A stretch of DNA of 62,370 nucleotides, from NCBI GenBank assembly GCA_031272035.1, contig JAISUO010000046.1, forward strand, positions 1 to 62,370. Direction: 5' to 3'. The notes beneath the pieces are model-generated. The model saw only the letters and a list, made by a program, of their open reading frames with translations, had not been told where the DNA came from and did not search any database. The position numbers and the translations under genes were made by a program. Source of the stretch: Synergistaceae bacterium (GTDB taxonomy: Bacteria > Synergistota > Synergistia > Synergistales > Aminobacteriaceae). This document shows positions 1 through 62,370 of the stretch, piece by piece (position 1 is the stretch's first letter; each line of letters begins with the position of its first letter).

Positions 1-108
1 ACGGGACGTCAGGCCGCGGAGGAGACGATGGACCTCGTAAAGCGGTTCTGCGGCGGAGTCGTCGTCCTTCATCGGCTGGACGCGGCGAAAACCGGCGTGG
101 AAATCTGA
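1..108 (+). CDS. C-terminal end of an unidentified protein (cut by window edge)
   Basis: An open frame runs from the first base to a TGA at 106-108 and gives 35 residues ending in AAKTGVEI. A hairpin terminator follows directly, which supports this as a genuine gene end. The visible tail (VKRFCGG then VVVLHRLD) has no motif I can assign to a family. The gene lies on the opposite strand to, and converges with, the formamidase gene downstream. Function unknown. Confidence 0.5.
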   Translation, partial: TGRQAAEETMDLVKRFCGGVVVLHRLDAAKTGVEI

Positions 109-143
109 AGGGCTCCCGAACTTTCACGAGAGCCCTTTCTCTT
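109..143 (+). terminator. Rho-independent terminator of the edge gene
   Basis: A 7-bp perfect stem (AGGGCTC at 109-115 with GAGCCCT at 130-136) is followed by the pyrimidine-rich run TTCTCTT. It begins one base after the stop codon of the edge gene. Confidence 0.6.
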
Positions 144-250
144 AGAGCCGCTGGCTCTTTTCTGCATAAGTTTTTGTGCGTCGCTTACCCGTGTTAAACG
201 TCTTTTTTTGGTACACGATTACGCAATTCGCTCTAATTAAAAATTCTCGA

Positions 251-1177
251 TTACCAGAGGCCCCGAGCCGCTGTCAGGGTTGCCCTGACCTTTTCCCAGG
301 GCAGAATTTCGAGGGGCATGACCGCCCTTACGGTTTTCTGAGGATCCACGACCTGACTGATTCTCAAATCCATGACGAGAGAACAGAGGATCAGCGCGTC
401 CGACATGCTCAGGCCGAGGGTTTTTTCGACCAGTTGGACCATTGCCTCGCTGGCGGTTCGCGCGGCCAGATCCAGTGTTTCCGCCGAGGCGATGATCATC
501 AGTTCACGTGGCGTCACCAGGATGGGCCAGGGAAAAGCGGCCTGTTTCAGCAGGTCGAGACGCACGGTCACTTTTGCGGCCACCTCGGCTCCCGAGCATC
601 CGATTTCTCCGTCGCCCATGACGGCGTGGCAGTCTCCCAGCGCCAGCAGGGCTCCTTTTTGGAAAACGGGAAGCCACAGGACACTTTTTTCCGTGATGTC
701 CGTCGTGTCCATGTTGCCCCCGTGGGACCCCGGAGTGCCGGTGGGGACGCGTTCGGAGGCGGTGGCCACGCCGATGACCCCGATCATGGGTTTCAGTGGC
801 AGATTCAGGCCCCGGAAGGAACAACGCCGGTTCTTACCGTCGATTTCGAGTATTCGGGTCAGGGACGCTTCGACCCTGTCCGGCATGACTCCGGCTCCGG
901 GCACCACCACGGACGCGGCGCGGTCCGCCGTTTCGATGCTCTCGATCAGGACGCCCAGCAGGTCGTTTTTCTCCGCGCCGACGACGTGCAGGGGGCCTGT
1001 GGCGGGGTTGACGTGGTCGAAGTCAATATCCGCGCACAACGTCTCTTCGGTTTGAATTTGCCCCGCAAAGCAGTCCTGTGTCTCGAAAACCGCCGAGTCG
1101 CCGGGGCTGACTTCCGCGACGCCTTTCATTTCGGGCTCATAAGCGTAGATGTGCTGCGCGGCGCTCAAAAACTTCAT
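251..1177 (-). CDS. Acetamidase/formamidase family protein
   Basis: Predicted cytoplasmic amidase of the FmdA/AmdA family, which hydrolyses formamide or short aliphatic amides to ammonia and the acid. The 308-residue length and the family blocks support this: ADIDFDHVNPATGP early, GVIGVA then TPGSHGGNMD near the middle, and LGDCHAVMGDGEIGCSGAE. Start ATG at 1177 is preceded by AGGGAGG at good spacing. It is the last gene of a minus-strand operon after gamma-glutamyltransferase (60-bp gap) and a membrane transporter. The context suggests amide or amino-acid nitrogen release. The natural substrate cannot be told from sequence; a formamide product of histidine or tryptophan breakdown is one possibility. 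Confidence 0.88.
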   Translation of the reverse strand: MKFLSAAQHIYAYEPEMKGVAEVSPGDSAVFETQDCFAGQIQTEETLCADIDFDHVNPATGPLHVVGAEKNDLLGVLIESIETADRAASVVVPGAGVMPDRVEASLTRILEIDGKNRRCSFRGLNLPLKPMIGVIGVATASERVPTGTPGSHGGNMDTTDITEKSVLWLPVFQKGALLALGDCHAVMGDGEIGCSGAEVAAKVTVRLDLLKQAAFPWPILVTPRELMIIASAETLDLAARTASEAMVQLVEKTLGLSMSDALILCSLVMDLRISQVVDPQKTVRAVMPLEILPWEKVRATLTAARGLW

Positions 1178-1237
1178 CCTGAAAACCTCCCTGTTCTTTC
1201 TTACGTTTTTATCTTACGTTTTACCCGCTCAACTTTC

Positions 1238-2860
1238 CTACCAGGCGGCCACGTGCCCGTCCGTTCTCGGCTCCGTCGCGCCAACCAGCGTACCGTCCTC
1301 CGTCCTCCAGATGATTTCTCCTCTGCCGAAGTCGTTGGAGGTCACGTCGGGGACGATCTCGTGTCCCATTGCCGCCAGCTTCAGAGCCGTGGCGGCGGGG
1401 AAATCCGGCTCCACGGAGACCTTCATGCCGCCGATCCACTGCCAGCGCGGCGCGTCCAGAGCCTCCTGAGGGTTCATCCCGAAGTCTACCACGTTGGAGA
1501 TGACCTGCAGATGACCCTGAGGCTGCATAAATCCGCCCATGACGCCGAAAGGCCCCACAGCCTGGCCTTTGTGGGTCAGGAAGGCGGGGATAATCGTGTT
1601 GTAAGGCCGTTTGCGCCCCTGGAGAACGTTGGCGTGATCGGCGGAGAGAGTGAAGCAGGCTCCCCGGTTGTTGAAGGCGATGCCCGTGTCGGGACACACC
1701 ACGCCGGAACCGAACCCCATGTAGTTGCTCTGAATCCAGGAGACCATCATTCCCTCTCCGTCCGCCGCCGCCAGGTAAACCGTTCCGCCCGGCATGGGAT
1801 TTCCGGCCCTGAAGTCCACCGCCTGACCGGTGACCAGCTGTCTGCGCCGGTCGGCGTATTCCTCATTGAGCAGCTCCTTCACCGGTACGGTGCTGAAACG
1901 CTGGTCGGCGACGTATTTGTGCACGTCCGCAAAAGCCAGTTTAATGGATTCAAGCTGGTTGTGGCAGGTCTCCGCGGAGTAACGCTCGTCGAGCTCCAAT
2001 CCCTTGAGGATGTTCAGGGCGATCAGAGCGCAAATACCCTGACCGTTGGGGGGAATTTCCCAGACGTCGTAACCTTTGTAGCTGATCCCGATGGGCTCGA
2101 CCCATTCCGGCGCGAAGGCCGCAAGGTCCTCCATGGTGAGGAATCCGCCGGTTTCTTTGGCGAATTTCACGATCTTTTCCGCGATTTCTCCCTTATAAAA
2201 AGCCTCCCCATTGGTTTCCGCTATGCGCGTGAGGGTGCGGGCGTGGTCCGGCGAGAGAAACAGCTCTCCCGCTCCGGGGGCACGGCCTTTGGGGGCAAAT
2301 GTGCGGCTCCAGGCCTGAAGCTCCGGCTCCGACATGGCGGGGTACTTTTTTGCGGCCACGTTCCAGTTATAAGCGATGGTCACGGGCACGGCGTAACCGT
2401 TGACGGCGTAGTCGATGGCGGGCTCCAGCACGTCCTTCAGGGGCAGCCGGCCCATTTTTTTCGACACCTCACACCAGGAGGCGACCACGGCGGGAACTGT
2501 GACTGCGGGCCAACCGTAGGGCGGAACCGTTTTCCAGCCCTTCGACCGGTAGAGTTCCGCGGTGCAGGCTTGGGGTGCGAACCCGCTTCCGTTGAGGCCG
2601 TGCAGTTTTCCATCCTTCCAGATCAGGGTGAAGGCGTCGCTTCCCAAACCGTTGCCCGTGGGCTCCACCACGGTAAGCGCCGCCGCCGTGGCGATGGCCG
2701 CGTCTGCCGCGTTGCCGCCCTTTTTCAGCACGGCCAGCCCCGCCTGAGCCGCCAGTGGCTGGGATGTGGCGACCATGCCCCGGGAACCGTAGACCACGTT
2801 CCGGTGGGAAGGATAGCGGTAATGGTGCGGATCAAACTTCGTAACACAATGAGTTTTCAT
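1238..2860 (-). CDS. ggt: Gamma-glutamyltransferase family protein
   Basis: Ntn-hydrolase that removes or transfers the gamma-glutamyl group of glutathione and related peptides. The 540-residue protein has the N-terminal MVATSQPLAAQAG and GGNAADAAIA blocks of the family and, in its second half, GGTVYLAAADGEGM, where the Thr near residue 360 is the expected autocleavage site and nucleophile. FNNRG, then GRKRPYNTIIPAF and DAPRWQW follow in family order. No signal peptide is visible, unlike the periplasmic E. coli enzyme, so a cytoplasmic protein acting on imported peptides is more likely. It sits between an unclassified transporter (upstream, 66-bp gap) and a formamidase. Some relatives act as cephalosporin acylases or gamma-glutamyl hydrolases, so exact substrate is open. 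Confidence 0.93.
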   Translation of the reverse strand: MKTHCVTKFDPHHYRYPSHRNVVYGSRGMVATSQPLAAQAGLAVLKKGGNAADAAIATAAALTVVEPTGNGLGSDAFTLIWKDGKLHGLNGSGFAPQACTAELYRSKGWKTVPPYGWPAVTVPAVVASWCEVSKKMGRLPLKDVLEPAIDYAVNGYAVPVTIAYNWNVAAKKYPAMSEPELQAWSRTFAPKGRAPGAGELFLSPDHARTLTRIAETNGEAFYKGEIAEKIVKFAKETGGFLTMEDLAAFAPEWVEPIGISYKGYDVWEIPPNGQGICALIALNILKGLELDERYSAETCHNQLESIKLAFADVHKYVADQRFSTVPVKELLNEEYADRRRQLVTGQAVDFRAGNPMPGGTVYLAAADGEGMMVSWIQSNYMGFGSGVVCPDTGIAFNNRGACFTLSADHANVLQGRKRPYNTIIPAFLTHKGQAVGPFGVMGGFMQPQGHLQVISNVVDFGMNPQEALDAPRWQWIGGMKVSVEPDFPAATALKLAAMGHEIVPDVTSNDFGRGEIIWRTEDGTLVGATEPRTDGHVAAW

Positions 2861-2926
2861 ATCTTTTGCCTCTTTTTTGTTTTGTCAGGATCGTTTTTTG
2901 TCAGGATTATTTTAATCGGGAGCAAA

Positions 2927-4132
2927 TTACAGCATGGGCGCAAAAATGCCCGCGATGACGATGGAAATGCTCGTCACCGATATGAAGTTGGAGACCACGA
3001 AAGCCGGAACCAGTTTTGCCAGAACGGCCTCTCGTTCCTCCTCTTTGTCGCTGGAGGCGACGGCCACTTCGTTGATGATGAGGAAGAACGCGGGGAACCC
3101 CAGAAGCTGCGTCATTGAAAGCCCCAGAGCGAGGTTTTTGCTGCCGACGATTTTCCAGGTGGGCAGGATGTAAATGAAGATATAGAGCGCGATAAGCACA
3201 ACCGCAAAAATCAGGACGGTCTGGAAGGCGAGGGGCTTCAGGTCCTCAAGCCGGATTTTGGCCAGGGCGGGGATAATGCTGGTGAAGACGACCCCGGTCA
3301 CCAGTCCGGAGGCCTTTCCCCGATCCAGAATGTTCTGAGGGACGATGCCCGCGTAGGAGGTCACGACGCCGAAAACCAGCGCCCATATGGAATAATTGAT
3401 GGGAGTGACGCTGCCCAGGTACATGGACATCCACGCGAAGAACGCCGTCACGCCGAGGCAGACGAAGGGGGTGTAGTACCGGCCCAGGTTGTGACGCTCA
3501 AAGAACCCCAGCGTTTTGGGCTCGTCGGTCTTCGATTTGTCGTTTAGCTGTCCCGCCGCCTTTTTGGCCCGAAAGTCCTCGATGATCTTCTGAGCTTCCT
3601 TCATGGCGCAGTAGGAGGTCGGAGGGGTTCCCACCAGCTTCTGCATGGCGAAAACCGCGGTTCCCAGCGCCGCCGCCAGTTTGAGAGCTTCGGCCGTGGC
3701 CTCGGGGGCATGAGCGGCCTTTTCCATCGCAGCTGTCGTCATGATTTGCGTGGCGACGATTCCGCCGTTGATGATGGGAATGCTGACGTACGCCGCCGCC
3801 TGTCCGATGATGGGAATGATCAGGTAAAGGGCGCCCACCGCGATGAGCATTCCCCAAAGCGCCATAATGACCGTCCGCCACTCCTTGCGCAGCTCTTCCA
3901 TTTTGACCATGGTTCCCATGTGATATACGATGAAGGGCGACGACCACCGTCCAATTTCCGTGAGCCAGGCCCGATCGATGACATCCGCGGGCAGGATGCC
4001 CGTCATAAACCCGAGCAGGAACAGGAACATCGCCACAAACACCGAAGACAGCTTCGCTTTTGTGAAGACGCCCATCAAATCGCCAATCGAGAAAATCGCG
4101 ATACAAACAAACAGCCACATGAAGTGTTCCAT
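2927..4132 (-). CDS. Multi-pass membrane protein, probable transporter of unassigned family
   Basis: A 401-residue protein with roughly ten hydrophobic segments split by a hydrophilic loop near residues 185-215 (KKAAGQLNDKSKTDEPK), giving two membrane halves. Each half contains a glycine-rich segment of the sort seen in secondary carriers (IPIINGGIVATQIMTTAA in the first). The layout resembles GltS-type and 2-hydroxycarboxylate carriers, but I see no diagnostic motif, so the family is left open. Start ATG at 4132 follows AAGGAGG. First gene of the operon with ggt and the formamidase; import of a gamma-glutamyl compound or export of glutamate would fit. A SSDKEEEREAVLAKL stretch near the C-terminus is a second charged loop. 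Confidence 0.7.
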   Translation of the reverse strand: MEHFMWLFVCIAIFSIGDLMGVFTKAKLSSVFVAMFLFLLGFMTGILPADVIDRAWLTEIGRWSSPFIVYHMGTMVKMEELRKEWRTVIMALWGMLIAVGALYLIIPIIGQAAAYVSIPIINGGIVATQIMTTAAMEKAAHAPEATAEALKLAAALGTAVFAMQKLVGTPPTSYCAMKEAQKIIEDFRAKKAAGQLNDKSKTDEPKTLGFFERHNLGRYYTPFVCLGVTAFFAWMSMYLGSVTPINYSIWALVFGVVTSYAGIVPQNILDRGKASGLVTGVVFTSIIPALAKIRLEDLKPLAFQTVLIFAVVLIALYIFIYILPTWKIVGSKNLALGLSMTQLLGFPAFFLIINEVAVASSDKEEEREAVLAKLVPAFVVSNFISVTSISIVIAGIFAPML

Positions 4133-4389
4133 GAAAGATCCTCCTTAAAAAAGTTAATTTATGTTAGCGTTGACACACTGCAAAGATTCTTCCCCTTCTC
4201 TCTCCCGCCGCACGCCGTCCAACTTTTTTTAAATTTATGTTTTCTCAGGTTTCCACAGGGGGCTCCTCCTTTGAGTGGAATTTTTCTTCAACAATTTCCC
4301 CACCAGAACAACAGTTCCGGAGTTCTCCTTAATGATATAAAGCGATATAAAATTAACTTGATAAAGGAAAATTTAAAGAAATTTCGGAA
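4133..4389 (-). other. Long untranslated leader of the transporter-ggt-formamidase operon
   Basis: About 250 bases lie between the predicted transcription start and the first gene. The leader contains purine-rich stretches (GGAGGAG then CCCCCTGTGG) and an AAGGAGG ribosome site just before the start. I compared it by eye with glycine, lysine and glutamine riboswitch cores and found no match. No gene was seen in it. Confidence 0.35.
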
Positions 4390-4418
4390 AAAATACTCTA
4401 AAGAGATGCTATTGTCAA
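4390..4418 (-). promoter_or_regulatory. Sigma-70 type promoter for the ggt operon
   Basis: On the minus strand a perfect -35 box TTGACA (4418-4413) is followed after 17 bp by TATTTT (4395-4390). It points toward the transporter gene and leaves a leader of roughly 250 nt. Confidence 0.6.
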
Positions 4419-4480
4419 GGTGCTTATTTTCGGAACGCGTTTTTTCAGCATTTTTTCAGCTTCTTTTCATATCCAGTTCG

Positions 4481-4508
4481 TTTTCAATTCGTTCCGACGG
4501 GGTACAAT
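4481..4508 (+). promoter_or_regulatory. Probable promoter for the EamA gene
   Basis: TTTTCA (4481-4486), a 16-bp spacer and TACAAT (4503-4508) lie 42 bp before the GTG start of the EamA gene. The -35 box is imperfect. Confidence 0.45.
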
Positions 4509-4549
4509 GAGGATGTCTCTTCCGAAAGTTTTGAAACGGAGGTTTTATT

Positions 4550-5428
4550 GTGGCAGCGTCGAAGCGAGTCCTGCTTTTTGCCGTTCTGACGGTGGCGATC
4601 ATGAGCGTCTCCACGGGGTCGATTCTGGTGCGGGTTGCGGAAGCTCATCCTTTCGTCAAGTGCGTTTATCGGGTCTCTTTTGCCACGCTGGTGTTTCTGC
4701 CCGTTTCTCTGATTTTTTATCGGGAGGACTATCGCCGGCTCACCGGCAGAGACCTCGCCATCACCCTGCTGTCGGGGGCCTTTCTGGCTTTTCATTTTGC
4801 GGTCTGGATGACCTCCCTCGACTATACGTCCGTGGCTTCGAGCCTGATACTGGTGGACACGGTCCCCATATGGACGGCGCTGATCAACCTGGCTCTGGGC
4901 AGGGAGCGCCTGTCGCGCCTCATGGGACTGTGCATTGTCATGAGCGTTGTGGGAGCCTGCATTTTGGGATACGGCGACATGTCCTTCGGAAAAAGGGAGC
5001 TCTTTGGCGATTTTCTCGCCCTGCTGGGAGGTATCGCCGCTTCCGTTTATATCATCTGCGGCGGGGAGGTCCGGCGCAAGCTCAGCATCGCCTCCTACGC
5101 CACCCTTTGCTACGGGTCCTGCGCGGTGATCATGTGGATTGTGGTCCTTGCCATGGGGCTCAAAATCACGGGGTTTTCCGCGGCGACCTGGCGGGCTCTG
5201 GCGGGCATGGCTCTTTTGGCGCAGGTGCTGGGACACAGCGGCTACAACTGGGCGCTGGGCTATTGCAGCACCTGCCATATCTCGATTCTGCTTCTGGGAG
5301 AACCTTTGGGCGGCGCAATCCTCGCCTGGCTGTTCTTCGGCGAATACCCCAAAGGCGTCGGCCTTTTGGGCTTTGCGTTTCTCGTCGCCGCCATCCTCCT
5401 GTCCTCCCGGGACGAAAAGCGGGCCTGA
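4550..5428 (+). CDS. EamA/DMT-superfamily transporter
   Basis: Inner-membrane protein of 292 residues with about ten hydrophobic helices arranged as two EamA repeats, the usual drug/metabolite transporter layout. Members commonly export amino acids or metabolites, and the substrate cannot be deduced. Telling features are the early RVAEAHPFVKCVYRVSFA helix, the SSLILVDTVPIWTALIN helix and the C-terminal EPLGGAILAWLFFGE block. The start is GTG at 4550, chosen because GGAGG lies 7 bp upstream and no ATG in frame fits. It is transcribed divergently from the ggt operon, with both promoters inside the 417-bp spacer. Confidence 0.85.
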   Translation: MAASKRVLLFAVLTVAIMSVSTGSILVRVAEAHPFVKCVYRVSFATLVFLPVSLIFYREDYRRLTGRDLAITLLSGAFLAFHFAVWMTSLDYTSVASSLILVDTVPIWTALINLALGRERLSRLMGLCIVMSVVGACILGYGDMSFGKRELFGDFLALLGGIAASVYIICGGEVRRKLSIASYATLCYGSCAVIMWIVVLAMGLKITGFSAATWRALAGMALLAQVLGHSGYNWALGYCSTCHISILLLGEPLGGAILAWLFFGEYPKGVGLLGFAFLVAAILLSSRDEKRA

Positions 5429-5531
5429 TGCTTTTCGCTCCAGGCAGTCGTGTTCAGCCTTTATCGTCTCAATATTCTGAAGTTGCATTGAAGGTGCATT
5501 GATGGGAAGATGAAACTGTCTTTTTCTGCGG

Positions 5532-5540
5532 TGCTATGAT
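5532..5540 (+). promoter_or_regulatory. Extended -10 promoter element before the aldehyde dehydrogenase gene
   Basis: TGCTATGAT matches the extended -10 form TGnTATAAT with one mismatch. No good -35 box precedes it, as is normal for this class. The start codon lies about 60 bp downstream. Confidence 0.4.
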
Positions 5541-5602
5541 ATATTAATAACCATATTCATGATGGCGAAAGAGTAAAACAAATCGACCAGGAGGGGATTG
5601 CG

Positions 5603-7036
5603 ATGGAGACGTACCAACAGTTTATAAACGGCGCTCTTGTGAACTCCCATTCTTCGGATTGGATCGAAGTGGAAAACCCTTATACGGGGCAGATCATTTC
5701 AAAGGTACCGAAGGGTAACGCACAGGACGGCATCGACGCACTGGAAGCGGCGAAAAAAGCGCAGCCCGCCTGGGCGGCCCGGGCCTCCGTGGAGCGTGGC
5801 GCTTATCTGGCGCAGATGGCGAACCTGATTCGGGGTAAAAGGGTCGAACTGGCCCGAACCCTTGCGTCGGAGCAGGCGAAAATCATGCCTCTCGCGCAGG
5901 TGGAGATCGACGTCACCGCGGCGTATTTCGATTACTACGCCGGCTGGGCCCGCATTTACGAGGGTGAAATCATCCAGAGCGACAGCCCGAACGAAAACAT
6001 TTTCCTGTTCCGTAAACCCATCGGCGTTGCGGTTGGCATCTGTCCCTGGAACTTCCCATTCTTCGTCATGGCCCGCAAAGTGGCTCCGGCGCTGCTCACC
6101 GGCTGCACGATCGTGATAAAGCCCAGCAGCCTCACGCCCAACACCACCCTCGAATTCGCGAAGATGGTGGCGTCCCTTGACCTTCCGAAGGGCGTCGTGA
6201 ACTTCGTCACCGGCAGCGGGGCGACTTTGGGCAACGCGCTGGCCACCCATCCCATTACCGATATGGTTTCCCTGACGGGCAGCGTCGAGGCGGGGCAGGA
6301 AATCATCCGAGCCTCGGCCGACAAGGTCATGAAGGTCTCGCTTGAACTGGGCGGCAAGGCTCCGGCCATCGTGTTCCCCGATGCCGATCTGGATCTGGCG
6401 GTGAAGGGCATCGTCGCCTCCCGCGTGATCTTCAGCGGTCAGGTCTGCAACTGCGCGGAGCGGGCCTACGTTCACAGAAGCATTTACGATCAGTTCCTGG
6501 ATAAATTCGTGAAGGCCATGCAGGCGGTCAAATACGGAGATCCCTTCGCCACCCCCGCTCCGGACATGAGCACTCAGATCGACAAAAACCAGCAGCAGAA
6601 GATCGACGGAATGGTGACCCGGGCAAAAGCCGAGGGCGCAAAGGTTCTGACGGGCGGAAAAGTCGCCGATACACAAACGGGTTACTTCTATGAACCCACG
6701 GTTCTGGTGAACTGCCGCCAGGATATGGAGATCGTTCGTAAGGAAATTTTCGGACCCGTTATCCCCATCCTTCCCTACAGTGAATACGAGGAGGCCATCA
6801 CCCTGGCCAACGACTGTGAATACGGGCTCACCTCGTCCATTTTCACGAAGAACGTCAACACGGTGATGCAGGCGCTCAAGGACCTGAAGTTCGGGGAGAC
6901 CTACGTGAATCGGGAGCATTTCGAGGGAATGCAGGGATTCCACGCGGGCTGGCGCAAATCCGGTATCGGCGGCGCGGACGGCAAACACGGACTTATGGAA
7001 TACCTTCAGTCGCAGGTGGCCTACATCCGCTTCTGA
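5603..7036 (+). CDS. Aldehyde dehydrogenase, lactaldehyde/glycolaldehyde type
   Basis: NAD(P)-dependent oxidation of an aldehyde to its acid. The 477-residue protein carries the complete family signature: the PWNFPFF block, GSVEAGQ of the cofactor fold, the general base Glu248 in SLELGGKAPAIVF, and the nucleophile Cys282 in FSGQVCNCAERAYVH. The GQVCNCAER wording and length most resemble AldA (lactaldehyde dehydrogenase). Start ATG at 5603 follows AGGAGGGG. It has its own promoter element and a strong terminator after it, so it is probably monocistronic. AldA-type function in fucose/rhamnose or glycolaldehyde metabolism is inferred from similarity only. Confidence 0.92.
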   Translation: METYQQFINGALVNSHSSDWIEVENPYTGQIISKVPKGNAQDGIDALEAAKKAQPAWAARASVERGAYLAQMANLIRGKRVELARTLASEQAKIMPLAQVEIDVTAAYFDYYAGWARIYEGEIIQSDSPNENIFLFRKPIGVAVGICPWNFPFFVMARKVAPALLTGCTIVIKPSSLTPNTTLEFAKMVASLDLPKGVVNFVTGSGATLGNALATHPITDMVSLTGSVEAGQEIIRASADKVMKVSLELGGKAPAIVFPDADLDLAVKGIVASRVIFSGQVCNCAERAYVHRSIYDQFLDKFVKAMQAVKYGDPFATPAPDMSTQIDKNQQQKIDGMVTRAKAEGAKVLTGGKVADTQTGYFYEPTVLVNCRQDMEIVRKEIFGPVIPILPYSEYEEAITLANDCEYGLTSSIFTKNVNTVMQALKDLKFGETYVNREHFEGMQGFHAGWRKSGIGGADGKHGLMEYLQSQVAYIRF

Positions 7037-7074
7037 TCCAAAAAAGGTTTCAGGCAGTTCAGAGAGCGACAAAG

Positions 7075-7103
7075 AGGCCGTTCCCGCAAAGGAGCGGCCT
7101 TTT
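7075..7103 (+). terminator. Rho-independent terminator after the aldehyde dehydrogenase
   Basis: Ten-bp stem with one G-T wobble (7075-7084 with 7091-7100), a six-base loop and a T-rich tail TTTTAATCTTT. Confidence 0.8.
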
Positions 7104-7142
7104 AATCTTTGAATAGTCGAATGACGACGAGAGGACTACCGA

Positions 7143-8540
7143 ATGAAAGGAAAATCTGCTGAAACTTACGACGTGGTTATTGTGGGGGCGGGACCGGCTG
7201 GAATTTTCGCCGCGCTGGAGCTGGTCGCCCGCGGGAAAACGGTTTTTATGGCGGACAAGGGGAAACTGATCAGCGAACGTCAGTGTCCTATTGTGGCCGG
7301 ACTGGTTCAGGACTGCCTCAACTGCCAGTCCTGCGCTATTGTCTCCGGGTGGGGCGGCGCGGGATCGGCCTCCGACGGAAAGCTGACTCTGACCACGGGC
7401 TACGGCGGCAACCTTGAGGAATACATCGGCCGCCCGGCGCTGGAGGAGCTGATCGCCGAGGTGGACGGGGTATTCGTTCGCTTCGGAGCGGATCCCCACT
7501 GCTACGAGGCCGGCTGCGAAATCACCCGGGAGACGATCCGCACCGGCGCCGAGGTGGGGGTTCGCGTTCTTCCTGCGCGCATTCGGCACATCGGCACGGA
7601 CGCGTCCCGGGAGGTTCTTCACAACATGTACGAGGACCTGGTCACGAAGTGCGATATTCAAATGAACGCCGCTGTGGACGATCTGCTGATCGAAAACGGC
7701 TCCGCGGTCGGAATCCGGTTCGAGGACGGCAGGACGGTCCGGGGCGGACATGTCATCGTGTCGCCGGGCCGGGAGGGAGCTTCCTGGATGGAGAAAATCA
7801 TCGGCAGGCTGAAGCTGCCCATCGCGTCCATGCCCGTGGACATCGGCGTGCGGGTGGAGGTCCCCGACAGTGTCTGCGAGACTCTGACCCGGGAGTTCTA
7901 CGAGGTCAAGTGCCTGTACAATTCCCCCACTTTCGACGACCGCTGCCGCACCTTCTGCATGAATCCGTCCGGTTACGTAGTTCACGAGTTCAATCAGGCC
8001 CATCGCCTGGTGACGGTCAACGGGCACAGCCTGAAGAACAAAAAATCCGGCAACACGAACTTCGCCATTCTCGTGACGAAAAACTTCAGCCAGCCCTTCA
8101 GCGACCCCATCGGTTACGCGACCCACGTGGCGAAACTGGCCAACATGCTGGCGGGGGGGAGCATTCTGGTTCAGCGGCTGGCCGATCTGAGGGGCGGCCG
8201 ACGCTCCACTCAGCCCCGAATCGACCGGGGTATGGTGGACCCCACCGCCTCCGCCCAGCCGGGGGATCTGAGCCTGGTTCTGCCCCATCGTTACGTCACG
8301 GACATCGTGGAGTTTCTGGACGCGCTGAACCGGATCATGCCGGGCGTCAGTCACGGCGACACGCTGCTTTACGGCGTCGAGATCAAGCTGTACTCTCTGA
8401 GGCTCGAACTGGGGAACAATCTGGAGGTTCCCTCAATTCGAGGACTCTGGACGATCGGCGACGGAGCGGGGGTCAGCCGCGGCATCATCCAGGCCGCCGC
8501 CAGCGGAGTCGTGGCGGCCCGGGCCATCTGCGCCGCGTAA
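7143..8540 (+). CDS. FAD-dependent dehydrogenase (COG2509-like)
   Basis: Flavoprotein of 465 residues with an N-terminal dinucleotide fold (VVIVGAGPAGIFAALEL, residues 11-27) and a C-terminal FAD closure GLWTIGDGAGVSRGI. A conserved CLNCQSC motif near residues 59-65 followed by SGWGGAGSASDGKL is typical of the uncharacterised COG2509 FAD-dependent dehydrogenases. The cysteines may be redox active or bind a metal. Substrate unknown. Start ATG follows an AGAGG site. Its stop lies only three bases from the convergent stop of mgtE, with no room for a terminator between them. Confidence 0.88.
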   Translation: MKGKSAETYDVVIVGAGPAGIFAALELVARGKTVFMADKGKLISERQCPIVAGLVQDCLNCQSCAIVSGWGGAGSASDGKLTLTTGYGGNLEEYIGRPALEELIAEVDGVFVRFGADPHCYEAGCEITRETIRTGAEVGVRVLPARIRHIGTDASREVLHNMYEDLVTKCDIQMNAAVDDLLIENGSAVGIRFEDGRTVRGGHVIVSPGREGASWMEKIIGRLKLPIASMPVDIGVRVEVPDSVCETLTREFYEVKCLYNSPTFDDRCRTFCMNPSGYVVHEFNQAHRLVTVNGHSLKNKKSGNTNFAILVTKNFSQPFSDPIGYATHVAKLANMLAGGSILVQRLADLRGGRRSTQPRIDRGMVDPTASAQPGDLSLVLPHRYVTDIVEFLDALNRIMPGVSHGDTLLYGVEIKLYSLRLELGNNLEVPSIRGLWTIGDGAGVSRGIIQAAASGVVAARAICAA

Positions 8541-8543
8541 AAA

Positions 8544-9884
8544 TCAGGGCGCGCATAAATTCAGAACGACGCCGGCGACCAGAAAATAGACGATCAGGCC
8601 GCCGGCATCCACCAGGGTCGTGACGATGGGGGCGGCCATCAGTGCGGGGTCGAACTTCAGCCGCCGCGCCAGAAGGGGCAGCATACTGCCGATGAGGTTG
8701 GCGAAGAGAACCGTGGCGAAAAGGCTCGTTCCGACGATCAGCCCCAGGGAGAGGCTGCCGCTCAGAAGCCATTTGTAGGCTACGTTGATGACGCCCAGCA
8801 CTCCGCCGACCAGTGTGCTGATTCGCAGTTCTTTCCAGAAAATCGAGATCCAGTCGGCAAGTTCCAGTTCTCCCACCGCCATGCCGCGGATGATCAGAGT
8901 GGAGGACTGGGAGCCCGCGTTTCCTCCCGTGTCCATCAGCATGGGAATGGCGGAAATCAGAGCCGGAAGCGCCGCGAAGAGGGCTTCGTAGTGGGTGATG
9001 ATGCCTCCCGTGAAAAACGCGCTCACCATAAGAAACAGCAGCCAGCCGATCCGGCGTTTCGCCATCTCGAAGACCCCCGCCGAAAGGTAGGGATCGTCGG
9101 AGGGCTTCATTGCCGCCATGAGGTGAAAGTCCTCCGTGTTTTCCTCCTCCAGAACTTCCATCGCGTCGTCGACGGTGATGATGCCCACCAAATGCCGCTC
9201 CGTGTCCACCACAGGCAGGGCGATGAGGTCGTACTTCTGGAAGATCTCCGCCACCTGTTCCCGATCGTCGCCGGTGGTGGCATAGATGATGTTCCGGCTC
9301 ATGATGTCGCCGATGCGGTCCGTGGGCTCCGACAGCAGAAGGGTTTTCACGGTGACTACCCCTTTGAGAATGCGCTTCGCATCGGTGACGTAGCAGGTGT
9401 AAATGGTTTCCTTGTCCATGCCCTCCCGGCGAATGCGTCGGAAGGCCGCCTCCACGTCCATCTCCTCTTTCAGGCTGATGTACTCCGTGGTCATGATGCT
9501 GCCCGCCGAGTCCTCCCGATAGCGGAGAAGCTGGTTGATCTGGTTTCGCGTGTCCTCCGAGACGTTTTTCAGGACGCGTTTGACCACGTTCGCCGGCATT
9601 TCTTCGACAAAATCCACGGCGTCGTCCAGAAACAGGTCGTTGACGATATGAGAAAGCTCCGGATCCGTCAGAAGACTGATGAGGTTTTCCTGCGTATCCG
9701 GCTGAAGATAGGAAAAAACGCTGGCCGCGGCATCCTTGGGCAGAGAGCGGAACAGCACCACCCGCCGTTCCGGAGTCAGTTCCTCCAGATCGTCGGCAAT
9801 GTCAACCACGTTGGTGTTCAGCATGAGCTCCTTGAGCTGCCGGTGTTTTTTTGTGTCGATAAGTTCCGTGATGAGATCCGTCAT
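8544..9884 (-). CDS. mgtE: Magnesium transporter MgtE
   Basis: Gated Mg2+ channel of the inner membrane. The 446-residue protein shows the full MgtE order: N-terminal helical domain with repeated LFRSLP-like units (residues 10-130), two CBS domains (about 135-260, including the IPVV-like segment LIALPVVDTERHLVGIITVD), and five C-terminal membrane helices with GGNAGSQSSTLIIRGMAVGE, the pore region. ATG at 9884 follows GGAGG, which lies in a hairpin (separate entry). It converges with the FAD-protein gene. In known MgtE proteins the CBS and N domains sense cytoplasmic Mg2+ and close the channel. Confidence 0.95.
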   Translation of the reverse strand: MTDLITELIDTKKHRQLKELMLNTNVVDIADDLEELTPERRVVLFRSLPKDAAASVFSYLQPDTQENLISLLTDPELSHIVNDLFLDDAVDFVEEMPANVVKRVLKNVSEDTRNQINQLLRYREDSAGSIMTTEYISLKEEMDVEAAFRRIRREGMDKETIYTCYVTDAKRILKGVVTVKTLLLSEPTDRIGDIMSRNIIYATTGDDREQVAEIFQKYDLIALPVVDTERHLVGIITVDDAMEVLEEENTEDFHLMAAMKPSDDPYLSAGVFEMAKRRIGWLLFLMVSAFFTGGIITHYEALFAALPALISAIPMLMDTGGNAGSQSSTLIIRGMAVGELELADWISIFWKELRISTLVGGVLGVINVAYKWLLSGSLSLGLIVGTSLFATVLFANLIGSMLPLLARRLKFDPALMAAPIVTTLVDAGGLIVYFLVAGVVLNLCAP

Positions 9885-9891
9885 GAGATAA

Positions 9892-9957
9892 CCTCCGTTT
9901 CCCGGAGCGGAGGGCTCAGACGTGTGAGAGGATCAGTGGGCTTCTCCGGGGAAACCC
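9892..9957 (-). promoter_or_regulatory. Structured mgtE leader with a ribosome-site hairpin
   Basis: CCTCCG (9892-9897) and CGGAGG (9908-9913) form a perfect 6-bp inverted repeat. On the mgtE transcript the strand complementary to 9892-9897 is the GGAGG ribosome site, so the stem would hide it. A second hairpin lies just upstream (9938-9944 with 9951-9957, 7 bp with one wobble). The pair suggests translational control. It does not match the M-box consensus as far as I can judge by eye. Confidence 0.45.
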
Positions 9958-10084
9958 GCGTTACCTTTCCCGCACGGCCCGCCGCCGTCCGTTCAATTTA
10001 AGCGTCCTTCGCGAAGGGGGGTAACTTTCAGGCCCTGCGTCCATGCGCAACTCACTTCCTTTTCTTTTTGAAATTTTTACTTTT

Positions 10085-10606
10085 TTACTGAACAGAAACA
10101 TAAATCAATCCGTGTCCCGACAGCCAGATGCTGAGACAGGAAAAAACGACAAACATCACAAAGGCCGTTTCACCCTGGCTCATTTGCCCGGGAACGTCGG
10201 CCACCCGAAAAAAATACCAGCCGAACGTCTTTCGCCAGGGAACCAACAGAGGAACCCTGCCGCAGCAGGCGTCGCAGAAAATATGCAGCAGCCCGCCGAG
10301 AAACCAGAATGCCGCGCAGGTGGAGAAAGTTTCCAGAACATGGGTTCCCAGTTCCTGCGGAAAGGTGCTCAGCTGCGGAACCAGCCCGCTTCCCCATCGG
10401 TAATAACAGAAAATAAACGCCGCCCCGTAGAGCACGAACCAGTGCGATGTCCTTCTGTGATGCCGCCCCCGTTTTTTTCTCCAGATTATGTGCTCGATTC
10501 TGTCGGGGAACGTACTGCCCATTGCCGCCAGCGCCGAGGCCAAAAGCGAATCCGTGGTCGCCATCAGAATCGCGAAGGCCGTTATTCGATGTCCTTTACC
10601 TGTCAC
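10085..10606 (-). CDS. YdjM-like membrane-bound metal-dependent hydrolase
   Basis: A 173-residue membrane protein with four to five hydrophobic segments and the His/Asp signature of the YdjM/DUF457 family: GKGHR at the N-terminus, FPDRIEH, HRRTSHW and GGLLHIFCDAC. These polar residues are thought to bind a metal, and the biological role of the family is poorly known (E. coli YdjM is SOS-regulated). The start at 10606 is GTG with only a weak ribosome site, so the true start is uncertain. It follows the slipin gene on the same strand after a 128-bp spacer with repeated GCATTTT words. Confidence 0.75.
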   Translation of the reverse strand: MTGKGHRITAFAILMATTDSLLASALAAMGSTFPDRIEHIIWRKKRGRHHRRTSHWFVLYGAAFIFCYYRWGSGLVPQLSTFPQELGTHVLETFSTCAAFWFLGGLLHIFCDACCGRVPLLVPWRKTFGWYFFRVADVPGQMSQGETAFVMFVVFSCLSIWLSGHGLIYVSVQ

Positions 10607-10734
10607 ACGTCAACCGCATTTCTTTAAATCATACTTCCTGATTGCATTTTCCTGCAATTACATTTTTTTTCAATCGCATTTTCTGTCGTTTTTTCTGCAA
10701 AAAACACCTGTTTCGCTCATTGTCCCATTTGCGG

Positions 10735-11547
10735 TCAGACGCCCTGTCCGCCCTGTTTTTCCTCTCTCGACAGCGTCTTTTCGATGAAAGGGCGAAGGAG
10801 GTCCACGGGGATCGGAAAGAACGTGGTGGAGTTGCGTTCGCCGGAGATTTCCCGAATCGTCTGCAGGTAGCGGAGCTGAAGCGTGACGGGAGACACTTCC
10901 ATTTGCTTCGCGGCCTCGGAAAGTTTCGTGGCCGCCTGAAGTTCTCCCTCGGCGGCGATGATTTTTGCGCGGCGTTCCCGTTCGGCCTCGGCCTGACGGG
11001 CCATGGCGCGCTTCATGCCGTCGGGAAGCTCCAGTTCCTTCACCTCCACGGCGCTGACCTTGATGCCCCAGGGATCTGTGCGCTCATCGATGATTTTCTG
11101 AAGCTCCTGGTTGATCTTTTCTCTGGAGGAGAGGACCTCGTCCAGTTCCACGGACCCCACCACGGATCTCAGTGTGGTTTGGGCGAGCTGACTCGTGGCC
11201 ATGACGTAGTTTTCGACTTCCACCACGGAATGAGACGGGTCCATGACGCGGAAATACACCACCGCGTTCACCTTGATGGGGACGTTGTCCTTTGTGATGA
11301 CCTCCTGAACGGGGACGTCCATGGTCAGGATCCTCAGGTCCACCGTGGTCACGCGGTCGATGACGGGAATGACGAACACCACCCCCGGTCCCCGGCTGCC
11401 GGCCAGACGCCCCAGGCGGAAAACAACGAGCCGCCTGTACTCCGGGACAATCCTGATTGCTGACGACAGAATCAGAAACAGGATAAAAAATATGCCCAGC
11501 CAGCTTCCAATGTTGGATAACATCCCAAAAGCAGCGTCGATCCTCAC
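10735..11547 (-). CDS. Slipin/SPFH-domain membrane protein (stomatin-like)
   Basis: A 270-residue protein with one N-terminal membrane helix ([18 protein letters not shown], about residues 12-29), then a band-7 domain starting [16 protein letters not shown]. The [14 protein letters not shown] segment and [15 protein letters not shown] are diagnostic for slipins, and a long charged coiled-coil rich in Ala/Glu/Arg ([14 protein letters not shown]) follows. Slipins form oligomeric membrane scaffolds. A neighbouring NfeD-type partner protease, common for the family, is absent. The start is GTG at 11547 with GGAGAGGG upstream. Confidence 0.9.
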
Positions 11548-11717
11548 AGCAAACCCTCTCCTTCAATATAAAAATTTTCAGAAATTATCGTTCTTTCAGG
11601 CGTTTTCCCTGAGTCTTTTTATATTAAAAGCATAACACAACGAAGCCGGAACGGAAGAAAAAATGCGATGTAAAAAAATGCGATGTGAAAATACGGGCAC
11701 TTTTCCGTACAGGCAGT

Positions 11718-12326
11718 TTAGACCGGAGAGTTTTCCTCCGCGGCGGGCAGCGGACGATGGGACAGCAGCCCCGCCCCTTCCAGCGTCGGAACCGCTCTGG
11801 AGGCCAGCCAGCCGCTTACCACAATTTTGATGAGATCGGGAACGAGGAAGGGAAGAAAAGCGAGTTGCACGACTCGGACAAAATCCAGTTCTTTTCCCGC
11901 GGCGAAGCGCATGATCAGATAAAAGCCCGGCAGTCCAACGGCGTAGAGCCCGACCGTGGCGGCCAGAGAGACGAGGGCGTACTGCAGAAACGTTTGAGCT
12001 TTCGAGGCGAGCAGTCCTCCGATCCAGGAAGCAACGATAAAGCCAATTAAAAAGCCGAAACTGGGAGAAAAAACAGTCTGTGGTCCACCTGTTCCTCCGG
12101 CGAAAACGGGCAGACCGATCAGGCCCATGACCACGTAGAGCATCTGGGAAAGCGGCCCGTATTTCGGCCCCAGCAGCAATCCCGACATCAGCACGATAAA
12201 CGACTGAACCGTTATCGGAACCGGCATGAAGGGCAGCGGAACCGACAGCATGGCTCCGATGGAGGTCAAAACGGCAAAAAAAGCGGTCAAAAGAAGATTT
12301 TTAAGTGGAAATGTTTTGTTGCTCAT
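11718..12326 (-). CDS. bioY: Biotin transporter BioY (ECF S component)
   Basis: Membrane substrate-binding subunit for biotin, 202 residues with six hydrophobic segments. The family signature is present: FMPVPITVQSF in the first third, LYVVMGLIGLPVFAGG, then FGFLIGFIVASWIGG. No ECF ATPase or T component lies nearby, so BioY must work alone or share an energising module encoded elsewhere. It lies 25 bp downstream of birA on the same strand and is very probably cotranscribed with it from the BirA-controlled promoter at 13416-13450. Start ATG follows AAAGGA. Confidence 0.93.
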   Translation of the reverse strand: MSNKTFPLKNLLLTAFFAVLTSIGAMLSVPLPFMPVPITVQSFIVLMSGLLLGPKYGPLSQMLYVVMGLIGLPVFAGGTGGPQTVFSPSFGFLIGFIVASWIGGLLASKAQTFLQYALVSLAATVGLYAVGLPGFYLIMRFAAGKELDFVRVVQLAFLPFLVPDLIKIVVSGWLASRAVPTLEGAGLLSHRPLPAAEENSPV

Positions 12327-12351
12327 GATTTCAGGGTCCTTTCTTTCAGGT

Positions 12352-13347
12352 TTACTTCAGTTTCAGGCTGACTTCCTCGGAACTGAGACGTATCCGTCCC
12401 GTTTCATTTTCGACGATGAGCGCACCTCCGTCGTCGATACCCGTGGCCAGGGCGCTGAAGGTTTCCGTTCCGGTGAAGACCTGGACGGTTCGCCCCAGCA
12501 CGTACTGACGGCTTCGGTATGCGTCCAGCAGTTCTTTTTTCCGGCCCTCGGCGAGAGCGATGCAGAAGGGCTCCAGACGGTTCAGGATTTCCGCCGCCAG
12601 TTCGTTCCGATCCGGACTGCCCCCAGTGAGCTGACCCAGGGATGTGGCGATTTCCCGCAAATCTTCGCCCACGGATCCCGTATTGACTCCAATCCCGATG
12701 ACGACGTGACTCATGCGTTGCAGCTCCAGGGATACGGCTCCCTCCGTCAAAATGCCGCAGAGTTTTTTGCCGTCGCACCAGACGTCATTGACCCATTTGA
12801 TTTGGGGGTTCAGATCATAGAGGGCTTCAATCGCCTCACAGACGGCCAGTCCCGCGCAGATGGTCAAAAAACGCGTTTCGTCGGCGGGAATGTCCGGCTT
12901 CAGCAGTATGCTCATGTAGAGCCCTTCTCCGGGGAGAGAGAGAAAAGGCCTGTTTTTGCGGCCTTTGCCTTTCGTCTGCCCGTCTGCCACAACGACGAAA
13001 CCCGCTTCTGTCGAAGTCAGGTCCATTCTCCTGATGTAGGCGTTAGTGGAGTCCACGGATTTCAGAACTTCGAGGCGACGCCCCAAAAATCGGGTTTTCA
13101 GACCAGATTGAATGAAAACTTCGGAGAGAACCCCGTTTCGACTCACAAAACGATAACCTCGCCGCGAAACGGACTCGATGGCGCAGCCACGCTCCTGCAG
13201 CAGTTTGATGATTTTCCACACGGCAACCCGGGAAACGCCCAGCTTCCGTGCCAGCTCTTCACCGGTGACAATTTCTCCCGCCTGTTCCTCCAGCAACGCC
13301 AGCACTCTGTCTTTGGCGAGGCCCGCTTCTCTCGTCTCCTGTCCCAT
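12352..13347 (-). CDS. birA: Biotin-protein ligase / biotin operon repressor BirA
   Basis: Bifunctional protein of 332 residues. It forms biotinyl-AMP and loads biotin on carboxylase subunits, and in the holo form it represses biotin genes. The N-terminus has a winged helix (VTGEELARKLGVSRVAVWK, then SRRGYRF). The catalytic part carries the adenylate loop GKGRKNRPFLS and the KWVNDVW and KLCGIL segments. I chose ATG at 13347 because AGGAGG precedes it, although an in-frame TTG lies eight codons further up and overlaps that site. A BirA operator upstream indicates autoregulation. Followed by bioY. Confidence 0.94.
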   Translation of the reverse strand: MGQETREAGLAKDRVLALLEEQAGEIVTGEELARKLGVSRVAVWKIIKLLQERGCAIESVSRRGYRFVSRNGVLSEVFIQSGLKTRFLGRRLEVLKSVDSTNAYIRRMDLTSTEAGFVVVADGQTKGKGRKNRPFLSLPGEGLYMSILLKPDIPADETRFLTICAGLAVCEAIEALYDLNPQIKWVNDVWCDGKKLCGILTEGAVSLELQRMSHVVIGIGVNTGSVGEDLREIATSLGQLTGGSPDRNELAAEILNRLEPFCIALAEGRKKELLDAYRSRQYVLGRTVQVFTGTETFSALATGIDDGGALIVENETGRIRLSSEEVSLKLK

Positions 13348-13415
13348 GACAATATTCCTCCTTTCCTGCAAAAGACCTGCAAAATATTACGGAGGATAGC
13401 ATGAAGACGTTCTTC

Positions 13416-13445
13416 TGTAAACCTGTATTTATAAAAAGGTTAACA
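13416..13445 (-). promoter_or_regulatory. BirA operator overlapping the birA-bioY promoter
   Basis: TGTAAACC (13416-13423), exactly 14 bases, then GGTTAACA (13438-13445) matches the bacterial BirA operator TTGTnAACC-N14/16-GGTTnACAA closely. On the minus strand a TATAAATA -10 region lies inside the spacer, and a weak TTTCAA -35 lies upstream. Bound BirA would therefore block the promoter of birA-bioY. Confidence 0.8.
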
Positions 13446-13454
13446 CATTTGAAA

Positions 13455-13482
13455 CCTGACGGGAGAACGAAGACCCGTCAGG
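13455..13482 (-). terminator. Hairpin after the first chemoreceptor gene
   Basis: CCTGACGGG (13455-13463) and CCCGTCAGG (13474-13482) make a perfect 9-bp stem with a ten-base loop. Read on the minus strand it follows the chemoreceptor gene and is trailed only by TTT, so termination may be partial. Its right arm is the first unit of a threefold 15-bp repeat. Confidence 0.5.
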
Positions 13483-13541
13483 CGAATGTTCGTCAGGCAA
13501 AGGTTCGTCAGAGTGAAAAAAGTTCGCGATTTCTCCCGCTA

Positions 13542-15743
13542 TTATGCTTTTGGTCTGGGTGGTTTGGATAAAGACACCGCTGTGGACGGCAGCGCTTTTT
13601 CCGCGCCCTCCGGAGAGATGGGAGGCAGACTGAAGCGGGACAGGATATGGGTCAGGTTTTGAGCGTGCTCCGCCATCGTTTCCGAGTGCTGTGCCACGCC
13701 AAGGCCCAGTGATGCAGTATTTTCGCTGATCCGGCGTATGTTCGCGATTGTATCCACCATTTCCATCGTGGACCTCGTGGCGCTGTCGATGCCCGTCGCG
13801 ACCTCTCTGCTGGAAGCCGCCTGTTCCTCGGCCACGGCCGCGATATTTTGTATGGAGTCGTTGGCTTTCTGAATCTCCTGCAGGGCGTCATTCAGCTCTT
13901 TTTGCGCCTCCGTCGCCTGAGTGAGGGTCGCCGCCAGACGGTTTCCCGCCTCTGTGGTGGCGTTGATACTGGCCTGAGCGCCATTCTGAAGTTCAACGAT
14001 GATTTCCTTTACGTTTTGAGCCGCCCGAGCGGATTCTTCCGCGAGTTTTCGAACTTCCTCCGCCACCACGGCGAAGCCCCGTCCCACCTCTCCGGCCCGG
14101 GCGGCTTCGATGGCCGCGTTCAGTGCCAAAAGATTCGTCTGGTCCGCAATGCCCGTGATAACCGACACGAAACTGCTGACGTTTTCGACGGAAGCGACCA
14201 GCTGCCGCGTCCTGCTTTCACTTTCTTTTGCGTTTACGTCGACTTCACGCATGCCTTCGATGACGTCGTTGACCGTCTGGATGGCTTTGTGAGAGGCCTC
14301 CGTGGTCTGAGAAATAAACTGGGCGCTGTCCGTGGCGGACTGTGCGACGGTATCCGCGCCGGCACTCATCTCTTCCACTCCCGAGTTGCTCTCCTGAAGG
14401 GCGGCTCCGTTGCTTTCGCTCAGGGCGGAAACCTGTTCGATGGATATTCTGACTTCTTCCATGCCTGCGCTGGTCTGCTCCGCAATGGAGGAGAGTTTCT
14501 CGGCGCTTTCCTCCAGGCTGTCTGCCACGGTGACCACCTTTTGCAGTCCGTAAGACTGGGTTTTGATCATATCTGCGATGGCATCGGCCATGACGGCCAG
14601 TTCATCCCTGCCGTCATAGCGAAAGTCCTTCCTCCGGATGGTCAGATCGCCCTCTCCGGCGCGCTGGGCCAGAGTGACGATGCTGTTGAGGGGTTTTGTA
14701 ATGCTGCGGGCGATCAGCCAGGCCACCAGAAATCCCAGCACAAGCGAGACCATCGTCGAAGAGAGCAGGAGGAAAATGGTTTTGCCCAGTTCCTGAGAGC
14801 TTTCTTCAGCGGCGTTCTTCACCCAGTTCTGGCCGATATCGGAGGCCTGAGTCCCTTCATCGTTAAGCGTTTTCACGAGAGGACTCCGTACGGCGTTCAG
14901 CAGGCCCAGTTCCCTGTAAGCCGTCAGGAAATTACGCAGCTCTCCCCTGTAGTTGGCAGAGGCGTTCAGAATGCTGTCCATTTGAGCGATTTCTTCTTCG
15001 TTTTCGGCGTAGTTGCGTAAATTTACGGCGGCTTTGTCAAGGAGGTCCAGGTCATCGAAAAATTGCTGCACCCCCTCCATGTTGTTCCTGCCTATGGCGC
15101 TCTGAACGCCGTTCCGTACTTTTTGGAAAGAGTCGTTGATTTGGTTGATCAGGCTCAGCCATTCCAGTTCCTGATGGAAGCGTCGGGAAAAGGAGCGGTC
15201 CAGCCCTTCGGCGTTGTCCAGGGCATGATCCGCGAGACGGCTTATGCTCTCGAAAATGACGCTCCGCACCTCGAAGCTCTTCGCAAACAGTGTCGAACCC
15301 GCCTGAATCATCCTGTCGTAAGCGGAGTTCTTTTCCTGGAGGGCGGTTGTCGTCCGGCGGAGGGCATTCACGTACTCCTGGTAGGGAGGCGCCAGTTTTT
15401 CCACGACGTACTTTGGCGTCGCCAGCTCCGGCCAGGTGGCGTTCATCGTTTTTATGAGGTCCAGAATCCTGCGGGCGTCCTGTGTCGTCGCCGCGACATT
15501 CTCTATCGTCTCCTTCGTCGTGTTGTTCTGCATTTTGCTCACGCTCAGGAACACCTCGTACTGCGCCCGTTCCAGCGAAAAGGTCGTCATCATGGCGGGA
15601 ATGACCTGATCCGTCAGATAAAGGCTTTCATCCCGCAGGTGCGACAGGGAACTCCAGCTCACCCCCACGGCGACGATGAATACAATCAGAAGGATACTGA
15701 ACCCCAGCAACAGTTTGAAACCGATTTTGAAGTTGTTCCACAT
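13542..15743 (-). CDS. Methyl-accepting chemotaxis protein
   Basis: Membrane chemoreceptor of 733 residues. Segments in order: membrane helix 1 (about residues 8-28, [19 protein letters not shown]), a periplasmic helical sensor domain (about 30-320), membrane helix 2 (about 321-343), HAMP (about 344-400) and a cytoplasmic signalling coiled coil with the conserved tip [20 protein letters not shown]. There is no C-terminal CheR/CheB-binding pentapeptide. Start ATG at 15743 (MWNNFKIG) was chosen over a longer frame because AAAGGAG precedes it and because the second receptor in this window starts the same way. No che or flagellar genes are in the window. Confidence 0.93.
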
Positions 15744-16071
15744 TCCTCTCAAATCTCCTTTGACAATGGCATTGTGCAAGTTATGCCCAAGATATACATC
15801 CTTTTAAGGAAGAGTTCTTCCGTAAGCCCAACGAATCCGCAACGGGGAATATTGCTGTAAAAAGCGTTGGCGCAATATTTTTCATTCTTATGTTAAGGAT
15901 AAAATGAGATTTTTTAGAGAAATGTACTCTTTTATTTGCAGAAAATATAATGAAAATGATGGTTCAGCAACAATAAACAATTAAAATTTGAACCGCCTGA
16001 GCTTCAGACTTCCCTCAGACTTCTCATCAGACTTTCTTTCAGGTTTTGATGCGGTTATTGCTGCTGTCGTT
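15744..16071 (-). promoter_or_regulatory. AT-rich spacer with promoter for the first chemoreceptor
   Basis: No gene seen. On the minus strand TTGCTG (15970-15965), a 17-bp spacer and TATTTT (15947-15942) form a plausible promoter for the chemoreceptor. Near the HD-GYP stop the word CAGACTT occurs three times (16005, 16016, 16028) at an 11-12 bp period. Confidence 0.45.
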
Positions 16072-17298
16072 TTAAAGCGGGGGCAGTGCGGGGGAGGGGA
16101 TGTCCTGGTTTGAATATTCGGCCATAACCAGATCCATATCCTTCACGATGCTCTCGTCCACAAAGCCCTTTTCCGCCATGCCGTACAGGATCGCCATAGT
16201 GGCCTGATGGTCGCGGGGATTGTGATAGGGACGGGCTTCGCTGACGGCCTGATAGATGTCGATACAGGCCAGCATGCGCGAGATGAAATCCAGATCTTCC
16301 CGACGTTTTCCGAAGGGATAGCCGGAACCGTCCAGTTTTTCGTGATGTTCGGAAGCCCACCTGCAAATATCCTCGAAGCCGTCGATGGGCCGGAGCAGAT
16401 TCCAGGTGTGGTACACGTGCTTTTTGATGATGGTGAACTCTTCCTCGTTCAGCTTTCCGGGTTTTTCCAGAATGTTTACGGGGGTGACGAGCTTGCCGAT
16501 GTCGTGCAGGGCGGCGGCCAGGTAAATTTTTGTCCGCAGCGTGTCGTTGCAGCCGTAGTAGCCGCTCATCAGCCAGGCTCTGTTGGCGATCTGAGACGTG
16601 TGTTTTCGGGTAAAGGTCGATTTATAGTCGATAATTCGCGCCGTCACTTCCGCAAGACGCATCATCGCCCCGTTGTCGAGGTTCACGATCGTGAAGGGAA
16701 TGCTCTGCTGCACCGTTTCTTCGATCCGGTCGTCCCGCAGGAGGAAGAGTATCTCTTCGTCGAGAATCGCCAGCATGGCTCCGGCGGCGCGTATCGTGAA
16801 GCGTTTTCCCGTGTCCTCCACGATTTGCCTCCGAAGGTCCGGCAGAGTGTCGAAGGACAGAGTCGCCAGGTGATGGTCGATGTCGATCATGTCGGCTATA
16901 GCGATCAGCTCGGCTCCAAAGGGGTATTCTCCTGCCTTTTTGCCGAAAGCGCCGCTGCCGTCGGCGTATTCGTGGTGATACAGGATAAATCCGTCGATGT
17001 CGCTTTCGAAGGGCAGCATTTCCGCGTTGCGCTGTCCGTACTGGCAGTGAGGACGCATGGATGGGGGATCGCCCTTTTTCAGAGCGTCAATGTACTCCGT
17101 CAGAGCGTTGTCATGGAGCAGGGCGCAGAACGTCGCCGCGGACAGGAATCTGTCGTCCATTTTTGCGTGCCGGCACATGGCGGCCACGAGCACGGCGATG
17201 CGCTTGCCGTGATACGTACTCGCCCCCAGCAACTCGCCCTCCACAACGTCGAGCGCCATGGAGAGGGATTCCATCAGTTGGTCCATTCTGATCCTCAT
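16072..17298 (-). CDS. HD-GYP domain protein, probable cyclic-di-GMP phosphodiesterase
   Basis: A 408-residue soluble protein. The C-terminal half carries a complete HD-GYP set: ALHDIGKLVTP, then KHVYHTW, then EHHEKLDGSGYPFG, the residues that coordinate the metal centre and define the family. The N-terminal half has a degenerate HD unit (CALLHDNALTEY and ILYHHEYADGSGAFG), so this is a duplicated HD/HD-GYP architecture. It probably cleaves c-di-GMP. Start ATG at 17298 (MRIRMDQL) was chosen for the GGAGG site 9 bp upstream, and longer starts lack one. Two perfect tandem duplications lie upstream (17336-17357 and 17410-17427). Confidence 0.9.
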   Translation of the reverse strand: MRIRMDQLMESLSMALDVVEGELLGASTYHGKRIAVLVAAMCRHAKMDDRFLSAATFCALLHDNALTEYIDALKKGDPPSMRPHCQYGQRNAEMLPFESDIDGFILYHHEYADGSGAFGKKAGEYPFGAELIAIADMIDIDHHLATLSFDTLPDLRRQIVEDTGKRFTIRAAGAMLAILDEEILFLLRDDRIEETVQQSIPFTIVNLDNGAMMRLAEVTARIIDYKSTFTRKHTSQIANRAWLMSGYYGCNDTLRTKIYLAAALHDIGKLVTPVNILEKPGKLNEEEFTIIKKHVYHTWNLLRPIDGFEDICRWASEHHEKLDGSGYPFGKRREDLDFISRMLACIDIYQAVSEARPYHNPRDHQATMAILYGMAEKGFVDESIVKDMDLVMAEYSNQDIPSPALPPL

Positions 17299-17676
17299 AA
17301 ATCTCAGCCTCCAGCCTGTCGACAGCAACACTCGCTTGAAAGCAAATTGAAAGCAAATTGGCATCAAGCCTTCGCGACAAAACGACCCCGCAGTTGTAAC
17401 GCGGCTTCTTACTAAATCTACTAAATCGACAGTATAACACTTACAAAAAATGAAACATAAGTTTTTCTACTTTTCCTTTAGAACGGGGGCACAGTCTGTT
17501 CTCCCTGTTTCCTCCCGTTCCTCTTTGTGTGGCGCATCCGCCGGAGAAGCCTTATAATACAAAAACAGCATATCATTATTATTCGACGCCTGAGACAGGG
17601 TGGCAGTACTTCCTCCGGAACGGTGGTGACGGTTCCTGGTAAGGATGGATACGCCGAAAATCGGGAGGTGGATACA
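17299..17676 (+). other. Divergent spacer between HD-GYP and LarA-like genes
   Basis: A 378-bp gene-free region. On the plus strand a TATAAT box lies at 17553-17558 without a clear -35. On the minus strand TATACT lies just upstream of the HD-GYP leader. It includes TTGAAAGCAAA twice in tandem (17336-17346, 17347-17357) and TACTAAATC twice in tandem (17410-17418, 17419-17427). A longer in-frame extension of the downstream gene into this region has no ribosome site. Confidence 0.4.
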
Positions 17677-18936
17677 GTGGCGCTGAACGCCGGACAAATC
17701 TCACTGAACAAACTGAAGATTTCTTTTTGCAACAAACCTCTTTTGGATGTGCCGGGAGCCGTGGCCGCGGAGATGGAAAAACTGCGCCCTCGGGTGAGGA
17801 AGGACATGCGTATTGCCGTGGCGGCGGGAAGTCGGGGTATCAACAATATCGCCGTCATCGTGAAGGCCGTGGTGGACGGGCTTGTTTCCTTCGGGGCGCG
17901 GCCTTTCGTCATTCCCGCCATGGGCAGTCACGGCGGGGCCACCGCCGAGGGGCAGAAGGAGATGCTGGCGGGTTACGGCATTACGGACGAAACCATGGGA
18001 GTTCCGGTTCTGTCCTCCATGGCGGCTGAACGGGTGGGAGAACTGACGGACGGGACGAAACTGCCCGTGTTCATGGACCGGCACGCCTTCGAAGCGGACG
18101 GGGTGGTCGTCGTGAACCGGGTGAAAGCCCACACCGACTTCCACGGCGTAAACGAGAGCGGCATCGCGAAAATGCTGGTGATCGGCCTCGGCAAACAGGC
18201 TCAGGCCACGGTGATCCACGAGCACATGGTGAGAGGGCTGCGGGAGCTGATACGGCCGGCGGCGGAGACGGTGATCAAAACAGGAAAAATTCTGGGAGCT
18301 CTGGCTGTTGTGGAGGACGGTTATGACCAAACGTCCCTGGTGAAAGCCGTGGGAGCGGAGTCCATCGTGGAAGAGGACTCGAAACTGCTGGCTCTTTCGA
18401 AGGAAATGATGCCCAAACTCCCCTGGAAGACGCTGGACGTGCTGATGGTGGATTTGATGGGCAAGGACATCAGCGGCACCGGCATGGATACCAACGTCAT
18501 CGGGCGCATGTGCATTCGAGGCGAACCGGACGGCAGGCCGGATATAACGCGGATCTGCCTCTTCGGCCTGACCCCCCGAAGCCACGGCAACGCGCTGGGC
18601 GTGGGTATGGCCGATGTGATCCCCCAAAGCCTGTACGACAGCATCGACTGGAAGGCCACCTACGAAAACGTGCTGACGAGCACCTTTCTCGAAAGGGGCT
18701 TCGTTCCCATCGTCCGGCCCACCGACAGGGAGGTTCTGGACACGGCGCTGCGGACCTGCGGAAGCCTTGACCTGTCGAAACTGCGTCTGCTGCGCATCCG
18801 TGACACCCTGCACATCGACGAAGTGTACGCCACTCCCGTCCTTTGCGCCGAAATGGAGGGACGCGACGATGTAACGGTGGTGGAGCGCGATCTTCCACTG
18901 GACTTCAGCGACAAAGGCGAGCTGAAGAAACTGTAG
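17677..18936 (+). CDS. LarA-like (DUF2088) lactate racemase domain protein
   Basis: A 419-residue cytoplasmic protein of the LarA N-terminal-domain superfamily. The family is recognised by RIAVAAGSRGINN near residue 45, a PAMGSHGGATAEGQ loop and NRVKAHTDFHG. In LarA the corresponding region holds a nickel-pincer cofactor for alpha-hydroxyacid racemisation. This protein is an outlying member and may act on another hydroxyacid or bind no nickel. No larB, larC or larE genes, needed for the cofactor, are in the window. GTG at 17677 is chosen because GGGAGG lies 8 bp before it. The cyclase-family gene follows after 134 bp in the same direction. Confidence 0.75.
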   Translation: MALNAGQISLNKLKISFCNKPLLDVPGAVAAEMEKLRPRVRKDMRIAVAAGSRGINNIAVIVKAVVDGLVSFGARPFVIPAMGSHGGATAEGQKEMLAGYGITDETMGVPVLSSMAAERVGELTDGTKLPVFMDRHAFEADGVVVVNRVKAHTDFHGVNESGIAKMLVIGLGKQAQATVIHEHMVRGLRELIRPAAETVIKTGKILGALAVVEDGYDQTSLVKAVGAESIVEEDSKLLALSKEMMPKLPWKTLDVLMVDLMGKDISGTGMDTNVIGRMCIRGEPDGRPDITRICLFGLTPRSHGNALGVGMADVIPQSLYDSIDWKATYENVLTSTFLERGFVPIVRPTDREVLDTALRTCGSLDLSKLRLLRIRDTLHIDEVYATPVLCAEMEGRDDVTVVERDLPLDFSDKGELKKL

Positions 18937-19070
18937 CGCGGAGTTTTGCTCTGTGCTTCTGAGTTGTTTTTTGTATAAGCGGGGGTATTCAGACAGTTTG
19001 GCGTTTAAGTGAATTGGCGCAGAAGTGAACTGGTGCAGAATTTGGTCAAATTTTGGAAGGAGGCAATATC

Positions 19071-19745
19071 ATGGATCTGAAGAAAGTCAAGTATTACGAT
19101 CTCTCGCACACCCTCTACCACAATTGTCCCGGCTGGCCCACGCACGCTCCCAACATCGTCGACGTGACCTATCATCAGGCGCTGCACGGCTACAACGCGG
19201 AAACTCTCACCTTCAACACCCACACGACGACTCACATCGACGCCCCGTACCACTTCTACACGGAGGAGCCTTCAGTGGACCAGCTCTCCCTGGACCACTT
19301 CGCCGGCCCCGCCGTTTTCGCCGACCTGCGCGGCAAAGCGAAGCTGGACGGTCCCATTACGGCGGACATGCTGAAGCCCTTCATGTCGCAGGTGGAAAAA
19401 GGCGACATTTTCCTGATGAATACGGGCTGGTGCGAGAAGCGGGGCTTTACCGAGGAGTATCTCCATCAGTGGCCCTATCTCGACGGTTCGGGGGCGGAGC
19501 TTCTGATTGAGGCCGGAGTGCGGGCCGTGGGCAGCGACTCCCTGAGCATGGGAGGCTGGGGTTCCCCGGAAAAAGCGAACCCCTGCCATCTGGCCCTGCT
19601 GAAGAAGCACATCGTCCTCATCGAGGAAATGTACTTCCCTGAGGCCGTCATGGACGGAAAAAAACGCTTCGTCACCGCGTTTCCCCTGAAGATCGTGGGG
19701 GCCAGCGGCTGTCCGGTCCGTGTGGTGGCCTGCGAATTCGAGTGA
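19071..19745 (+). CDS. Cyclase family protein (kynurenine formamidase-like)
   Basis: Metal-dependent hydrolase of 224 residues. The signature HTTTHIDAPYHF (near residues 50-61) is the family's HxxTHxDxPxHF metal site, and DLSHTLYHNCPGWPTH at the N-terminus and GWCEKRG and GSDSLSMGGWG further on are also typical. Members include bacterial kynurenine formamidase and isatin hydrolase; the exact substrate is open. ATG at 19071 follows AAGGAGG, while an in-frame TTG upstream overlaps that site and was rejected. Together with the LarA-like gene it may form a small catabolic unit. A strong terminator follows. Confidence 0.88.
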   Translation: MDLKKVKYYDLSHTLYHNCPGWPTHAPNIVDVTYHQALHGYNAETLTFNTHTTTHIDAPYHFYTEEPSVDQLSLDHFAGPAVFADLRGKAKLDGPITADMLKPFMSQVEKGDIFLMNTGWCEKRGFTEEYLHQWPYLDGSGAELLIEAGVRAVGSDSLSMGGWGSPEKANPCHLALLKKHIVLIEEMYFPEAVMDGKKRFVTAFPLKIVGASGCPVRVVACEFE

Positions 19746-19797
19746 CTTTAATACTTTTAACTTTATAATTTTAAGCATTGCTTTTTATAATTCAACG

Positions 19798-19825
19798 CCC
19801 CGCCGGTTACTCTGGCGGGGTTTTT
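19798..19825 (+). terminator. Rho-independent terminator after the cyclase gene
   Basis: Perfect 7-bp GC stem (CCCCGCC at 19798-19804 with GGCGGGG at 19814-19820), a nine-base loop and TTTTT. Confidence 0.88.
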
Positions 19826-19857
19826 CAGCCTCCGGAGACTGCTGCCGGAAACGTGAC

Positions 19858-20045
19858 GCGCTCTCGTCTCTCCTGCCCTCAATCTCTCGATTCTGATCTC
19901 TCGTTCTGGTCTTCCGGTTCCTGACTCTTCATCTCTGATTCTCAGGCTCTGACTCTCTCTGACTCTCAGGCTCTGTCTCTCGGTCTCTGTCTCCCAGGCT
20001 CTGACTCTCGGGGCTCTGCGGAACTCTGTTGCACTCTGCTGCTCG
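19858..20045. repeat. Degenerate CTCTG/CTCTC pyrimidine-rich tandem tract
   Basis: About 190 bp made largely of short imperfect repeats of CTCTGACTCTC, CTCAGGCTCTG and CTCTGTCTC. It lies in a gene-free spacer after the cyclase terminator and gives a strong strand bias, with pyrimidines on the plus strand. A minus-strand frame through it encodes only a low-complexity Ser-Glu-Arg tail and was not called. Confidence 0.75.
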
Positions 20046-20242
20046 CTTCCGGCTGACTAATAAGATACCGGAGGCTTTAGAGATATTGAAGGGATTAATT
20101 ACCTGTTTATTTTTGCGGAATTTATGCAAATTACGAAATAGTTTCCTCAACCTGTTTTATGTGAAAAAAATGAAAAAAACACTCTGTTGACATAGTTCTG
20201 ACGCAACAAAACAGCAATCGTAAAATATTTTCATCTATTCTC

Positions 20243-20270
20243 TTGCCTGTATGGAGAGAAAGTTTATAAT
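20243..20270 (+). promoter_or_regulatory. Promoter for the 153-residue recombinase-tail-like gene
   Basis: TTGCCT (20243-20248), a 16-bp spacer and a perfect TATAAT (20265-20270). It would leave a leader of about 265 nt before the start at 20544. The leader contains a strong GGAAGGAGG that no start codon follows at proper spacing, and the near-tandem pair GTTTTAATTAAG/GTTTTGATTAAG (20477-20506). No known riboswitch was recognised. Confidence 0.55.
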
Positions 20271-20543
20271 ATTACATGAGTAGAGACTTACATGCTTCGG
20301 AAAAACCCGCGCTCGAACGAAGGAATTGAACTTCGGCTTCAAACCTGAAAACTGTTGATGAGATAATATTATTCTCATTTGCGCCAGGGGTGGAAGGAGG
20401 TTTTTCGCGCGGGCAGGGCGTCTTCCGATGATGTGATGTACAATATTTAAAAATGCGTTATTTTTACGTAATTTTTGTTTTAATTAAGTTTGTTTTGATT
20501 AAGTACGTGGGATTATAACAATTTTTGGACAGAGGTGTTCGAC

Positions 20544-21005
20544 ATGGAACTTAGCAAAGGCACTGCAGAAAACCAGGATCTCATGATGTCCCCCACAGAA
20601 ATTCTGGGAGATGAGGAACTGACGGCCAGAATTCAGAGGTTGTCGGAACGGACGAGCCTGTCCGCTCATGACCTTCTGGTGAAATGGCTGCTTCAGGAAG
20701 AAACGCTGCTCTCGGTCATTCGGGGGACGGAGGGGAACATGCTGCGGTTCATCGCGGGTCGTACCGACGATCCCAACTCCGATTTCGACTGGATTCCGGA
20801 GGAGCTGATGGACGCCGATGCCTATAAGGATCCCGAATACCGGAAAAAAATTCTGAAGAATATCAAGAAATTTAGAAAAGAGGGCAAAACCTTTACCCAA
20901 ATCGCCGCGTTTTTTAACACCAATGGCGTGCCGACGCTGAGCGGAGCGGGACAGTGGTACCCCAGTTCGGTATCCCAGCTGCTGAAGGCGGGCAGACCCA
21001 GGTAA
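20544..21005 (+). CDS. Small protein with a recombinase-like C-terminal helical motif
   Basis: A 153-residue soluble acidic-to-basic protein without a family name I can give. The last 45 residues (FRKEGKTFTQIAAFFNTNGV then GQWYPSSVSQLLKAG) read like the DNA-contacting recombinase domain of large serine integrases, which has the pattern IA-x2-LN-x2-GV-x-T...W-x-S-V. There is no resolvase catalytic domain. The N-terminal part (EELTARIQRLSERTSLSAH) is helical. It could be a DNA-binding regulator. ATG at 20544 is preferred to the GTG three codons upstream because of its distance to GAGG. It lies 160 bp before the hybrid kinase, same strand. Confidence 0.65.
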   Translation: MELSKGTAENQDLMMSPTEILGDEELTARIQRLSERTSLSAHDLLVKWLLQEETLLSVIRGTEGNMLRFIAGRTDDPNSDFDWIPEELMDADAYKDPEYRKKILKNIKKFRKEGKTFTQIAAFFNTNGVPTLSGAGQWYPSSVSQLLKAGRPR

Positions 21006-21166
21006 AAGAAGTTTCATTTGATCAGCTGCTTCCAGGCAGTTATAATTTGCAGGATGCTTCGTTCTGCAAACTGTTTTGTCGTCGAAGCCGGACAGGCGGC
21101 GCAGGGTTCTTCCCTGTGGCCCGCAGGACGTAAGAGGGTCTCATCATCCAGGGGAGGCGCAGGGGT

Positions 21167-24100
21167 GTGGAGAAGTTCATGAATTATGCGGGCCGACTGA
21201 CGAAAAAATTTTTGGACAGCTTTAGTCCCGGCCTGAGGGCAAAACTCATTCTCATCTTCCTCCTTGTAAAGGTAATTCCTCTGATTTTGCTGGCGATTCT
21301 GGCCTGGAGGCAGCTTGTGACGCTTGGAAATTCCCTGCGGGACCTTGCCGTCAGCGATTCCACCGTGGCCCTGAACGACAGCGCCGTGGAAAACATCGAA
21401 CGCATGTCCACGGATACGGCCCAAAGGGTGGCCTCCTTCCTCTACCGACGGGACGACGACATCCGGCTTCTGGCGAACCTGGATCCCACGGAAAAGAATT
21501 ATCGCAATTTCCTGCAGAGTCGGAAAAGCAAACTCGTGAGAAAAGGGAAATGGGACCTCGCTCCGGATGGAATGTCCTGGCTGCGCGTGGATGAACCTTC
21601 CCCGGACGTGGGGGGCGGGAAGTCCACGAACTCCGAAAACAACGACGTGGTCAACGGCGCGAGCTACCACTATCGCCGGCCGGAAAACTTCGTGTACGAC
21701 GACGTTCCTCTTTATGACGAAGCGACCTTTATCGATCTCGACGGACATGAGCGAATCAAAATCGTCGATCCCGGCTCCAACAAAATTCATCATCCCATGA
21801 ATCCGGACCGGATGGACGTTTCACAAAAGAAAAACACCTACATCGGCTCGGAGACCTATTTTAAAGAACTGGCCAAACTCAGGCCGGGCGAAATCTACGT
21901 TTCCGACGTGACGGGGGCCTATGTTCGGTCGCATTTCATCGGGATGTACACGCCGAAACAGATGATCTCAAACCTGATCAACGGGGAAATCACGGGGCTG
22001 AAAACCCTGGGGGACGGAAAGGGCGTCGCCTCTCTGATGAGCAGACTCCAGACCTTCAGAAGTGAGGAGCTCCCTCAAATTCCGGTGGAGGCGGAGGATT
22101 ATCAGGAGCTCAACCGACGGACCATCGAGGCCGTAAACCGGCGTCTGGCGGAGATCGGAAAGGCCGCCGAAACCCCTGAACTGGCGGAACGGATTAGGGC
22201 CTTGATGCAAAAGACGGCGGGCGTCGCCTTTCACCCCGAAGAAGAGGCCTTCGCCGGCAAGGAAAACCCCAATGGCCGGCGCTTTGAGGGAATCGTCCGG
22301 TGGGCGACTCCGGTCACGGAGGACGGAACCCCGGAGGGCAAAATTATCGGTTACGCCACCTTTGCCCTGAACCACGATCACATCATGGAATTCGTCGACC
22401 ACATCACGCCCATGTACTCCCGCTACACCGAGCTGCCCAACGCTTACGACGGGAACTACGCCTTCATCTGGGATTACCAGTGCCGGAGCATCTGTCACCC
22501 CCGGCACCACTCCATCGTGGGCTTCGACCCCGAAACCGGAGACCCGGAAATTCCCTGGCTGGAAACCTCGATTTACGACGACCTGCTGAATAAAATCGGC
22601 GGCGGCGGGCTGTCGGACCTCAAGGCGAAGTGGCCGGAACTCATCGACGAACCTCCGACCCTGAACCTTATCCGGGGACAGAAAACCTTTTTGAAGCAGT
22701 CCCGACAGAAGAAGCCCGCTCCCGACCTGACACGGGCGGGGCTGGTGGGGCTCGACGGGCGTTATCTCAACAACGCGCCTCAGTGTACGGGATGGATGGA
22801 CCTGACGGGAGAGGGGGGCTCCGGCTCCTTCTATATTCTCTGGAGCGGGCTCTACAAGCTGAACACGGCGGCTGCGATCCCCTACTACACGGGACAGTAC
22901 GCCCCTTCGGAGGCCAACGGCTATTCGAAGCGGGGTTTTGCCTTCGTGGCCATCGGAGCGGGGCTGGAGGACTTCCAGGCTCCCGCCAGAAAAACGGAGG
23001 GGACGCTTCGGGCGCTGATCGGCGACAGCCTTCTGCAAACCTCCCTGCAGCTCGTGGGCACCACTCTCGTCCTGATCGTTCTGGTGGTTTTCGTGGCCAT
23101 CTGGACGGCGTCCTTCATCACCCACAACATCACCCTGCTCATCAACGGAATCTCCCGCTTCCGGTCCGGAGAGAGACAGTTCCGCTTCCACTCCGACGCG
23201 GTGGACGAGTTCGGCACGCTGGCGAACTCCTTCGACGAAATGGCCGACAGCATCGTCAACAGCGTGAACAGCCCCCTGTGCATCACCGACATGAACCTGC
23301 GCATCATTTATATGAACGAACCGGGGCTGAAAATGCGGAATACCACGCTGGAAAAGGTAGTGGGAACGGGTTACGGAGAGCACAGCGTCTATCCCTTCGG
23401 GTCCAGGTACTGTCCCATCACGGCCCTGAGAGAAGGCTACGAGGCGGAAGCCTATTATGTTGAGGAGTCTCATCAGTATCTCAAGGGCATCGCCCACTAT
23501 TTCATGGACAAGGAAGGACAAAAAATCGGATATATCGTGATGACGACAAACGTCACGGAAATTCAGGTCGCCCGGGAGAAGGCCGAACAGGCCAACCGCG
23601 CCAAAAGCGATTTCCTTTCCAATATGAGCCACGAAATCCGGACGCCCATGAACGCCATCATCGGGATGACCGCCATCGGCAAATCGGCAGCCGACATCGA
23701 GAGAAAGGACTACGCCTTCGGCAAGATCGACGACGCCTCCACCCATCTGTTGGGGGTCATCAACGACATTCTGGACATGTCGAAAATCGAGGCCAACCGG
23801 TTCGAGCTTTCTCTCGCGGAGTTCGTGTTCGAAAAAATGCTCCAGAAAGTGGTGAATGTGATCAACTTCCGCGTGGACGAGAAAACCCAGAACTTCACCG
23901 TCCGCCTCGACCGGAACATTCCCCGGTCCCTCATCGGCGACGACCAGCGTCTGGCCCAGGTCATCACGAACCTGCTCTCCAACGCGGTAAAATTCACTCC
24001 GCCCCAGGGATCCATCCATCTCGACGCCAGCCTGACGGGCGAGGAAAACGGGCTCTGCACCATCCAGATCGACGTGAAGGACACGGGAATCGGCATCAGC

Positions 24101-25147
24101 GAAGAGCAGAAGTCCCGTCTCTTCACCTCCTTCGTTCAGGCGGAGAGCAGCACGTCCCGAAAATTTGGCGGCACGGGACTGGGGCTGGCCATTTCGAAGC
24201 GCATCGTGGAAATGATGGGAGGGAAGATCTGGATCGAGTCCGAACTCGGAAAAGGCTCCACCTTCTCCTTCACGGTACAGCTTCGGAAGGTTTCGGAAAA
24301 ATACGAAAGTCCTCTGCGCCCCGGGGTAAACATGAAGAACATACGTATTCTTGCTGTGGACGATGCCCAGGAAATACGGGAGTATTTTGCTGACATTGCA
24401 CAGCGTTTGGGGATTGTATGCGATACGGCCGACGGAGGAGAAACCGCCTTGGAATGCATCGACAAAAAAGGGCCCTACGACATGTACTTTGTGGACTGGA
24501 AGATGCCCGGTATTGATGGAATCGAACTCACGCGCCGTATCAAGGCGGACAGGGCGAACCGGTCCGTGGTGATCATGATTTCCGCCACGGAGTGGAGCGT
24601 CATCGAGCAGGACGCCAGGAAAGCGGGAGTGGACAAGTTCCTTCCCAAGCCCCTTTTCCCCTCCGACATTGCCGACTGCATCAACGAGTGCATTGGAACG
24701 GGCGCACTCCCTGCCGCGGAGGAGGACGCTCCGGAGGAAATGGAGATTTTCGAGGGACGGCGTATTCTCCTGGCCGAGGACGTGGAGATCAATCGAGAGA
24801 TCGTGCTTACGCTGCTGGAACCCGCGAAACTGTCCATCGACTGCGCGGCAAACGGCATCGAGGCCGTGGAAAAATTCTCCGCCGCGCCGGAAAAATATGA
24901 CATGATTTTTATGGACGTTCAGATGCCCGAAATGGACGGACTCGAAGCGACGCGCCGCATACGGGCTCTGGATTCGATCTACGCGAAACAGGTCCCCATC
25001 GTCGCCATGACTGCCAACGTGTTCCGTGAAGATATCGAAAAATGTCTGGAGGCCGGAATGAACGATCATGTAGGCAAACCCCTCGATTTCAGGGAGGTCC
25101 TGTCTTCTCTGCACCGCTACCTGGGGCAGCCCCGCGAAAAAAATTGA
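21167..25147 (+). CDS. Hybrid sensor histidine kinase with two receiver domains
   Basis: Membrane hybrid kinase of 1326 residues. Order: membrane helix 1 (about 27-47), a large extracytoplasmic sensor of about 580 residues with a Cache-like look, membrane helix 2 (about 629-651), HAMP, a PAS-like segment (about 700-795), HisKA with phospho-His822 in SHEIRTPMNAIIGM, and HATPase_c (GDDQRLAQVITNLLSNAVKF and GGTGLGLAISK). Receiver 1 has acidic Asp1065/1066 and phospho-Asp1110; receiver 2 has Glu1204/Asp1205 and phospho-Asp1250. No HPt or output domain is present, so signal must leave by another protein. Start GTG at 21167; an in-frame ATG four codons later is possible. A chemoreceptor gene follows 66 bp downstream. 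Confidence 0.93.
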   Translation: MEKFMNYAGRLTKKFLDSFSPGLRAKLILIFLLVKVIPLILLAILAWRQLVTLGNSLRDLAVSDSTVALNDSAVENIERMSTDTAQRVASFLYRRDDDIRLLANLDPTEKNYRNFLQSRKSKLVRKGKWDLAPDGMSWLRVDEPSPDVGGGKSTNSENNDVVNGASYHYRRPENFVYDDVPLYDEATFIDLDGHERIKIVDPGSNKIHHPMNPDRMDVSQKKNTYIGSETYFKELAKLRPGEIYVSDVTGAYVRSHFIGMYTPKQMISNLINGEITGLKTLGDGKGVASLMSRLQTFRSEELPQIPVEAEDYQELNRRTIEAVNRRLAEIGKAAETPELAERIRALMQKTAGVAFHPEEEAFAGKENPNGRRFEGIVRWATPVTEDGTPEGKIIGYATFALNHDHIMEFVDHITPMYSRYTELPNAYDGNYAFIWDYQCRSICHPRHHSIVGFDPETGDPEIPWLETSIYDDLLNKIGGGGLSDLKAKWPELIDEPPTLNLIRGQKTFLKQSRQKKPAPDLTRAGLVGLDGRYLNNAPQCTGWMDLTGEGGSGSFYILWSGLYKLNTAAAIPYYTGQYAPSEANGYSKRGFAFVAIGAGLEDFQAPARKTEGTLRALIGDSLLQTSLQLVGTTLVLIVLVVFVAIWTASFITHNITLLINGISRFRSGERQFRFHSDAVDEFGTLANSFDEMADSIVNSVNSPLCITDMNLRIIYMNEPGLKMRNTTLEKVVGTGYGEHSVYPFGSRYCPITALREGYEAEAYYVEESHQYLKGIAHYFMDKEGQKIGYIVMTTNVTEIQVAREKAEQANRAKSDFLSNMSHEIRTPMNAIIGMTAIGKSAADIERKDYAFGKIDDASTHLLGVINDILDMSKIEANRFELSLAEFVFEKMLQKVVNVINFRVDEKTQNFTVRLDRNIPRSLIGDDQRLAQVITNLLSNAVKFTPPQGSIHLDASLTGEENGLCTIQIDVKDTGIGISEEQKSRLFTSFVQAESSTSRKFGGTGLGLAISKRIVEMMGGKIWIESELGKGSTFSFTVQLRKVSEKYESPLRPGVNMKNIRILAVDDAQEIREYFADIAQRLGIVCDTADGGETALECIDKKGPYDMYFVDWKMPGIDGIELTRRIKADRANRSVVIMISATEWSVIEQDARKAGVDKFLPKPLFPSDIADCINECIGTGALPAAEEDAPEEMEIFEGRRILLAEDVEINREIVLTLLEPAKLSIDCAANGIEAVEKFSAAPEKYDMIFMDVQMPEMDGLEATRRIRALDSIYAKQVPIVAMTANVFREDIEKCLEAGMNDHVGKPLDFREVLSSLHRYLGQPREKN

Positions 25148-25213
25148 GGAGACCGCTCCGAATTTGGGGATTTTTTGGTTTTTTGGGATTTTTTGAGAAG
25201 AGAGGCGGAAAAA

Positions 25214-27385
25214 ATGTGGCGTAACCTCAAAATAAGCTTCAAATTGCTGTTGGGTTTTGGCGTTCTTCTGCTGGTCTTTATTCTCGCGGTTTTCATCAGC
25301 TGGACCCGCATGGTGAGCGTTCAGACGGACAGCGCGTATCTGTCCGGCGAAGTCGTCCCCATCATGATGGAAACCACCGCGCTGGAGAGGGCCTCTTACG
25401 AGCTGTTCCTCGCCGTGCGCAAAATACAGTACGAGTTTGACGACTCGTCGTTGGAAGCGATCAAAACCACGATCGACGAGACTCAGAAGGTGCTGGACTC
25501 CATCGACGGTCTGGCCGCCAAATTCCCGGAGCTGCAGGTTCCGAAAGCCGTGAGGGAAAATTTCCTTCCCGCTTACACAGCCTACATCGATTCCGTCAAC
25601 AAGACCATCGCCTATTCCACGGAAAAAAACAAAGCTTGGGACATGCTGGTGAAGGCGGGCAGTGGAATGTCCACCGTGGAGGGGAAGGTGATGGACAGCA
25701 TTTTCACCGGAACGGAGAAGGTCGTTCAGTCCGCCGAGCCCGACGTCCTGTCGAAACGCCTGGAGCTGATTCGCAAGGGCTATGAAATGGCCAATACCAT
25801 CGAAACGCTGCGGCGCTCCATTCAAAAGGCCATGGCGGACGAGGACATCAGCGCCATCGAGGGGACCTCCGAGCTGGTCAGCGTCATCGACAAAGACGCT
25901 TCCTATCTGGAATCCATCGCGGCCACCCCCGAAGACCAGGCCATGGTGAAGGATATGTGGAACAGCATCACGCTCTATAAGGACGGACTGAAGGCCTTCG
26001 TCGCCGCGCTCAAAAATTATCAGGCCCAGAACGCCCTGCGGACCCCCCTTATGGACAAGCTCAACAAAGCGGGGACGGATGTTACCTCCTTCGCCCAGAA
26101 ACGGGTGAAAAGCGTCGCGGATGAAAGCGTGTCTCAACTGGGCAGCGCGATTTTCCTGCTTTTTGCGTCGATGCTGGCCGCCGTCATTTTGGGCGTTTTG
26201 ATCGCGATCTTCATTTCCCGCAGCATCGCGAAGCCCCTGGCGACCATCGTCACGCTGGCCGGCCGGGCCGGGGAGGGAGACCTCACCATCGGCTACAAAG
26301 ACTTCAACTATGAGGGAAAAGACGAACTGGGCGTTCTGTCCCTTTCCATGTCCAACATGGTGGAGGCCCAGGGCAAGGCCATGCAGCAGGTCGTCTCCGT
26401 GGCGGGACGGGTCATGGACGGCGCCAGCAACCTTTCCTCCATTTCTCAGGAAACCAACGCCTCCATGGAGGAGGTCAAGGCCTCCGTAGACCAGGTCGCC
26501 ACCCTGAGCGAAAGCAACAGCGCCGCCCTGCAGGAGTGCAACGCCGGAGTGGAGGAAATGAGCGCCGGAGCGGACACCGTGGCCCGTTCCGCTACGGAGA
26601 GCGCCGCGTTTATCTCCCAGACCACGGAGGCGTCCAACAAGGCCATCCAGACCGTGGACGACGTCATCTCCGGAATGCGCAACGTGGACAAAAATTCCAA
26701 AGTGAGCGAGGAAAAGATCCGCAATCTGGTGTCTTCGGTGGAAAACGTCAGCAGCTTCGTTTCGGTTATTACGGGTATTGCGGATCAGACGAACCTTCTG
26801 GCCCTGAACGCGGCCATTGAGGCGGCCCGGGCCGGAGAGGTGGGACGGGGCTTCGCCGTGGTGGCGGAGGAGGTCCGGAAGCTGGCGGAGGAATCCGCCC
26901 GGGCGGCTCAGAGTGTGGGCAGCATCATCACGGAGCTGCAAAAAGGAGCCAACGAAAGCATCGACGCGACCACGGAGGCGGGACGTCTGCTGGGCGAGAC
27001 CCTCACTCAGGCGGAACAGGCCCAGAAGGAGCTGGATCAGGCGCTGAAAGAGATCAACAAAGCCAACGACTCGATCCAGAACATCGCGGCGGTAGCGGAA
27101 GAACAGGCGGCGTCCTGCAAGGAAGTGGCCACGGCCATTGACAGCGCGACAAAATCCACGATGGAAATGGTGGAGACCCTGACGAACATTCGTCACGCCA
27201 CGGACGAAACGGTGCAGGCGGCCCAGGGCGTCGCCGGCCAGTCCGAGGAAATGAGCGGCAACGCGGAAGATCTGACGAGTATTCTGGGACAGTTCCGAAT
27301 TCCGCCGGACGAAACCTCCGTCGGGAAAAAAGCGGCGAAAGCCCCGGTAAAAACCTCGACTCCGGCCCTTAAGGCCTCCCGCTGA
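25214..27385 (+). CDS. Methyl-accepting chemotaxis protein
   Basis: A 723-residue receptor closely related to the one at 13542-15743: same [16 protein letters not shown] opening, periplasmic helical sensor (about 32-310), membrane helix 2 (about 312-335), HAMP and signalling tip [20 protein letters not shown]. The two share long near-identical DNA runs around the tip, while the sensor halves differ, so they probably read different ligands. ATG at 25214 follows GAGGCGG; the longer frame upstream is a T-rich spacer with repeated GGGATTTTTTG words. Its position right after the hybrid kinase on the same strand suggests cotranscription. No C-terminal pentapeptide tether. Confidence 0.93.
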
Positions 27386-27411
27386 ACCGGAGCCGTGACC
27401 GCGTCTCAAAA

Positions 27412-28239
27412 ATGAATTACGAGGGAACGATATACCGGCCGCCGTCGGAGGCGGACAGTCTGCTGGTGCAGGTGACGATCGGCTGTTCATGGAACGCCTG
27501 CACCTTTTGCGACATGTACAGAGAGAAGACCTATCGCGTTCGCCCTCTGGAGGAGGTGCTGGCGGACCTTCGAGAGGCGGCGCCGTACCAGGACCGCTTC
27601 CGGCGGATTTTTCTCTGCGACGGGGACGCTCTGGGATTGCCCATGCCCTTTCTGACGGCAATCCTGAGGGAGATCCGGCTTCTGTTTCCCGGCCTGCGGG
27701 GAGTGCGGGCCTACGCCTCAGCCCGGAACGTGTTGGAGAAAACCCCCGGGGACCTGAAACACCTGGCCGAACTGGGGCTGGACATGGCTTATATCGGTCT
27801 GGAGTCCGGAAGTGACCGGGTTCTCGCCCTCGTCAACAAGGGCATCACCAAACGGGAAATGATCGACGGGGCCCTGCGGCTGAAGGAAGCGGGGATCCTT
27901 CAATCCGTCAGTATCATTGCCGGTCTCGGCGGCGAGGCGCTGTCCGAAGAACACATCCTGGAGACGGCGGACGCTCTGAACGCCATGCAGCCGGAATACC
28001 TGGGTCTGCTGGTTCTTCACTCGGGAGAAGATACGAGTCTTGCCCACCTTTACCGGGAGGAAGAAGACCCCCGACTTCCGTCCTTCCGTCTGGTTCTGGC
28101 GGAGGCGAAACTGCTGCTGGAGCATCTGGAACTGAAGAATTGCCTCTTTACCAGCGCCCACGTTTCCAACTATTTTTACCTGAAGGGGAATCTGCCCCGA
28201 GACCGGCAAAAACTGCTGGCTCAACTCTCTGCCGCCTGA
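27412..28239 (+). CDS. Radical SAM protein
   Basis: A 275-residue protein with the cluster motif GCSWNACTFCDMY near residues 27-39 (Cys-x4-Cys-x2-Cys, as in the YgiQ/COG1032-like set), which binds a 4Fe-4S cluster and SAM. Additional family features are LCDGDAL, the GLESGSD block and the SIIAGLGGE segment. It lacks a B12-binding domain. The reaction is not known. The gene starts 26 bp after the chemoreceptor stop, so it may ride on that transcript, but a functional link is not evident. Confidence 0.87.
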   Translation: MNYEGTIYRPPSEADSLLVQVTIGCSWNACTFCDMYREKTYRVRPLEEVLADLREAAPYQDRFRRIFLCDGDALGLPMPFLTAILREIRLLFPGLRGVRAYASARNVLEKTPGDLKHLAELGLDMAYIGLESGSDRVLALVNKGITKREMIDGALRLKEAGILQSVSIIAGLGGEALSEEHILETADALNAMQPEYLGLLVLHSGEDTSLAHLYREEEDPRLPSFRLVLAEAKLLLEHLELKNCLFTSAHVSNYFYLKGNLPRDRQKLLAQLSAA

Positions 28240-28321
28240 AAAGATTGATTTTTCATGGCGCCATACCCTGTTGCAGAGGTCGGGCCCTCCTCGCGGGGAA
28301 CGAGATCGGCAGGTTCTGGTA

Positions 28322-29281
28322 TCAGCAGGCCCTTTCCAGCGCCTTCACCTTTTGCAACGCCCGTTCCGCCCCGGCCATGACGTCCTCCATGACCTGGCGC
28401 ACCGTTTTTATTTCGTGGAGCATTCCCGCGATCTGACCGGCCTGAATGCTGCCGTTTGTCACATCTCCCTCCACGGCCCGAAGCAGGGAGCCCGTCAGGG
28501 GCTTCAGAAGCTCCGCCTCGTCCAGATGACGGCGAAGGCCCTCAAAATAGCTGTCCGTCAGCGAATTTCGGATACACCGCGTGGCGTTTCTCGTGTTCGC
28601 GCAGGTGACCACGCTGTCCGTCTCTTTGGCGGCCAGGACCTTTTCCTTGAAGGCCGGATGAACGGGGCACTCCTTCGTCGCGAGAAAAGCCGTCCCCATC
28701 TGAACTCCCACGGCGCCCATGGCCAGAGCCGCAAGGAATCCCCTGCCGTCCGCGATGCCTCCGGCGGCGATCACGGGAATACGCAGGGCCTCGGCAACCA
28801 GCGGGACGAGCGTCATCGTGGAGACCGTTCCGATATGTCCCCCGGATTCCTCTCCTTCCGCCACCACCGCCGTCACGCCCAGGGCTTCCACTTTCAGAGC
28901 GGCGTGAACGTGGGGAACCACCGAAAGAATTTTGCAGCCTCCGGAGAGCAGGTCCTTCACGTAGGGTTCGGGGTTGCCCGCCCCTGTGGTCACCACGGCG
29001 ACGCCCTCTTCCAGGATCACGTCGACGATGGCCCGACAGTGGGGGTTGTTCAGCACGATGCTGACGCCGAAGGGGCGTTTTGTGCGCTCCCGTGCGGCCC
29101 TGACCTCCTTCCGGACAAAGTCGGCGTCCTGTGCGGCCGAGGCGATGATCCCCAGTCCACCCGCCTCGCTGACCGCGGCCGCGAACGTCCCGTTGGAAAT
29201 ATGCGCCATGGCCCCCTGGATGATCGGGAACTCGATTCCCAGCAGATCCGATAATGCCGTATGTATTTTCGTTTCCTCCAC
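28322..29281 (-). CDS. FabK-like / nitronate monooxygenase-family flavoprotein
   Basis: FMN-dependent TIM-barrel protein of about 319 residues. The PIIQGAMAHISNGTFAAAVS opening, the PFGVSIVLNN segment, GEESGGHIG and IPVIAAGGIADGRG are the core of the 2-nitropropane dioxygenase/enoyl-ACP reductase II family, and the GGHIG and GIADGRG wording is closest to FabK. It could be the enoyl-ACP reductase of fatty acid synthesis or a nitronate or 2-enoate oxidoreductase. The start is uncertain: the frame opens with GTG at 29281 directly on top of GGGAGG, and no ATG, GTG or TTG codon with good spacing follows. It is the last gene of the Liv operon, 59 bp after livF. Confidence 0.85.
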   Translation of the reverse strand: MEETKIHTALSDLLGIEFPIIQGAMAHISNGTFAAAVSEAGGLGIIASAAQDADFVRKEVRAARERTKRPFGVSIVLNNPHCRAIVDVILEEGVAVVTTGAGNPEPYVKDLLSGGCKILSVVPHVHAALKVEALGVTAVVAEGEESGGHIGTVSTMTLVPLVAEALRIPVIAAGGIADGRGFLAALAMGAVGVQMGTAFLATKECPVHPAFKEKVLAAKETDSVVTCANTRNATRCIRNSLTDSYFEGLRRHLDEAELLKPLTGSLLRAVEGDVTNGSIQAGQIAGMLHEIKTVRQVMEDVMAGAERALQKVKALERAC

Positions 29282-29340
29282 CTCCCGATTTTATGAACAA
29301 AAACGCCGTTTTTCAGTGGAGACACGTCCTCCTCAGGCTG

Positions 29341-30048
29341 TCAGCTGCCCAGATAGGCTTCCTTCACACGCGGATCGGTTAAAAGTTCCTGCGCGGAGCC
29401 GGAGAGACTGATTTTGCCGGTTTCCAGAACGTAGGCCCGACTGGCGATGTTCAGCGCCATGTACGCATTTTGCTCGACGAGCAGGATCGTGGCGCCGTTT
29501 CTGTTCATGGTCTGAATGACGCGAAAGATTTCGTCGATAATCAGCGGTGCAAGCCCCATAGAGGGTTCGTCCAGCACGACAAGCTCGCCCCTGGTCATCA
29601 TCGCGCGCCCCACGGCGAGCATCTGCTGTTCTCCGCCGGAGAGCGTCAGAGAGGGTTGGTTGCGGCGTTCTCTGAGGCGGGGAAATCGGTCAAACACTTC
29701 GTCCATGTCTCTTTTGACGCCCGCGGGGTCCCTGCGCAGGTTTGCGCCCATCTTCAGGTTTTCCATGACGGTCAGGTTCGTGAAGATTCGGCGGCCTTCG
29801 GGAATGTGCGTGATGCCCCAGCCGACGATCTGGTGCGGCGGCTTGTTCGTGATGTCCCTGCCCTTGAATATAATCGATCCGCGGGAAGCCTTTTCCAAGC
29901 CCGTGATCGTGCGCAGCGTCGTTGTTTTGCCCGCGCCGTTGGAGCCGATCAGGGTTACGATCTCGCCTTCTTCGAGACAGAAGTCGATTCCCCTGACCGC
30001 TTTGATCGTGCCGTAGCTGACCTGCAGATCCTTCACTTCGAGCATCAT
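29341..30048 (-). CDS. livF: Branched-chain amino acid ABC transporter ATPase LivF
   Basis: Second ATPase of the Liv importer, 235 residues. Walker A GSNGAGKTT, signature LSGGEQQM and Walker B VVLDEPSMGLAP are intact, and the HIPEGRRIFTNLTVMENL region is specific for LivF. It overlaps livG by four bases, so translation is coupled. It acts on the cytoplasmic face with LivG, LivH and LivM. Confidence 0.96.
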   Translation of the reverse strand: MMLEVKDLQVSYGTIKAVRGIDFCLEEGEIVTLIGSNGAGKTTTLRTITGLEKASRGSIIFKGRDITNKPPHQIVGWGITHIPEGRRIFTNLTVMENLKMGANLRRDPAGVKRDMDEVFDRFPRLRERRNQPSLTLSGGEQQMLAVGRAMMTRGELVVLDEPSMGLAPLIIDEIFRVIQTMNRNGATILLVEQNAYMALNIASRAYVLETGKISLSGSAQELLTDPRVKEAYLGS

Positions 30049-30815
30049 AAGCTGCGTCCACCTCCGAGATAGGCCTCTATGAACTTTGGATTGTTTTGGA
30101 CCTGCTCCGGCGTCCCTTCCGCGATTGTCACTCCGAAGTCGAGGACTTTGATGTATTGGGCGATACGCATGACCAGCTTCATGTGATGTTCGATCATGAG
30201 GATCGTCTTGCCGAGCTCAGTGTTGACGCGACAAATGAGTTGCATGATGTCGTCGATTTCGTTGGGGTTCATGCCGGCCGCGGGTTCATCCAGCAACAGG
30301 AGCCTGGGCTCCGTCGCCAGCGCGCGCACGATCTCCAGTTTGCGCTGTTCGCCGTAGGGGAGGTTTCGCGAAAAATAGTCGCGCCTGTCCTGCAAACCAA
30401 ACATTTCAAGCAGATGCATCGCCTCGTCGGTGATGCGCTTCTCTTCGCTGTGATATTTTCCGGAGCGGAAGAGCGTGTTGACGAAACCATAGTCCGTGCT
30501 GCGGGTGTAGGCCATTTTAACGTTGTCCAGCACGGTCGCCTGACTGAACAGGCGGATATTTTGAAACGTGCGCGCCAGGCCCGCAGCGGTGAACTCGAAG
30601 GGTTTACAGCCCGTCATGGCTTTGCTGCCCACGTAGATTATGCCGCTGGTGGGCTGGTAAATGCCGGTGAGCATATTGAACACCGTCGTTTTGCCGGCGC
30701 CGTTCGGGCCGATGATGGCGTAAAGCTGTTTCTCCTCCATCTCAAGGCTGAAATCGTCCACAATCTGCAGGCCGCCAACCCGCAGCCCGATGCGGTCCGC
30801 TTTAAACACGCTCAT
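30045..30815 (-). CDS. livG: Branched-chain amino acid ABC transporter ATPase LivG
   Basis: ATPase of 256 residues with Walker A GPNGAGKTT, Walker B LLLLDEPAAGMNP and the LivG-type LARTFQNIRLF block. The signature is LPYGEQRK rather than LSGGQ, a normal variant for LivG. The gene abuts livM with no gap and overlaps livF by four bases. Confidence 0.96.
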   Translation of the reverse strand: MSVFKADRIGLRVGGLQIVDDFSLEMEEKQLYAIIGPNGAGKTTVFNMLTGIYQPTSGIIYVGSKAMTGCKPFEFTAAGLARTFQNIRLFSQATVLDNVKMAYTRSTDYGFVNTLFRSGKYHSEEKRITDEAMHLLEMFGLQDRRDYFSRNLPYGEQRKLEIVRALATEPRLLLLDEPAAGMNPNEIDDIMQLICRVNTELGKTILMIEHHMKLVMRIAQYIKVLDFGVTIAEGTPEQVQNNPKFIEAYLGGGRSL

Positions 30816-31841
30816 TTATGGCCCCTCCGTTCCGACCCTGTTCCTCAATTTTTTCGGGATGAAATCGCGGAAGCCGATGTTCCGGATACCTCCGGTATTC
30901 ATCCTCAGGAAGGCGAACTCCCTGCCGCCGAACATGCCTTCCTGACGGAACAGGATGATGACCACGAGCAGCAGGCCGTAGATGATCAGGCGCCAGTCTT
31001 TGATGGAGCGCAGGACCTCCGGCAGGATCGTCAGCACGGCGGCCCCGAGCATGGAGCCGCTGATGCTGCCCACGCCCCCCGCGTACAGGTAGACGAGGAA
31101 GTCGGTGGATTTGGTGTAACTGAACACGTCGGGATGCAGATAGCGCAGCGTATGCGCGTACATGCTGCCCGCGACGCCCGCGATGAACGCCGACAGCACG
31201 AACGCGACGATCTTGTAGCGCGTGACGTTGATACCCATGGTGTCCGCGGCGATTTCGTTATCGCGGATTGCCATGCAGGCGCGCCCGTAGGATGAATCGA
31301 TGAAGTTTCGGCAAATGTAGATCGTGAGGATCACGAATGTATAAACCCAGAAGAACGTTGCCAGCCTGGGAACGCCTGTGAGGCCCTTCGCGCCGCCAAC
31401 CACCGGCGTGATGCGGACGATGGCGCGAATGACCTCGCCGAAGCCCAGCGTCACGATCGCCAGATAGTCGCCCTTGAGCCGAAGCGTCGGCGTTCCCACC
31501 AGATAACCGCAGATCGCGGCGCAGACGCCGCCGAAGAACGTGGCCCAAAGGAACACGATCCACTGCACCGGTTCGGGCATCTTCGACGCTTTTAACAGGA
31601 CGGTGGTCATCAGGGCGGCCATATAGGCCCCCACGGACATGAAACCAGCGTGCCCGATGGAGGACTGACCTGTGATGCCGGTGACCAGATTCAGCGACAG
31701 CGTCATGATGATGTTGATGCCGGCGAGCATAATGATCTGCATGATGTAGTTGTTGAGAAAGCCGGACTTCTGCAGACCAAACAGGATAAGAAACAGCAGC
31801 GGGATACAGATGATTTCAGAATGCTTTTTCAAACCTTCCAT
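30816..31841 (-). CDS. livM: Branched-chain amino acid ABC transporter permease LivM
   Basis: Inner-membrane permease of 341 residues with eight or more hydrophobic helices and the LivM signature GITGQSSIGHAGFMSVGAY near residue 55 and GAKGLTGVPR. It ends in a hydrophilic tail (FIPKKLRNRVGTEGP). ATG at 31841 follows AGAGGCG. It pairs with LivH in the membrane and lies 10 bp after that gene. Confidence 0.95.
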   Translation of the reverse strand: MEGLKKHSEIICIPLLFLILFGLQKSGFLNNYIMQIIMLAGINIIMTLSLNLVTGITGQSSIGHAGFMSVGAYMAALMTTVLLKASKMPEPVQWIVFLWATFFGGVCAAICGYLVGTPTLRLKGDYLAIVTLGFGEVIRAIVRITPVVGGAKGLTGVPRLATFFWVYTFVILTIYICRNFIDSSYGRACMAIRDNEIAADTMGINVTRYKIVAFVLSAFIAGVAGSMYAHTLRYLHPDVFSYTKSTDFLVYLYAGGVGSISGSMLGAAVLTILPEVLRSIKDWRLIIYGLLLVVIILFRQEGMFGGREFAFLRMNTGGIRNIGFRDFIPKKLRNRVGTEGP

Positions 31842-31851
31842 ATCTTCGCCT

Positions 31852-32754
31852 CTAAACTTTCTCTATCATGGGTTTGCCGAGCAGACCTTCAGGTTTGAGC
31901 AGCAGAATGAGCACCAGTACCACGAACGAGAAGCCATAGGCGATTTCTGAATAGGCCGCGGAAATCATGATCTCCACCACACCCATGATAAAGCCGCCCA
32001 GCACCGCGCCGCGTATGTCGCCTATGCCGCCGACGACGGCCGCAATGAACGCCTTGTTGCCCAGCGTCGCGCCCATCGTGACGAGGAGGATGGGGTAGCT
32101 GCTGGCGTAGAACGCGCCGCTTATGGCGGCGAGCGCCGCGCCGATGAAGAACGTCACGGAGACCACGCGGTTGATATTGATCCCCATCAGGGCGGACGCG
32201 TCCTTATCGCAGGAAACGGCGCGCATCTGCATTCCGATTTTTGTTTTCATGACCACGAAGTAGAGGATGATCATGATGATGATCGACAGAACGATGATGA
32301 CCAGACGCATGACGCTGAGCTGAACGTTGCCGGCAAAGAAGAGCCTGTCCTGCATCAGCTTCGGGAACGTACGGGGATTTGGCCCGACGAAGGGCAATGC
32401 GCGCAGCAGGTTCTGCGTAAAGATGGAAACGCCGATGGCGGCGATCATGCTGGAAATTTTGGGCCTGTTGCGGAGCGGTTTATAGGCGACGCGTTCCACA
32501 CCCACGCCAATGAAGCCGGTGATGGCGGAACCGGTCCCGATCACCAGCAGAGCGACGGCCGGACCGATCATTATGTTGGCGAAGAAGATGCTCACGATAA
32601 AGAACACGGCGTAGGAGCCCATCATCAGAAAATCGCCGTGGGCCATGTTGATCATGCGAATGATGCCGAAAACCATCGTATACCCAATCGCGAGCAAAGC
32701 GTAAATGCTGCCGAGCTGCAGACCGTAAACCAATAGCTGCGCGAATGTGTTCAA
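31852..32754 (-). CDS. livH: Branched-chain amino acid ABC transporter permease LivH
   Basis: Permease of 300 residues with the LivH signature GYTMVFGIIRMINMAHGDF near residue 24 and GNKAFIAAVVGGIGDIRGA toward the end. The start codon is TTG at 32754, supported by GGGAGG eight bases upstream. It is separated from livJ by a 144-bp spacer holding a terminator-like stem-loop and a 15-bp tandem repeat, so its expression is probably lower than that of the binding protein. Confidence 0.95.
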   Translation of the reverse strand: MNTFAQLLVYGLQLGSIYALLAIGYTMVFGIIRMINMAHGDFLMMGSYAVFFIVSIFFANIMIGPAVALLVIGTGSAITGFIGVGVERVAYKPLRNRPKISSMIAAIGVSIFTQNLLRALPFVGPNPRTFPKLMQDRLFFAGNVQLSVMRLVIIVLSIIIMIILYFVVMKTKIGMQMRAVSCDKDASALMGININRVVSVTFFIGAALAAISGAFYASSYPILLVTMGATLGNKAFIAAVVGGIGDIRGAVLGGFIMGVVEIMISAAYSEIAYGFSFVVLVLILLLKPEGLLGKPMIEKV

Positions 32755-32804
32755 AAAGAAAGCCTCCCGTTCTGTGGCCGGAAAAATTGGGGAATTGGGG
32801 ACGG

Positions 32805-32858
32805 AAAAATTCTGGTCAGAAAAATTCTGGTCAGAAATATTGGGTCAGAAAAATTTGG
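32805..32858. repeat. 15-bp tandem repeat in the livJ-livH spacer
   Basis: AAAAATTCTGGTCAG occurs twice perfectly in tandem (32805-32819, 32820-32834), then once with changes (32835-32848), then as a partial unit AAAAATTTGG (32849-32858). The last partial unit supplies the T-tract of the livJ terminator on the minus strand. Confidence 0.9.
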
Positions 32859-32887
32859 CCTGGCGGTGTCCGTCCCGGCCAGGCCAA
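32847..32887 (-). terminator. Terminator/attenuator between livJ and livH
   Basis: Perfect 10-bp stem (TTGGCCTGGC at 32855-32864 with GCCAGGCCAA at 32878-32887), a 13-base loop, then on the minus strand ATTTTT. It lies directly after the livJ stop and before livH, so it should cut most transcripts after livJ. Confidence 0.85.
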
Positions 32888-32898
32888 CACAAAAAACC

Positions 32899-34077
32899 TC
32901 AGTTGAGGCTGATCGAATCCACGAACCGGGCGACGCCGTCTTTCACCTGAAGGATCGTGCCGCTCTTGACCGGATTGCGATCCTCGTCAAATTTGACATG
33001 GCCGGAGGGGAGCGTCATGTCGGTTTTCATCATGGCGTCGCGGATTCCGGGTCCGTCCAGAGTCTTTGCGGTCTGGAGGGCGTTGAGGACGATATGAGCG
33101 GCTTCATAGGCCATGGCGGAGCAGAAACTGGGGCGGTAGCCGGCCAGATCAGTGAAGGCTTTCACGAAGTCCTTTGCGCCTTCCGCGTCGGGGGAGAAGC
33201 CGGTGACGTAGTAGGCGCCTTCGAGCACGTCGCGGCCGACGAGGTCCGGCAGAGCCGCGTAGTCCCAGGAGTCGCAGCCGAGCAGCGTGGCGGTGATGCC
33301 CATGCCCCGGGCCTGCTGGAGCTGCAGCGGGATGTTCTCGATGTGGCTCGGGAAGAACACCGCTTCGGGATTCGCGTTTTTGATGAGCGTCAGCTGGGCG
33401 CTGAAGTCTTTAATTTCCTGACCGCTGAAGGCTTCCGCGGCCACAACTTTTCCGCCCAGATTTTTGAAGGCTTCGATGAAGGAATCGGTCAGGCCGGAAC
33501 TGTAGGTGTCGGCGTTGTCGTAAAGAACGGCGACCTTGCGCACTCCGAGGTTGTCATAAGCAAACTTCGCGATGACTTTGCCCTGGAAGGGATCGATGAA
33601 GCAGGCGCGGAAAATGTAGTCGCCGACCTGAGTGACCTTGATATTGGTGCCGGTGTTGGTGATTTGAGGGATCTGCGCGGCCTGGCTGACCTCGCCGGAT
33701 GCAATGGTGTCGCCGGAGTTGTTTGGGCCGACGATCGCGAGGACTCCATCCTGCTCAATGAGCTTCTGAACGGCATTAACAGAGATTTCGGGTTTCGCTT
33801 CGCAGTCCTCGATGACCCACGTGATTTTGACCTTCTTTCCGCCAATGTCGAGGCCGCCGACGGCATCCAGCTCTTTCTTCACCAGTGTAATGGCGTCCAC
33901 CATGTTTTTGCCGTCCAGCGCCTGACCGCCGGAAATCGAGGCCACGAGGCCGATTTTGATCTCATCTGGAACGGCCCCGGCGGCCTCCGCGGGCGTCGCC
34001 ATGAAACCCCCGCCCAACGTGGAACCGATCAGAGCCGCGACGAACAGCGCCAAAATGAAACACAAAGCCTTTTTCAT
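32899..34077 (-). CDS. livJ: Branched-chain amino acid ABC transporter substrate-binding protein LivJ
   Basis: Periplasmic binding protein of 392 residues, type I fold. It has a Sec signal peptide (MKKALCFILALFVAALIG, cleavage likely after ATPAEA) with no lipobox Cys, so a soluble periplasmic protein is expected. IKIGLVASISGGQALDGKNM is the usual opening, and GPNNSGDTIASGEVSQAAQI and GCDSWDYAALPDLVG are ligand-cleft segments. The start ATG at 34077 with AAAAGGAG upstream was chosen over a longer frame without signal peptide. An internal -10 box (34123-34128) and a terminator after it suggest separate high expression within the larger operon. The ligand may be an amino acid derivative rather than Leu/Ile/Val. 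Confidence 0.95.
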   Translation of the reverse strand: MKKALCFILALFVAALIGSTLGGGFMATPAEAAGAVPDEIKIGLVASISGGQALDGKNMVDAITLVKKELDAVGGLDIGGKKVKITWVIEDCEAKPEISVNAVQKLIEQDGVLAIVGPNNSGDTIASGEVSQAAQIPQITNTGTNIKVTQVGDYIFRACFIDPFQGKVIAKFAYDNLGVRKVAVLYDNADTYSSGLTDSFIEAFKNLGGKVVAAEAFSGQEIKDFSAQLTLIKNANPEAVFFPSHIENIPLQLQQARGMGITATLLGCDSWDYAALPDLVGRDVLEGAYYVTGFSPDAEGAKDFVKAFTDLAGYRPSFCSAMAYEAAHIVLNALQTAKTLDGPGIRDAMMKTDMTLPSGHVKFDEDRNPVKSGTILQVKDGVARFVDSISLN

Positions 34078-34122
34078 TCTGAAAACTCTCCTTTTTTTTA
34101 ATAATTGGGATTGATGAAAAGA

Positions 34123-34128
34123 ATTATA
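34123..34128 (-). promoter_or_regulatory. Probable internal -10 box for livJ
   Basis: A perfect TATAAT on the minus strand, 46 bp before the livJ start. No convincing -35 precedes it; the nearest is a weak CGCACA inside the end of the PPC-domain gene. Confidence 0.4.
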
Positions 34129-34138
34129 TAATAAGGGA

Positions 34139-34702
34139 TTATTTTTGTGCGACGTTTCTGTAGAAGTTTTCCGGGAAGGTATAGCCTTCTTCAAAGACGT
34201 CCACCGGAGGCAGAGCCTCAATGTCCAGCAGTTCCGTCACAAACACCTGCATACAGCCCTTTATGACAGTGCCCTCGACCATATGGCCGCTGAACGTCAC
34301 CGTGTCCCAGGCGCCGCCGGCGACAAAGTGCATCGCCACGAAGGGTTCCTCCCCGCCGCTTTTCGTGGGTCGCTGACCGATCATGCCGCCGATGGCGCCG
34401 AGCATGCTCAGGTTGTGGTTCACGCAAACGGCCTCCCGGTGCCAGTTGTCCGGATCGTTGTAATCCGGCGCCCAGATGAAGTATTTGCAGGGCTGAAACG
34501 CGTCCATGAAGGTGGCGTGGACCTTGCCGAAGCGTATGTGCTGCTCTTTGGCAAAGTTTTCGATGGCCAGCACCGGGTCCGCGCCCGTCGTCATGCGAAC
34601 GATGAACTCCCTGCCGCGGCGTGCTTCGCAGCAATGATACTGCGCGGGAAACTTTGCGTCCTGCTGCCATTCAGGCAGGACGACGCTTTCGTGTCTGCTC
34701 AT
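34139..34702 (-). CDS. PPC-domain (DUF296) protein
   Basis: A 187-residue protein dominated by a PPC/DUF296 fold: RRGREFIVRMTTGADPVLAI, then FAKEQHIRFGKVHATFMDAF, and a C-terminal VIKGCMQVFVTELL strand. Bacterial PPC proteins form trimers; some are linked to DNA binding and others sit in metabolic operons with no known role. A HxxC-rich start (QYHCCEARR) and a WHREAVCVNHN stretch add possible metal ligands. Its start overlaps the aminotransferase stop by four bases, so it is translationally coupled to amino-acid catabolism. A regulatory or ligand-sensing task is a guess. Confidence 0.75.
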   Translation of the reverse strand: MSRHESVVLPEWQQDAKFPAQYHCCEARRGREFIVRMTTGADPVLAIENFAKEQHIRFGKVHATFMDAFQPCKYFIWAPDYNDPDNWHREAVCVNHNLSMLGAIGGMIGQRPTKSGGEEPFVAMHFVAGGAWDTVTFSGHMVEGTVIKGCMQVFVTELLDIEALPPVDVFEEGYTFPENFYRNVAQK

Positions 34703-35916
34703 TTCGACCCCTCCTCTGACAAGCGGTGAACCGCTTTTTCGATTCTGTCCAAACCTTCTTCGAGGACCTTCATTCCCTTTGCGAAGACGAACCGGACATA
34801 TCCGGGATACTCGAAGGCCGTTCCAGGCACCACCGCGACATGGGCTTCCTCCAGAAAGAACCGGGCGACGTCCATATCGTTCCCGACCACGGCGCCATCG
34901 CCGGTATGCCGGCCCAGAAGTTCCTTCACGCTGGCCCAGGCGTAGAAGGCTCCGTCCGGCTTCCGGCAGTTCATATGCGGAATTTCGTTCAGCCGTCCGA
35001 CGAAATAATCCCGCCGTCGGGCGTACTCCGCCGTCATGGCCGCGACGGCGTCCTGCGGGCCGTCCAGCGCCTCCACCGCCGCCTGCTGCGCGATGGAGTT
35101 GATGTTGCCGCTCACGTGCCCCTGAAGGCTCCCGATCATCCCGATCACGTCGGCAGGGCCGGCCGTGTAGCCCACACGCCAGCCCGTCATGGCGTAGGTT
35201 TTCGACAGGGAGTTGACGATGATCGTCCGGCTTCCGGCCGCGTCCCCGAAGGATGCGGGAGACCGGCAGACGCGCCCGTCGTAGATCAGGTGCTCATAAA
35301 CCTCGTCGGAGATGATCCACACGTTCCGCTCCGTCAGAAAATTAACTATTCCTTCCAGCTCTTCCGGCTCGCAGACGCTGCCGGTGGGATTGTTGGGGCA
35401 GTTGAGGACGAAGCCCGCAACCTCCGGACTGTAGTGCGACCGCACGTCCGCCAGGGTCACCCGGAAATTGTTCTCTTCCGCCGTGGGAAACAGAAGCGGC
35501 TCCGCGTCCGCCAGACGGATTTGCTCCATGTAGCTGACGTAGCACGGAGTGGGGATCATCACCCGATCTCCGGCGTCGAAGAGCACCTGAAAGACCTCGT
35601 AAAGCGCCTGTTTGCCGCCGTTGCTCACCACGATTTCGGAGGGATCAAAGCTGAGTCCGTTTTCACGCTTCAGCTTCCGGGCCACAGCCTGCCGCAGCTC
35701 CAGGGTTCCCGGCACGTCCGTATATTTCGTGAAGCCGTCCGCGAGAGCGCGGGCCGCCGCCTCTTTGATGGAGTCCGGAGTGTCGAAATCCGGCTCGCCC
35801 TGGGCAAAGGAGATCACGTCCACACCCCGTCGCTTCATTTCGCCCGCAAGCGCGGACATGGACTCCGTAGCCGAAGGGGCAAGCCGACTGGCGCGCCTCG
35901 AAAACAGCGTTTTCAT
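34699..35916 (-). CDS. PLP-dependent aminotransferase, class I/II
   Basis: Fold-type I aminotransferase of 405 residues that swaps an amino group between an amino acid and a keto acid. The PLP lysine is in NSLSKTYAMTGWRVGY (about residue 240). DVISFAQGEPDFDTP near the N-terminus, LNCPNNPTGSVCEPEE and WIISDEVYEHLIYDG are the standard aspartate aminotransferase-family blocks. In this operon it would convert the free amino acid released upstream to its keto acid. An 18-bp perfect tandem duplication lies 9 bp before its start codon (35926-35961). Exact substrate not predictable. Confidence 0.93.
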   Translation of the reverse strand: MKTLFSRRASRLAPSATESMSALAGEMKRRGVDVISFAQGEPDFDTPDSIKEAAARALADGFTKYTDVPGTLELRQAVARKLKRENGLSFDPSEIVVSNGGKQALYEVFQVLFDAGDRVMIPTPCYVSYMEQIRLADAEPLLFPTAEENNFRVTLADVRSHYSPEVAGFVLNCPNNPTGSVCEPEELEGIVNFLTERNVWIISDEVYEHLIYDGRVCRSPASFGDAAGSRTIIVNSLSKTYAMTGWRVGYTAGPADVIGMIGSLQGHVSGNINSIAQQAAVEALDGPQDAVAAMTAEYARRRDYFVGRLNEIPHMNCRKPDGAFYAWASVKELLGRHTGDGAVVGNDMDVARFFLEEAHVAVVPGTAFEYPGYVRFVFAKGMKVLEEGLDRIEKAVHRLSEEGSK

Positions 35917-35925
35917 TTTTCTTTA

Positions 35926-35961
35926 TCAAACCTTCCCTTATTTTCAAACCTTCCCTTATTT
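35926..35961. repeat. Perfect 18-bp tandem duplication at the M20-aminotransferase junction
   Basis: The unit TCAAACCTTCCCTTATTT occurs twice head to tail (35926-35943 and 35944-35961) with no mismatch. The right copy overlaps the last codons and stop of the M20 gene; the left copy fills the ribosome-site region of the aminotransferase gene, where minus-strand AAGGGAAGG occurs. Confidence 0.95.
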
Positions 35962-37149
35962 CTGCCAGTTGAGGGCGTAGGCTCCCAAAGCGCAGCCGCC
36001 GGTCCACAGGACAGATTCATTGACGTCGAATTTGGGGTGGTGGTGGGGGTAATCCCGCTCGTCGCCGAAGGTGGAACAATGGGCGAAAAACGCCCCCGGA
36101 ACTTTGGTCAGATACCAGCAGAAGTCCTCGCTGACCGAAGCCGGCAACTCGATTTCGTGGATCATTTCAGAGCCCATAGCGTCGGTGACCACATCTTTCA
36201 TCTTTTCGGCGAAAAAGCGGTCGTTGATGACCGCCTTCAACGGGCTGATAAAGTTCACCTCCGCGCGGCCTCTCATGGAGGCCGCCACACCCTCCGTCAC
36301 AGCCCGGACCCTCTCCCTCAGGAGAACGTCGCGGCCCGCCTTGAACGTGCGCAGGGTTCCTTTCATATCGCACCGGCCCGCTATGATGTTATATGTGGAA
36401 CCGGCCTTCACCTCGCCGATGGAGACCACGGCGGGCTCGAAAGGACTGATCTCGCGGCTGACCAGCGTCTGAAGTTCGGTGATGATCTGAGCGGCGATGG
36501 CTATGGCGTCGACGGTGTTGTGGGGCATGGCTCCATGTCCGTCTTTTCCGTACACCGCGATGGACATCAGGTCGCTGGCGGCCATGAATTCCCCCACGCG
36601 AAAGCCGATCTGACCCGGCTTCAATCCCTCCCAGAGGTTCCCCGTGTGCAGGCCTATGATGCCGTCAACGGCGGGATTTTCCAGAGCGCCGGAGGCGATC
36701 ATGGACGGCGAGCCGAAGTTTTCCTCCGAAGGCTGAAAGATGAAACGAATCCGGCCCCGGAGCTCCTCCCGCGCTTCTGACAAAAACTTTGCGGCCGAGA
36801 GAAGCATGGCCACGTGGGCGTCATGGCCGCAGGCGTGCATATTTCCGTTTTCGGAGGCGAAGGGCAGGCCCGTTTCCTCCGCGACGGGCAGCGCGTCCAT
36901 GTCCGCGCGGAGCGCCAGGGTTTTGCCCGGGAGCGCCCCGGAGAGGGTGGCGATCACTCCGTGGGACGGATTGCCGTCTCCGCCCCCCATGCCGCCCCGA
37001 ACCTCGTCCAGGTTCAGTTTTGCCAGTTCCCGGAGAACCATTGCCTCCGTTCGGGGTAGATCAAACCCCACCTCCGGCGCTCTGTGCAGCTCCCTTCGCC
37101 ATTCGACGATCTGGGGCTGCATTTCAAGAAATTTCGCCCTGATGTCCAT
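35956..37149 (-). CDS. M20 family amidohydrolase (M20D type)
   Basis: Zinc-dependent amidohydrolase of 397 residues. It has the M20D metal-site blocks LRADMDALPVAEETGLPFAS, MHACGHDAHVAMLL, a QPSEENFGS segment (catalytic Glu) and GIIGLHTGNLW. Relatives cleave N-acetyl-, N-carbamoyl-, hippuryl- or aminobenzoyl-glutamate type bonds to free the amino acid. No signal peptide. It lies 16 bp after the YfcC transporter gene and 39 bp before the aminotransferase, so import, deacylation and transamination are encoded in order. Confidence 0.92.
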   Translation of the reverse strand: MDIRAKFLEMQPQIVEWRRELHRAPEVGFDLPRTEAMVLRELAKLNLDEVRGGMGGGDGNPSHGVIATLSGALPGKTLALRADMDALPVAEETGLPFASENGNMHACGHDAHVAMLLSAAKFLSEAREELRGRIRFIFQPSEENFGSPSMIASGALENPAVDGIIGLHTGNLWEGLKPGQIGFRVGEFMAASDLMSIAVYGKDGHGAMPHNTVDAIAIAAQIITELQTLVSREISPFEPAVVSIGEVKAGSTYNIIAGRCDMKGTLRTFKAGRDVLLRERVRAVTEGVAASMRGRAEVNFISPLKAVINDRFFAEKMKDVVTDAMGSEMIHEIELPASVSEDFCWYLTKVPGAFFAHCSTFGDERDYPHHHPKFDVNESVLWTGGCALGAYALNWQK

Positions 37150-37165
37150 GTGCCCTTCTCCGCGC

Positions 37166-38581
37166 CTACGCCGGACCCCAGTGAGTCAGGACGGCGATCA
37201 CTACGATGATCCAGCTCGCCACCAGCAACTTCAGCGCCAGAGGAAACGCCACCCGGAACCAGCGTCCGAAGGGGATCCTCAGAAGCGCCAGCATGGCCAG
37301 CAATCCTCCGAGAGTGGGCACCACGAGGTTCATGATTCCGTCTCCCATCTGAAAGGCGAACACCGCCGTCTGCCGCGTCATCCCGATGATGTCCGCCAGC
37401 GGTATCATGATTGGCATGGTGGCCATGGCCTGTCCGCTTCCCGAGGGAATGAAGAAGTTGATCACGCTGTGGACGACGGTCATCAGGATGCCGGAAACGA
37501 TGAGCGGGACGTCCTTCAGGGGCAGCGAAAGGTAATAAACGATGCTGTCGGCGATTCTTCCCTGCTCCATCACGACCTGGATCGCCCGGGCGACGCCGAC
37601 GATGATGGCGCCTCCGGTGACCACCGTCGCGCCCTGCACCATGGTGTCCGTGATTTTGTTGGGTGAAAGGCCGGCCACCAGACCGCACAGGATGGCGATC
37701 ACGATGAAGACCGTCACCTGCTCGACCATGAACCACCCATAGGTCTTGGCTCCGTAGACGAAAATCAGAATCCCTGTCACGAAGATGCCGAACACGATTT
37801 TATGCATGGGCAGAATGTGGTAATCTTCCAGAGGCTTCGAAAGACTGAACCCCTCGGTGTCGATGTCCTTCGAAAGGCTTTTTTCAGGATCTTTCTTGAT
37901 TCTCTTCAGATAGGCGAGGTTGTGAAACATCACGATGACGGCGGCCATGGCCATGAACAGGCCCCGCAGGGCCGCGCCGGAGAACATGGGCAGCTCCGCG
38001 ATGGCGTGGGCCGTGCCCACCGTGGCGGGCTGGAAGGGATGCACCGCGAACCCCGTGCCGATTCCCCCCACCGCGATCAGCGCGCCCAGCATCATGTCGC
38101 CGCCGATGGCCATGGAAACCATTCCGGCTATGGGCACCAGGGCGATGCTGTTCTCGAACCCCACCAGCGCCCCCAGCAGCACGAAAATGATGCTCATGAC
38201 GGCGACCACCAGCGTGTCGTTTTTGACGCCCAGCTTCCGGATGCTGACGCCAAGGACGTTTTCAATGGCTCCGGAGACGTAGAGAACCTTCATCATGGCC
38301 CCGGCGATGAGGATGTTCACGATGTAGATGGCGGCGGCCACCATCCCCTGGGGAAGGGATTTGAACATCGCCCAGAGCCCGACGGGAGACTGATCGACCC
38401 GGTGGAACGTCTCCGGATTGACCACCATCCGTCCGGCCTTCTCCACCCGATCGAACATCCCCGCCGGAATGACGTAGGTGAGGATGGTCATAAACACAAT
38501 AATCAGAAACAACAGGACAAAAGAATTGGGCATCCACTCGTACCAGTGCGTCTTTTTGTTTTCAATTTTTCCGTTTTCCAT
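37166..38581 (-). CDS. YfcC family membrane transporter
   Basis: Inner-membrane carrier of 471 residues with about twelve helices, of the YfcC/ArcD-DcuC-like family. Recognised by MPNSFVLLFLIIVFMTILTY at the N-terminus, LGALVGFENSIALVPIA, the GTGFAVHPFQPATVGTAH loop and the repeat NFFIPSGSGQAMATMPIM in the C-terminal half. Members carry amino acids, dipeptides or dicarboxylates. Start ATG at 38581 (MENGKIENKK) was preferred because AGAAGGCAGG precedes it; the longer frame runs through the end of the deacylase gene. It probably imports the operon's substrate. Confidence 0.9.
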   Translation of the reverse strand: MENGKIENKKTHWYEWMPNSFVLLFLIIVFMTILTYVIPAGMFDRVEKAGRMVVNPETFHRVDQSPVGLWAMFKSLPQGMVAAAIYIVNILIAGAMMKVLYVSGAIENVLGVSIRKLGVKNDTLVVAVMSIIFVLLGALVGFENSIALVPIAGMVSMAIGGDMMLGALIAVGGIGTGFAVHPFQPATVGTAHAIAELPMFSGAALRGLFMAMAAVIVMFHNLAYLKRIKKDPEKSLSKDIDTEGFSLSKPLEDYHILPMHKIVFGIFVTGILIFVYGAKTYGWFMVEQVTVFIVIAILCGLVAGLSPNKITDTMVQGATVVTGGAIIVGVARAIQVVMEQGRIADSIVYYLSLPLKDVPLIVSGILMTVVHSVINFFIPSGSGQAMATMPIMIPLADIIGMTRQTAVFAFQMGDGIMNLVVPTLGGLLAMLALLRIPFGRWFRVAFPLALKLLVASWIIVVIAVLTHWGPA

Positions 38582-38606
38582 TGCCAATACCTGCCTTCTC
38601 TGTATG

Positions 38607-40190
38607 TTATTTTCCCCTGCGCAGTACTTTGCCGGGGGTTTTTCCCGTGTATCCGGACTCATCCACCACCATTTCTCCGTTGACGAAGACCCAGGGGATA
38701 CCTTCCGGGTAACGTTCGGGTTCGTCATAGGTGGCGGTGTCCGCGAGCCGCCGAGGGTCGAACAGGACCACGTCCGCCTGGTTCCCTTCCTTCAGAACGC
38801 CCCGATCCTTCAGCCCGAGGATTGAGGCTGGGAAGGAGGTGACCCGCCGCACTGCCTCGGGCAGCGTAAAGACGTGTTTTGTCAGAGCGAATTCCTTCAG
38901 AAACTTCGGATAGGTTCCGTAGAGGCGGGGGTGCGGCCTGCCGCCGTAGATTCCGTCGCTGCCGACGGTGGCCTGGGGATGGGACAGCACTTTTTGCAGC
39001 ACTTCGTCCGACCCATAGAAGCTGATCATGGTCACCGCCAGTTTTTCCTCCGCCAGCAGATCGCAAACCGCGTCAATGGGGTTTTTGCCCTGCGCATCAG
39101 CGATGGCCTGGCAGGATTGTCCTTCCATCCAGCGGTTTTTTTCCAGTTGAACGGCGGTGACGAGGATTTTATCCCAGCCCACCGAGATTTGCCGGTTGTG
39201 CCAGACGTCCAGGCCCTTCGTGAATTCCTCGTGAATTCGGGCCCGGTACTCCGGAGCCATCAAATTTTTAATCAGGGCTTCGGTCCCCTCGTTGAAGGTC
39301 CAGACCGGCAGAACCGCCGTCAGCGTAGTGCAGCCGGCCAGGTAGGGGTAGCGGTCCCAGGTGATCTTCTGCCCGGCGGCGAGGCGCTGATCCGCCTTTT
39401 TCAGCACTTCGTCCATGACGGGCCAGTTGACCCTGCCGTAGGCCTGAAGGTGAGAGACGTGCAGACGCGCGCCGGAAGCGGCGCATATCGAGCAGACCTC
39501 GTCGAAGGACCGGGAGAGATAGTATCCCTCGTCCCTCTGATGGACCACAAAAACGCCGTCGTATTTCGCTGTCACGCGGTTCAGTTCCGTCAGTTCCTCG
39601 GAATCCGCGTAGGGACACGGAGGATAGATCAGGCCGGAGGAGAGCCCGAAAGCGCCCTCTTCCATGCCCTCCGCCACGAGACGTTTCATGGCAGCGAGCT
39701 CTTCCGGGGTCGCCTGGCGCTCATCCATGCCCATGACTTCGATGCGCACCGGGCCCTGGCTCAGCAGCACCGCCGCATTGCCGGCCAGCCCGTGGCGCTC
39801 CAGAGCGCGCAGATAATCGCCAAAGGAGCCCCAGGTCCACTTCTCCGGGGGCAGTATTCCGTTGAGGCCGCTCAGAATCTCCATCAGCAGCGGTTTGTTT
39901 TTCTCGGAAACCGGCGCGGTACCCAGTCCGTCCTGCCCCAGAAGGTCCGTCGTGACGCCCTGCCGTATTTTGGCGTCGGGGATTTCGTCCTTCAGCAGCA
40001 CGAGGTCCATGTGGGTGTGCATGTCGATGAAGCCGGGACAGGCTGTCAGTCCCTCGGCATCCAGTCCGCCGCGTCCCTCGATTTTTCCGATTCTGGAGAT
40101 ACGCCCGTTTTCGAAGGCGAGGTCCGCGCGGAACTCCTCTTTCCCTGTGCCGTCGATCACGGTGGCGTTTCGAATCACGAAATCAGCCAT
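38607..40190 (-). CDS. N-acyl-D-amino-acid deacylase family amidohydrolase
   Basis: Metal-dependent amidohydrolase of 527 residues. The DAEGLTACPGFIDMHTHMDL block carries the HxH metal site; GVTTDLLGQDGLGTAPV, FGLSSGLIYPPCPYADSEEL and the C-terminal GKTPGKVLRRGK are typical of D-aminoacylases, which release D-amino acids from N-acyl (or N-carbamoyl) forms. ATG at 40190 follows GGGAGGG, which is inside the end of the racemase gene one base away. Together with the racemase and M20 enzyme it lets the operon process both stereoisomers (inferred). Confidence 0.93.
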   Translation of the reverse strand: MADFVIRNATVIDGTGKEEFRADLAFENGRISRIGKIEGRGGLDAEGLTACPGFIDMHTHMDLVLLKDEIPDAKIRQGVTTDLLGQDGLGTAPVSEKNKPLLMEILSGLNGILPPEKWTWGSFGDYLRALERHGLAGNAAVLLSQGPVRIEVMGMDERQATPEELAAMKRLVAEGMEEGAFGLSSGLIYPPCPYADSEELTELNRVTAKYDGVFVVHQRDEGYYLSRSFDEVCSICAASGARLHVSHLQAYGRVNWPVMDEVLKKADQRLAAGQKITWDRYPYLAGCTTLTAVLPVWTFNEGTEALIKNLMAPEYRARIHEEFTKGLDVWHNRQISVGWDKILVTAVQLEKNRWMEGQSCQAIADAQGKNPIDAVCDLLAEEKLAVTMISFYGSDEVLQKVLSHPQATVGSDGIYGGRPHPRLYGTYPKFLKEFALTKHVFTLPEAVRRVTSFPASILGLKDRGVLKEGNQADVVLFDPRRLADTATYDEPERYPEGIPWVFVNGEMVVDESGYTGKTPGKVLRRGK

Positions 40191-40191
40191 G

Positions 40192-40866
40192 TCATCCCTC
40201 CCTGGCGGCATATCCGCCCTTTTTACCCGTTTTGTACCCGGCGGAGACGAGGGCTTCGGCCATTTTGACGGAAGCGGTCACTCCATCGACCACGGGGACG
40301 CCCAGTCGGGCGCTGAGCCGCGAGTCCAGCCCTCCCAGCCCGGCGCAGCCCAGCGCGAGAACTTCGGCCCCGTCGCGTTCCACCGCCATTGTGCCCGCCC
40401 GGTATAATTTTTCTTCCATCTCTTCGTTTCCGTTCTCGTCAATGGCCACAACTGAAGCGAGGCGTGGCTCCAGTCCGTATTTTCTGACAAGGTCCCGCTT
40501 CATGGGAACGGAGTGGGCCGTCACCTGCAAAATCGAAAAACGATGCCCGAGAGTCAGAGCCAGGAGCATGGAACACTCTCCCGCTCCCAGCACGGGTTTG
40601 TCGGTCAGTTCTCTCAGCAGGTTCAGATTCGGATCGCAGGTGCAAGCGATCACAAACGCATCCGCTCTCTCCGCCCACTCTTCTCCCAGCGCGATCATTC
40701 CCGGCGCGCAGAGCGCCTCGTCTTTATAGTTTTCAATGAAAGGGGGGGCGCCCGGCGCGCTGAAGCATTCGATTTCCGTTCCCGCCGCAGCGACGGCCGC
40801 CGCGCCCCGGCCGATCCGTTCCGTAAACACCTGATCCGTGTTGGGGTTGATGATGACGACCCGCAT
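40192..40866 (-). CDS. Aspartate/glutamate/hydantoin racemase family protein
   Basis: A 224-residue cofactor-independent racemase of the Asp/Glu/hydantoin group. It opens with MRVVIINPNTDQVFTERI, characteristic of hydantoin racemases, and has the two catalytic-type cysteines in VIACTCDPNL and ALGCAGLGGL. ATG at 40866 was taken over a longer frame that would start inside the preceding gene. It sits 11 bp after the allantoinase-like gene and ends one base before the deacylase start. A role in inverting 5-substituted hydantoins or acidic amino acids fits. Confidence 0.88.
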   Translation of the reverse strand: MRVVIINPNTDQVFTERIGRGAAAVAAAGTEIECFSAPGAPPFIENYKDEALCAPGMIALGEEWAERADAFVIACTCDPNLNLLRELTDKPVLGAGECSMLLALTLGHRFSILQVTAHSVPMKRDLVRKYGLEPRLASVVAIDENGNEEMEEKLYRAGTMAVERDGAEVLALGCAGLGGLDSRLSARLGVPVVDGVTASVKMAEALVSAGYKTGKKGGYAAREG

Positions 40867-40877
40867 GGGTACGGTCC

Positions 40878-42242
40878 TCAGCGTCCGATCTTTTGCATCG
40901 GGACGTATTGACCAAAGCCGCGCGGAGCGCAAATTTTGCCCTCATGGAACACCGTGACGCCGCGCACCAGCGTGCGGATCACTTTGCCTTTGAACTGCCG
41001 GCCGGAAAAGGGACTTCGTTTGTTCAGGTAGAAAAGGTCCTCGTCCTTCAGGGTCCAGACCGCGTCCGGATCGATGAGCGTCAGATCGGCGTCGAAGCCG
41101 GGGGCAATTTTCCCCTTCGATCCGCCAAGTCCGAACATCTCCGCGGGTCGCGTGGAGCAAACCTGAACGAACCTCTCCCAGGTGAGGCCTCGTTTTCGCC
41201 CTTCGGTCAGCGTCACCGGGAGCAGGGTCTGAACTCCGCTGCATCCCTCGGAGACCGGCCAGAAATTGCCGTCGACCACGGTTTTTTTTGCGGGCGGGTG
41301 AGGGGAGTGGTCCGAGCTGATGCAATCGATGGTTCCGTCCAGCACGTACTTCCACATCCGCTCCATGTTCTCCCTGGGTCGCGCCGGCGGATCAAACTTG
41401 GCGACGGGCCCCAGGGTCAGGAGGTCTTCTTCGGTGAGTCCGAGGTACTGAGGGCAGGTTTCGGCGGAAATGTTGGCAGCGCCCTTTCCCCGCAGTTCCG
41501 CCAGAAGCTCCGCGCCCTCCGCTGTGCTCATGTGGGCGATGTGGACCCGGCAGTCCGGGAACACTCCAGCCAGATAGAAAACGCGGCGCACCGCCTCCAG
41601 CTCCGAGTAGACGGGATGGGAATCAAGGAAGGCCTGGGCGTCGTTTCGTCCTTCGGCTTTGAATTTGTCCACCAGTACCTGGATCAGGGTGTCGTTCTCC
41701 GCGTGAACCGAGATGAGTCCCCCCGTTCGGGAAATGACTTTCATGCCCTCCACAAGGGTTCCGTCGTCGGTCATGGGGTAGTTGGAGCACCGGCAGGTGA
41801 AGCATTTGAACGCTCTCGCTCCGGCTTCGCTCATGGGCTCAATCTGGTTCAGATAACCGCCCACCAGGCCTCCGTAAAGAGCGTAGTCCGTAACGGACTC
41901 CCGTCCCGACGTGGCGATTTTTTTCTTCAGCTCCTCCGGGGTCAGCGTACTGGGATTGGACAGGGGCATATCGATGAACGTGGTTATACCGCCCGCGGCG
42001 CAGGCTTCGCTCATGCACCCGAAGCTCTCCCTGTCCGGGTCGCCGTGTCCGCCGTGGGCGTGAACGTCCACCAGCCCGGGAACGACTATCAGGCCGGAGG
42101 CGTCGATAATTTCTTTCCCCTCCAGGGCAGTTCCCCGGGCAACGATGCCGGCGATCTTTCCGTCTTTCAGCCCCAAATCGCTTTCCGTGCAAGTCTCAGC
42201 GGTGACCAGCGACCCGTTTTTAATTACGAGGTCAAACGTCAT
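40878..42242 (-). CDS. Allantoinase/hydantoinase-like cyclic amidohydrolase
   Basis: Binuclear-metal amidohydrolase of 454 residues related to allantoinase, dihydropyrimidinase and dihydroorotase. PGLVDVHAHGGHGDP carries the first metal histidines; the bridging carbamylated lysine is expected in ARAFKCFTC; SVHAEND, HIAHMSTAEG and CISSDHSPH supply the remaining ligands. The wording is closest to AllB. Because its neighbours are a hydantoin-type racemase and an N-acyl deacylase rather than other allantoin genes, opening of a hydantoin or another cyclic ureide is as likely as allantoin. First gene of the 13-gene operon. Confidence 0.88.
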   Translation of the reverse strand: MTFDLVIKNGSLVTAETCTESDLGLKDGKIAGIVARGTALEGKEIIDASGLIVVPGLVDVHAHGGHGDPDRESFGCMSEACAAGGITTFIDMPLSNPSTLTPEELKKKIATSGRESVTDYALYGGLVGGYLNQIEPMSEAGARAFKCFTCRCSNYPMTDDGTLVEGMKVISRTGGLISVHAENDTLIQVLVDKFKAEGRNDAQAFLDSHPVYSELEAVRRVFYLAGVFPDCRVHIAHMSTAEGAELLAELRGKGAANISAETCPQYLGLTEEDLLTLGPVAKFDPPARPRENMERMWKYVLDGTIDCISSDHSPHPPAKKTVVDGNFWPVSEGCSGVQTLLPVTLTEGRKRGLTWERFVQVCSTRPAEMFGLGGSKGKIAPGFDADLTLIDPDAVWTLKDEDLFYLNKRSPFSGRQFKGKVIRTLVRGVTVFHEGKICAPRGFGQYVPMQKIGR

Positions 42243-42544
42243 TTTTTCAAAGCCCTCCTATCCTGTTGAGCCCATATTGAATATTCTATATTGTAGTCTA
42301 AAAAACATTTAATATTCTATATTATATTATAAATTTATCAAACAAATATTGAATTGAATAGTATCACATAAAATATATTTTGTCGTTTATTTTTATTTTA
42401 TGGGCGTTTAAAGAATGATTTGCTGTTCCAAAACTGAAAGAAATATTCTGCTTATATAAGGAAAGGGCAAACATTGAGCAGATGTTCGATTTTTGAGAGA
42501 ACCTTTTTGGAGAATCAGAGTTTTATGAAAAGAACGGCCGTCGC
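42243..42544 (-). promoter_or_regulatory. AT-rich promoter region of the ureide/hydantoin operon
   Basis: No gene seen. On the minus strand a TTCAAT box, 16 bp and TATAAT form a candidate promoter about 80-110 bp before the operon start. AATATTCTATATT occurs at 42280-42292 and again at 42311-42323, exactly 31 bp apart, i.e. three helical turns, downstream of that promoter. These look like paired operator sites. Confidence 0.5.
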
Positions 42545-43756
42545 TCACTCCGCCGTCTTGAAATTGTAGACCGGCTCGATGCGGCCCAGGATTTCCGCCG
42601 TGGGTTCAATTTGTCTGATGATTTCGCTGGCGTCTTTGTACGCCATGGGCGACTCGTCCAGCGTGTCGCGGACGACGCAGGTGGAAAACACGCCGTCCAT
42701 GCTCGCTTTGTACTCGTCCATGGACAGGGTTGCGAACGCTTTTTTGCGGCTCATCATGCGTCCCGCGCCGTGGGGGGCCGACTCGTTCCAGTCGGAGTTG
42801 CCCTTTCCGACGCAGATCAGGCTGCCGTAACGCATGTTGATGGGGATCAGCAGTTTTTCGCCCTTCTTCGCCGACACGGCTCCTTTGCGCAAAATCATCG
42901 CTTCCGTGTCGATGTAGTTGTGTACTGTGGCGAAAGTCTCCTCCGGGGTCCAGCCCATTCCCCGGAGGATCTCGGCGGTCATGGCCCTGCGGTTGAGCCC
43001 GGCGAACCGTTGAATGATCTTCATGTCGTGGATGTAATCCTCGAACAGCCGACCCTCCACGTAAGCCAGGTCTTTGGGCGCGGAGGGGGTCAGCCGTTCG
43101 CGCCGTTTTTTCATTTCCTTCACGGTTTTCTGAATTTCCCTCTCGCGGCCTTCCGCTTTCAGCCTGGCGATGGTCTCGTCGATCTGGAACGCGGCGGCGC
43201 CGTGCAAAGCGCCCAGACCCTCGTCCTGATAATAGCCCGCCACCTCGGTGCCAATATGCCGGCTGCCGGAGTGGACGACGAGGTACAACGCGCCGTCCGT
43301 TCCCCGGTCCACTTCGATGAAGTGATTGCCGCCGCCCAGAGTGCCGATGCTCCGGCGGGCCCGCTCCAGGTTGACCCGGGCCGCGCAGCGGAGTTCGGAC
43401 AGGTCGATTTCCGCGTTCAGAAGATGAGGCTCTTTACGGACGTCCCTGCCGGACGGTATCTTTTGGCGTACCAGTCTGTCGAGAGCCTGACAGTCGATCT
43501 TTCTTTCCGCCAGCTTCGTCGTTTCCATGCCGCAGCCGATGTCCACGCCCACCATGCCGGGCACGACCCTGTCCCGAAGGGTCATGGTGGTTCCGATGGT
43601 GCACCCTCTGCCGGCGTGAACGTCGGGCATGATCCTGATTTTGCAGCCCGCGAATTCTTCCTGATCGCACACCGCCCTGATCTGCGCCGCCGCGATTTCA
43701 TCCAGAGCAGAACAGTAACAGACCGCCGTGTTGTGCGCGCCCTGAATTTCAATCAT
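42545..43756 (-). CDS. rtcB: RtcB family RNA ligase
   Basis: GTP- and Mn-dependent 3'-phosphate/5'-OH RNA ligase of 403 residues. Diagnostic blocks are PDVHAGRGCTIGTTM, GVDIGCGMET (metal Cys), GTLGGGNHFIEV, VHSGSRHIGT and the guanylated histidine in APHGAGRMMSRKKA. Bacterial RtcB acts in RNA repair, for example of cleaved tRNA or rRNA. It is often paired with RtcA and the RtcR activator, neither of which is here. An Rpn nuclease gene and two WYL regulators lie next to it. Start ATG at 43756; upstream signals are weak. Confidence 0.95.
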   Translation of the reverse strand: MIEIQGAHNTAVCYCSALDEIAAAQIRAVCDQEEFAGCKIRIMPDVHAGRGCTIGTTMTLRDRVVPGMVGVDIGCGMETTKLAERKIDCQALDRLVRQKIPSGRDVRKEPHLLNAEIDLSELRCAARVNLERARRSIGTLGGGNHFIEVDRGTDGALYLVVHSGSRHIGTEVAGYYQDEGLGALHGAAAFQIDETIARLKAEGREREIQKTVKEMKKRRERLTPSAPKDLAYVEGRLFEDYIHDMKIIQRFAGLNRRAMTAEILRGMGWTPEETFATVHNYIDTEAMILRKGAVSAKKGEKLLIPINMRYGSLICVGKGNSDWNESAPHGAGRMMSRKKAFATLSMDEYKASMDGVFSTCVVRDTLDESPMAYKDASEIIRQIEPTAEILGRIEPVYNFKTAE

Positions 43757-44089
43757 GGATTATCCCCTGTCCTCCGTTCCCGCGGCTTTGATGGTCAGGC
43801 CGCGATTTTTGCGTAACGTTCCGAGCCGAGAATTTTCATCATGAACGCAAAAGATAATAGAGAAGCGTCGCGAAAAAATCATGGAAAAAAAGTTGCGAGA
43901 TTGATTTTATGCCACTCGAAAATTCCCAACACTGTCATTGGTCGTGAAGTGGAACGGGGATATGTCACCGAGATACCTTCTGAAGACTGCTTCGGTCTCA
44001 TTCATCAAAACGCCTTCAGTCATAAAGCGGAGCCGGTGTTTTGAGATTGTCGCTATAATGCGGCTGATGACAAAGGAGGTTTGCCCTGG
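43757..44089 (+). other. Divergent spacer between rtcB and the Rpn gene
   Basis: A 333-bp region. A perfect TATAAT (44054-44059) lies 30 bp before the Rpn start, without a clear -35. A plus-strand frame at 43841-44044 has no ribosome site and no recognisable product and was not called. On the minus strand a TATTAT box lies in the rtcB leader. Confidence 0.35.
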
Positions 44090-45046
44090 ATGGCGAACAG
44101 GAAAAAGACAACGATTCAAAGTTCGGCTGTCAAAAGTAAATCCGACAAGAAAGTGCGCTTTGACCATGACGGTTTGTGGAAGGACCTCATAGAAAAATTC
44201 TTCTGCGATCTGCTGAACAGAGCCCTGCCGGAACTTTACGCGGTCGTTGACATAAAACGGGCTCCCCGTTTTCTCGACAAGGAATTCAGGGACATCCTGA
44301 ACACGGGAGACCCGGAAATCCATACGAGCCCGTATTTCGCGGACTATATCATCGAAGTTCCGCTGAAGAACGGGGATGCTGAATGGATTCTCCTGCATAT
44401 CGAGGCGCAGGGACCGGGCGGAGGAAGCATCGCCGAGCGGATGTTCCATTATCAGTGTCTGATCTACGGCCATTTTCGGCGGCATCCTGTGGCGCTTGTG
44501 ATCATCACGGACAAACATCAAAATGAACCGCGATTTTACGAACACAGCCATTTTGGCACAGAGAACCTTTACCGTTATAATAGTCTTGTGCTGGCGGAGT
44601 TGGACGACGAAGAGCTCCTGGCGAGCGACAATCCTTTCGACCTCGCGCTTTATGCGGCCAAAGTCTCGCTGCGGGTCAAAGAGGAGCTCCAAAAGTACAA
44701 TTATCTGCGTACACTGACCGGTCTTCTTGCCGAGCGCGGTTGGGACAGGGATAAAAAGCGTGATCTCATGCTTTTCATCATGCGTATAATATATTTGAAT
44801 GACGAGCTTTTGGAGGCACAATATTGGGAGTACCGCCAGGAACTGGACAGGGAGGGAAAACTCGTGTACGAACCGTTTCTTAAAAAAGTAGAAGAGAGAA
44901 TGGCGGAAAAACGCGGTGAACAGCGTGGTGAACAGCGCGGCAAGGAAGAAATGGCAAAAAATCTGTTGGCTGATGGTGTTCCACCGGATATTATCGCGAA
45001 GAGCGCCGGTTTGCCCGTGGAAAAAATTCAGGCGCTTATAAACTGA
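44090..45046 (+). CDS. Rpn family recombination-promoting nuclease / putative transposase
   Basis: PD-(D/E)XK-type DNA endonuclease-like protein of 318 residues. Features are FDHDGLWKDLIEKFFCDLL, the DLLN/FLDKEF region, the core IILHIEAQGPGG-like strand WILLHIEAQGPG with FHYQCLIYGHF, and a C-terminal coiled tail with GEQRGEQRGKEEMAKNLL. Rpn proteins promote RecA-independent recombination in E. coli and some act in phage defence. ATG at 44090 was chosen because AAAGGAGG lies 10 bp upstream; a TTG at 44081 is too close to it. The gene's end overlaps the end of the convergent WYL gene by 11 bp. Confidence 0.82.
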   Translation: MANRKKTTIQSSAVKSKSDKKVRFDHDGLWKDLIEKFFCDLLNRALPELYAVVDIKRAPRFLDKEFRDILNTGDPEIHTSPYFADYIIEVPLKNGDAEWILLHIEAQGPGGGSIAERMFHYQCLIYGHFRRHPVALVIITDKHQNEPRFYEHSHFGTENLYRYNSLVLAELDDEELLASDNPFDLALYAAKVSLRVKEELQKYNYLRTLTGLLAERGWDRDKKRDLMLFIMRIIYLNDELLEAQYWEYRQELDREGKLVYEPFLKKVEERMAEKRGEQRGEQRGKEEMAKNLLADGVPPDIIAKSAGLPVEKIQALIN

Positions 45047-45986
45047 CGCGTTTCTGGCTGTCGTCGAATAATTTAGCTTCTTTATTTAAAGATCTCTGCT
45101 TTTTCAGCCTTTCGCGTATCTTCTCAATGAAGCTTTCGGGGGACGTCACTCGCAGCATGGGGCCGAAAGACAGGACCCTGATGAGCATTTCGATCTCGTC
45201 GTCGCGGTCGTAGCGCAGGGTGATGGCGTAGCGTTTCTCGTCCAGACGCCTGGTTTCCTTTTCTAAATGGGAGAAGTGGAGCATCGCCCGCTCCAGCGCG
45301 TTGCGCTCGTCGATGAGCTCCAGCGTCAGCGTTTTGGTTTCGCGTACCGGCTCTCCGTGTTCTTCGGGAGTGTAAGGCTCCAGAAGCGCGCAGGACGTGA
45401 TTCTCGCGACGTTGATGTAGGACGCGTTTGGGAAGGACGTAATCACGAGCCGAAACTTGTCGTCCTTCGAGGAGTATTCCAGCCTGTGAGGGACGCATGT
45501 CCAGATGTGTTTACGCCCCTTGCCGCCAAGGAAGCGGATTTTCAGCTTTCTCCCCTCCCGCAGCGCTGTCAGAATTGTGCGGAAATGCCGGATATATCTC
45601 TCGTCCCCGTAAGGGTCGCCGTCTTCGTAGCGGTCGAAGTACACGAACACGTCCGGGTCGTACAGGGGTTCCACGTCCTCCAGCCCGGTGGTCGGGGGCT
45701 CGAACAGGCGAATCCGCGGGTCGGAGAGGAGCGCCTTCATCCAACGCTTTTGCAGGGTCGTGAGCGGCATCGTGGGGATATGTTTCACGGGAGTGCGCAA
45801 CCGTTCATCCAGCAGCGGCCACTCGCCGGTTTCCAGAGCGGAGACGATGCGGAGCGCGCTTTCCGCAAAGGCTTTTTCTCCCGCGATTGCGTCCCTTCGC
45901 TCCGGAGTCAGGGTTCCGGACACGGCTTCTTCCAGCACGGCGGCAAGGACGCTGAAATAACTTCCGTAAATTTCAGAGAACAGCAT
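45036..45986 (-). CDS. WYL domain regulator (second of a tandem pair)
   Basis: A 316-residue protein with a WYL-type ligand domain in its second half: LKIRFLGGKGRKHIWTCVPH followed by KDDKFRLVITSFPNASYINV, and a C-terminal WCX-like segment (AITLRYDRDDEIEMLIRVLS) common in these regulators. No clear helix-turn-helix is visible at the N-terminus, so it may act with its partner. Its start lies 14 bp inside the upstream WYL gene, so the two are translationally coupled. WYL proteins sense nucleic acids or nucleotides and often regulate repair or defence genes. Confidence 0.82.
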   Translation of the reverse strand: MLFSEIYGSYFSVLAAVLEEAVSGTLTPERRDAIAGEKAFAESALRIVSALETGEWPLLDERLRTPVKHIPTMPLTTLQKRWMKALLSDPRIRLFEPPTTGLEDVEPLYDPDVFVYFDRYEDGDPYGDERYIRHFRTILTALREGRKLKIRFLGGKGRKHIWTCVPHRLEYSSKDDKFRLVITSFPNASYINVARITSCALLEPYTPEEHGEPVRETKTLTLELIDERNALERAMLHFSHLEKETRRLDEKRYAITLRYDRDDEIEMLIRVLSFGPMLRVTSPESFIEKIRERLKKQRSLNKEAKLFDDSQKRVSL

Positions 45987-47253
45987 CGTCGTTCACCCCG
46001 TACATCTTCTCCATCGCCCGAATGTCCTCGCGGAACGTCTTTATGACGGGATCTTCGCTGCAACGCAGATCGGCGATGCGCCCGATGAAGGTTCGGAGCC
46101 AGGGAAGCATTTCCGCGGCGTCCTTCACGTCCGCCGAAAATCGACAGAGTTTTTCACCATCGTCACCGTTCAGAACACAGACGCTCCCGCCGCGCTTTTC
46201 CCGATTCAGGCGGCCGATGATGTGCTGCTCGCCTTTCTTCACGCGGACGTCCATCTCGACGTGATCGAACGAGTCCCGTTTCGGAGCGGCGACACCCCAC
46301 AAAGTCTTTCTGAAGGCCTCCGCCGATTTTTCGTATCTCTCGAAGGCGGGTTCGGGCTCCTTTAAAACAAGGGTTCTGACGCTGTCCAGACGGTAAAAAA
46401 TATGCCGTTTGAAGCGGGCGTTGTAAGCCAGCAGGTAGCGCCTGCCGTTCTGCGCGGAAATGTAAATCTTCAGCGGGACGACGATGTGAGACGAGGGCTC
46501 CCCGCGGCGGGGACTGAAAATCTTCAGCTCCACGCGGAACCGCCTGTGGATGGCATCCAGCAGACCGTACAGGATTTCGCTCTCCATGGCGTGAAGAATG
46601 TAATGGTGCTTGAAGCCGAAATAGTCCGGCGGCGATTTGTCCCTGTCCAACAGTGTGGAGCCGATCACCCCCAGAGGGTCGGCCTCGGAGAAAAACGCGG
46701 CGGCCTCCTTCCAACTCCGGTCGTTGAACTCATTCGTTCCGTCAACGGACGATCGGTCGGATCTGGCGTACAGCACCTGTTTCCCTGATTTTTCGGAGCA
46801 CAGAAGTCCCAAACTTTCGTATTCTTTGAGTTTTTTGCGAACCGTGGACTCGTCGAACTCAAGCGGCGTTTTGACCCGCGACAGGTATTCGCCGTCGATT
46901 TTTTCGAGAATCTCCCGCACCGACATCCTTCCCCCGTCCGCGAGAATGTCCAGGATATAAAAATGGAGAACGAGGTCGTTTGCGGTGAAACTTTTGGCCT
47001 TGAAGGCGTTGTAAAGGGGGTTGCGGCGAATCGAGCGGCTGTCGATGGAGATGAATACGTTCTTGCCGGACGCTTCCCGACGGAAGGACATGTAGCTTCC
47101 CAGCCAGCTTTCCATGCGCCGGCGCTCGTCGTCGTACGTTCTGCCGCTTTTCGCGTCGTACTCGCCGCGGTTCCTGAACCCGTACACGAAAAACTCGCGC
47201 AGAAAATCGCGGATACGGTCGAAATTTTTTATGAGCTCGCTGTACGCCATCAT
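45973..47253 (-). CDS. WYL domain regulator with N-terminal winged helix (first of a tandem pair)
   Basis: A 426-residue protein. The middle holds a helix-turn-helix-like part (SVREILEKID then FDESTVRKKLKEYESLGLL, about residues 112-155), followed by a WYL core (HIVVPLKIYISAQNGRRYLL, then AYNARFKRHIFYRLDSVRTL) and a WCX-like C-terminus. The N-terminal MAYSELIKNFDRIRDFLREF segment is conserved in paired WYL regulators of anaerobes, as I recall them. Two adjacent ATG codons serve as start. It lies 64 bp after the M28 peptidase gene and could be on that transcript. Targets unknown. Confidence 0.84.
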   Translation of the reverse strand: MMAYSELIKNFDRIRDFLREFFVYGFRNRGEYDAKSGRTYDDERRRMESWLGSYMSFRREASGKNVFISIDSRSIRRNPLYNAFKAKSFTANDLVLHFYILDILADGGRMSVREILEKIDGEYLSRVKTPLEFDESTVRKKLKEYESLGLLCSEKSGKQVLYARSDRSSVDGTNEFNDRSWKEAAAFFSEADPLGVIGSTLLDRDKSPPDYFGFKHHYILHAMESEILYGLLDAIHRRFRVELKIFSPRRGEPSSHIVVPLKIYISAQNGRRYLLAYNARFKRHIFYRLDSVRTLVLKEPEPAFERYEKSAEAFRKTLWGVAAPKRDSFDHVEMDVRVKKGEQHIIGRLNREKRGGSVCVLNGDDGEKLCRFSADVKDAAEMLPWLRTFIGRIADLRCSEDPVIKTFREDIRAMEKMYGVNDDAVL

Positions 47254-47317
47254 TGATCCCTTTCCGTCAGAGCTTCCCTGTCGGGGCCATGCGCGGCGTG
47301 GAACAACCGCCCATGTT

Positions 47318-49081
47318 TCACCCCGAGGGCGACGTGCTGACTGAAGGGCGCTCCGCGGCGAGGCGCTTCAGACCTTCCGCGAGCATTCGAAGTCTGTTTC
47401 TCTGAGTTTTGGCGTAGTTGACGACGATCGTCGTTTTGCGGACATCCGTTTTTGAAATTCCACTGCGCAGCAGGGAAGCCGCCTCCGAAAGCCCTGGGAC
47501 AAACTCGCTGCCGTCTCCCCAGTCCTGCAGAAAGGAAGCCCGTGCGGAATACCACATGCGGTTGAGCAGACGAACCGCTCGCAGAGACTCTTCGGGAGAA
47601 CGCTCCCTTTTCCTCCACTCCCGCAGCCCCTCGCCGAGACGTTCCCGAACGCCGGAGAGGTCCGCTGCCCCGGACAGTTCCCCCTGAAGCTGCGCAAGAC
47701 GTTCGTCGACGGCCTTCCAGAGTTTTTCCACCTGAAAGGGTTGGTTTTTATTTTCCTCCCCGGAGGCGATGAGGCGGAAGAGGCCGGTCATGTAGAGCTT
47801 CGCGTCCGTTTCAAACACGTCGGGATCGCAGAACTCCAGAGTGTCCGCTTCCGTGTGCCACCACCAGGGCATATTCCCCCGCCCCGTGCGACAGGGGCTG
47901 TCCGGAGCCAGGAGAGAACTCCAGGCGAACAGAGTGGAAATGCCCAGATTCTGAAAAGACTGATCCCAGGATCGAACGCGTCCGGAGGGAACGCCCTTCT
48001 GCCCCGTCACGTCCAGAACGGCCCCGGCCGCCAGGTCGAAGAGGTCGGGTCCGGCCGTGATGGAGGTCCAGTTGTTCGCGTCCTTCATGCCGGGCATATC
48101 GGCGTTCGCGCAGGCGATGCAATATTCCTCCAGCTCGTCGAAGCAATCTCTGGCGTAGATGGAGGACCCCGTGTATCGTCCGAACTCGTGCCCCGACCAC
48201 CAGCACATTTTGACGCCCCATTTTCTGTACTTCAGCCGGGAGACCGCTTCCGCCAGGGACAGGAGCAGAGCCGCGCCCGTGGCGTTGTCCGTGGCCCCGA
48301 GATATTTGCTGTCGAGATGCGCCCCCAGGAGGATGAAGTGCGGATCCCCCTCCGTGGAGGGAATTTCGGCCTCCACGCGATAAACCGGCGTCACCGCTTC
48401 TCTGCAGTCGGAGGAAACTTCGAGGACAATTTCTCCCTCTCCCTCTTTTTCCACCGCCTCAATGAGCCTGTTTCCGTCGATCCCGTTGACGCCCACCACC
48501 GGAATGGACGGCGCCCACGCGCTTTCTTCGGGGTTTGGCGTTCCCCACCACATGACGGCGCCGCTGTGGTGAATTTCCTTTTCGTCCCCCCGGGGCCAGC
48601 AGATAACAAAGGCGACTGCCCCCCGGGCGGCCGCGTCCAAAATTCTGGGAGGCGAAAAAAAGCGGGACAGAACCACACGCCCCGCAAGGTCCCGGTTTTG
48701 ACCGGCGGGTTTCATGGAGGACAGCAAGTCCAGAATGCCGGAGGGTCCTTCGGTCAGAACCACAGCGGTTCCCGTCGCCGGACGGGAATCCGCGGAGACC
48801 GAGAAATTCCAGGATTTCGCCGTGAACGTCTGGCCCTGCGGAAAAGATTTCGACGGATGGGTTCGAACGGACGCTTCCCTTCCAAAGCTCAGAATGCCCG
48901 GTTCGGAGCTTTCGCCGCAGGAAATTCCCTCCTGTTTCAGCCGCTCCAGAATGTACCCTCGCGCCTGTCGCTCTCCCTCTCCGTCACTGCGCCGATTGAA
49001 CGACGCGATATTCCGCAGGTGGGACATCAAAGTTTCGCGATCCAGCCGCGCCAAAAATTCCTTTTCCCGTTCCGTCAGCAT
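47318..49081 (-). CDS. M28 family metallopeptidase
   Basis: Di-zinc peptidase of 587 residues. Zinc ligands appear in LLGAHLDSKYLGATDNATGA (His, Asp), in WWSGHEFGRYTGSS (Glu) and in WWWHTEADTLEF (His near residue 435). A PA-like insert lies before the catalytic core (about 110-220). No signal peptide is seen, so it probably trims imported peptides in the cytoplasm. An extra C-terminal helical region (about 470-587, with RERLGEGLREWRKRER) is not part of the core fold. It follows dppC by 54 bp, linking peptide uptake to breakdown. Confidence 0.87.
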   Translation of the reverse strand: MLTEREKEFLARLDRETLMSHLRNIASFNRRSDGEGERQARGYILERLKQEGISCGESSEPGILSFGREASVRTHPSKSFPQGQTFTAKSWNFSVSADSRPATGTAVVLTEGPSGILDLLSSMKPAGQNRDLAGRVVLSRFFSPPRILDAAARGAVAFVICWPRGDEKEIHHSGAVMWWGTPNPEESAWAPSIPVVGVNGIDGNRLIEAVEKEGEGEIVLEVSSDCREAVTPVYRVEAEIPSTEGDPHFILLGAHLDSKYLGATDNATGAALLLSLAEAVSRLKYRKWGVKMCWWSGHEFGRYTGSSIYARDCFDELEEYCIACANADMPGMKDANNWTSITAGPDLFDLAAGAVLDVTGQKGVPSGRVRSWDQSFQNLGISTLFAWSSLLAPDSPCRTGRGNMPWWWHTEADTLEFCDPDVFETDAKLYMTGLFRLIASGEENKNQPFQVEKLWKAVDERLAQLQGELSGAADLSGVRERLGEGLREWRKRERSPEESLRAVRLLNRMWYSARASFLQDWGDGSEFVPGLSEAASLLRSGISKTDVRKTTIVVNYAKTQRNRLRMLAEGLKRLAAERPSVSTSPSG

Positions 49082-49135
49082 TGTTCAATCGGCCCTTCCT
49101 CTTTTTTCGCGTTTTGCGCAGATTCCGCCGGAGCC

Positions 49136-49990
49136 TTATCGTTTCAGCTTCGGGTCCAGCGCGTCCCGAAGGCCGTCGCCCAGGAAATTCAGCGCCAGCA
49201 CCGTTATCATAATGGCCAGCCCCGGGGAAATCATCATGTAGGGGTAGTCCCGAATGTAGGTTCGGGCCCCGGACAGCATGGCTCCCCATTCCGGAGTCGG
49301 GGGCTGAATGCCCAGCCCGATGAAGGAAAGCCCCGCCGTGTTCAGGATGGCCGAGGCCACTCCCAGCGTCGCCTGAACGATCACCGGAGCCAGACAGTTG
49401 GGGAGAATGTGCTTCGCGATAATGCGCAGGTCGCTGGACCCCACGGCCTTCGCCGCCTCAATGAACTCCAGGTGTCGGATGGACAGGACGGAGGCCCGCA
49501 CGATCCGCGCGTAACGGGGGATGGTGGAAATTCCCACGGCCAGCATGAGGTTGAAAAGCCCCGGTCCCAGGGTGGCCGCGATGGCGATGGCCAGAATCGT
49601 GGAGGGCACCGCCAGCAGAATATCCATGGCGCGCATGATCATGTTGTCGAGCCTCTGCCCGTAGTACCCGGCGATGGACCCCAGCATCCCCCCCACGAAC
49701 ATGCCGATGCTCACGGCGATGAACCCCACCTCCAGCGAAATTCGGGACGCGTAGACGATGCGGCTGAAGATGTCCCGCCCAAATTCGTCCGTGCCGAACC
49801 AGTGGTCCCTGGAGGGCGGCTCCTGCGCCACCATGAAGTCCTGTTCGTCGTAGGGGAACGGGGCAATCCAGGGGGCGAACACGGCCACCACCGCCAGCCC
49901 CGTGATCATGATCCCTCCAAACAGGGCCATGCGGTTTTTGCGAAAACGCGCCCACAGACCGCCGTACTTCTTTTTTCCGAGGTCGCTCAC
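49136..49990 (-). CDS. dppC: Dipeptide/oligopeptide ABC transporter permease DppC
   Basis: Inner-membrane permease of 284 residues with the usual N-terminal helix (NRMALFGGIMITGLAVVAVF), HWFGTDEFGRDIFSRIVYA and the EAA-type loop (EAAKAVGSSDLRIIAKHILP). Start is GTG at 49990 with GAGGGGG upstream. It lies 6 bp after dppB. Confidence 0.94.
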   Translation of the reverse strand: MSDLGKKKYGGLWARFRKNRMALFGGIMITGLAVVAVFAPWIAPFPYDEQDFMVAQEPPSRDHWFGTDEFGRDIFSRIVYASRISLEVGFIAVSIGMFVGGMLGSIAGYYGQRLDNMIMRAMDILLAVPSTILAIAIAATLGPGLFNLMLAVGISTIPRYARIVRASVLSIRHLEFIEAAKAVGSSDLRIIAKHILPNCLAPVIVQATLGVASAILNTAGLSFIGLGIQPPTPEWGAMLSGARTYIRDYPYMMISPGLAIMITVLALNFLGDGLRDALDPKLKR

Positions 49991-49996
49991 GGTCCG

Positions 49997-50932
49997 CTAC
50001 CCCCTCTCCTGATACTGCGCCTTGATACGCGGATCGATCCAGGCGTACAAAACGTCCACCACCAGGTTCACCAGACTGAACACGATGCCGATGAAGAGCA
50101 CGCCCCCCAGCACCATGGGATAATCCCGCGTCTTGATGGCCTCCACCAGAAGGCTGCCGATGCCCGGAACGGCGAAAACCGCCTCCGTCACCACGGCTCC
50201 CTCCAGAAGGCCGCCGAACTGAAGTCCAATGATGGTCACGATGGGGATGAGCGCGTTGTTCAGGGCGTGGTCCCGAATGACCCGGAACTCCGTCTGCCCC
50301 TTGGCCCGGGCCGTCCGGATGTAGTCCTGACGGATGACCTCCAGCATACTGGAGCGGGACATTCGGGAGATAATGGCCAGAGAGGGCGTGGAAAGCGTCA
50401 CGGCCGGAAGGATCATCTGGCGGAAACGATCGAATCCCGACGCCGGAAACCAGCCCAGGTGCACGCTGAAAAGGAGAATCAGCAGAAGCCCCAGCCAGAA
50501 CACCGGCATGGAAATACCCACCAGCGCAAATCCCATGGCCAGGTTATCCATCAAAGAGTACTGACGAATGGCGGAGATGACCCCAAGAGGAACCCCGATG
50601 GCTATCGCCAGCACGATGGAAAAAAGCGCCAGTTTCACCGTGGCGGGGAAGGCCTGCATCACCTCGTGGGCGACGCTGCTTTTTGTGATGTAGGACCTTC
50701 CGATGTTGCCGGCGATGGCATTTTTGATGTAACGCCAGTATTGGAGCAGAAAGGGATCGTTCAGCCCCATTTCTCTGCGAAGTTCCTGCACGCTTTCTTC
50801 GGTGGCGGTGTCCCCCAGAATCATCTTGGCGGGGTCGCCGGGCGTCAGATGCAGCATGAGAAAGACAAAAAAGCTGATGCCGACGAAAACCGGCAGAAGA
50901 TACAAAACTCTGCGAAGCACATACCTCCACAC
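49997..50932 (-). CDS. dppB: Dipeptide/oligopeptide ABC transporter permease DppB
   Basis: Permease of 311 residues with VLRRVLYLLPVFVGISFFVF at the N-terminus, HLTPGDPA and the conserved RTARAKGQTEFRVIRDHALN loop. GTG at 50932 is chosen because GGAGG lies 8 bp upstream; a GTG three codons earlier overlaps the ribosome site. The gap to dppA holds a stem-loop. Confidence 0.94.
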   Translation of the reverse strand: MWRYVLRRVLYLLPVFVGISFFVFLMLHLTPGDPAKMILGDTATEESVQELRREMGLNDPFLLQYWRYIKNAIAGNIGRSYITKSSVAHEVMQAFPATVKLALFSIVLAIAIGVPLGVISAIRQYSLMDNLAMGFALVGISMPVFWLGLLLILLFSVHLGWFPASGFDRFRQMILPAVTLSTPSLAIISRMSRSSMLEVIRQDYIRTARAKGQTEFRVIRDHALNNALIPIVTIIGLQFGGLLEGAVVTEAVFAVPGIGSLLVEAIKTRDYPMVLGGVLFIGIVFSLVNLVVDVLYAWIDPRIKAQYQERG

Positions 50933-50984
50933 AGGCGTCACCTCCGCGAAAATGACAGGAATTAATCAAAGCTCAAGGGCAGGG

Positions 50985-51027
50985 CTCAGGGGGACGGAGC
51001 CGGTCTGCAAACCTTTGCCCCCCTGAG
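50985..51027 (-). other. Intercistronic stem-loop between dppA and dppB
   Basis: CTCAGGGGG (50985-50993) and CCCCCTGAG (51019-51027) pair perfectly over 9 bp around a 25-base loop that itself contains a GCAAA/TTTGC mini-hairpin. There is no T-tract, so it is more likely an mRNA stability or processing element than a terminator. Confidence 0.6.
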
Positions 51028-51046
51028 AGTCACCGGAATTTATATT

Positions 51047-52555
51047 CTATTCGAAATAAGTCTGATAGTACTGATGATTTCCGGAGGGCTCGAAGATGAA
51101 GCCTTTGACGTTTTTCTGCATTCCGATCAGAAGGTCGTTGACGTGCAGGTATCCCCAGGCGGCGTCGTCCAGAATCATGTGCTGCAGCTTGTGGTAGATC
51201 GCCTCGCGTTCAGGGCCGTCGTTGACGCGCTTGCCCTCCTCCAGCAGCTTGTCCACCTCCGGATTTCCGTAGACGCCTCGGTTGAGCCCCGTCAGCTTCT
51301 GGGAGGAGTGGAACACCCCGAACAGGCTGTAGTCCGGGTCGGCGATGACCGAGTTCCATGCCTGCAGGTAGAGCTGCTGTTCCCGCTGTTTCAGCTTTTC
51401 GAGGAACGCGCCCCACTCCATGACCTGAATGGAGATGTCGATTCCCACCTTTTTGAGCTGGCTCTGAATGATGGTCGCCGTGTCCGTGTAGGTTTTGTCG
51501 TCGCGGCACCAGAGCTCCAGCTTCATGCCGTCCTTATAGCCGGCCTCCGCAAGAAGGGCTTTGGCCTTCTCCACGTCCGGCAGAATTTCCGGCAGACTGG
51601 TGTCGTAATACTTGATGGTGGGCGGCACGGGACCTCTTGGAGGCTGTCCCACGTTGCGGAAGGCTATTTTCACGATGGGCCGGTTGTCCACGGCCAGGTT
51701 GATGGCCTTACGCACGCGGATGTCGCTGAGAGGCTCGTTGGAGACGTTCATGCCCAGGTACATGACGCTGCGGGAGGGAACTCTCAGAAGGGAGAGTTTT
51801 GCGTTGTTCGAAACCTTGTCCACATCGATGGGCAGAATGTTCAGCGCCACGTCCGCGCCTCCGGTCTCCAGTTCGATGCAGCGGCTGGTTCCCTCCGTGA
51901 TGGTGCGGAAAATCAGGTTCGGAGTCTTCGCCTTGTCGCCCCAGTAGCCGTCGAAGCCCTTGAGGACGATGCGGTTGCCCTTCTGCCAGCTCACGAACTG
52001 ATAGGGGCCCGTCCCCACGGGCTGGGTGCCCACGTTGTCTCCGGCGTCCTTCACGGCCTTCTCGCTGAGAATGACCCCGGCGCAGTAGTGGGAAAGGCAG
52101 GCCAGAAAGCTGCTGTCCGGCGTCTTCGAGGGGACGATGATGGTGTAGTCGTCGAGGATCTGAATTTTGTCGATGTCGATGTTGCGGACCACGTAGTCGA
52201 TGACCTTGCCCGTGTTCACGGCGCGGGTGAAGGTGAACTTCACGTCCGAGGCCTTCAGTTCCTCGCCGTTGTGGAATTTGACGCCCTTTCTGAGATAAAA
52301 TTTATAGTTCAGGTCGTCCAACTTTTCGTACTTTTCCGCCAGCAGAGGAACAATTTCGCCGTCTCGAATCGTGATCAGAGACTCCATCATCTGGTTCATA
52401 ACGCCGGTGGAGGCCAGGTCCGGAGCGGCGTGAGGATCGAGGCTCTTGGAATCGGCGGCCATAATGACCGTAAGCGTATCGCCCTGCGCAAAGGCCGCCC
52501 CTGCGGCAACCGCCAGCAGAACGCATATCGACAGCACAATATATAGCTTCTTCAT
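51047..52555 (-). CDS. dppA: Peptide ABC transporter substrate-binding protein (DppA/OppA, SBP_bac_5)
   Basis: Periplasmic binding protein of 502 residues, type II cluster C. A Sec signal peptide (MKKLYIVLSICVLLAVAAGA, cleavage after AFA) is followed by DTLTVIMAADSKSLDPHAAP, the usual start of the mature protein, and VKFHNGEELKASDVKFT, the most diagnostic block. No lipobox Cys. ATG at 52555 was chosen since the longer frame lacks a signal peptide. It has its own strong promoter. Dipeptides, oligopeptides or glutathione-like compounds are possible ligands. Confidence 0.94.
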   Translation of the reverse strand: MKKLYIVLSICVLLAVAAGAAFAQGDTLTVIMAADSKSLDPHAAPDLASTGVMNQMMESLITIRDGEIVPLLAEKYEKLDDLNYKFYLRKGVKFHNGEELKASDVKFTFTRAVNTGKVIDYVVRNIDIDKIQILDDYTIIVPSKTPDSSFLACLSHYCAGVILSEKAVKDAGDNVGTQPVGTGPYQFVSWQKGNRIVLKGFDGYWGDKAKTPNLIFRTITEGTSRCIELETGGADVALNILPIDVDKVSNNAKLSLLRVPSRSVMYLGMNVSNEPLSDIRVRKAINLAVDNRPIVKIAFRNVGQPPRGPVPPTIKYYDTSLPEILPDVEKAKALLAEAGYKDGMKLELWCRDDKTYTDTATIIQSQLKKVGIDISIQVMEWGAFLEKLKQREQQLYLQAWNSVIADPDYSLFGVFHSSQKLTGLNRGVYGNPEVDKLLEEGKRVNDGPEREAIYHKLQHMILDDAAWGYLHVNDLLIGMQKNVKGFIFEPSGNHQYYQTYFE

Positions 52556-52720
52556 TTGAATAAACACCCTCCTCGGGACAATCATAATCTTCCCAATTTC
52601 AGACCATAAAAACCATCCGTCAACACCCCTGTACATATCGCCGAAAAGGATTCAGCGTCCCCTATGATCACCTCTTTATCAGAAAATAATCAAATTAATT
52701 TGTTAAAAGATTGTTTGATC

Positions 52721-52749
52721 ATTATAGAGCAGAGATATAGAGATGTCTA
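52721..52749 (-). promoter_or_regulatory. Sigma-70 promoter of the dpp operon
   Basis: On the minus strand TAGACA (52749-52744), exactly 17 bp, then a perfect TATAAT (52726-52721). The predicted leader is about 160 nt. Just upstream lie three 14-bp near-repeats starting ATTTGTGTTAAGTT (52754, 52768, 52782). Confidence 0.7.
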
Positions 52750-52857
52750 ATCTATTTGTGTTAAGTTATTTGTGTAAAGTTATGTTAAGCCAAACGTCAC
52801 GGAGGATACGGCAGGTTTGTGGTTTTGAAGTCTTCAGCCGGGTTGCGCGGGCTTTTA

Positions 52858-52902
52858 CCAAAAAAAAGTCATATGCCCCATCTCCGGCGAGAGCATATGA
52901 CT
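52858..52902 (-). terminator. Strong terminator after the small-protein pair
   Basis: Perfect 10-bp stem (AGTCATATGC at 52867-52876 with GCATATGACT at 52893-52902), a 16-base loop and a run of eight T on the minus strand. It starts 11 bases after the 79-residue gene. Confidence 0.9.
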
Positions 52903-52912
52903 GTGTGTGGCA

Positions 52913-53152
52913 TCAATCCAAATAATTTCCTACATCGTAGCTGTTGAGCTGTTTTTTTATCCTGACGATGATGGAGCCGTTGTCACACGTTTTTTCGTCG
53001 AGGATTTTGTACTTCGTATGGTTGTAGTCGAGGGAGTTTTTATAGTCTTCGTATTCTTCCCTCGCTTTCTTTGCCGCCTGCTCCGGAGCAAATCCGTCCC
53101 GAAGCTGAAAATGAAGCGTCTGATGAAGACACGCGAATTGAATGCGTCTCAT
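52913..53152 (-). CDS. Small protein, unknown family (paralogue of the next gene)
   Basis: A 79-residue soluble protein with no signal peptide or membrane helix. ATG at 53152 has AAAGGAAGG upstream. Its C-terminal 46 residues align without gaps to the neighbouring 67-residue protein, sharing Y..Y..LD, Y.ILD, GS and G.YL (14 identities), and both begin with ACLxQTxxF. The difference is an extra charged stretch in the middle (PEQAAKKAREEYEDY). It is the distal gene of a two-gene unit ending at a strong terminator. I know no family for it. Confidence 0.72.
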   Translation of the reverse strand: MRRIQFACLHQTLHFQLRDGFAPEQAAKKAREEYEDYKNSLDYNHTKYKILDEKTCDNGSIIVRIKKQLNSYDVGNYLD

Positions 53153-53202
53153 TGTTTTTACCTTCCTTTCATTTGCCTTCCTTTCATTCGGCCCCTGGAA
53201 CG

Positions 53203-53406
53203 TCAGTTCAGATAATCGCCTGTGGGATACGTGCTGTAGTCCCTGAGCATCTTTATGACAACGCTGCCGTCGGACTGGTTTTGCTTATCGAGAATTCTGT
53301 ACCTGACACGCTTGCGGTCAAGCCCTTTAATATAAGTTTGATAAGCGTTTTCCGTGTCGAACTTCTGCGTCTGTTCCAGACACGCGGTCAGAATACGATA
53401 TTTCAT
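53203..53406 (-). CDS. Small protein, unknown family (first of a paralogous pair)
   Basis: A 67-residue protein starting at ATG 53406, chosen because AAGGAGGTGA lies just upstream; a longer frame to 53532 lacks this. Sequence features: ACLEQTQKFD at the N-terminus, RYRILDKQNQSDGSVVIKM in the middle and YPTGDYLN at the end, the same layout as the 79-residue gene 50 bp downstream. Probably a compact alpha/beta fold. Function unknown. The 50-bp gap between the genes carries a perfect 13-bp repeat (CCTTCCTTTCATT at 53161 and 53176). Confidence 0.72.
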   Translation of the reverse strand: MKYRILTACLEQTQKFDTENAYQTYIKGLDRKRVRYRILDKQNQSDGSVVIKMLRDYSTYPTGDYLN

Positions 53407-53789
53407 TTCGCTCACCTCCTTCTGACAATGCGGAGGCACATGCAGGCGCATTTGTCGAATTTCGCGTTTTTTGTGTACAAAAATAACGGCCCGCCACAGC
53501 AGAACTTGCGTTCCACAGGGCAAAGCGCACATTAGACTGTCTGGAGTGTAGCATATTTTTTAAATCCATGTAATACTATAGTCTTATGCTGTTTCTTTAA
53601 AAAATCACGTGTATTCGCTTATGTCGGACAGAAAAAATGTGTCAGGCTCTTTCTGACGCAAGGAGCTGTGTCAATCACGTAAATCCGATTGTTTCGCGCT
53701 GCTCGTTTTTTATTTTGTACGAAATATTCTGATCGGCATGGTATATACTACACGGAGCGTCAGTCAGAGGCGGAACAGGGGAGGTTCAG
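53407..53789. promoter_or_regulatory. Divergent promoter region between small proteins and DUF218 gene
   Basis: No further gene seen. Minus strand: TTACAT (53573-53568), 17 bp, TACACT (53550-53545) would drive the small-protein pair with a leader near 135 nt. Plus strand: an extended -10 of the form TGGTATATA lies about 45 bp before the DUF218 start. In between, GTCAG and CTGAC form a small hairpin. Confidence 0.45.
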
Positions 53790-54605
53790 GTGTACGGCGG
53801 GGTCGTTTTTTTCCTTTATAAACTGATCGGCGGGCTTTTGACACCTCCGGGGTGTTTTTTCGCTCTGCTGTTTCCCCTTCTGCTGTGGCAGGCTCTCGGT
53901 GCGCGGAGCCGGGGTGAAAAGTGGCGAAGTCGGGCTGCGCTTTTTCTCCTCGTTCTGTTGTACGCTCTGTTCATGCCGGTGACGTCGGATTTTCTGATGA
54001 GGCAGGTGGAGACGGGCCGTCCGCCTCTGCCCCGAGACGAAACCCCAACGCTGGTTCTGGCCCTGGCCGGAGGCGACACGCACCCCGTTCTCGACGTTTC
54101 CGGGGAGGCCGGGACGGAGGTGGAACTGTCCGCTCAGTCCTTTCAGCGTTTGGCGGAGGGGATTCTGGCGGCCAAAAGCCGCGGCTGGCCTCTGCTCTAT
54201 TCGGGGGCCTGGGAGGAAGGGGACGCCTCGGTGTACGAGGATTATCTCCGCGGTGAGGCGAAACGGCTGGGATTCGAAGGGGAAGTGCTGGTGGATGCGA
54301 GCTCCCGAAACACCTGGGAAAATCTGAGAGAGACCGCGAAAATCGTGAGGCAACGGGGATTCAAGCGGGTCGTTCTTTCCACCACGGCTTTCCACATGCG
54401 TCGGACGCTCTGGATGGCGAGGCGGCAAATGCCCGACGTGGAGCTTCTTCCCTGGCCCTCCGGATGGCGCTCCACCCGGGGGCGTTTTGCCGTCAATATT
54501 CTGGGAGTCAGCGCTCTGGCGTTTTACGATTCCTGCATGGCCCTGAGAGAGCTGGCCGGCCTCGCCGCGTACCGCCTGTTGGGCGTCGGCAGCGCGTCAA
54601 AATAA
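53790..54605 (+). CDS. YdcF family (DUF218) membrane protein
   Basis: A 271-residue protein with two or three N-terminal hydrophobic segments (LYKLIGGLLTPPGCFFALLF, then ALFLLVLLYALFMPV) and a DUF218 domain. The latter is marked by LVLALAGGDTHPV, FQRLAEGILAAKSRGWPLLY, DASSRNTWENLRETAKIV and VVLSTTAFHMRRTLWMARR. The ElyC/SanA/YdcF group is linked to cell envelope maintenance; the reaction is unknown. Start GTG at 53790 with GGGGAGG upstream. It lies between the small-protein unit and the AT-rich cassette. Confidence 0.87.
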   Translation: MYGGVVFFLYKLIGGLLTPPGCFFALLFPLLLWQALGARSRGEKWRSRAALFLLVLLYALFMPVTSDFLMRQVETGRPPLPRDETPTLVLALAGGDTHPVLDVSGEAGTEVELSAQSFQRLAEGILAAKSRGWPLLYSGAWEEGDASVYEDYLRGEAKRLGFEGEVLVDASSRNTWENLRETAKIVRQRGFKRVVLSTTAFHMRRTLWMARRQMPDVELLPWPSGWRSTRGRFAVNILGVSALAFYDSCMALRELAGLAAYRLLGVGSASK

Positions 54606-54703
54606 GGAAATGAAAGGTCTGATCGACAGAAAAAGGAAACCTTGTCTTTTTATATCCCAACTGTTCTATGCAGAAAAATCTCAACGAGAAAGGAAGCGAT
54701 ACT

Positions 54704-55372
54704 TTGGAACTTACGCCGATAAAAAGAGTCGTTGTTCATGATACGATTCTCAATCTTATAAAAGAATACATTCTCTCCAACAAGCTGAATCCCGGAAATA
54801 AACTGCCTTCCGAAAGAGATTTGGCTCAAACGCTTGATGTAAGCAGAAACTCCATAAGAGAAGCGTTAAAGAGTATGCAATCGCAGGGATATATACACAT
54901 ATCCCATGGCGCAGGTACCTATGTCAGTGACATCAGCGGACTGATTGTAGAAAAACAGGTTTTTGACGGGAGAGTTCTGGAAAAACTGCTCCAAATCCGC
55001 GAAATGGTGGAACCTTATGCTGTAGGATTGCTGTCCATGCAACACCCCTGTCCGGACTATTCGGAATTGGAGACTCTCCTTTTAAGAGAGGCCGAAAAAA
55101 ACAAAGCAGAAGATATCAGCGATCTCCCCAATCTGAATTTTGAAGTGGAGTTAGTTAGATTGACGGAAAATACTTTGCTGTATGGGTTTTATTTCAATAT
55201 CAGTCTAGCCTGGAAAGAATTTTGGAAAAAAAATGGTTCCACAGTTCTTAATGCTGCAGCCAGACATAAAGAACACATAAATATTTTCAATGCTATAAAA
55301 AAGGGACAAACGGACAAAGCTGTAAAACTTGCAAAAGAACACCTTAAAGGAGTAAAATTGATACTGAAGTAA
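54704..55372 (+). CDS. GntR/FadR-family transcriptional regulator
   Basis: A 222-residue regulator with an N-terminal winged helix (LPSERDLAQTLDVSRNSIRE, then ALKSMQSQGYIHISHGAGTY) and a C-terminal FCD ligand domain (IREMVEPYAVGLL, the HxxH-like end HKEHINIFNAI). FCD regulators bind sugar acids or other organic acids. TTG at 54704 is chosen because GAAAGGAAG precedes it; ATG at 54668 in the same frame has no ribosome site. It sits upstream of and in line with the dehydratase-TRAP genes it most likely controls. Clearly AT-richer than flanking genes. Confidence 0.9.
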   Translation: MELTPIKRVVVHDTILNLIKEYILSNKLNPGNKLPSERDLAQTLDVSRNSIREALKSMQSQGYIHISHGAGTYVSDISGLIVEKQVFDGRVLEKLLQIREMVEPYAVGLLSMQHPCPDYSELETLLLREAEKNKAEDISDLPNLNFEVELVRLTENTLLYGFYFNISLAWKEFWKKNGSTVLNAAARHKEHINIFNAIKKGQTDKAVKLAKEHLKGVKLILK

Positions 55373-55374
55373 AA

Positions 55375-55399
55375 AGGAGGTTTGTGCACCTCTTTTTTT
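55375..55399 (+). terminator. Terminator after the GntR gene
   Basis: GAGGT and ACCTC (extended to 7 bp with one wobble and an A-T pair) around a six-base loop, followed by seven T. Confidence 0.72.
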
Positions 55400-55407
55400 C
55401 GCAGGAC

Positions 55408-55433
55408 AAATTGGTCCTACCTCCTACCAATTT
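55408..55433. promoter_or_regulatory. Candidate operator for the GntR regulator
   Basis: AAATTGGT (55408-55415) and ACCAATTT (55426-55433) form a perfect inverted repeat with a ten-base gap. Inside it TGGTCCTACC resembles the FadR-subfamily half-site pattern TGGTnnnACCA. It lies between the regulator and the dehydratase-TRAP genes. Confidence 0.5.
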
Positions 55434-55520
55434 TTTATAAAGAAAGGACGTTGATCTGCGCAGAAGACAATAACGGCGTTGACAACATCAATATATGTTT
55501 TTGAACAGGGAGGTCATAAT

Positions 55521-56714
55521 ATGAAAATCACAGATGTTAAGGCAATAGGTATCAATCGTTTTTTGTTTGCAGAGGTCCATACCGATGAAGGAATAGTCGG
55601 GTTGGGAGAATCCGGGACTTGGGCATTCCTCGACGCATCGCGGGAAGCCATTAATTCCTTCGCTCAATGTCTGATAGGTCAGAATCCCCTCAGGATCGAA
55701 CATCTCTGGCAGTACATGTATCGTGCTTATCATTTCAGAGGAGCGGCCATTATGGGAGCATTGAGCGCCATCGATATCGCACTCTGGGATATTGCCGGGA
55801 AGTATTTCGGAGTGCCGGTATATCAGCTTTTAGGCGGAAAATGCCGTTATAAAGCGCGGGTCTATTATCATGTGGGGGGACAAAATACAGAGGAACTCGT
55901 CAAAAATTGTATTGACGCTAAGAACAAAGGCTTTACCGCTATTGGCCACCTGACTCCTTTTTTGGATGAACCGCGCAGTAAGCCCTATTTTGAGACTCAT
56001 GTACAGAAAATGGAACGTGCTATCGATCGGGTAAGACAATACAGGGAAGCTGTTGGTGACACCGTGGATCTCTGTATCGAAATTCACCGCCAGCTGAAAC
56101 CAGCCGAGGCCATAGTCCTGGCGCGTGGAATTGAAAAATACCATCCTTACTTTTTCGAAGATCCGACTACACCGGATAATTTTGACGCTATGGCAGCGAT
56201 AGCCGAAAAAATTCATATTCCCATTGCCACAGGAGAACGATTTCACACCCCGCAGGAGTTCGAATTGTTGTTGCGTCGAAACGCGGTATCTTACGTCAGG
56301 CCCGATGTTTGCATGTGTGGAGGAATCACCGGAGCAAAAAAAATAGCAGCTCTTGCCGAAGCCAACGAGGTGGGAGTCGTGCCGCACAACCCACTCAGCC
56401 CCGTCAGTACAGCAGCCTGCATACAAATCGCGGCCTGTATCCCTAATTTTGCCCTGCAGGAATATCCCGGAGACGATCGAGGAGCGGCAACTGAACGGTT
56501 CGTCGATGGTAAAGTCAGCGCGGAACACAGCGACAAATTCCACCAAAAAGATGTAGTAAAAAATACTTTAAAGTGTGAAAACGGATTCATCATCATTCCG
56601 GACACTCCCGGCATTGGTGTGGAGCTTGCTCCCGGAGCGGAGGAAAAATTTCCGTTCGACCGCAGAAAGATTGAAACGAGACTTCACATAGACGGCTCAG
56701 TTATTGATCAATAA
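55521..56714 (+). CDS. Enolase-superfamily sugar-acid dehydratase (mandelate racemase group)
   Basis: A 397-residue TIM-barrel enzyme resembling D-galactonate dehydratase. Metal ligands and catalytic residues can be placed by comparison with DgoD: Glu187 and His189 (CIEIHRQL), Glu213 (FFEDP), Glu239 (ATGER), His289 (VVPHNPLSP) and Glu314 (ALQEYPG). The first ligand is Glu where DgoD has Asp, a conservative but uncommon change. It would dehydrate an aldonic or uronic acid to a 2-keto-3-deoxy acid. ATG at 55521 follows AGGGAGG. The TRAP importer genes follow at once. Exact sugar acid not predictable. Confidence 0.9.
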   Translation: MKITDVKAIGINRFLFAEVHTDEGIVGLGESGTWAFLDASREAINSFAQCLIGQNPLRIEHLWQYMYRAYHFRGAAIMGALSAIDIALWDIAGKYFGVPVYQLLGGKCRYKARVYYHVGGQNTEELVKNCIDAKNKGFTAIGHLTPFLDEPRSKPYFETHVQKMERAIDRVRQYREAVGDTVDLCIEIHRQLKPAEAIVLARGIEKYHPYFFEDPTTPDNFDAMAAIAEKIHIPIATGERFHTPQEFELLLRRNAVSYVRPDVCMCGGITGAKKIAALAEANEVGVVPHNPLSPVSTAACIQIAACIPNFALQEYPGDDRGAATERFVDGKVSAEHSDKFHQKDVVKNTLKCENGFIIIPDTPGIGVELAPGAEEKFPFDRRKIETRLHIDGSVIDQ

Positions 56715-56739
56715 TATATTTTATAAGGAGGATTTTAAA

Positions 56740-57720
56740 GTGAAAAAACTTGCAATCAGATTTCTGTGTGCGGCGTTAGTGTTGTTTTTTTCATCTTTAA
56801 ACGGTTTTGCGGCGGAAAATACGTATAGCCTGAAAATGCATCATCCCGGCCCTATTGGGCATCCTTATCACAAGGGTGCGTTGGAATTCAAGGAACGCGT
56901 CGAGAAGTATTCAGACGGTACAATTAAAATCGACATTTTCCCCAACAACGAACTGGCTTCAGGAAGACAGGCCGTGGAAGCTGTACAATTCGGGACTATC
57001 GATATAGCATTGGAGTCATCAATGGCTGTTACCAATTTTGAAAAGGCTTTCGGCGTTCTGGACATGCCTTTTCTTTTTCCGGACCGGGATGTTGTATACA
57101 AAGTCTTGGACGGTGAAATTGGTAAAACTTTAGCGCAAAAATTAGAAAACAAAAATTTACAGCTTCTCTACTTTTGGGATAATGGATTCAGAAACATAAG
57201 TAATTCCAAAAGGCCAATCAATTCTGCTGAGGATCTGAAAGGGCTGAAAATTCGAGTTCCGGAGAGCAAAGTCTACATTGCTACTTTCGAGGCTTTAGGA
57301 GCTATTCCCACTCCGATGGCTTTTAGTGAGTTATTTGCTGCCTTGCAGTTGAAAACAGTGGATGGACAGGAAAATCCGAATGGTCATATGATCGCCTATA
57401 AACTCTATGAAGTACAACCTTATTTCGCAATAACCCACCATATATACGCGGCAGAACCGCTGCTTATCAGAAAAGATCTTTTTGATGGTTTTTCTCAGGT
57501 GCAAAAAGACGCGATTCTGAAAGCAGCAAAGGAAGCAGGAGATATTCAGAGAAAGCTCTCGACGGACGTAGAATCGGACTATCTACAACAAATCAGGGAA
57601 CAAAAAGTCACAGTTACTACGCCGGACCCGAACGCATTTCGGGATGCAGTAAAATCCGTATATGAAAGTTATGCGGGCGATTTTGGTACAATCATTGAAC
57701 AGATTCTTGCTGTGAAATAA
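56740..57720 (+). CDS. dctP: TRAP transporter substrate-binding protein DctP
   Basis: Periplasmic solute-binding protein of 326 residues. A Sec signal peptide (IRFLCAALVLFFSSLNGFA) is followed by YSLKMHHPGPIGHPYHKGA; RQAVEAVQFGTIDIAL, KGLKIRVPESKVY and DGQENPNGHM are DctP blocks, the conserved Arg of KIRVPES normally binding the ligand carboxylate. Start is GTG at 56740 with AAGGAGG upstream. It is specific for an organic acid, most likely a sugar acid given the upstream dehydratase. Confidence 0.94.
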   Translation: MKKLAIRFLCAALVLFFSSLNGFAAENTYSLKMHHPGPIGHPYHKGALEFKERVEKYSDGTIKIDIFPNNELASGRQAVEAVQFGTIDIALESSMAVTNFEKAFGVLDMPFLFPDRDVVYKVLDGEIGKTLAQKLENKNLQLLYFWDNGFRNISNSKRPINSAEDLKGLKIRVPESKVYIATFEALGAIPTPMAFSELFAALQLKTVDGQENPNGHMIAYKLYEVQPYFAITHHIYAAEPLLIRKDLFDGFSQVQKDAILKAAKEAGDIQRKLSTDVESDYLQQIREQKVTVTTPDPNAFRDAVKSVYESYAGDFGTIIEQILAVK

Positions 57721-57799
57721 TGCAAGACGATCCAGGAAACCTTTGCACAATACGAAAGTTTCCTGGATCATTTGTGTTTTGCAGAAAGAGGTGGTTACA

Positions 57800-58291
57800 T
57801 TGGATCGATTCATGGAATATTTTTTTGAAAAATTGGACAAAGTTTTACTTTGGACGTTATCCATTTTATTCGGAGCGATGTCTGTCATCATCTTTATGCA
57901 GGTGATATGGCGTTATTGCTTTGAAGCGCCTCTTTCCTGGTCTGAAGAATCTGCAAGGTATCTTTTCGTGTGGGTTTCTTTCCTTGGATCCATAGCCGCC
58001 GCAAAGCGAGGAAACCATATTGGTATGGAAATGTTGCGCAATGCCCTTCCGCGATCAGCGAACAAATTTTTACAATTCATCGCAAATATGGTTACGGTGT
58101 TCTTTTTTGCAGTGACGTTCTGCTACACGATAAGCATGTCTCCCAGATTATGGGTTCAGTTTTCTCCTGCAACAGAAATTCCCATGTTGTTTCCTTACTT
58201 GGGTATAGCGGTGGGGAGTTTTTTCATGATGCTTTATTATGCTGCGGAAGGTGTAATAAATCTGCTTTCTTTGAGGGGGAAGGCAAAATGA
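57800..58291 (+). CDS. dctQ: TRAP transporter small permease DctQ
   Basis: Small four-helix membrane subunit of 163 residues. Typical features are TLSILFGAMSVIIFMQVIWR, SWSEESARYLFVWVSFLGS and the RGNHIGMEML block. TTG at 57800 is taken as start since AAAGAGGTGG precedes it and the length fits; the longer frame runs through the intergenic hairpin. The stop overlaps the dctM start. Confidence 0.92.
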   Translation: MDRFMEYFFEKLDKVLLWTLSILFGAMSVIIFMQVIWRYCFEAPLSWSEESARYLFVWVSFLGSIAAAKRGNHIGMEMLRNALPRSANKFLQFIANMVTVFFFAVTFCYTISMSPRLWVQFSPATEIPMLFPYLGIAVGSFFMMLYYAAEGVINLLSLRGKAK

Positions 58292-59571
58292 CGTTTATCC
58301 TCTTTTGTTCCTTCTTTTTCGCGCTTATCATCGGTGTCCCCATCGCTGTCTGCCTTGGTTTTTCCGCAGTATTCACCCTCATACTGTCTGGCAGCACTCC
58401 ACTGATCATCGGAACGCAAACGATGTTCAAGGGAGTAGATTCCTTTCCTTTGATGGCAATCCCTTTTTTTATTCTGGCGGGGAACATTATGAGCGTTGGG
58501 GGAATCTCGAAACGGTTGGTCGCTTTCGCTATGGCGTTCATGGGTAAAGTTACAGGCGGGTTGGCGATGGTATCTATTTTTGCGTCGATGATTTTTGCCG
58601 CCATATCAGGTTCCAGTCCTGCTACGACTGCCGCTATTGGCTCCGTTATGTTGCCGTCGATGGTCAGGCAGGGCTATAAAGGCAGCTTTGCGGCAGCAAC
58701 GGTGGCGGCAGCAGGAACGGTAGGGCAGGTCATTCCTCCCAGTGTCCCCATGGTGATCTATGGAGTTCTTGCCAATGTTTCCATCAGTCAGTTGTTTGTT
58801 GCTGGCCTTTTTCCTGGCATTCTCATGGGAGTGGCGATGATGTTTATCGCTTATTTATACGCGAAACGGAATGGCCTCAAACAGGCTGAACAAAGCCAGG
58901 AAGCTGCCGATGAACATCCCAAAAAAGCGGTATTCAGCAGTTTATGGGCCATTATGATGCCGTGCATCATTCTGGGTGGGATTTACTCCGGCATCTTTAC
59001 TCCCACTGAAGCTGCCGCTGTAGCTGTTTTTTACGGACTTTTCGTGGGATTGTGCATCTATAGAGAAATGCGACTTTCCGACCTTCCAAAAATTCTTTTC
59101 GATTCAGCCTGCGCTACAGCGGTTATCATGTTCATCATGGCGACTGCCAATTATTTCGGATGGATTCTAACCTCCCAAAGAATTCCTCAGGCCATAGCAC
59201 AATTTTTTCTGAATGTAACAAACAATAAGTATGTACTGCTCCTGCTTTTCAATATTATTCTCCTCATTGCGGGTTGTTTCCTGAATCCATCAGCCGCTAT
59301 CGTTCTCCTGACTCCCATACTGTTGCCGGTATTGACCAACGTCGGCGTCCCTCCGATACTTACGGGGATTATTATGGTCGTGAATCTTGCCATTGGCCAA
59401 ACCACTCCACCAGTGGGGGCTTGCCTATACGTAGCCTGTAATATCAGCGGAATCAAATTGGAACCAATCATCAAAGAGTCTGTTCCCTATCTGCTGGCTC
59501 TTATTTTGGCCCTTTTTCTGATTACTTACGTAGAAGCTATTGCTTTGTTTCCACTGTATTTTTTTAACTGA
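58288..59571 (+). CDS. dctM: TRAP transporter large permease DctM
   Basis: Large permease of 427 residues with about twelve helices. Diagnostic segments: FPLMAIPFFILAGNIMSVGG, FAAISGSSPATTAAIGSVML, GTVGQVIPPSVPMVIYGVL and TPPVGACLYVACNISG. It overlaps the dctQ stop by four bases (ATGA). With DctP and DctQ it makes a complete Na+-driven importer. A stem-loop follows the gene. Confidence 0.95.
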   Translation: MTFILFCSFFFALIIGVPIAVCLGFSAVFTLILSGSTPLIIGTQTMFKGVDSFPLMAIPFFILAGNIMSVGGISKRLVAFAMAFMGKVTGGLAMVSIFASMIFAAISGSSPATTAAIGSVMLPSMVRQGYKGSFAAATVAAAGTVGQVIPPSVPMVIYGVLANVSISQLFVAGLFPGILMGVAMMFIAYLYAKRNGLKQAEQSQEAADEHPKKAVFSSLWAIMMPCIILGGIYSGIFTPTEAAAVAVFYGLFVGLCIYREMRLSDLPKILFDSACATAVIMFIMATANYFGWILTSQRIPQAIAQFFLNVTNNKYVLLLLFNIILLIAGCFLNPSAAIVLLTPILLPVLTNVGVPPILTGIIMVVNLAIGQTTPPVGACLYVACNISGIKLEPIIKESVPYLLALILALFLITYVEAIALFPLYFFN

Positions 59572-59587
59572 TACTTGAACTTAACTT

Positions 59588-59637
59588 AACAGGACCATGT
59601 AGAACAGCTTGAAATGGCTTGTCCACATGGTCTTGTT
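59588..59637. terminator. Stem-loop between dctM and the LysE gene
   Basis: AACAGGACCATGT (59588-59600) and ACATGGTCTTGTT (59625-59637) pair over 13 bp with one wobble. It lies in the convergent spacer and may end transcription from both sides; there is no immediate T-tract on the plus strand beyond the stem. Confidence 0.55.
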
Positions 59638-59726
59638 ACGAATTATTATTAATAAAAATTTATTTTTTCATTTTATTTAGATCATTTAGCGAATATATGA
59701 TAGCATATCTACATTAAAAACTGAAT

Positions 59727-60338
59727 TTAAAATAAGGAAATGACGGAAGCCGCCAGTAAAAGGCCCATGACCCCGTTCATTATTCTGTAAAGTCGGGGCG
59801 AATGGATGAGACGCCCTGAAAACACGCCTCCAAGGCACCAGCCCGCAAGACTGAGAAAGCTCATGACGGCAAAGGCCCCACAGTAAAAAACCAGTTTTGC
59901 CGCGGGCAGGTCCGCGCCAATATACGTGGCGACGCCTGTCACCGCCAGTATCCAGGCTTTGGGATTTGTCCATTGAAGCAAAACCGCGTCCCAAAAGGTG
60001 AGGCGATGATTTCGTTTGTCTGAAAATTCCTCTTTCGTGTCATCCTTTTCGGGGGGGCGCGCCGTGGCGATTTTCCAGGAAAGATAGAGAATGTATACTG
60101 CTCCCGTGTACCGAACCCCTTCATAAATCGCCGGAAAAGCGTCAAAAAACTCCCCCAGCCCCCAGGCGACAGCTACGATCATCAGAGGCAACCCCACCGT
60201 GACCCCCAGCATGTAAGACAGAGAAGGAAAAAAGCCGTAGTTGAGTCCGGAAGAAAAAATAATGGTGTTATTGGGACCGGGCGTAGCCGCCATTCCAAAA
60301 GAAAAGGCAAGTACACTCCACATGTACTCCAGTGTCAT
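59727..60338 (-). CDS. LysE family amino acid exporter
   Basis: Inner-membrane protein of 203 residues with six hydrophobic helices. The LysE/RhtB signature is present: FSFGMAATPGPNNTIIFSSG near the N-terminus, LGVTVGLPLMIVAVAWGLG and NPKAWILAVTGVATY. Members export lysine, threonine or homoserine and other amino acids; a peptide-fermenting host would use this to vent excess. Monocistronic, with a TATAAT box on the minus strand about 45 bp upstream. The spacer there holds CTGAAAT twice, eight bases apart. Confidence 0.92.
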   Translation of the reverse strand: MTLEYMWSVLAFSFGMAATPGPNNTIIFSSGLNYGFFPSLSYMLGVTVGLPLMIVAVAWGLGEFFDAFPAIYEGVRYTGAVYILYLSWKIATARPPEKDDTKEEFSDKRNHRLTFWDAVLLQWTNPKAWILAVTGVATYIGADLPAAKLVFYCGAFAVMSFLSLAGWCLGGVFSGRLIHSPRLYRIMNGVMGLLLAASVISLF

Positions 60339-60500
60339 GGCGCATTCTCCTCTCGCTGGCGATTCGTACTTTTCTTTACACTATTATACGGTTATGCGAC
60401 TGAAATTCTGAAATGCAGGCTCACCAAAACAGGACCTGAAATCCCTTCATGGAATGCATTACGTCTATTTTCTTCATTAATTTCAGGTAAATTTTCGTTA

Positions 60501-60506
60501 TATAAT
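60501..60506 (+). promoter_or_regulatory. -10 box for the yjiH gene
   Basis: A perfect TATAAT lies 94 bp upstream of the yjiH start. No clear -35 was found. The leader contains AAAGGCCAAAG, AAAGGTCAGAA and AAAGGTCAAAA in series. Confidence 0.4.
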
Positions 60507-60599
60507 GAGGGCGAATTTTTGCGGCAATGGCATTTTAAAACAGGGTTGGTAAAAGGCCAAAGAAAGGTCAGAAAAAGGTCAAAAGGAGGAAATCGCATC

Positions 60600-61946
60600 A
60601 TGGCCGGTAATGAAGTGCAAGGCAGCAGCAAAGGTTTGATCAAGTTTCTCGGTTACAGCCTGTTCGGAGTGTTCATGTTCTTTTGCCCCGTTACCATCGG
60701 CGGGCGTTCAACCATTCCGGTGGACCACATCATTTCGTTCATCACGGCCAACTGGCTGGAGGGCGCGAAAATTTATATCCTTATCCTTATGTACTGCGGG
60801 GCGGCGCTTCCTTTCATCCGCAGAACCTGGAACAAAGACGGAATGTCCATCTTTTTCTCCCTCGCCAAGGTCTGCGGAGCGATCATCGGCACGGTTCTGT
60901 ATTTCAAATTGCTCCCCGATCTGGCATGGCTTTGGCGTCCCGATTTCGGACCTTTCCTGTTCGAGAAACTGGCCATGCCCGTGGGCCTCGTCATCCCCAT
61001 CGGGTCGGTTTTTCTGGCGTTTCTCGCCAGCTTCGGGCTGATGGAGTTCACGGGAGTGCTCATGACCCCCATCATGCGGCCCTGTTTCCGCACGCCGGGG
61101 CGCTCTGCCATCGACGCGGTGGCCTCTTTCGTGGGCAGTTACTCCATCGCGCTGATCATCACGAACAACATGTACCGTCAGGGAAAATACTCCGTTCGTG
61201 AGGCCGCCATCGTCGCCACAGGGTTTTCCACCGTTTCCGCCACGTTTCTTCTGGTCGTCGCGAGGACCTTGAACCTTATGGAGCACTGGACTCTGTATTT
61301 CTGGGTCAGCCTTTTGGTGACCTTCGTCGTAACGGCCATCACGGCCTATATCTGGCCGCTCTGCTCGTACCCCAACACCTATTTCGGCGACAAGCCGAAC
61401 CCCGATCCCGACTATACCGGCAATCGCTTCAGGCACGCATGGGAGGCGGGGATACAGGTCGGCGAACAGGCGGAACCCCTTGCCAAAATGACCTTCAACA
61501 ACCTCAAAGCGGGGCTTAACATGGCTTTCGCCGTGATTCCGTCCATAACATCGGTGGGGCTGCTGGGGCTCGTCCTGGCCGAGTACACGCCCCTGTTCGA
61601 CTGGTTCGGCTATCTGTTCTATCCCTTCTTTTCGGTGTTCGGCGTGTCAGACGCGGCCCTCGCGGGGAAAGCGGCGGCCATCAGCCTGCCGGAAATGTTT
61701 CTTCCCGCGCTGCTGATCGCGAAAAAGGCGACGCCCCTTCTGGGGTTCGTCATCGCCGTGGTGAGCATTTCCGAGATACTTTTCTTCTCGGCGAGCATTC
61801 CCTGCCTTATGGGAACGGACATTCCGATTAAACTGCGGGACATCATCGTCATATGGTTCGAGAGAGTGGTGCTGTCCATCGTCCTGACGATCCCCCTCGC
61901 CATGATGTTGGGGTTCGCCGACGTGGTGGCCGCCGCCGCGCCGTAA
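60600..61946 (+). CDS. yjiH: YjiH family membrane protein (Gate domain)
   Basis: A 448-residue membrane protein with ten or more helices. GVFMFFCPVTIGGRSTIPVD at the N-terminus and the GNRFRHAWEAGIQVGEQAEP loop are YjiH hallmarks, and two nucleoside-recognition (Gate) type halves flank the loop. It is often described as a transporter of unknown substrate. ATG at 60600 follows AAAAGGAGG. It is monocistronic with a strong terminator. Confidence 0.9.
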   Translation: MAGNEVQGSSKGLIKFLGYSLFGVFMFFCPVTIGGRSTIPVDHIISFITANWLEGAKIYILILMYCGAALPFIRRTWNKDGMSIFFSLAKVCGAIIGTVLYFKLLPDLAWLWRPDFGPFLFEKLAMPVGLVIPIGSVFLAFLASFGLMEFTGVLMTPIMRPCFRTPGRSAIDAVASFVGSYSIALIITNNMYRQGKYSVREAAIVATGFSTVSATFLLVVARTLNLMEHWTLYFWVSLLVTFVVTAITAYIWPLCSYPNTYFGDKPNPDPDYTGNRFRHAWEAGIQVGEQAEPLAKMTFNNLKAGLNMAFAVIPSITSVGLLGLVLAEYTPLFDWFGYLFYPFFSVFGVSDAALAGKAAAISLPEMFLPALLIAKKATPLLGFVIAVVSISEILFFSASIPCLMGTDIPIKLRDIIVIWFERVVLSIVLTIPLAMMLGFADVVAAAAP

Positions 61947-61995
61947 CGTCCCCGTCCGGGAGGTCGTCACCAGGGACGAAAACTGATTGGAAGTC

Positions 61996-62029
61996 AAGGG
62001 GGCGGAGGCCGCCCCCTTATTTTATTTTT
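61996..62029 (+). terminator. Rho-independent terminator after yjiH
   Basis: A perfect 10-bp stem (AAGGGGGCGG with CCGCCCCCTT) closed by three bases, then ATTTTATTTTT. The T-tract overlaps the stop codon of the convergent Rpn-like gene. Confidence 0.9.
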
Positions 62030-62370
62030 CCGTCAGGCTTGAAATGAGCTTTTGTATATCACTCACGGGAAGGTTCGTCGCCTGGGCGATTTTCTCCGCA
62101 TCCCAACCCATGGCGAACATATTGCGGGCCACTTCCGCTTTACCCTCTGCCCTGCCCTCCGCTTTGCCTTCTGCTCTGCCTTCCGCTCTGGCATCGGCCC
62201 GCCGCACCTGCTCGTCCATCAGAAAAAGTTGGCGCGCCTCGTACAGCATCTGCGTCCGTTCGTCCGCGCTGAGTTGCTTCAGACGCCCCACCGCCGCTTC
62301 CATCTCAGGGGTTTTTGTCGCCAGCATTTCGATTTCCTCCTCCTTTTCCGACCGGATGAGCCGGAGCCAA
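62022..62370 (-). CDS. Rpn family nuclease / putative transposase, C-terminal part (cut by window edge)
   Basis: The frame stays open to the right edge, so this is the C-terminal 115 or so residues of a longer protein. The visible part fits the end of Rpn/PD-(D/E)XK transposase-like proteins: a SEKEEEIEMLA lead-in, LKQLSADERTQMLYEARQLF, the heptad-like AEGRAEGKAEGRAEGKAE run and a final helical NLPVSDIQKLISSL. The same tail logic is seen in the Rpn protein at 44090-45046. An ATG at 62327 is internal and not the start. Confidence 0.78.
   Translation of the reverse strand, partial: WLRLIRSEKEEEIEMLATKTPEMEAAVGRLKQLSADERTQMLYEARQLFLMDEQVRRADARAEGRAEGKAEGRAEGKAEVARNMFAMGWDAEKIAQATNLPVSDIQKLISSLTEK

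Follow-up and report, generated by a model that had tools for sequence, protein, structure and literature searches.

In mycobacteria/actinobacteria, the small protein CrsL is described as binding CarD directly, modulating transcription initiation (PMC12709188). CarD proteins carry a wedge tryptophan that, in the published account, is conserved in over 95% of them and that in Thermus CarD is required for full activation (PMC4593161). A further point of comparison is the archaeal-type RNA ligase family, in which the dimer is reported to be made by the C-terminal domain (PMC3514331). Here we set beside these systems two adjacent small genes, A and B, found in a 62,370-nucleotide stretch of a Synergistaceae bacterium (contig JAISUO010000046.1, called the window below), together with their relatives in other genomes.

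The two genes lie 50 bp apart with B downstream (Table 1). The ribosome sites, which the original prediction had called good, are visible before both genes, that of B reading GGAAGG, and strong Shine-Dalgarno sites also stand ahead of the relatives of A. The strong private terminator was likewise borne out: the 63-nt stretch that contains it (52850-52912) folds at -22.2 kcal/mol with a z of -3.47, and the hairpin is absent from the list of the terminator scanner, which has a loop limit of 8. The promoter described as plausible was left unconfirmed, as no sigma-70-like site above the scanner threshold was found upstream of A. Rfam gave no match across the region 52600-53900. Ahead of an oligopeptide-binding-protein-like gene (51047-52636) there is a promoter-like minus-strand site that scores 11 of 12 matches (52749-52721).

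Table 1. Coordinates of the A and B genes and of their expression signals in the window
Feature	Position	Strand	Description	Relatives or basis
Gene A	53203..53406 (stop included)	minus	67 aa, first of pair	orthologues in Synergistota, Anaerolineaceae, Diplocloster
Gene B	52913..53152 (stop included)	minus	79 aa, second of pair, widespread family member	many relatives
Shine-Dalgarno site of A, AGGAGGTGA	53412..53420	minus		read in sequence
15-bp tandem duplication in A-B spacer	53161..53190	minus	doubles B's GGAAGG Shine-Dalgarno stretch	read in sequence
Intrinsic terminator of pair	52860..52902	minus	13-bp stem into eight U	

That A and B are paralogues, as first proposed from a common ACLxQTxxF N-terminus and a gap-free C-terminal region, held on closer comparison. 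The N-termini read ACLEQTQKF in A and ACLHQTLHF in B, and 14 of the 46 C-terminal residues are identical without a gap, a level equalled by one in 100,000 shuffles of one of the sequences (mean 3.5). A single BLASTP comparison of the two proteins gave E = 4e-12, and in a search of the whole genome each matched itself and the other alone (E 6.6e-6 and 2.0e-5). One motif needed correction, the spacing given as Y..Y..LD being in fact Y..Y...LD.

A and B are real genes of an unnamed family of small proteins, about 66-80 aa in length. Non-coding frames, which might have been expected to show neither homologues nor codon-level conservation, are countered on both counts: homologues are many, and pN was below pS throughout, in 260 of 260 pairs for B (median ratio 0.175) and in five of five for A (ratio 0.43, several of the A rows being copies of one locus), the pairs in neither case being independent of one another. 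The assignment to no known family also stood, neither protein fitting any library family above cut-off. Searches of Pfam, NCBIfam, PHROGs and PADLOC with A and B returned nothing significant, and when 62 family members were run against Pfam, NCBIfam and PHROGs, the matches were scattered and weak. The lowest E values in Pfam went to CENPH, matched by two of the 62 (best 3.8e-5), and to Lig_C, matched by 12 (best 1e-4); we count neither as significant across 62 related queries. Nothing fell below E 0.5 in a sequence search of the PDB, and we found no paper on this family or on its CarD link in the openly licensed literature searched.

The family is patchy in Synergistota and widespread among gut bacteria. 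With a two-row profile the pair was found in five of 185 Synergistota genomes, including the window's own; the four others each carry A and B, one of them as two pairs, and 13 further genomes of the phylum gave weak matches alone (E 0.02-0.1). At E <= 1e-5 the B family occurs in 38 of 300 Oscillospiraceae genomes (a survey centred on an Oscillospiraceae MAG), in 28 of 397 Lachnospiraceae genomes (centred on Diplocloster), where some copies are broken or partial, and in three of 147 Anaerolineaceae genomes (centred on an Anaerolineaceae MAG); these three surveys are named after the record titles of their central genomes. When one genome per species was scanned, 315 candidate stretches yielded 150 relatives of B, and the best 80 of these were kept. 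Broken or partial B genes were seen in several Clostridia (L222, L224-L228, L091), one with an in-frame stop, which suggests local decay of the gene. A subgroup of 72 aa is found in Lachnospiraceae (L218-L221, L223).

In a tree of 87 rows, rooted at the midpoint and with many inner forks open, the nine A sequences separate from the 78 of B with support of 100/99. A is present in Synergistota, in two Anaerolineaceae MAGs and in Diplocloster modestus, and it represents an old duplicate, its helix shortened, that was met solely ahead of B. All nine of its loci have A on the same strand before B, at 30-50 bp in eight; in the ninth (G149; L040, positions 9435-13475) about 4 kb of what by eye seem to be ABC transporter genes separates the two. 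The expectation that relatives keep both copies adjacent is thus upheld for the loci that bear A, eight of nine having it directly before B, but not for the family at large, since B is alone in most genomes. The window's B is the sister of the Diplocloster B (96/83), and two genomes of the window's genus are without the pair; on these sequence comparisons, horizontal transfer of the pair is likely.

A private terminator behind two small neighbouring genes, and a patchy distribution of five in 185 Synergistota genomes, are what one might look for in a toxin-antitoxin or antitoxin-like pair, and an antitoxin-like module was among the roles first suggested. That suggestion fared badly: A and B are themselves homologues, B is single in most genomes, no toxin-like partner recurs among the tallied neighbours, and no known toxin or antitoxin family was matched significantly in Pfam, NCBIfam or PADLOC, so that we consider this reading very improbable. 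An accessory gene borne by phages or plasmids is just as hard to sustain. It would account for one relative in a 'Bacteriophage sp.' record and for a full-length match in another record, filed as a plasmid, but scans of IMG/VR turned up no relative, and the open reading frames, when read, were of chromosomal type in the 'phage' and of sporulation type in the 'plasmid'; a mobile-element origin is therefore largely refuted. In the phage record (L038, MT835763.1) we read MATE, glutamate-transporter-like and nitroreductase-like frames, with a truncated B homologue that runs on into other sequence, and this scaffold is probably bacterial and chimeric. The other (L037, OY725836.1, filed as a Subdoligranulum plasmid) has germination-protease and other sporulation-type genes near B and looks chromosomal.

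The link of the A/B family to CarD is non-random. CarD is the commonest close neighbour: 46 of 106 dereplicated loci have a CarD-family gene at no more than 800 bp (106 of 138 loci were kept, with a score over 50 and under 90% identity to any kept locus). Counted per side per kb in the 65 of 80 loci that dereplication left, CarD matches reach 0.617 at up to 500 bp from B and drop to 0.035 at 0.5-1.5 kb, 0 at 1.5-3 kb and 0.007 at 3-6 kb. A second sample, made up of the 30 best-scoring of the 38 B-bearing Oscillospiraceae genomes and partially overlapping the first set, has CarD within 500 bp in 10 of its 30 loci. Because the 14 B-bearing genomes checked (2.4-7.4 Mb) have 0-2 CarD genes each, we estimate chance adjacency at about 0.1%.

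The arrangement of the genes varies among groups. B is followed by CarD 9-43 bp later in many Oscillospiraceae; the order is CarD, B, MATE in R. flavefaciens, CarD, A, B in Diplocloster, and MATE, Cytidylate_kin2, CarD, A, B in one of the Synergistota (G165), and the 72-aa subgroup of Lachnospiraceae is linked to CarD in four of five loci. Of five linked CarD-like proteins compared with Pfam, four pass PF02559, two of them also matching CarD_C (PF21095), and the fifth is a divergent copy without a Pfam match. Calling the neighbours by Pfam gives lower counts, with CarD as the next gene downstream in eight of 84 loci and upstream in eight of 70; the Pfam threshold misses many divergent CarDs that a dedicated CarD profile catches, and these lists, which cover 84 downstream and 70 upstream genes of 87 dereplicated loci, are noisy longest-ORF calls.

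Co-occurrence across genomes tells a different story in each of two groups. Among Synergistota, CarD was found in four of the five genomes with the pair and in 27 of 185 overall (hypergeometric P 0.0017, in a small sample). Among Oscillospiraceae it was not enriched with B (34 of 38 genomes against 255 of 300 overall, P = 0.29); CarD is near-universal in this family, so that there adjacency alone, not co-occurrence, supports the link. No CarD lies within 800 bp in 60 of the 106 loci, though many of these have short flanks, and none lies near the pair in the window, the CarD gene of that genome being on another contig, where by eye it adjoins NAD-dependent DNA ligase-like and metallopeptidase-like genes. 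Two of the 14 B-bearing genomes (G196 and G198) were likewise without a CarD match at E <= 0.001, and the link is thus not an obligatory one. One further genome (G163) has the pair and no CarD match, and scanning the loci for B-CarD fusions revealed none.

Structure prediction gives B a beta-alpha-beta-beta fold (mean pLDDT 92.6, pTM 0.76, from 61 alignment rows) and A the same fold with a shorter helix (mean pLDDT 88.2). As both are modelled as the same small open domain, the heteromer that had been suggested for A and B is plausible. The best Foldseek match of both models is the C-terminal region of an RNA ligase (8uch and sister entries), at E 6.3e-3 and probability 1.00 for A and at E 5.1e-2 for B, and the corresponding Pfam family, Lig_C (PF18330), is matched weakly, at E <= 0.1, by 12 of the 62 members, the best of them reaching 1e-4 over residues 4-71. 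On these models the likeness may reflect remote kinship or a common arrangement; the dimerisation of the ligase C-terminal domain fits a dimerising A and B and is no proof of it.

Such matches could also be read to mean that the proteins are free-standing RNA- or ribosome-binding or dimerisation domains, akin to ligase C-terminal domains or to the alpha/beta domains of translation factors, and that their link to CarD is indirect. The structural and weak sequence matches and the dimer formed by the ligase family's C-terminal domain, as reported in PMC3514331, would all agree with this. We nonetheless regard it as distinctly unlikely: the VIA Z for the ligase domain (4.9-5.2) is tied with many unrelated alpha/beta domains, the best Lig_C score among the ten members listed is 22.7 bits against a curated cut-off of 25 bits, and Lig_C is found in none of 39 genomes of the window's order.

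Transporter genes are the other recurrent neighbours. Of 84 next downstream genes 12 are MatE, the commonest Pfam family at that place, and 19 of 106 loci have a MATE gene at no more than 800 bp, an enrichment that falls off with distance from B. One may therefore imagine that B serves export of the MATE type (sometimes the ABC type) as a small regulator or ligand-binding protein, with CarD a frequent neighbour of the same islands; proteins of beta-alpha-beta-beta fold include ligand-binding oligomers such as the dodecins, whose fold matches B weakly (Z 4.0-4.3, rmsd 3.6-4.5). CarD is, however, the nearer and stronger neighbour, both CarD and MATE occur together in just four loci, and we recognised no MATE gene by eye around the pair in the window. 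MATE transporters are not known to need such a subunit, and taken together these points make a role in export rather unlikely.

The CarD genes beside B are of two kinds that differ by position. When CarD lies downstream on the same strand, 26 of 31 copies are without a tryptophan where the C-terminal domain begins; when it lies upstream on the same strand, 10 of 13 keep it. The tryptophan scored here is presumably the wedge tryptophan; in a HMMER alignment of the Diplocloster and M. tuberculosis CarD proteins, the two tryptophans stand a few residues apart, in different columns. From a CarD that lacks it one would expect binding to polymerase but no wedging open of the promoter. Tryptophan-less divergent CarD genes also lie directly beside canonical CarD genes in Synergistota that have neither A nor B (L174, L176, L178, L186-L190), one of these double-CarD genomes belonging to the window's genus.

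It was originally held that nothing in the sequence assigns a role to the pair. This remains true of the window itself, but the relatives offer a hint in the CarD genes that are their neighbours. The reading we favour, tentatively and at somewhat less than an even chance, is that A and B are small modulators of CarD-dependent transcription, B as a homodimer and A with B as a heterodimer, the binding and the dimerisation both being steps that we infer. B would pair with B, or A with B, and the dimers would act on CarD-dependent initiation, most simply by binding CarD or the CarD-polymerase complex; once bound, A/B might alter CarD activity in the manner of CrsL.

This modulator reading can be extended to one in which canonical CarD, its tryptophan-less paralogue and A/B make up a single RNA polymerase switch, an extension that we hold to be quite doubtful. 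The tryptophan-less CarD would compete for the same site on the polymerase but leave the open complex unstabilised; the B dimer or A-B heterodimer would bridge to, or release, one of the CarDs and so set promoter strength in response to some signal. All this would take place in gut anaerobes, in which control by CarD has been little studied. None of the four profile libraries searched has a model for the family, despite its presence in 38 of 300 genomes of one large gut family, and its link to CarD and to tryptophan-less CarD paralogues yields a concrete prediction about transcription initiation in these anaerobes.

Among the described systems close to A and B is CrsL, likewise small, whose partner is a CarD-type regulator of RNA polymerase, as it may be for A and B. 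In its published description (PMC12709188), CrsL is a 5.7-kDa protein, disordered until bound, whereas A and B are predicted to be folded; its gene is given as lying in an operon with otsA and not next to carD, whereas A/B are linked to CarD by gene neighbourhood. CarG of Myxococcus xanthus, which is presented as a partner of a CarD-family N-terminal domain (PMC4374960), would be similar to A/B in having a CarD-type partner. Lig_C, as known from the ligase Pab1020, is the best structural and the most recurrent weak sequence match, but A and B fall below the family cut-off and have no attached ligase domain, and Lig_C is absent from the related genomes searched. The dodecins are similar to A and B in length and match them weakly in structure, at a Z of about 4 only and without a sequence match.
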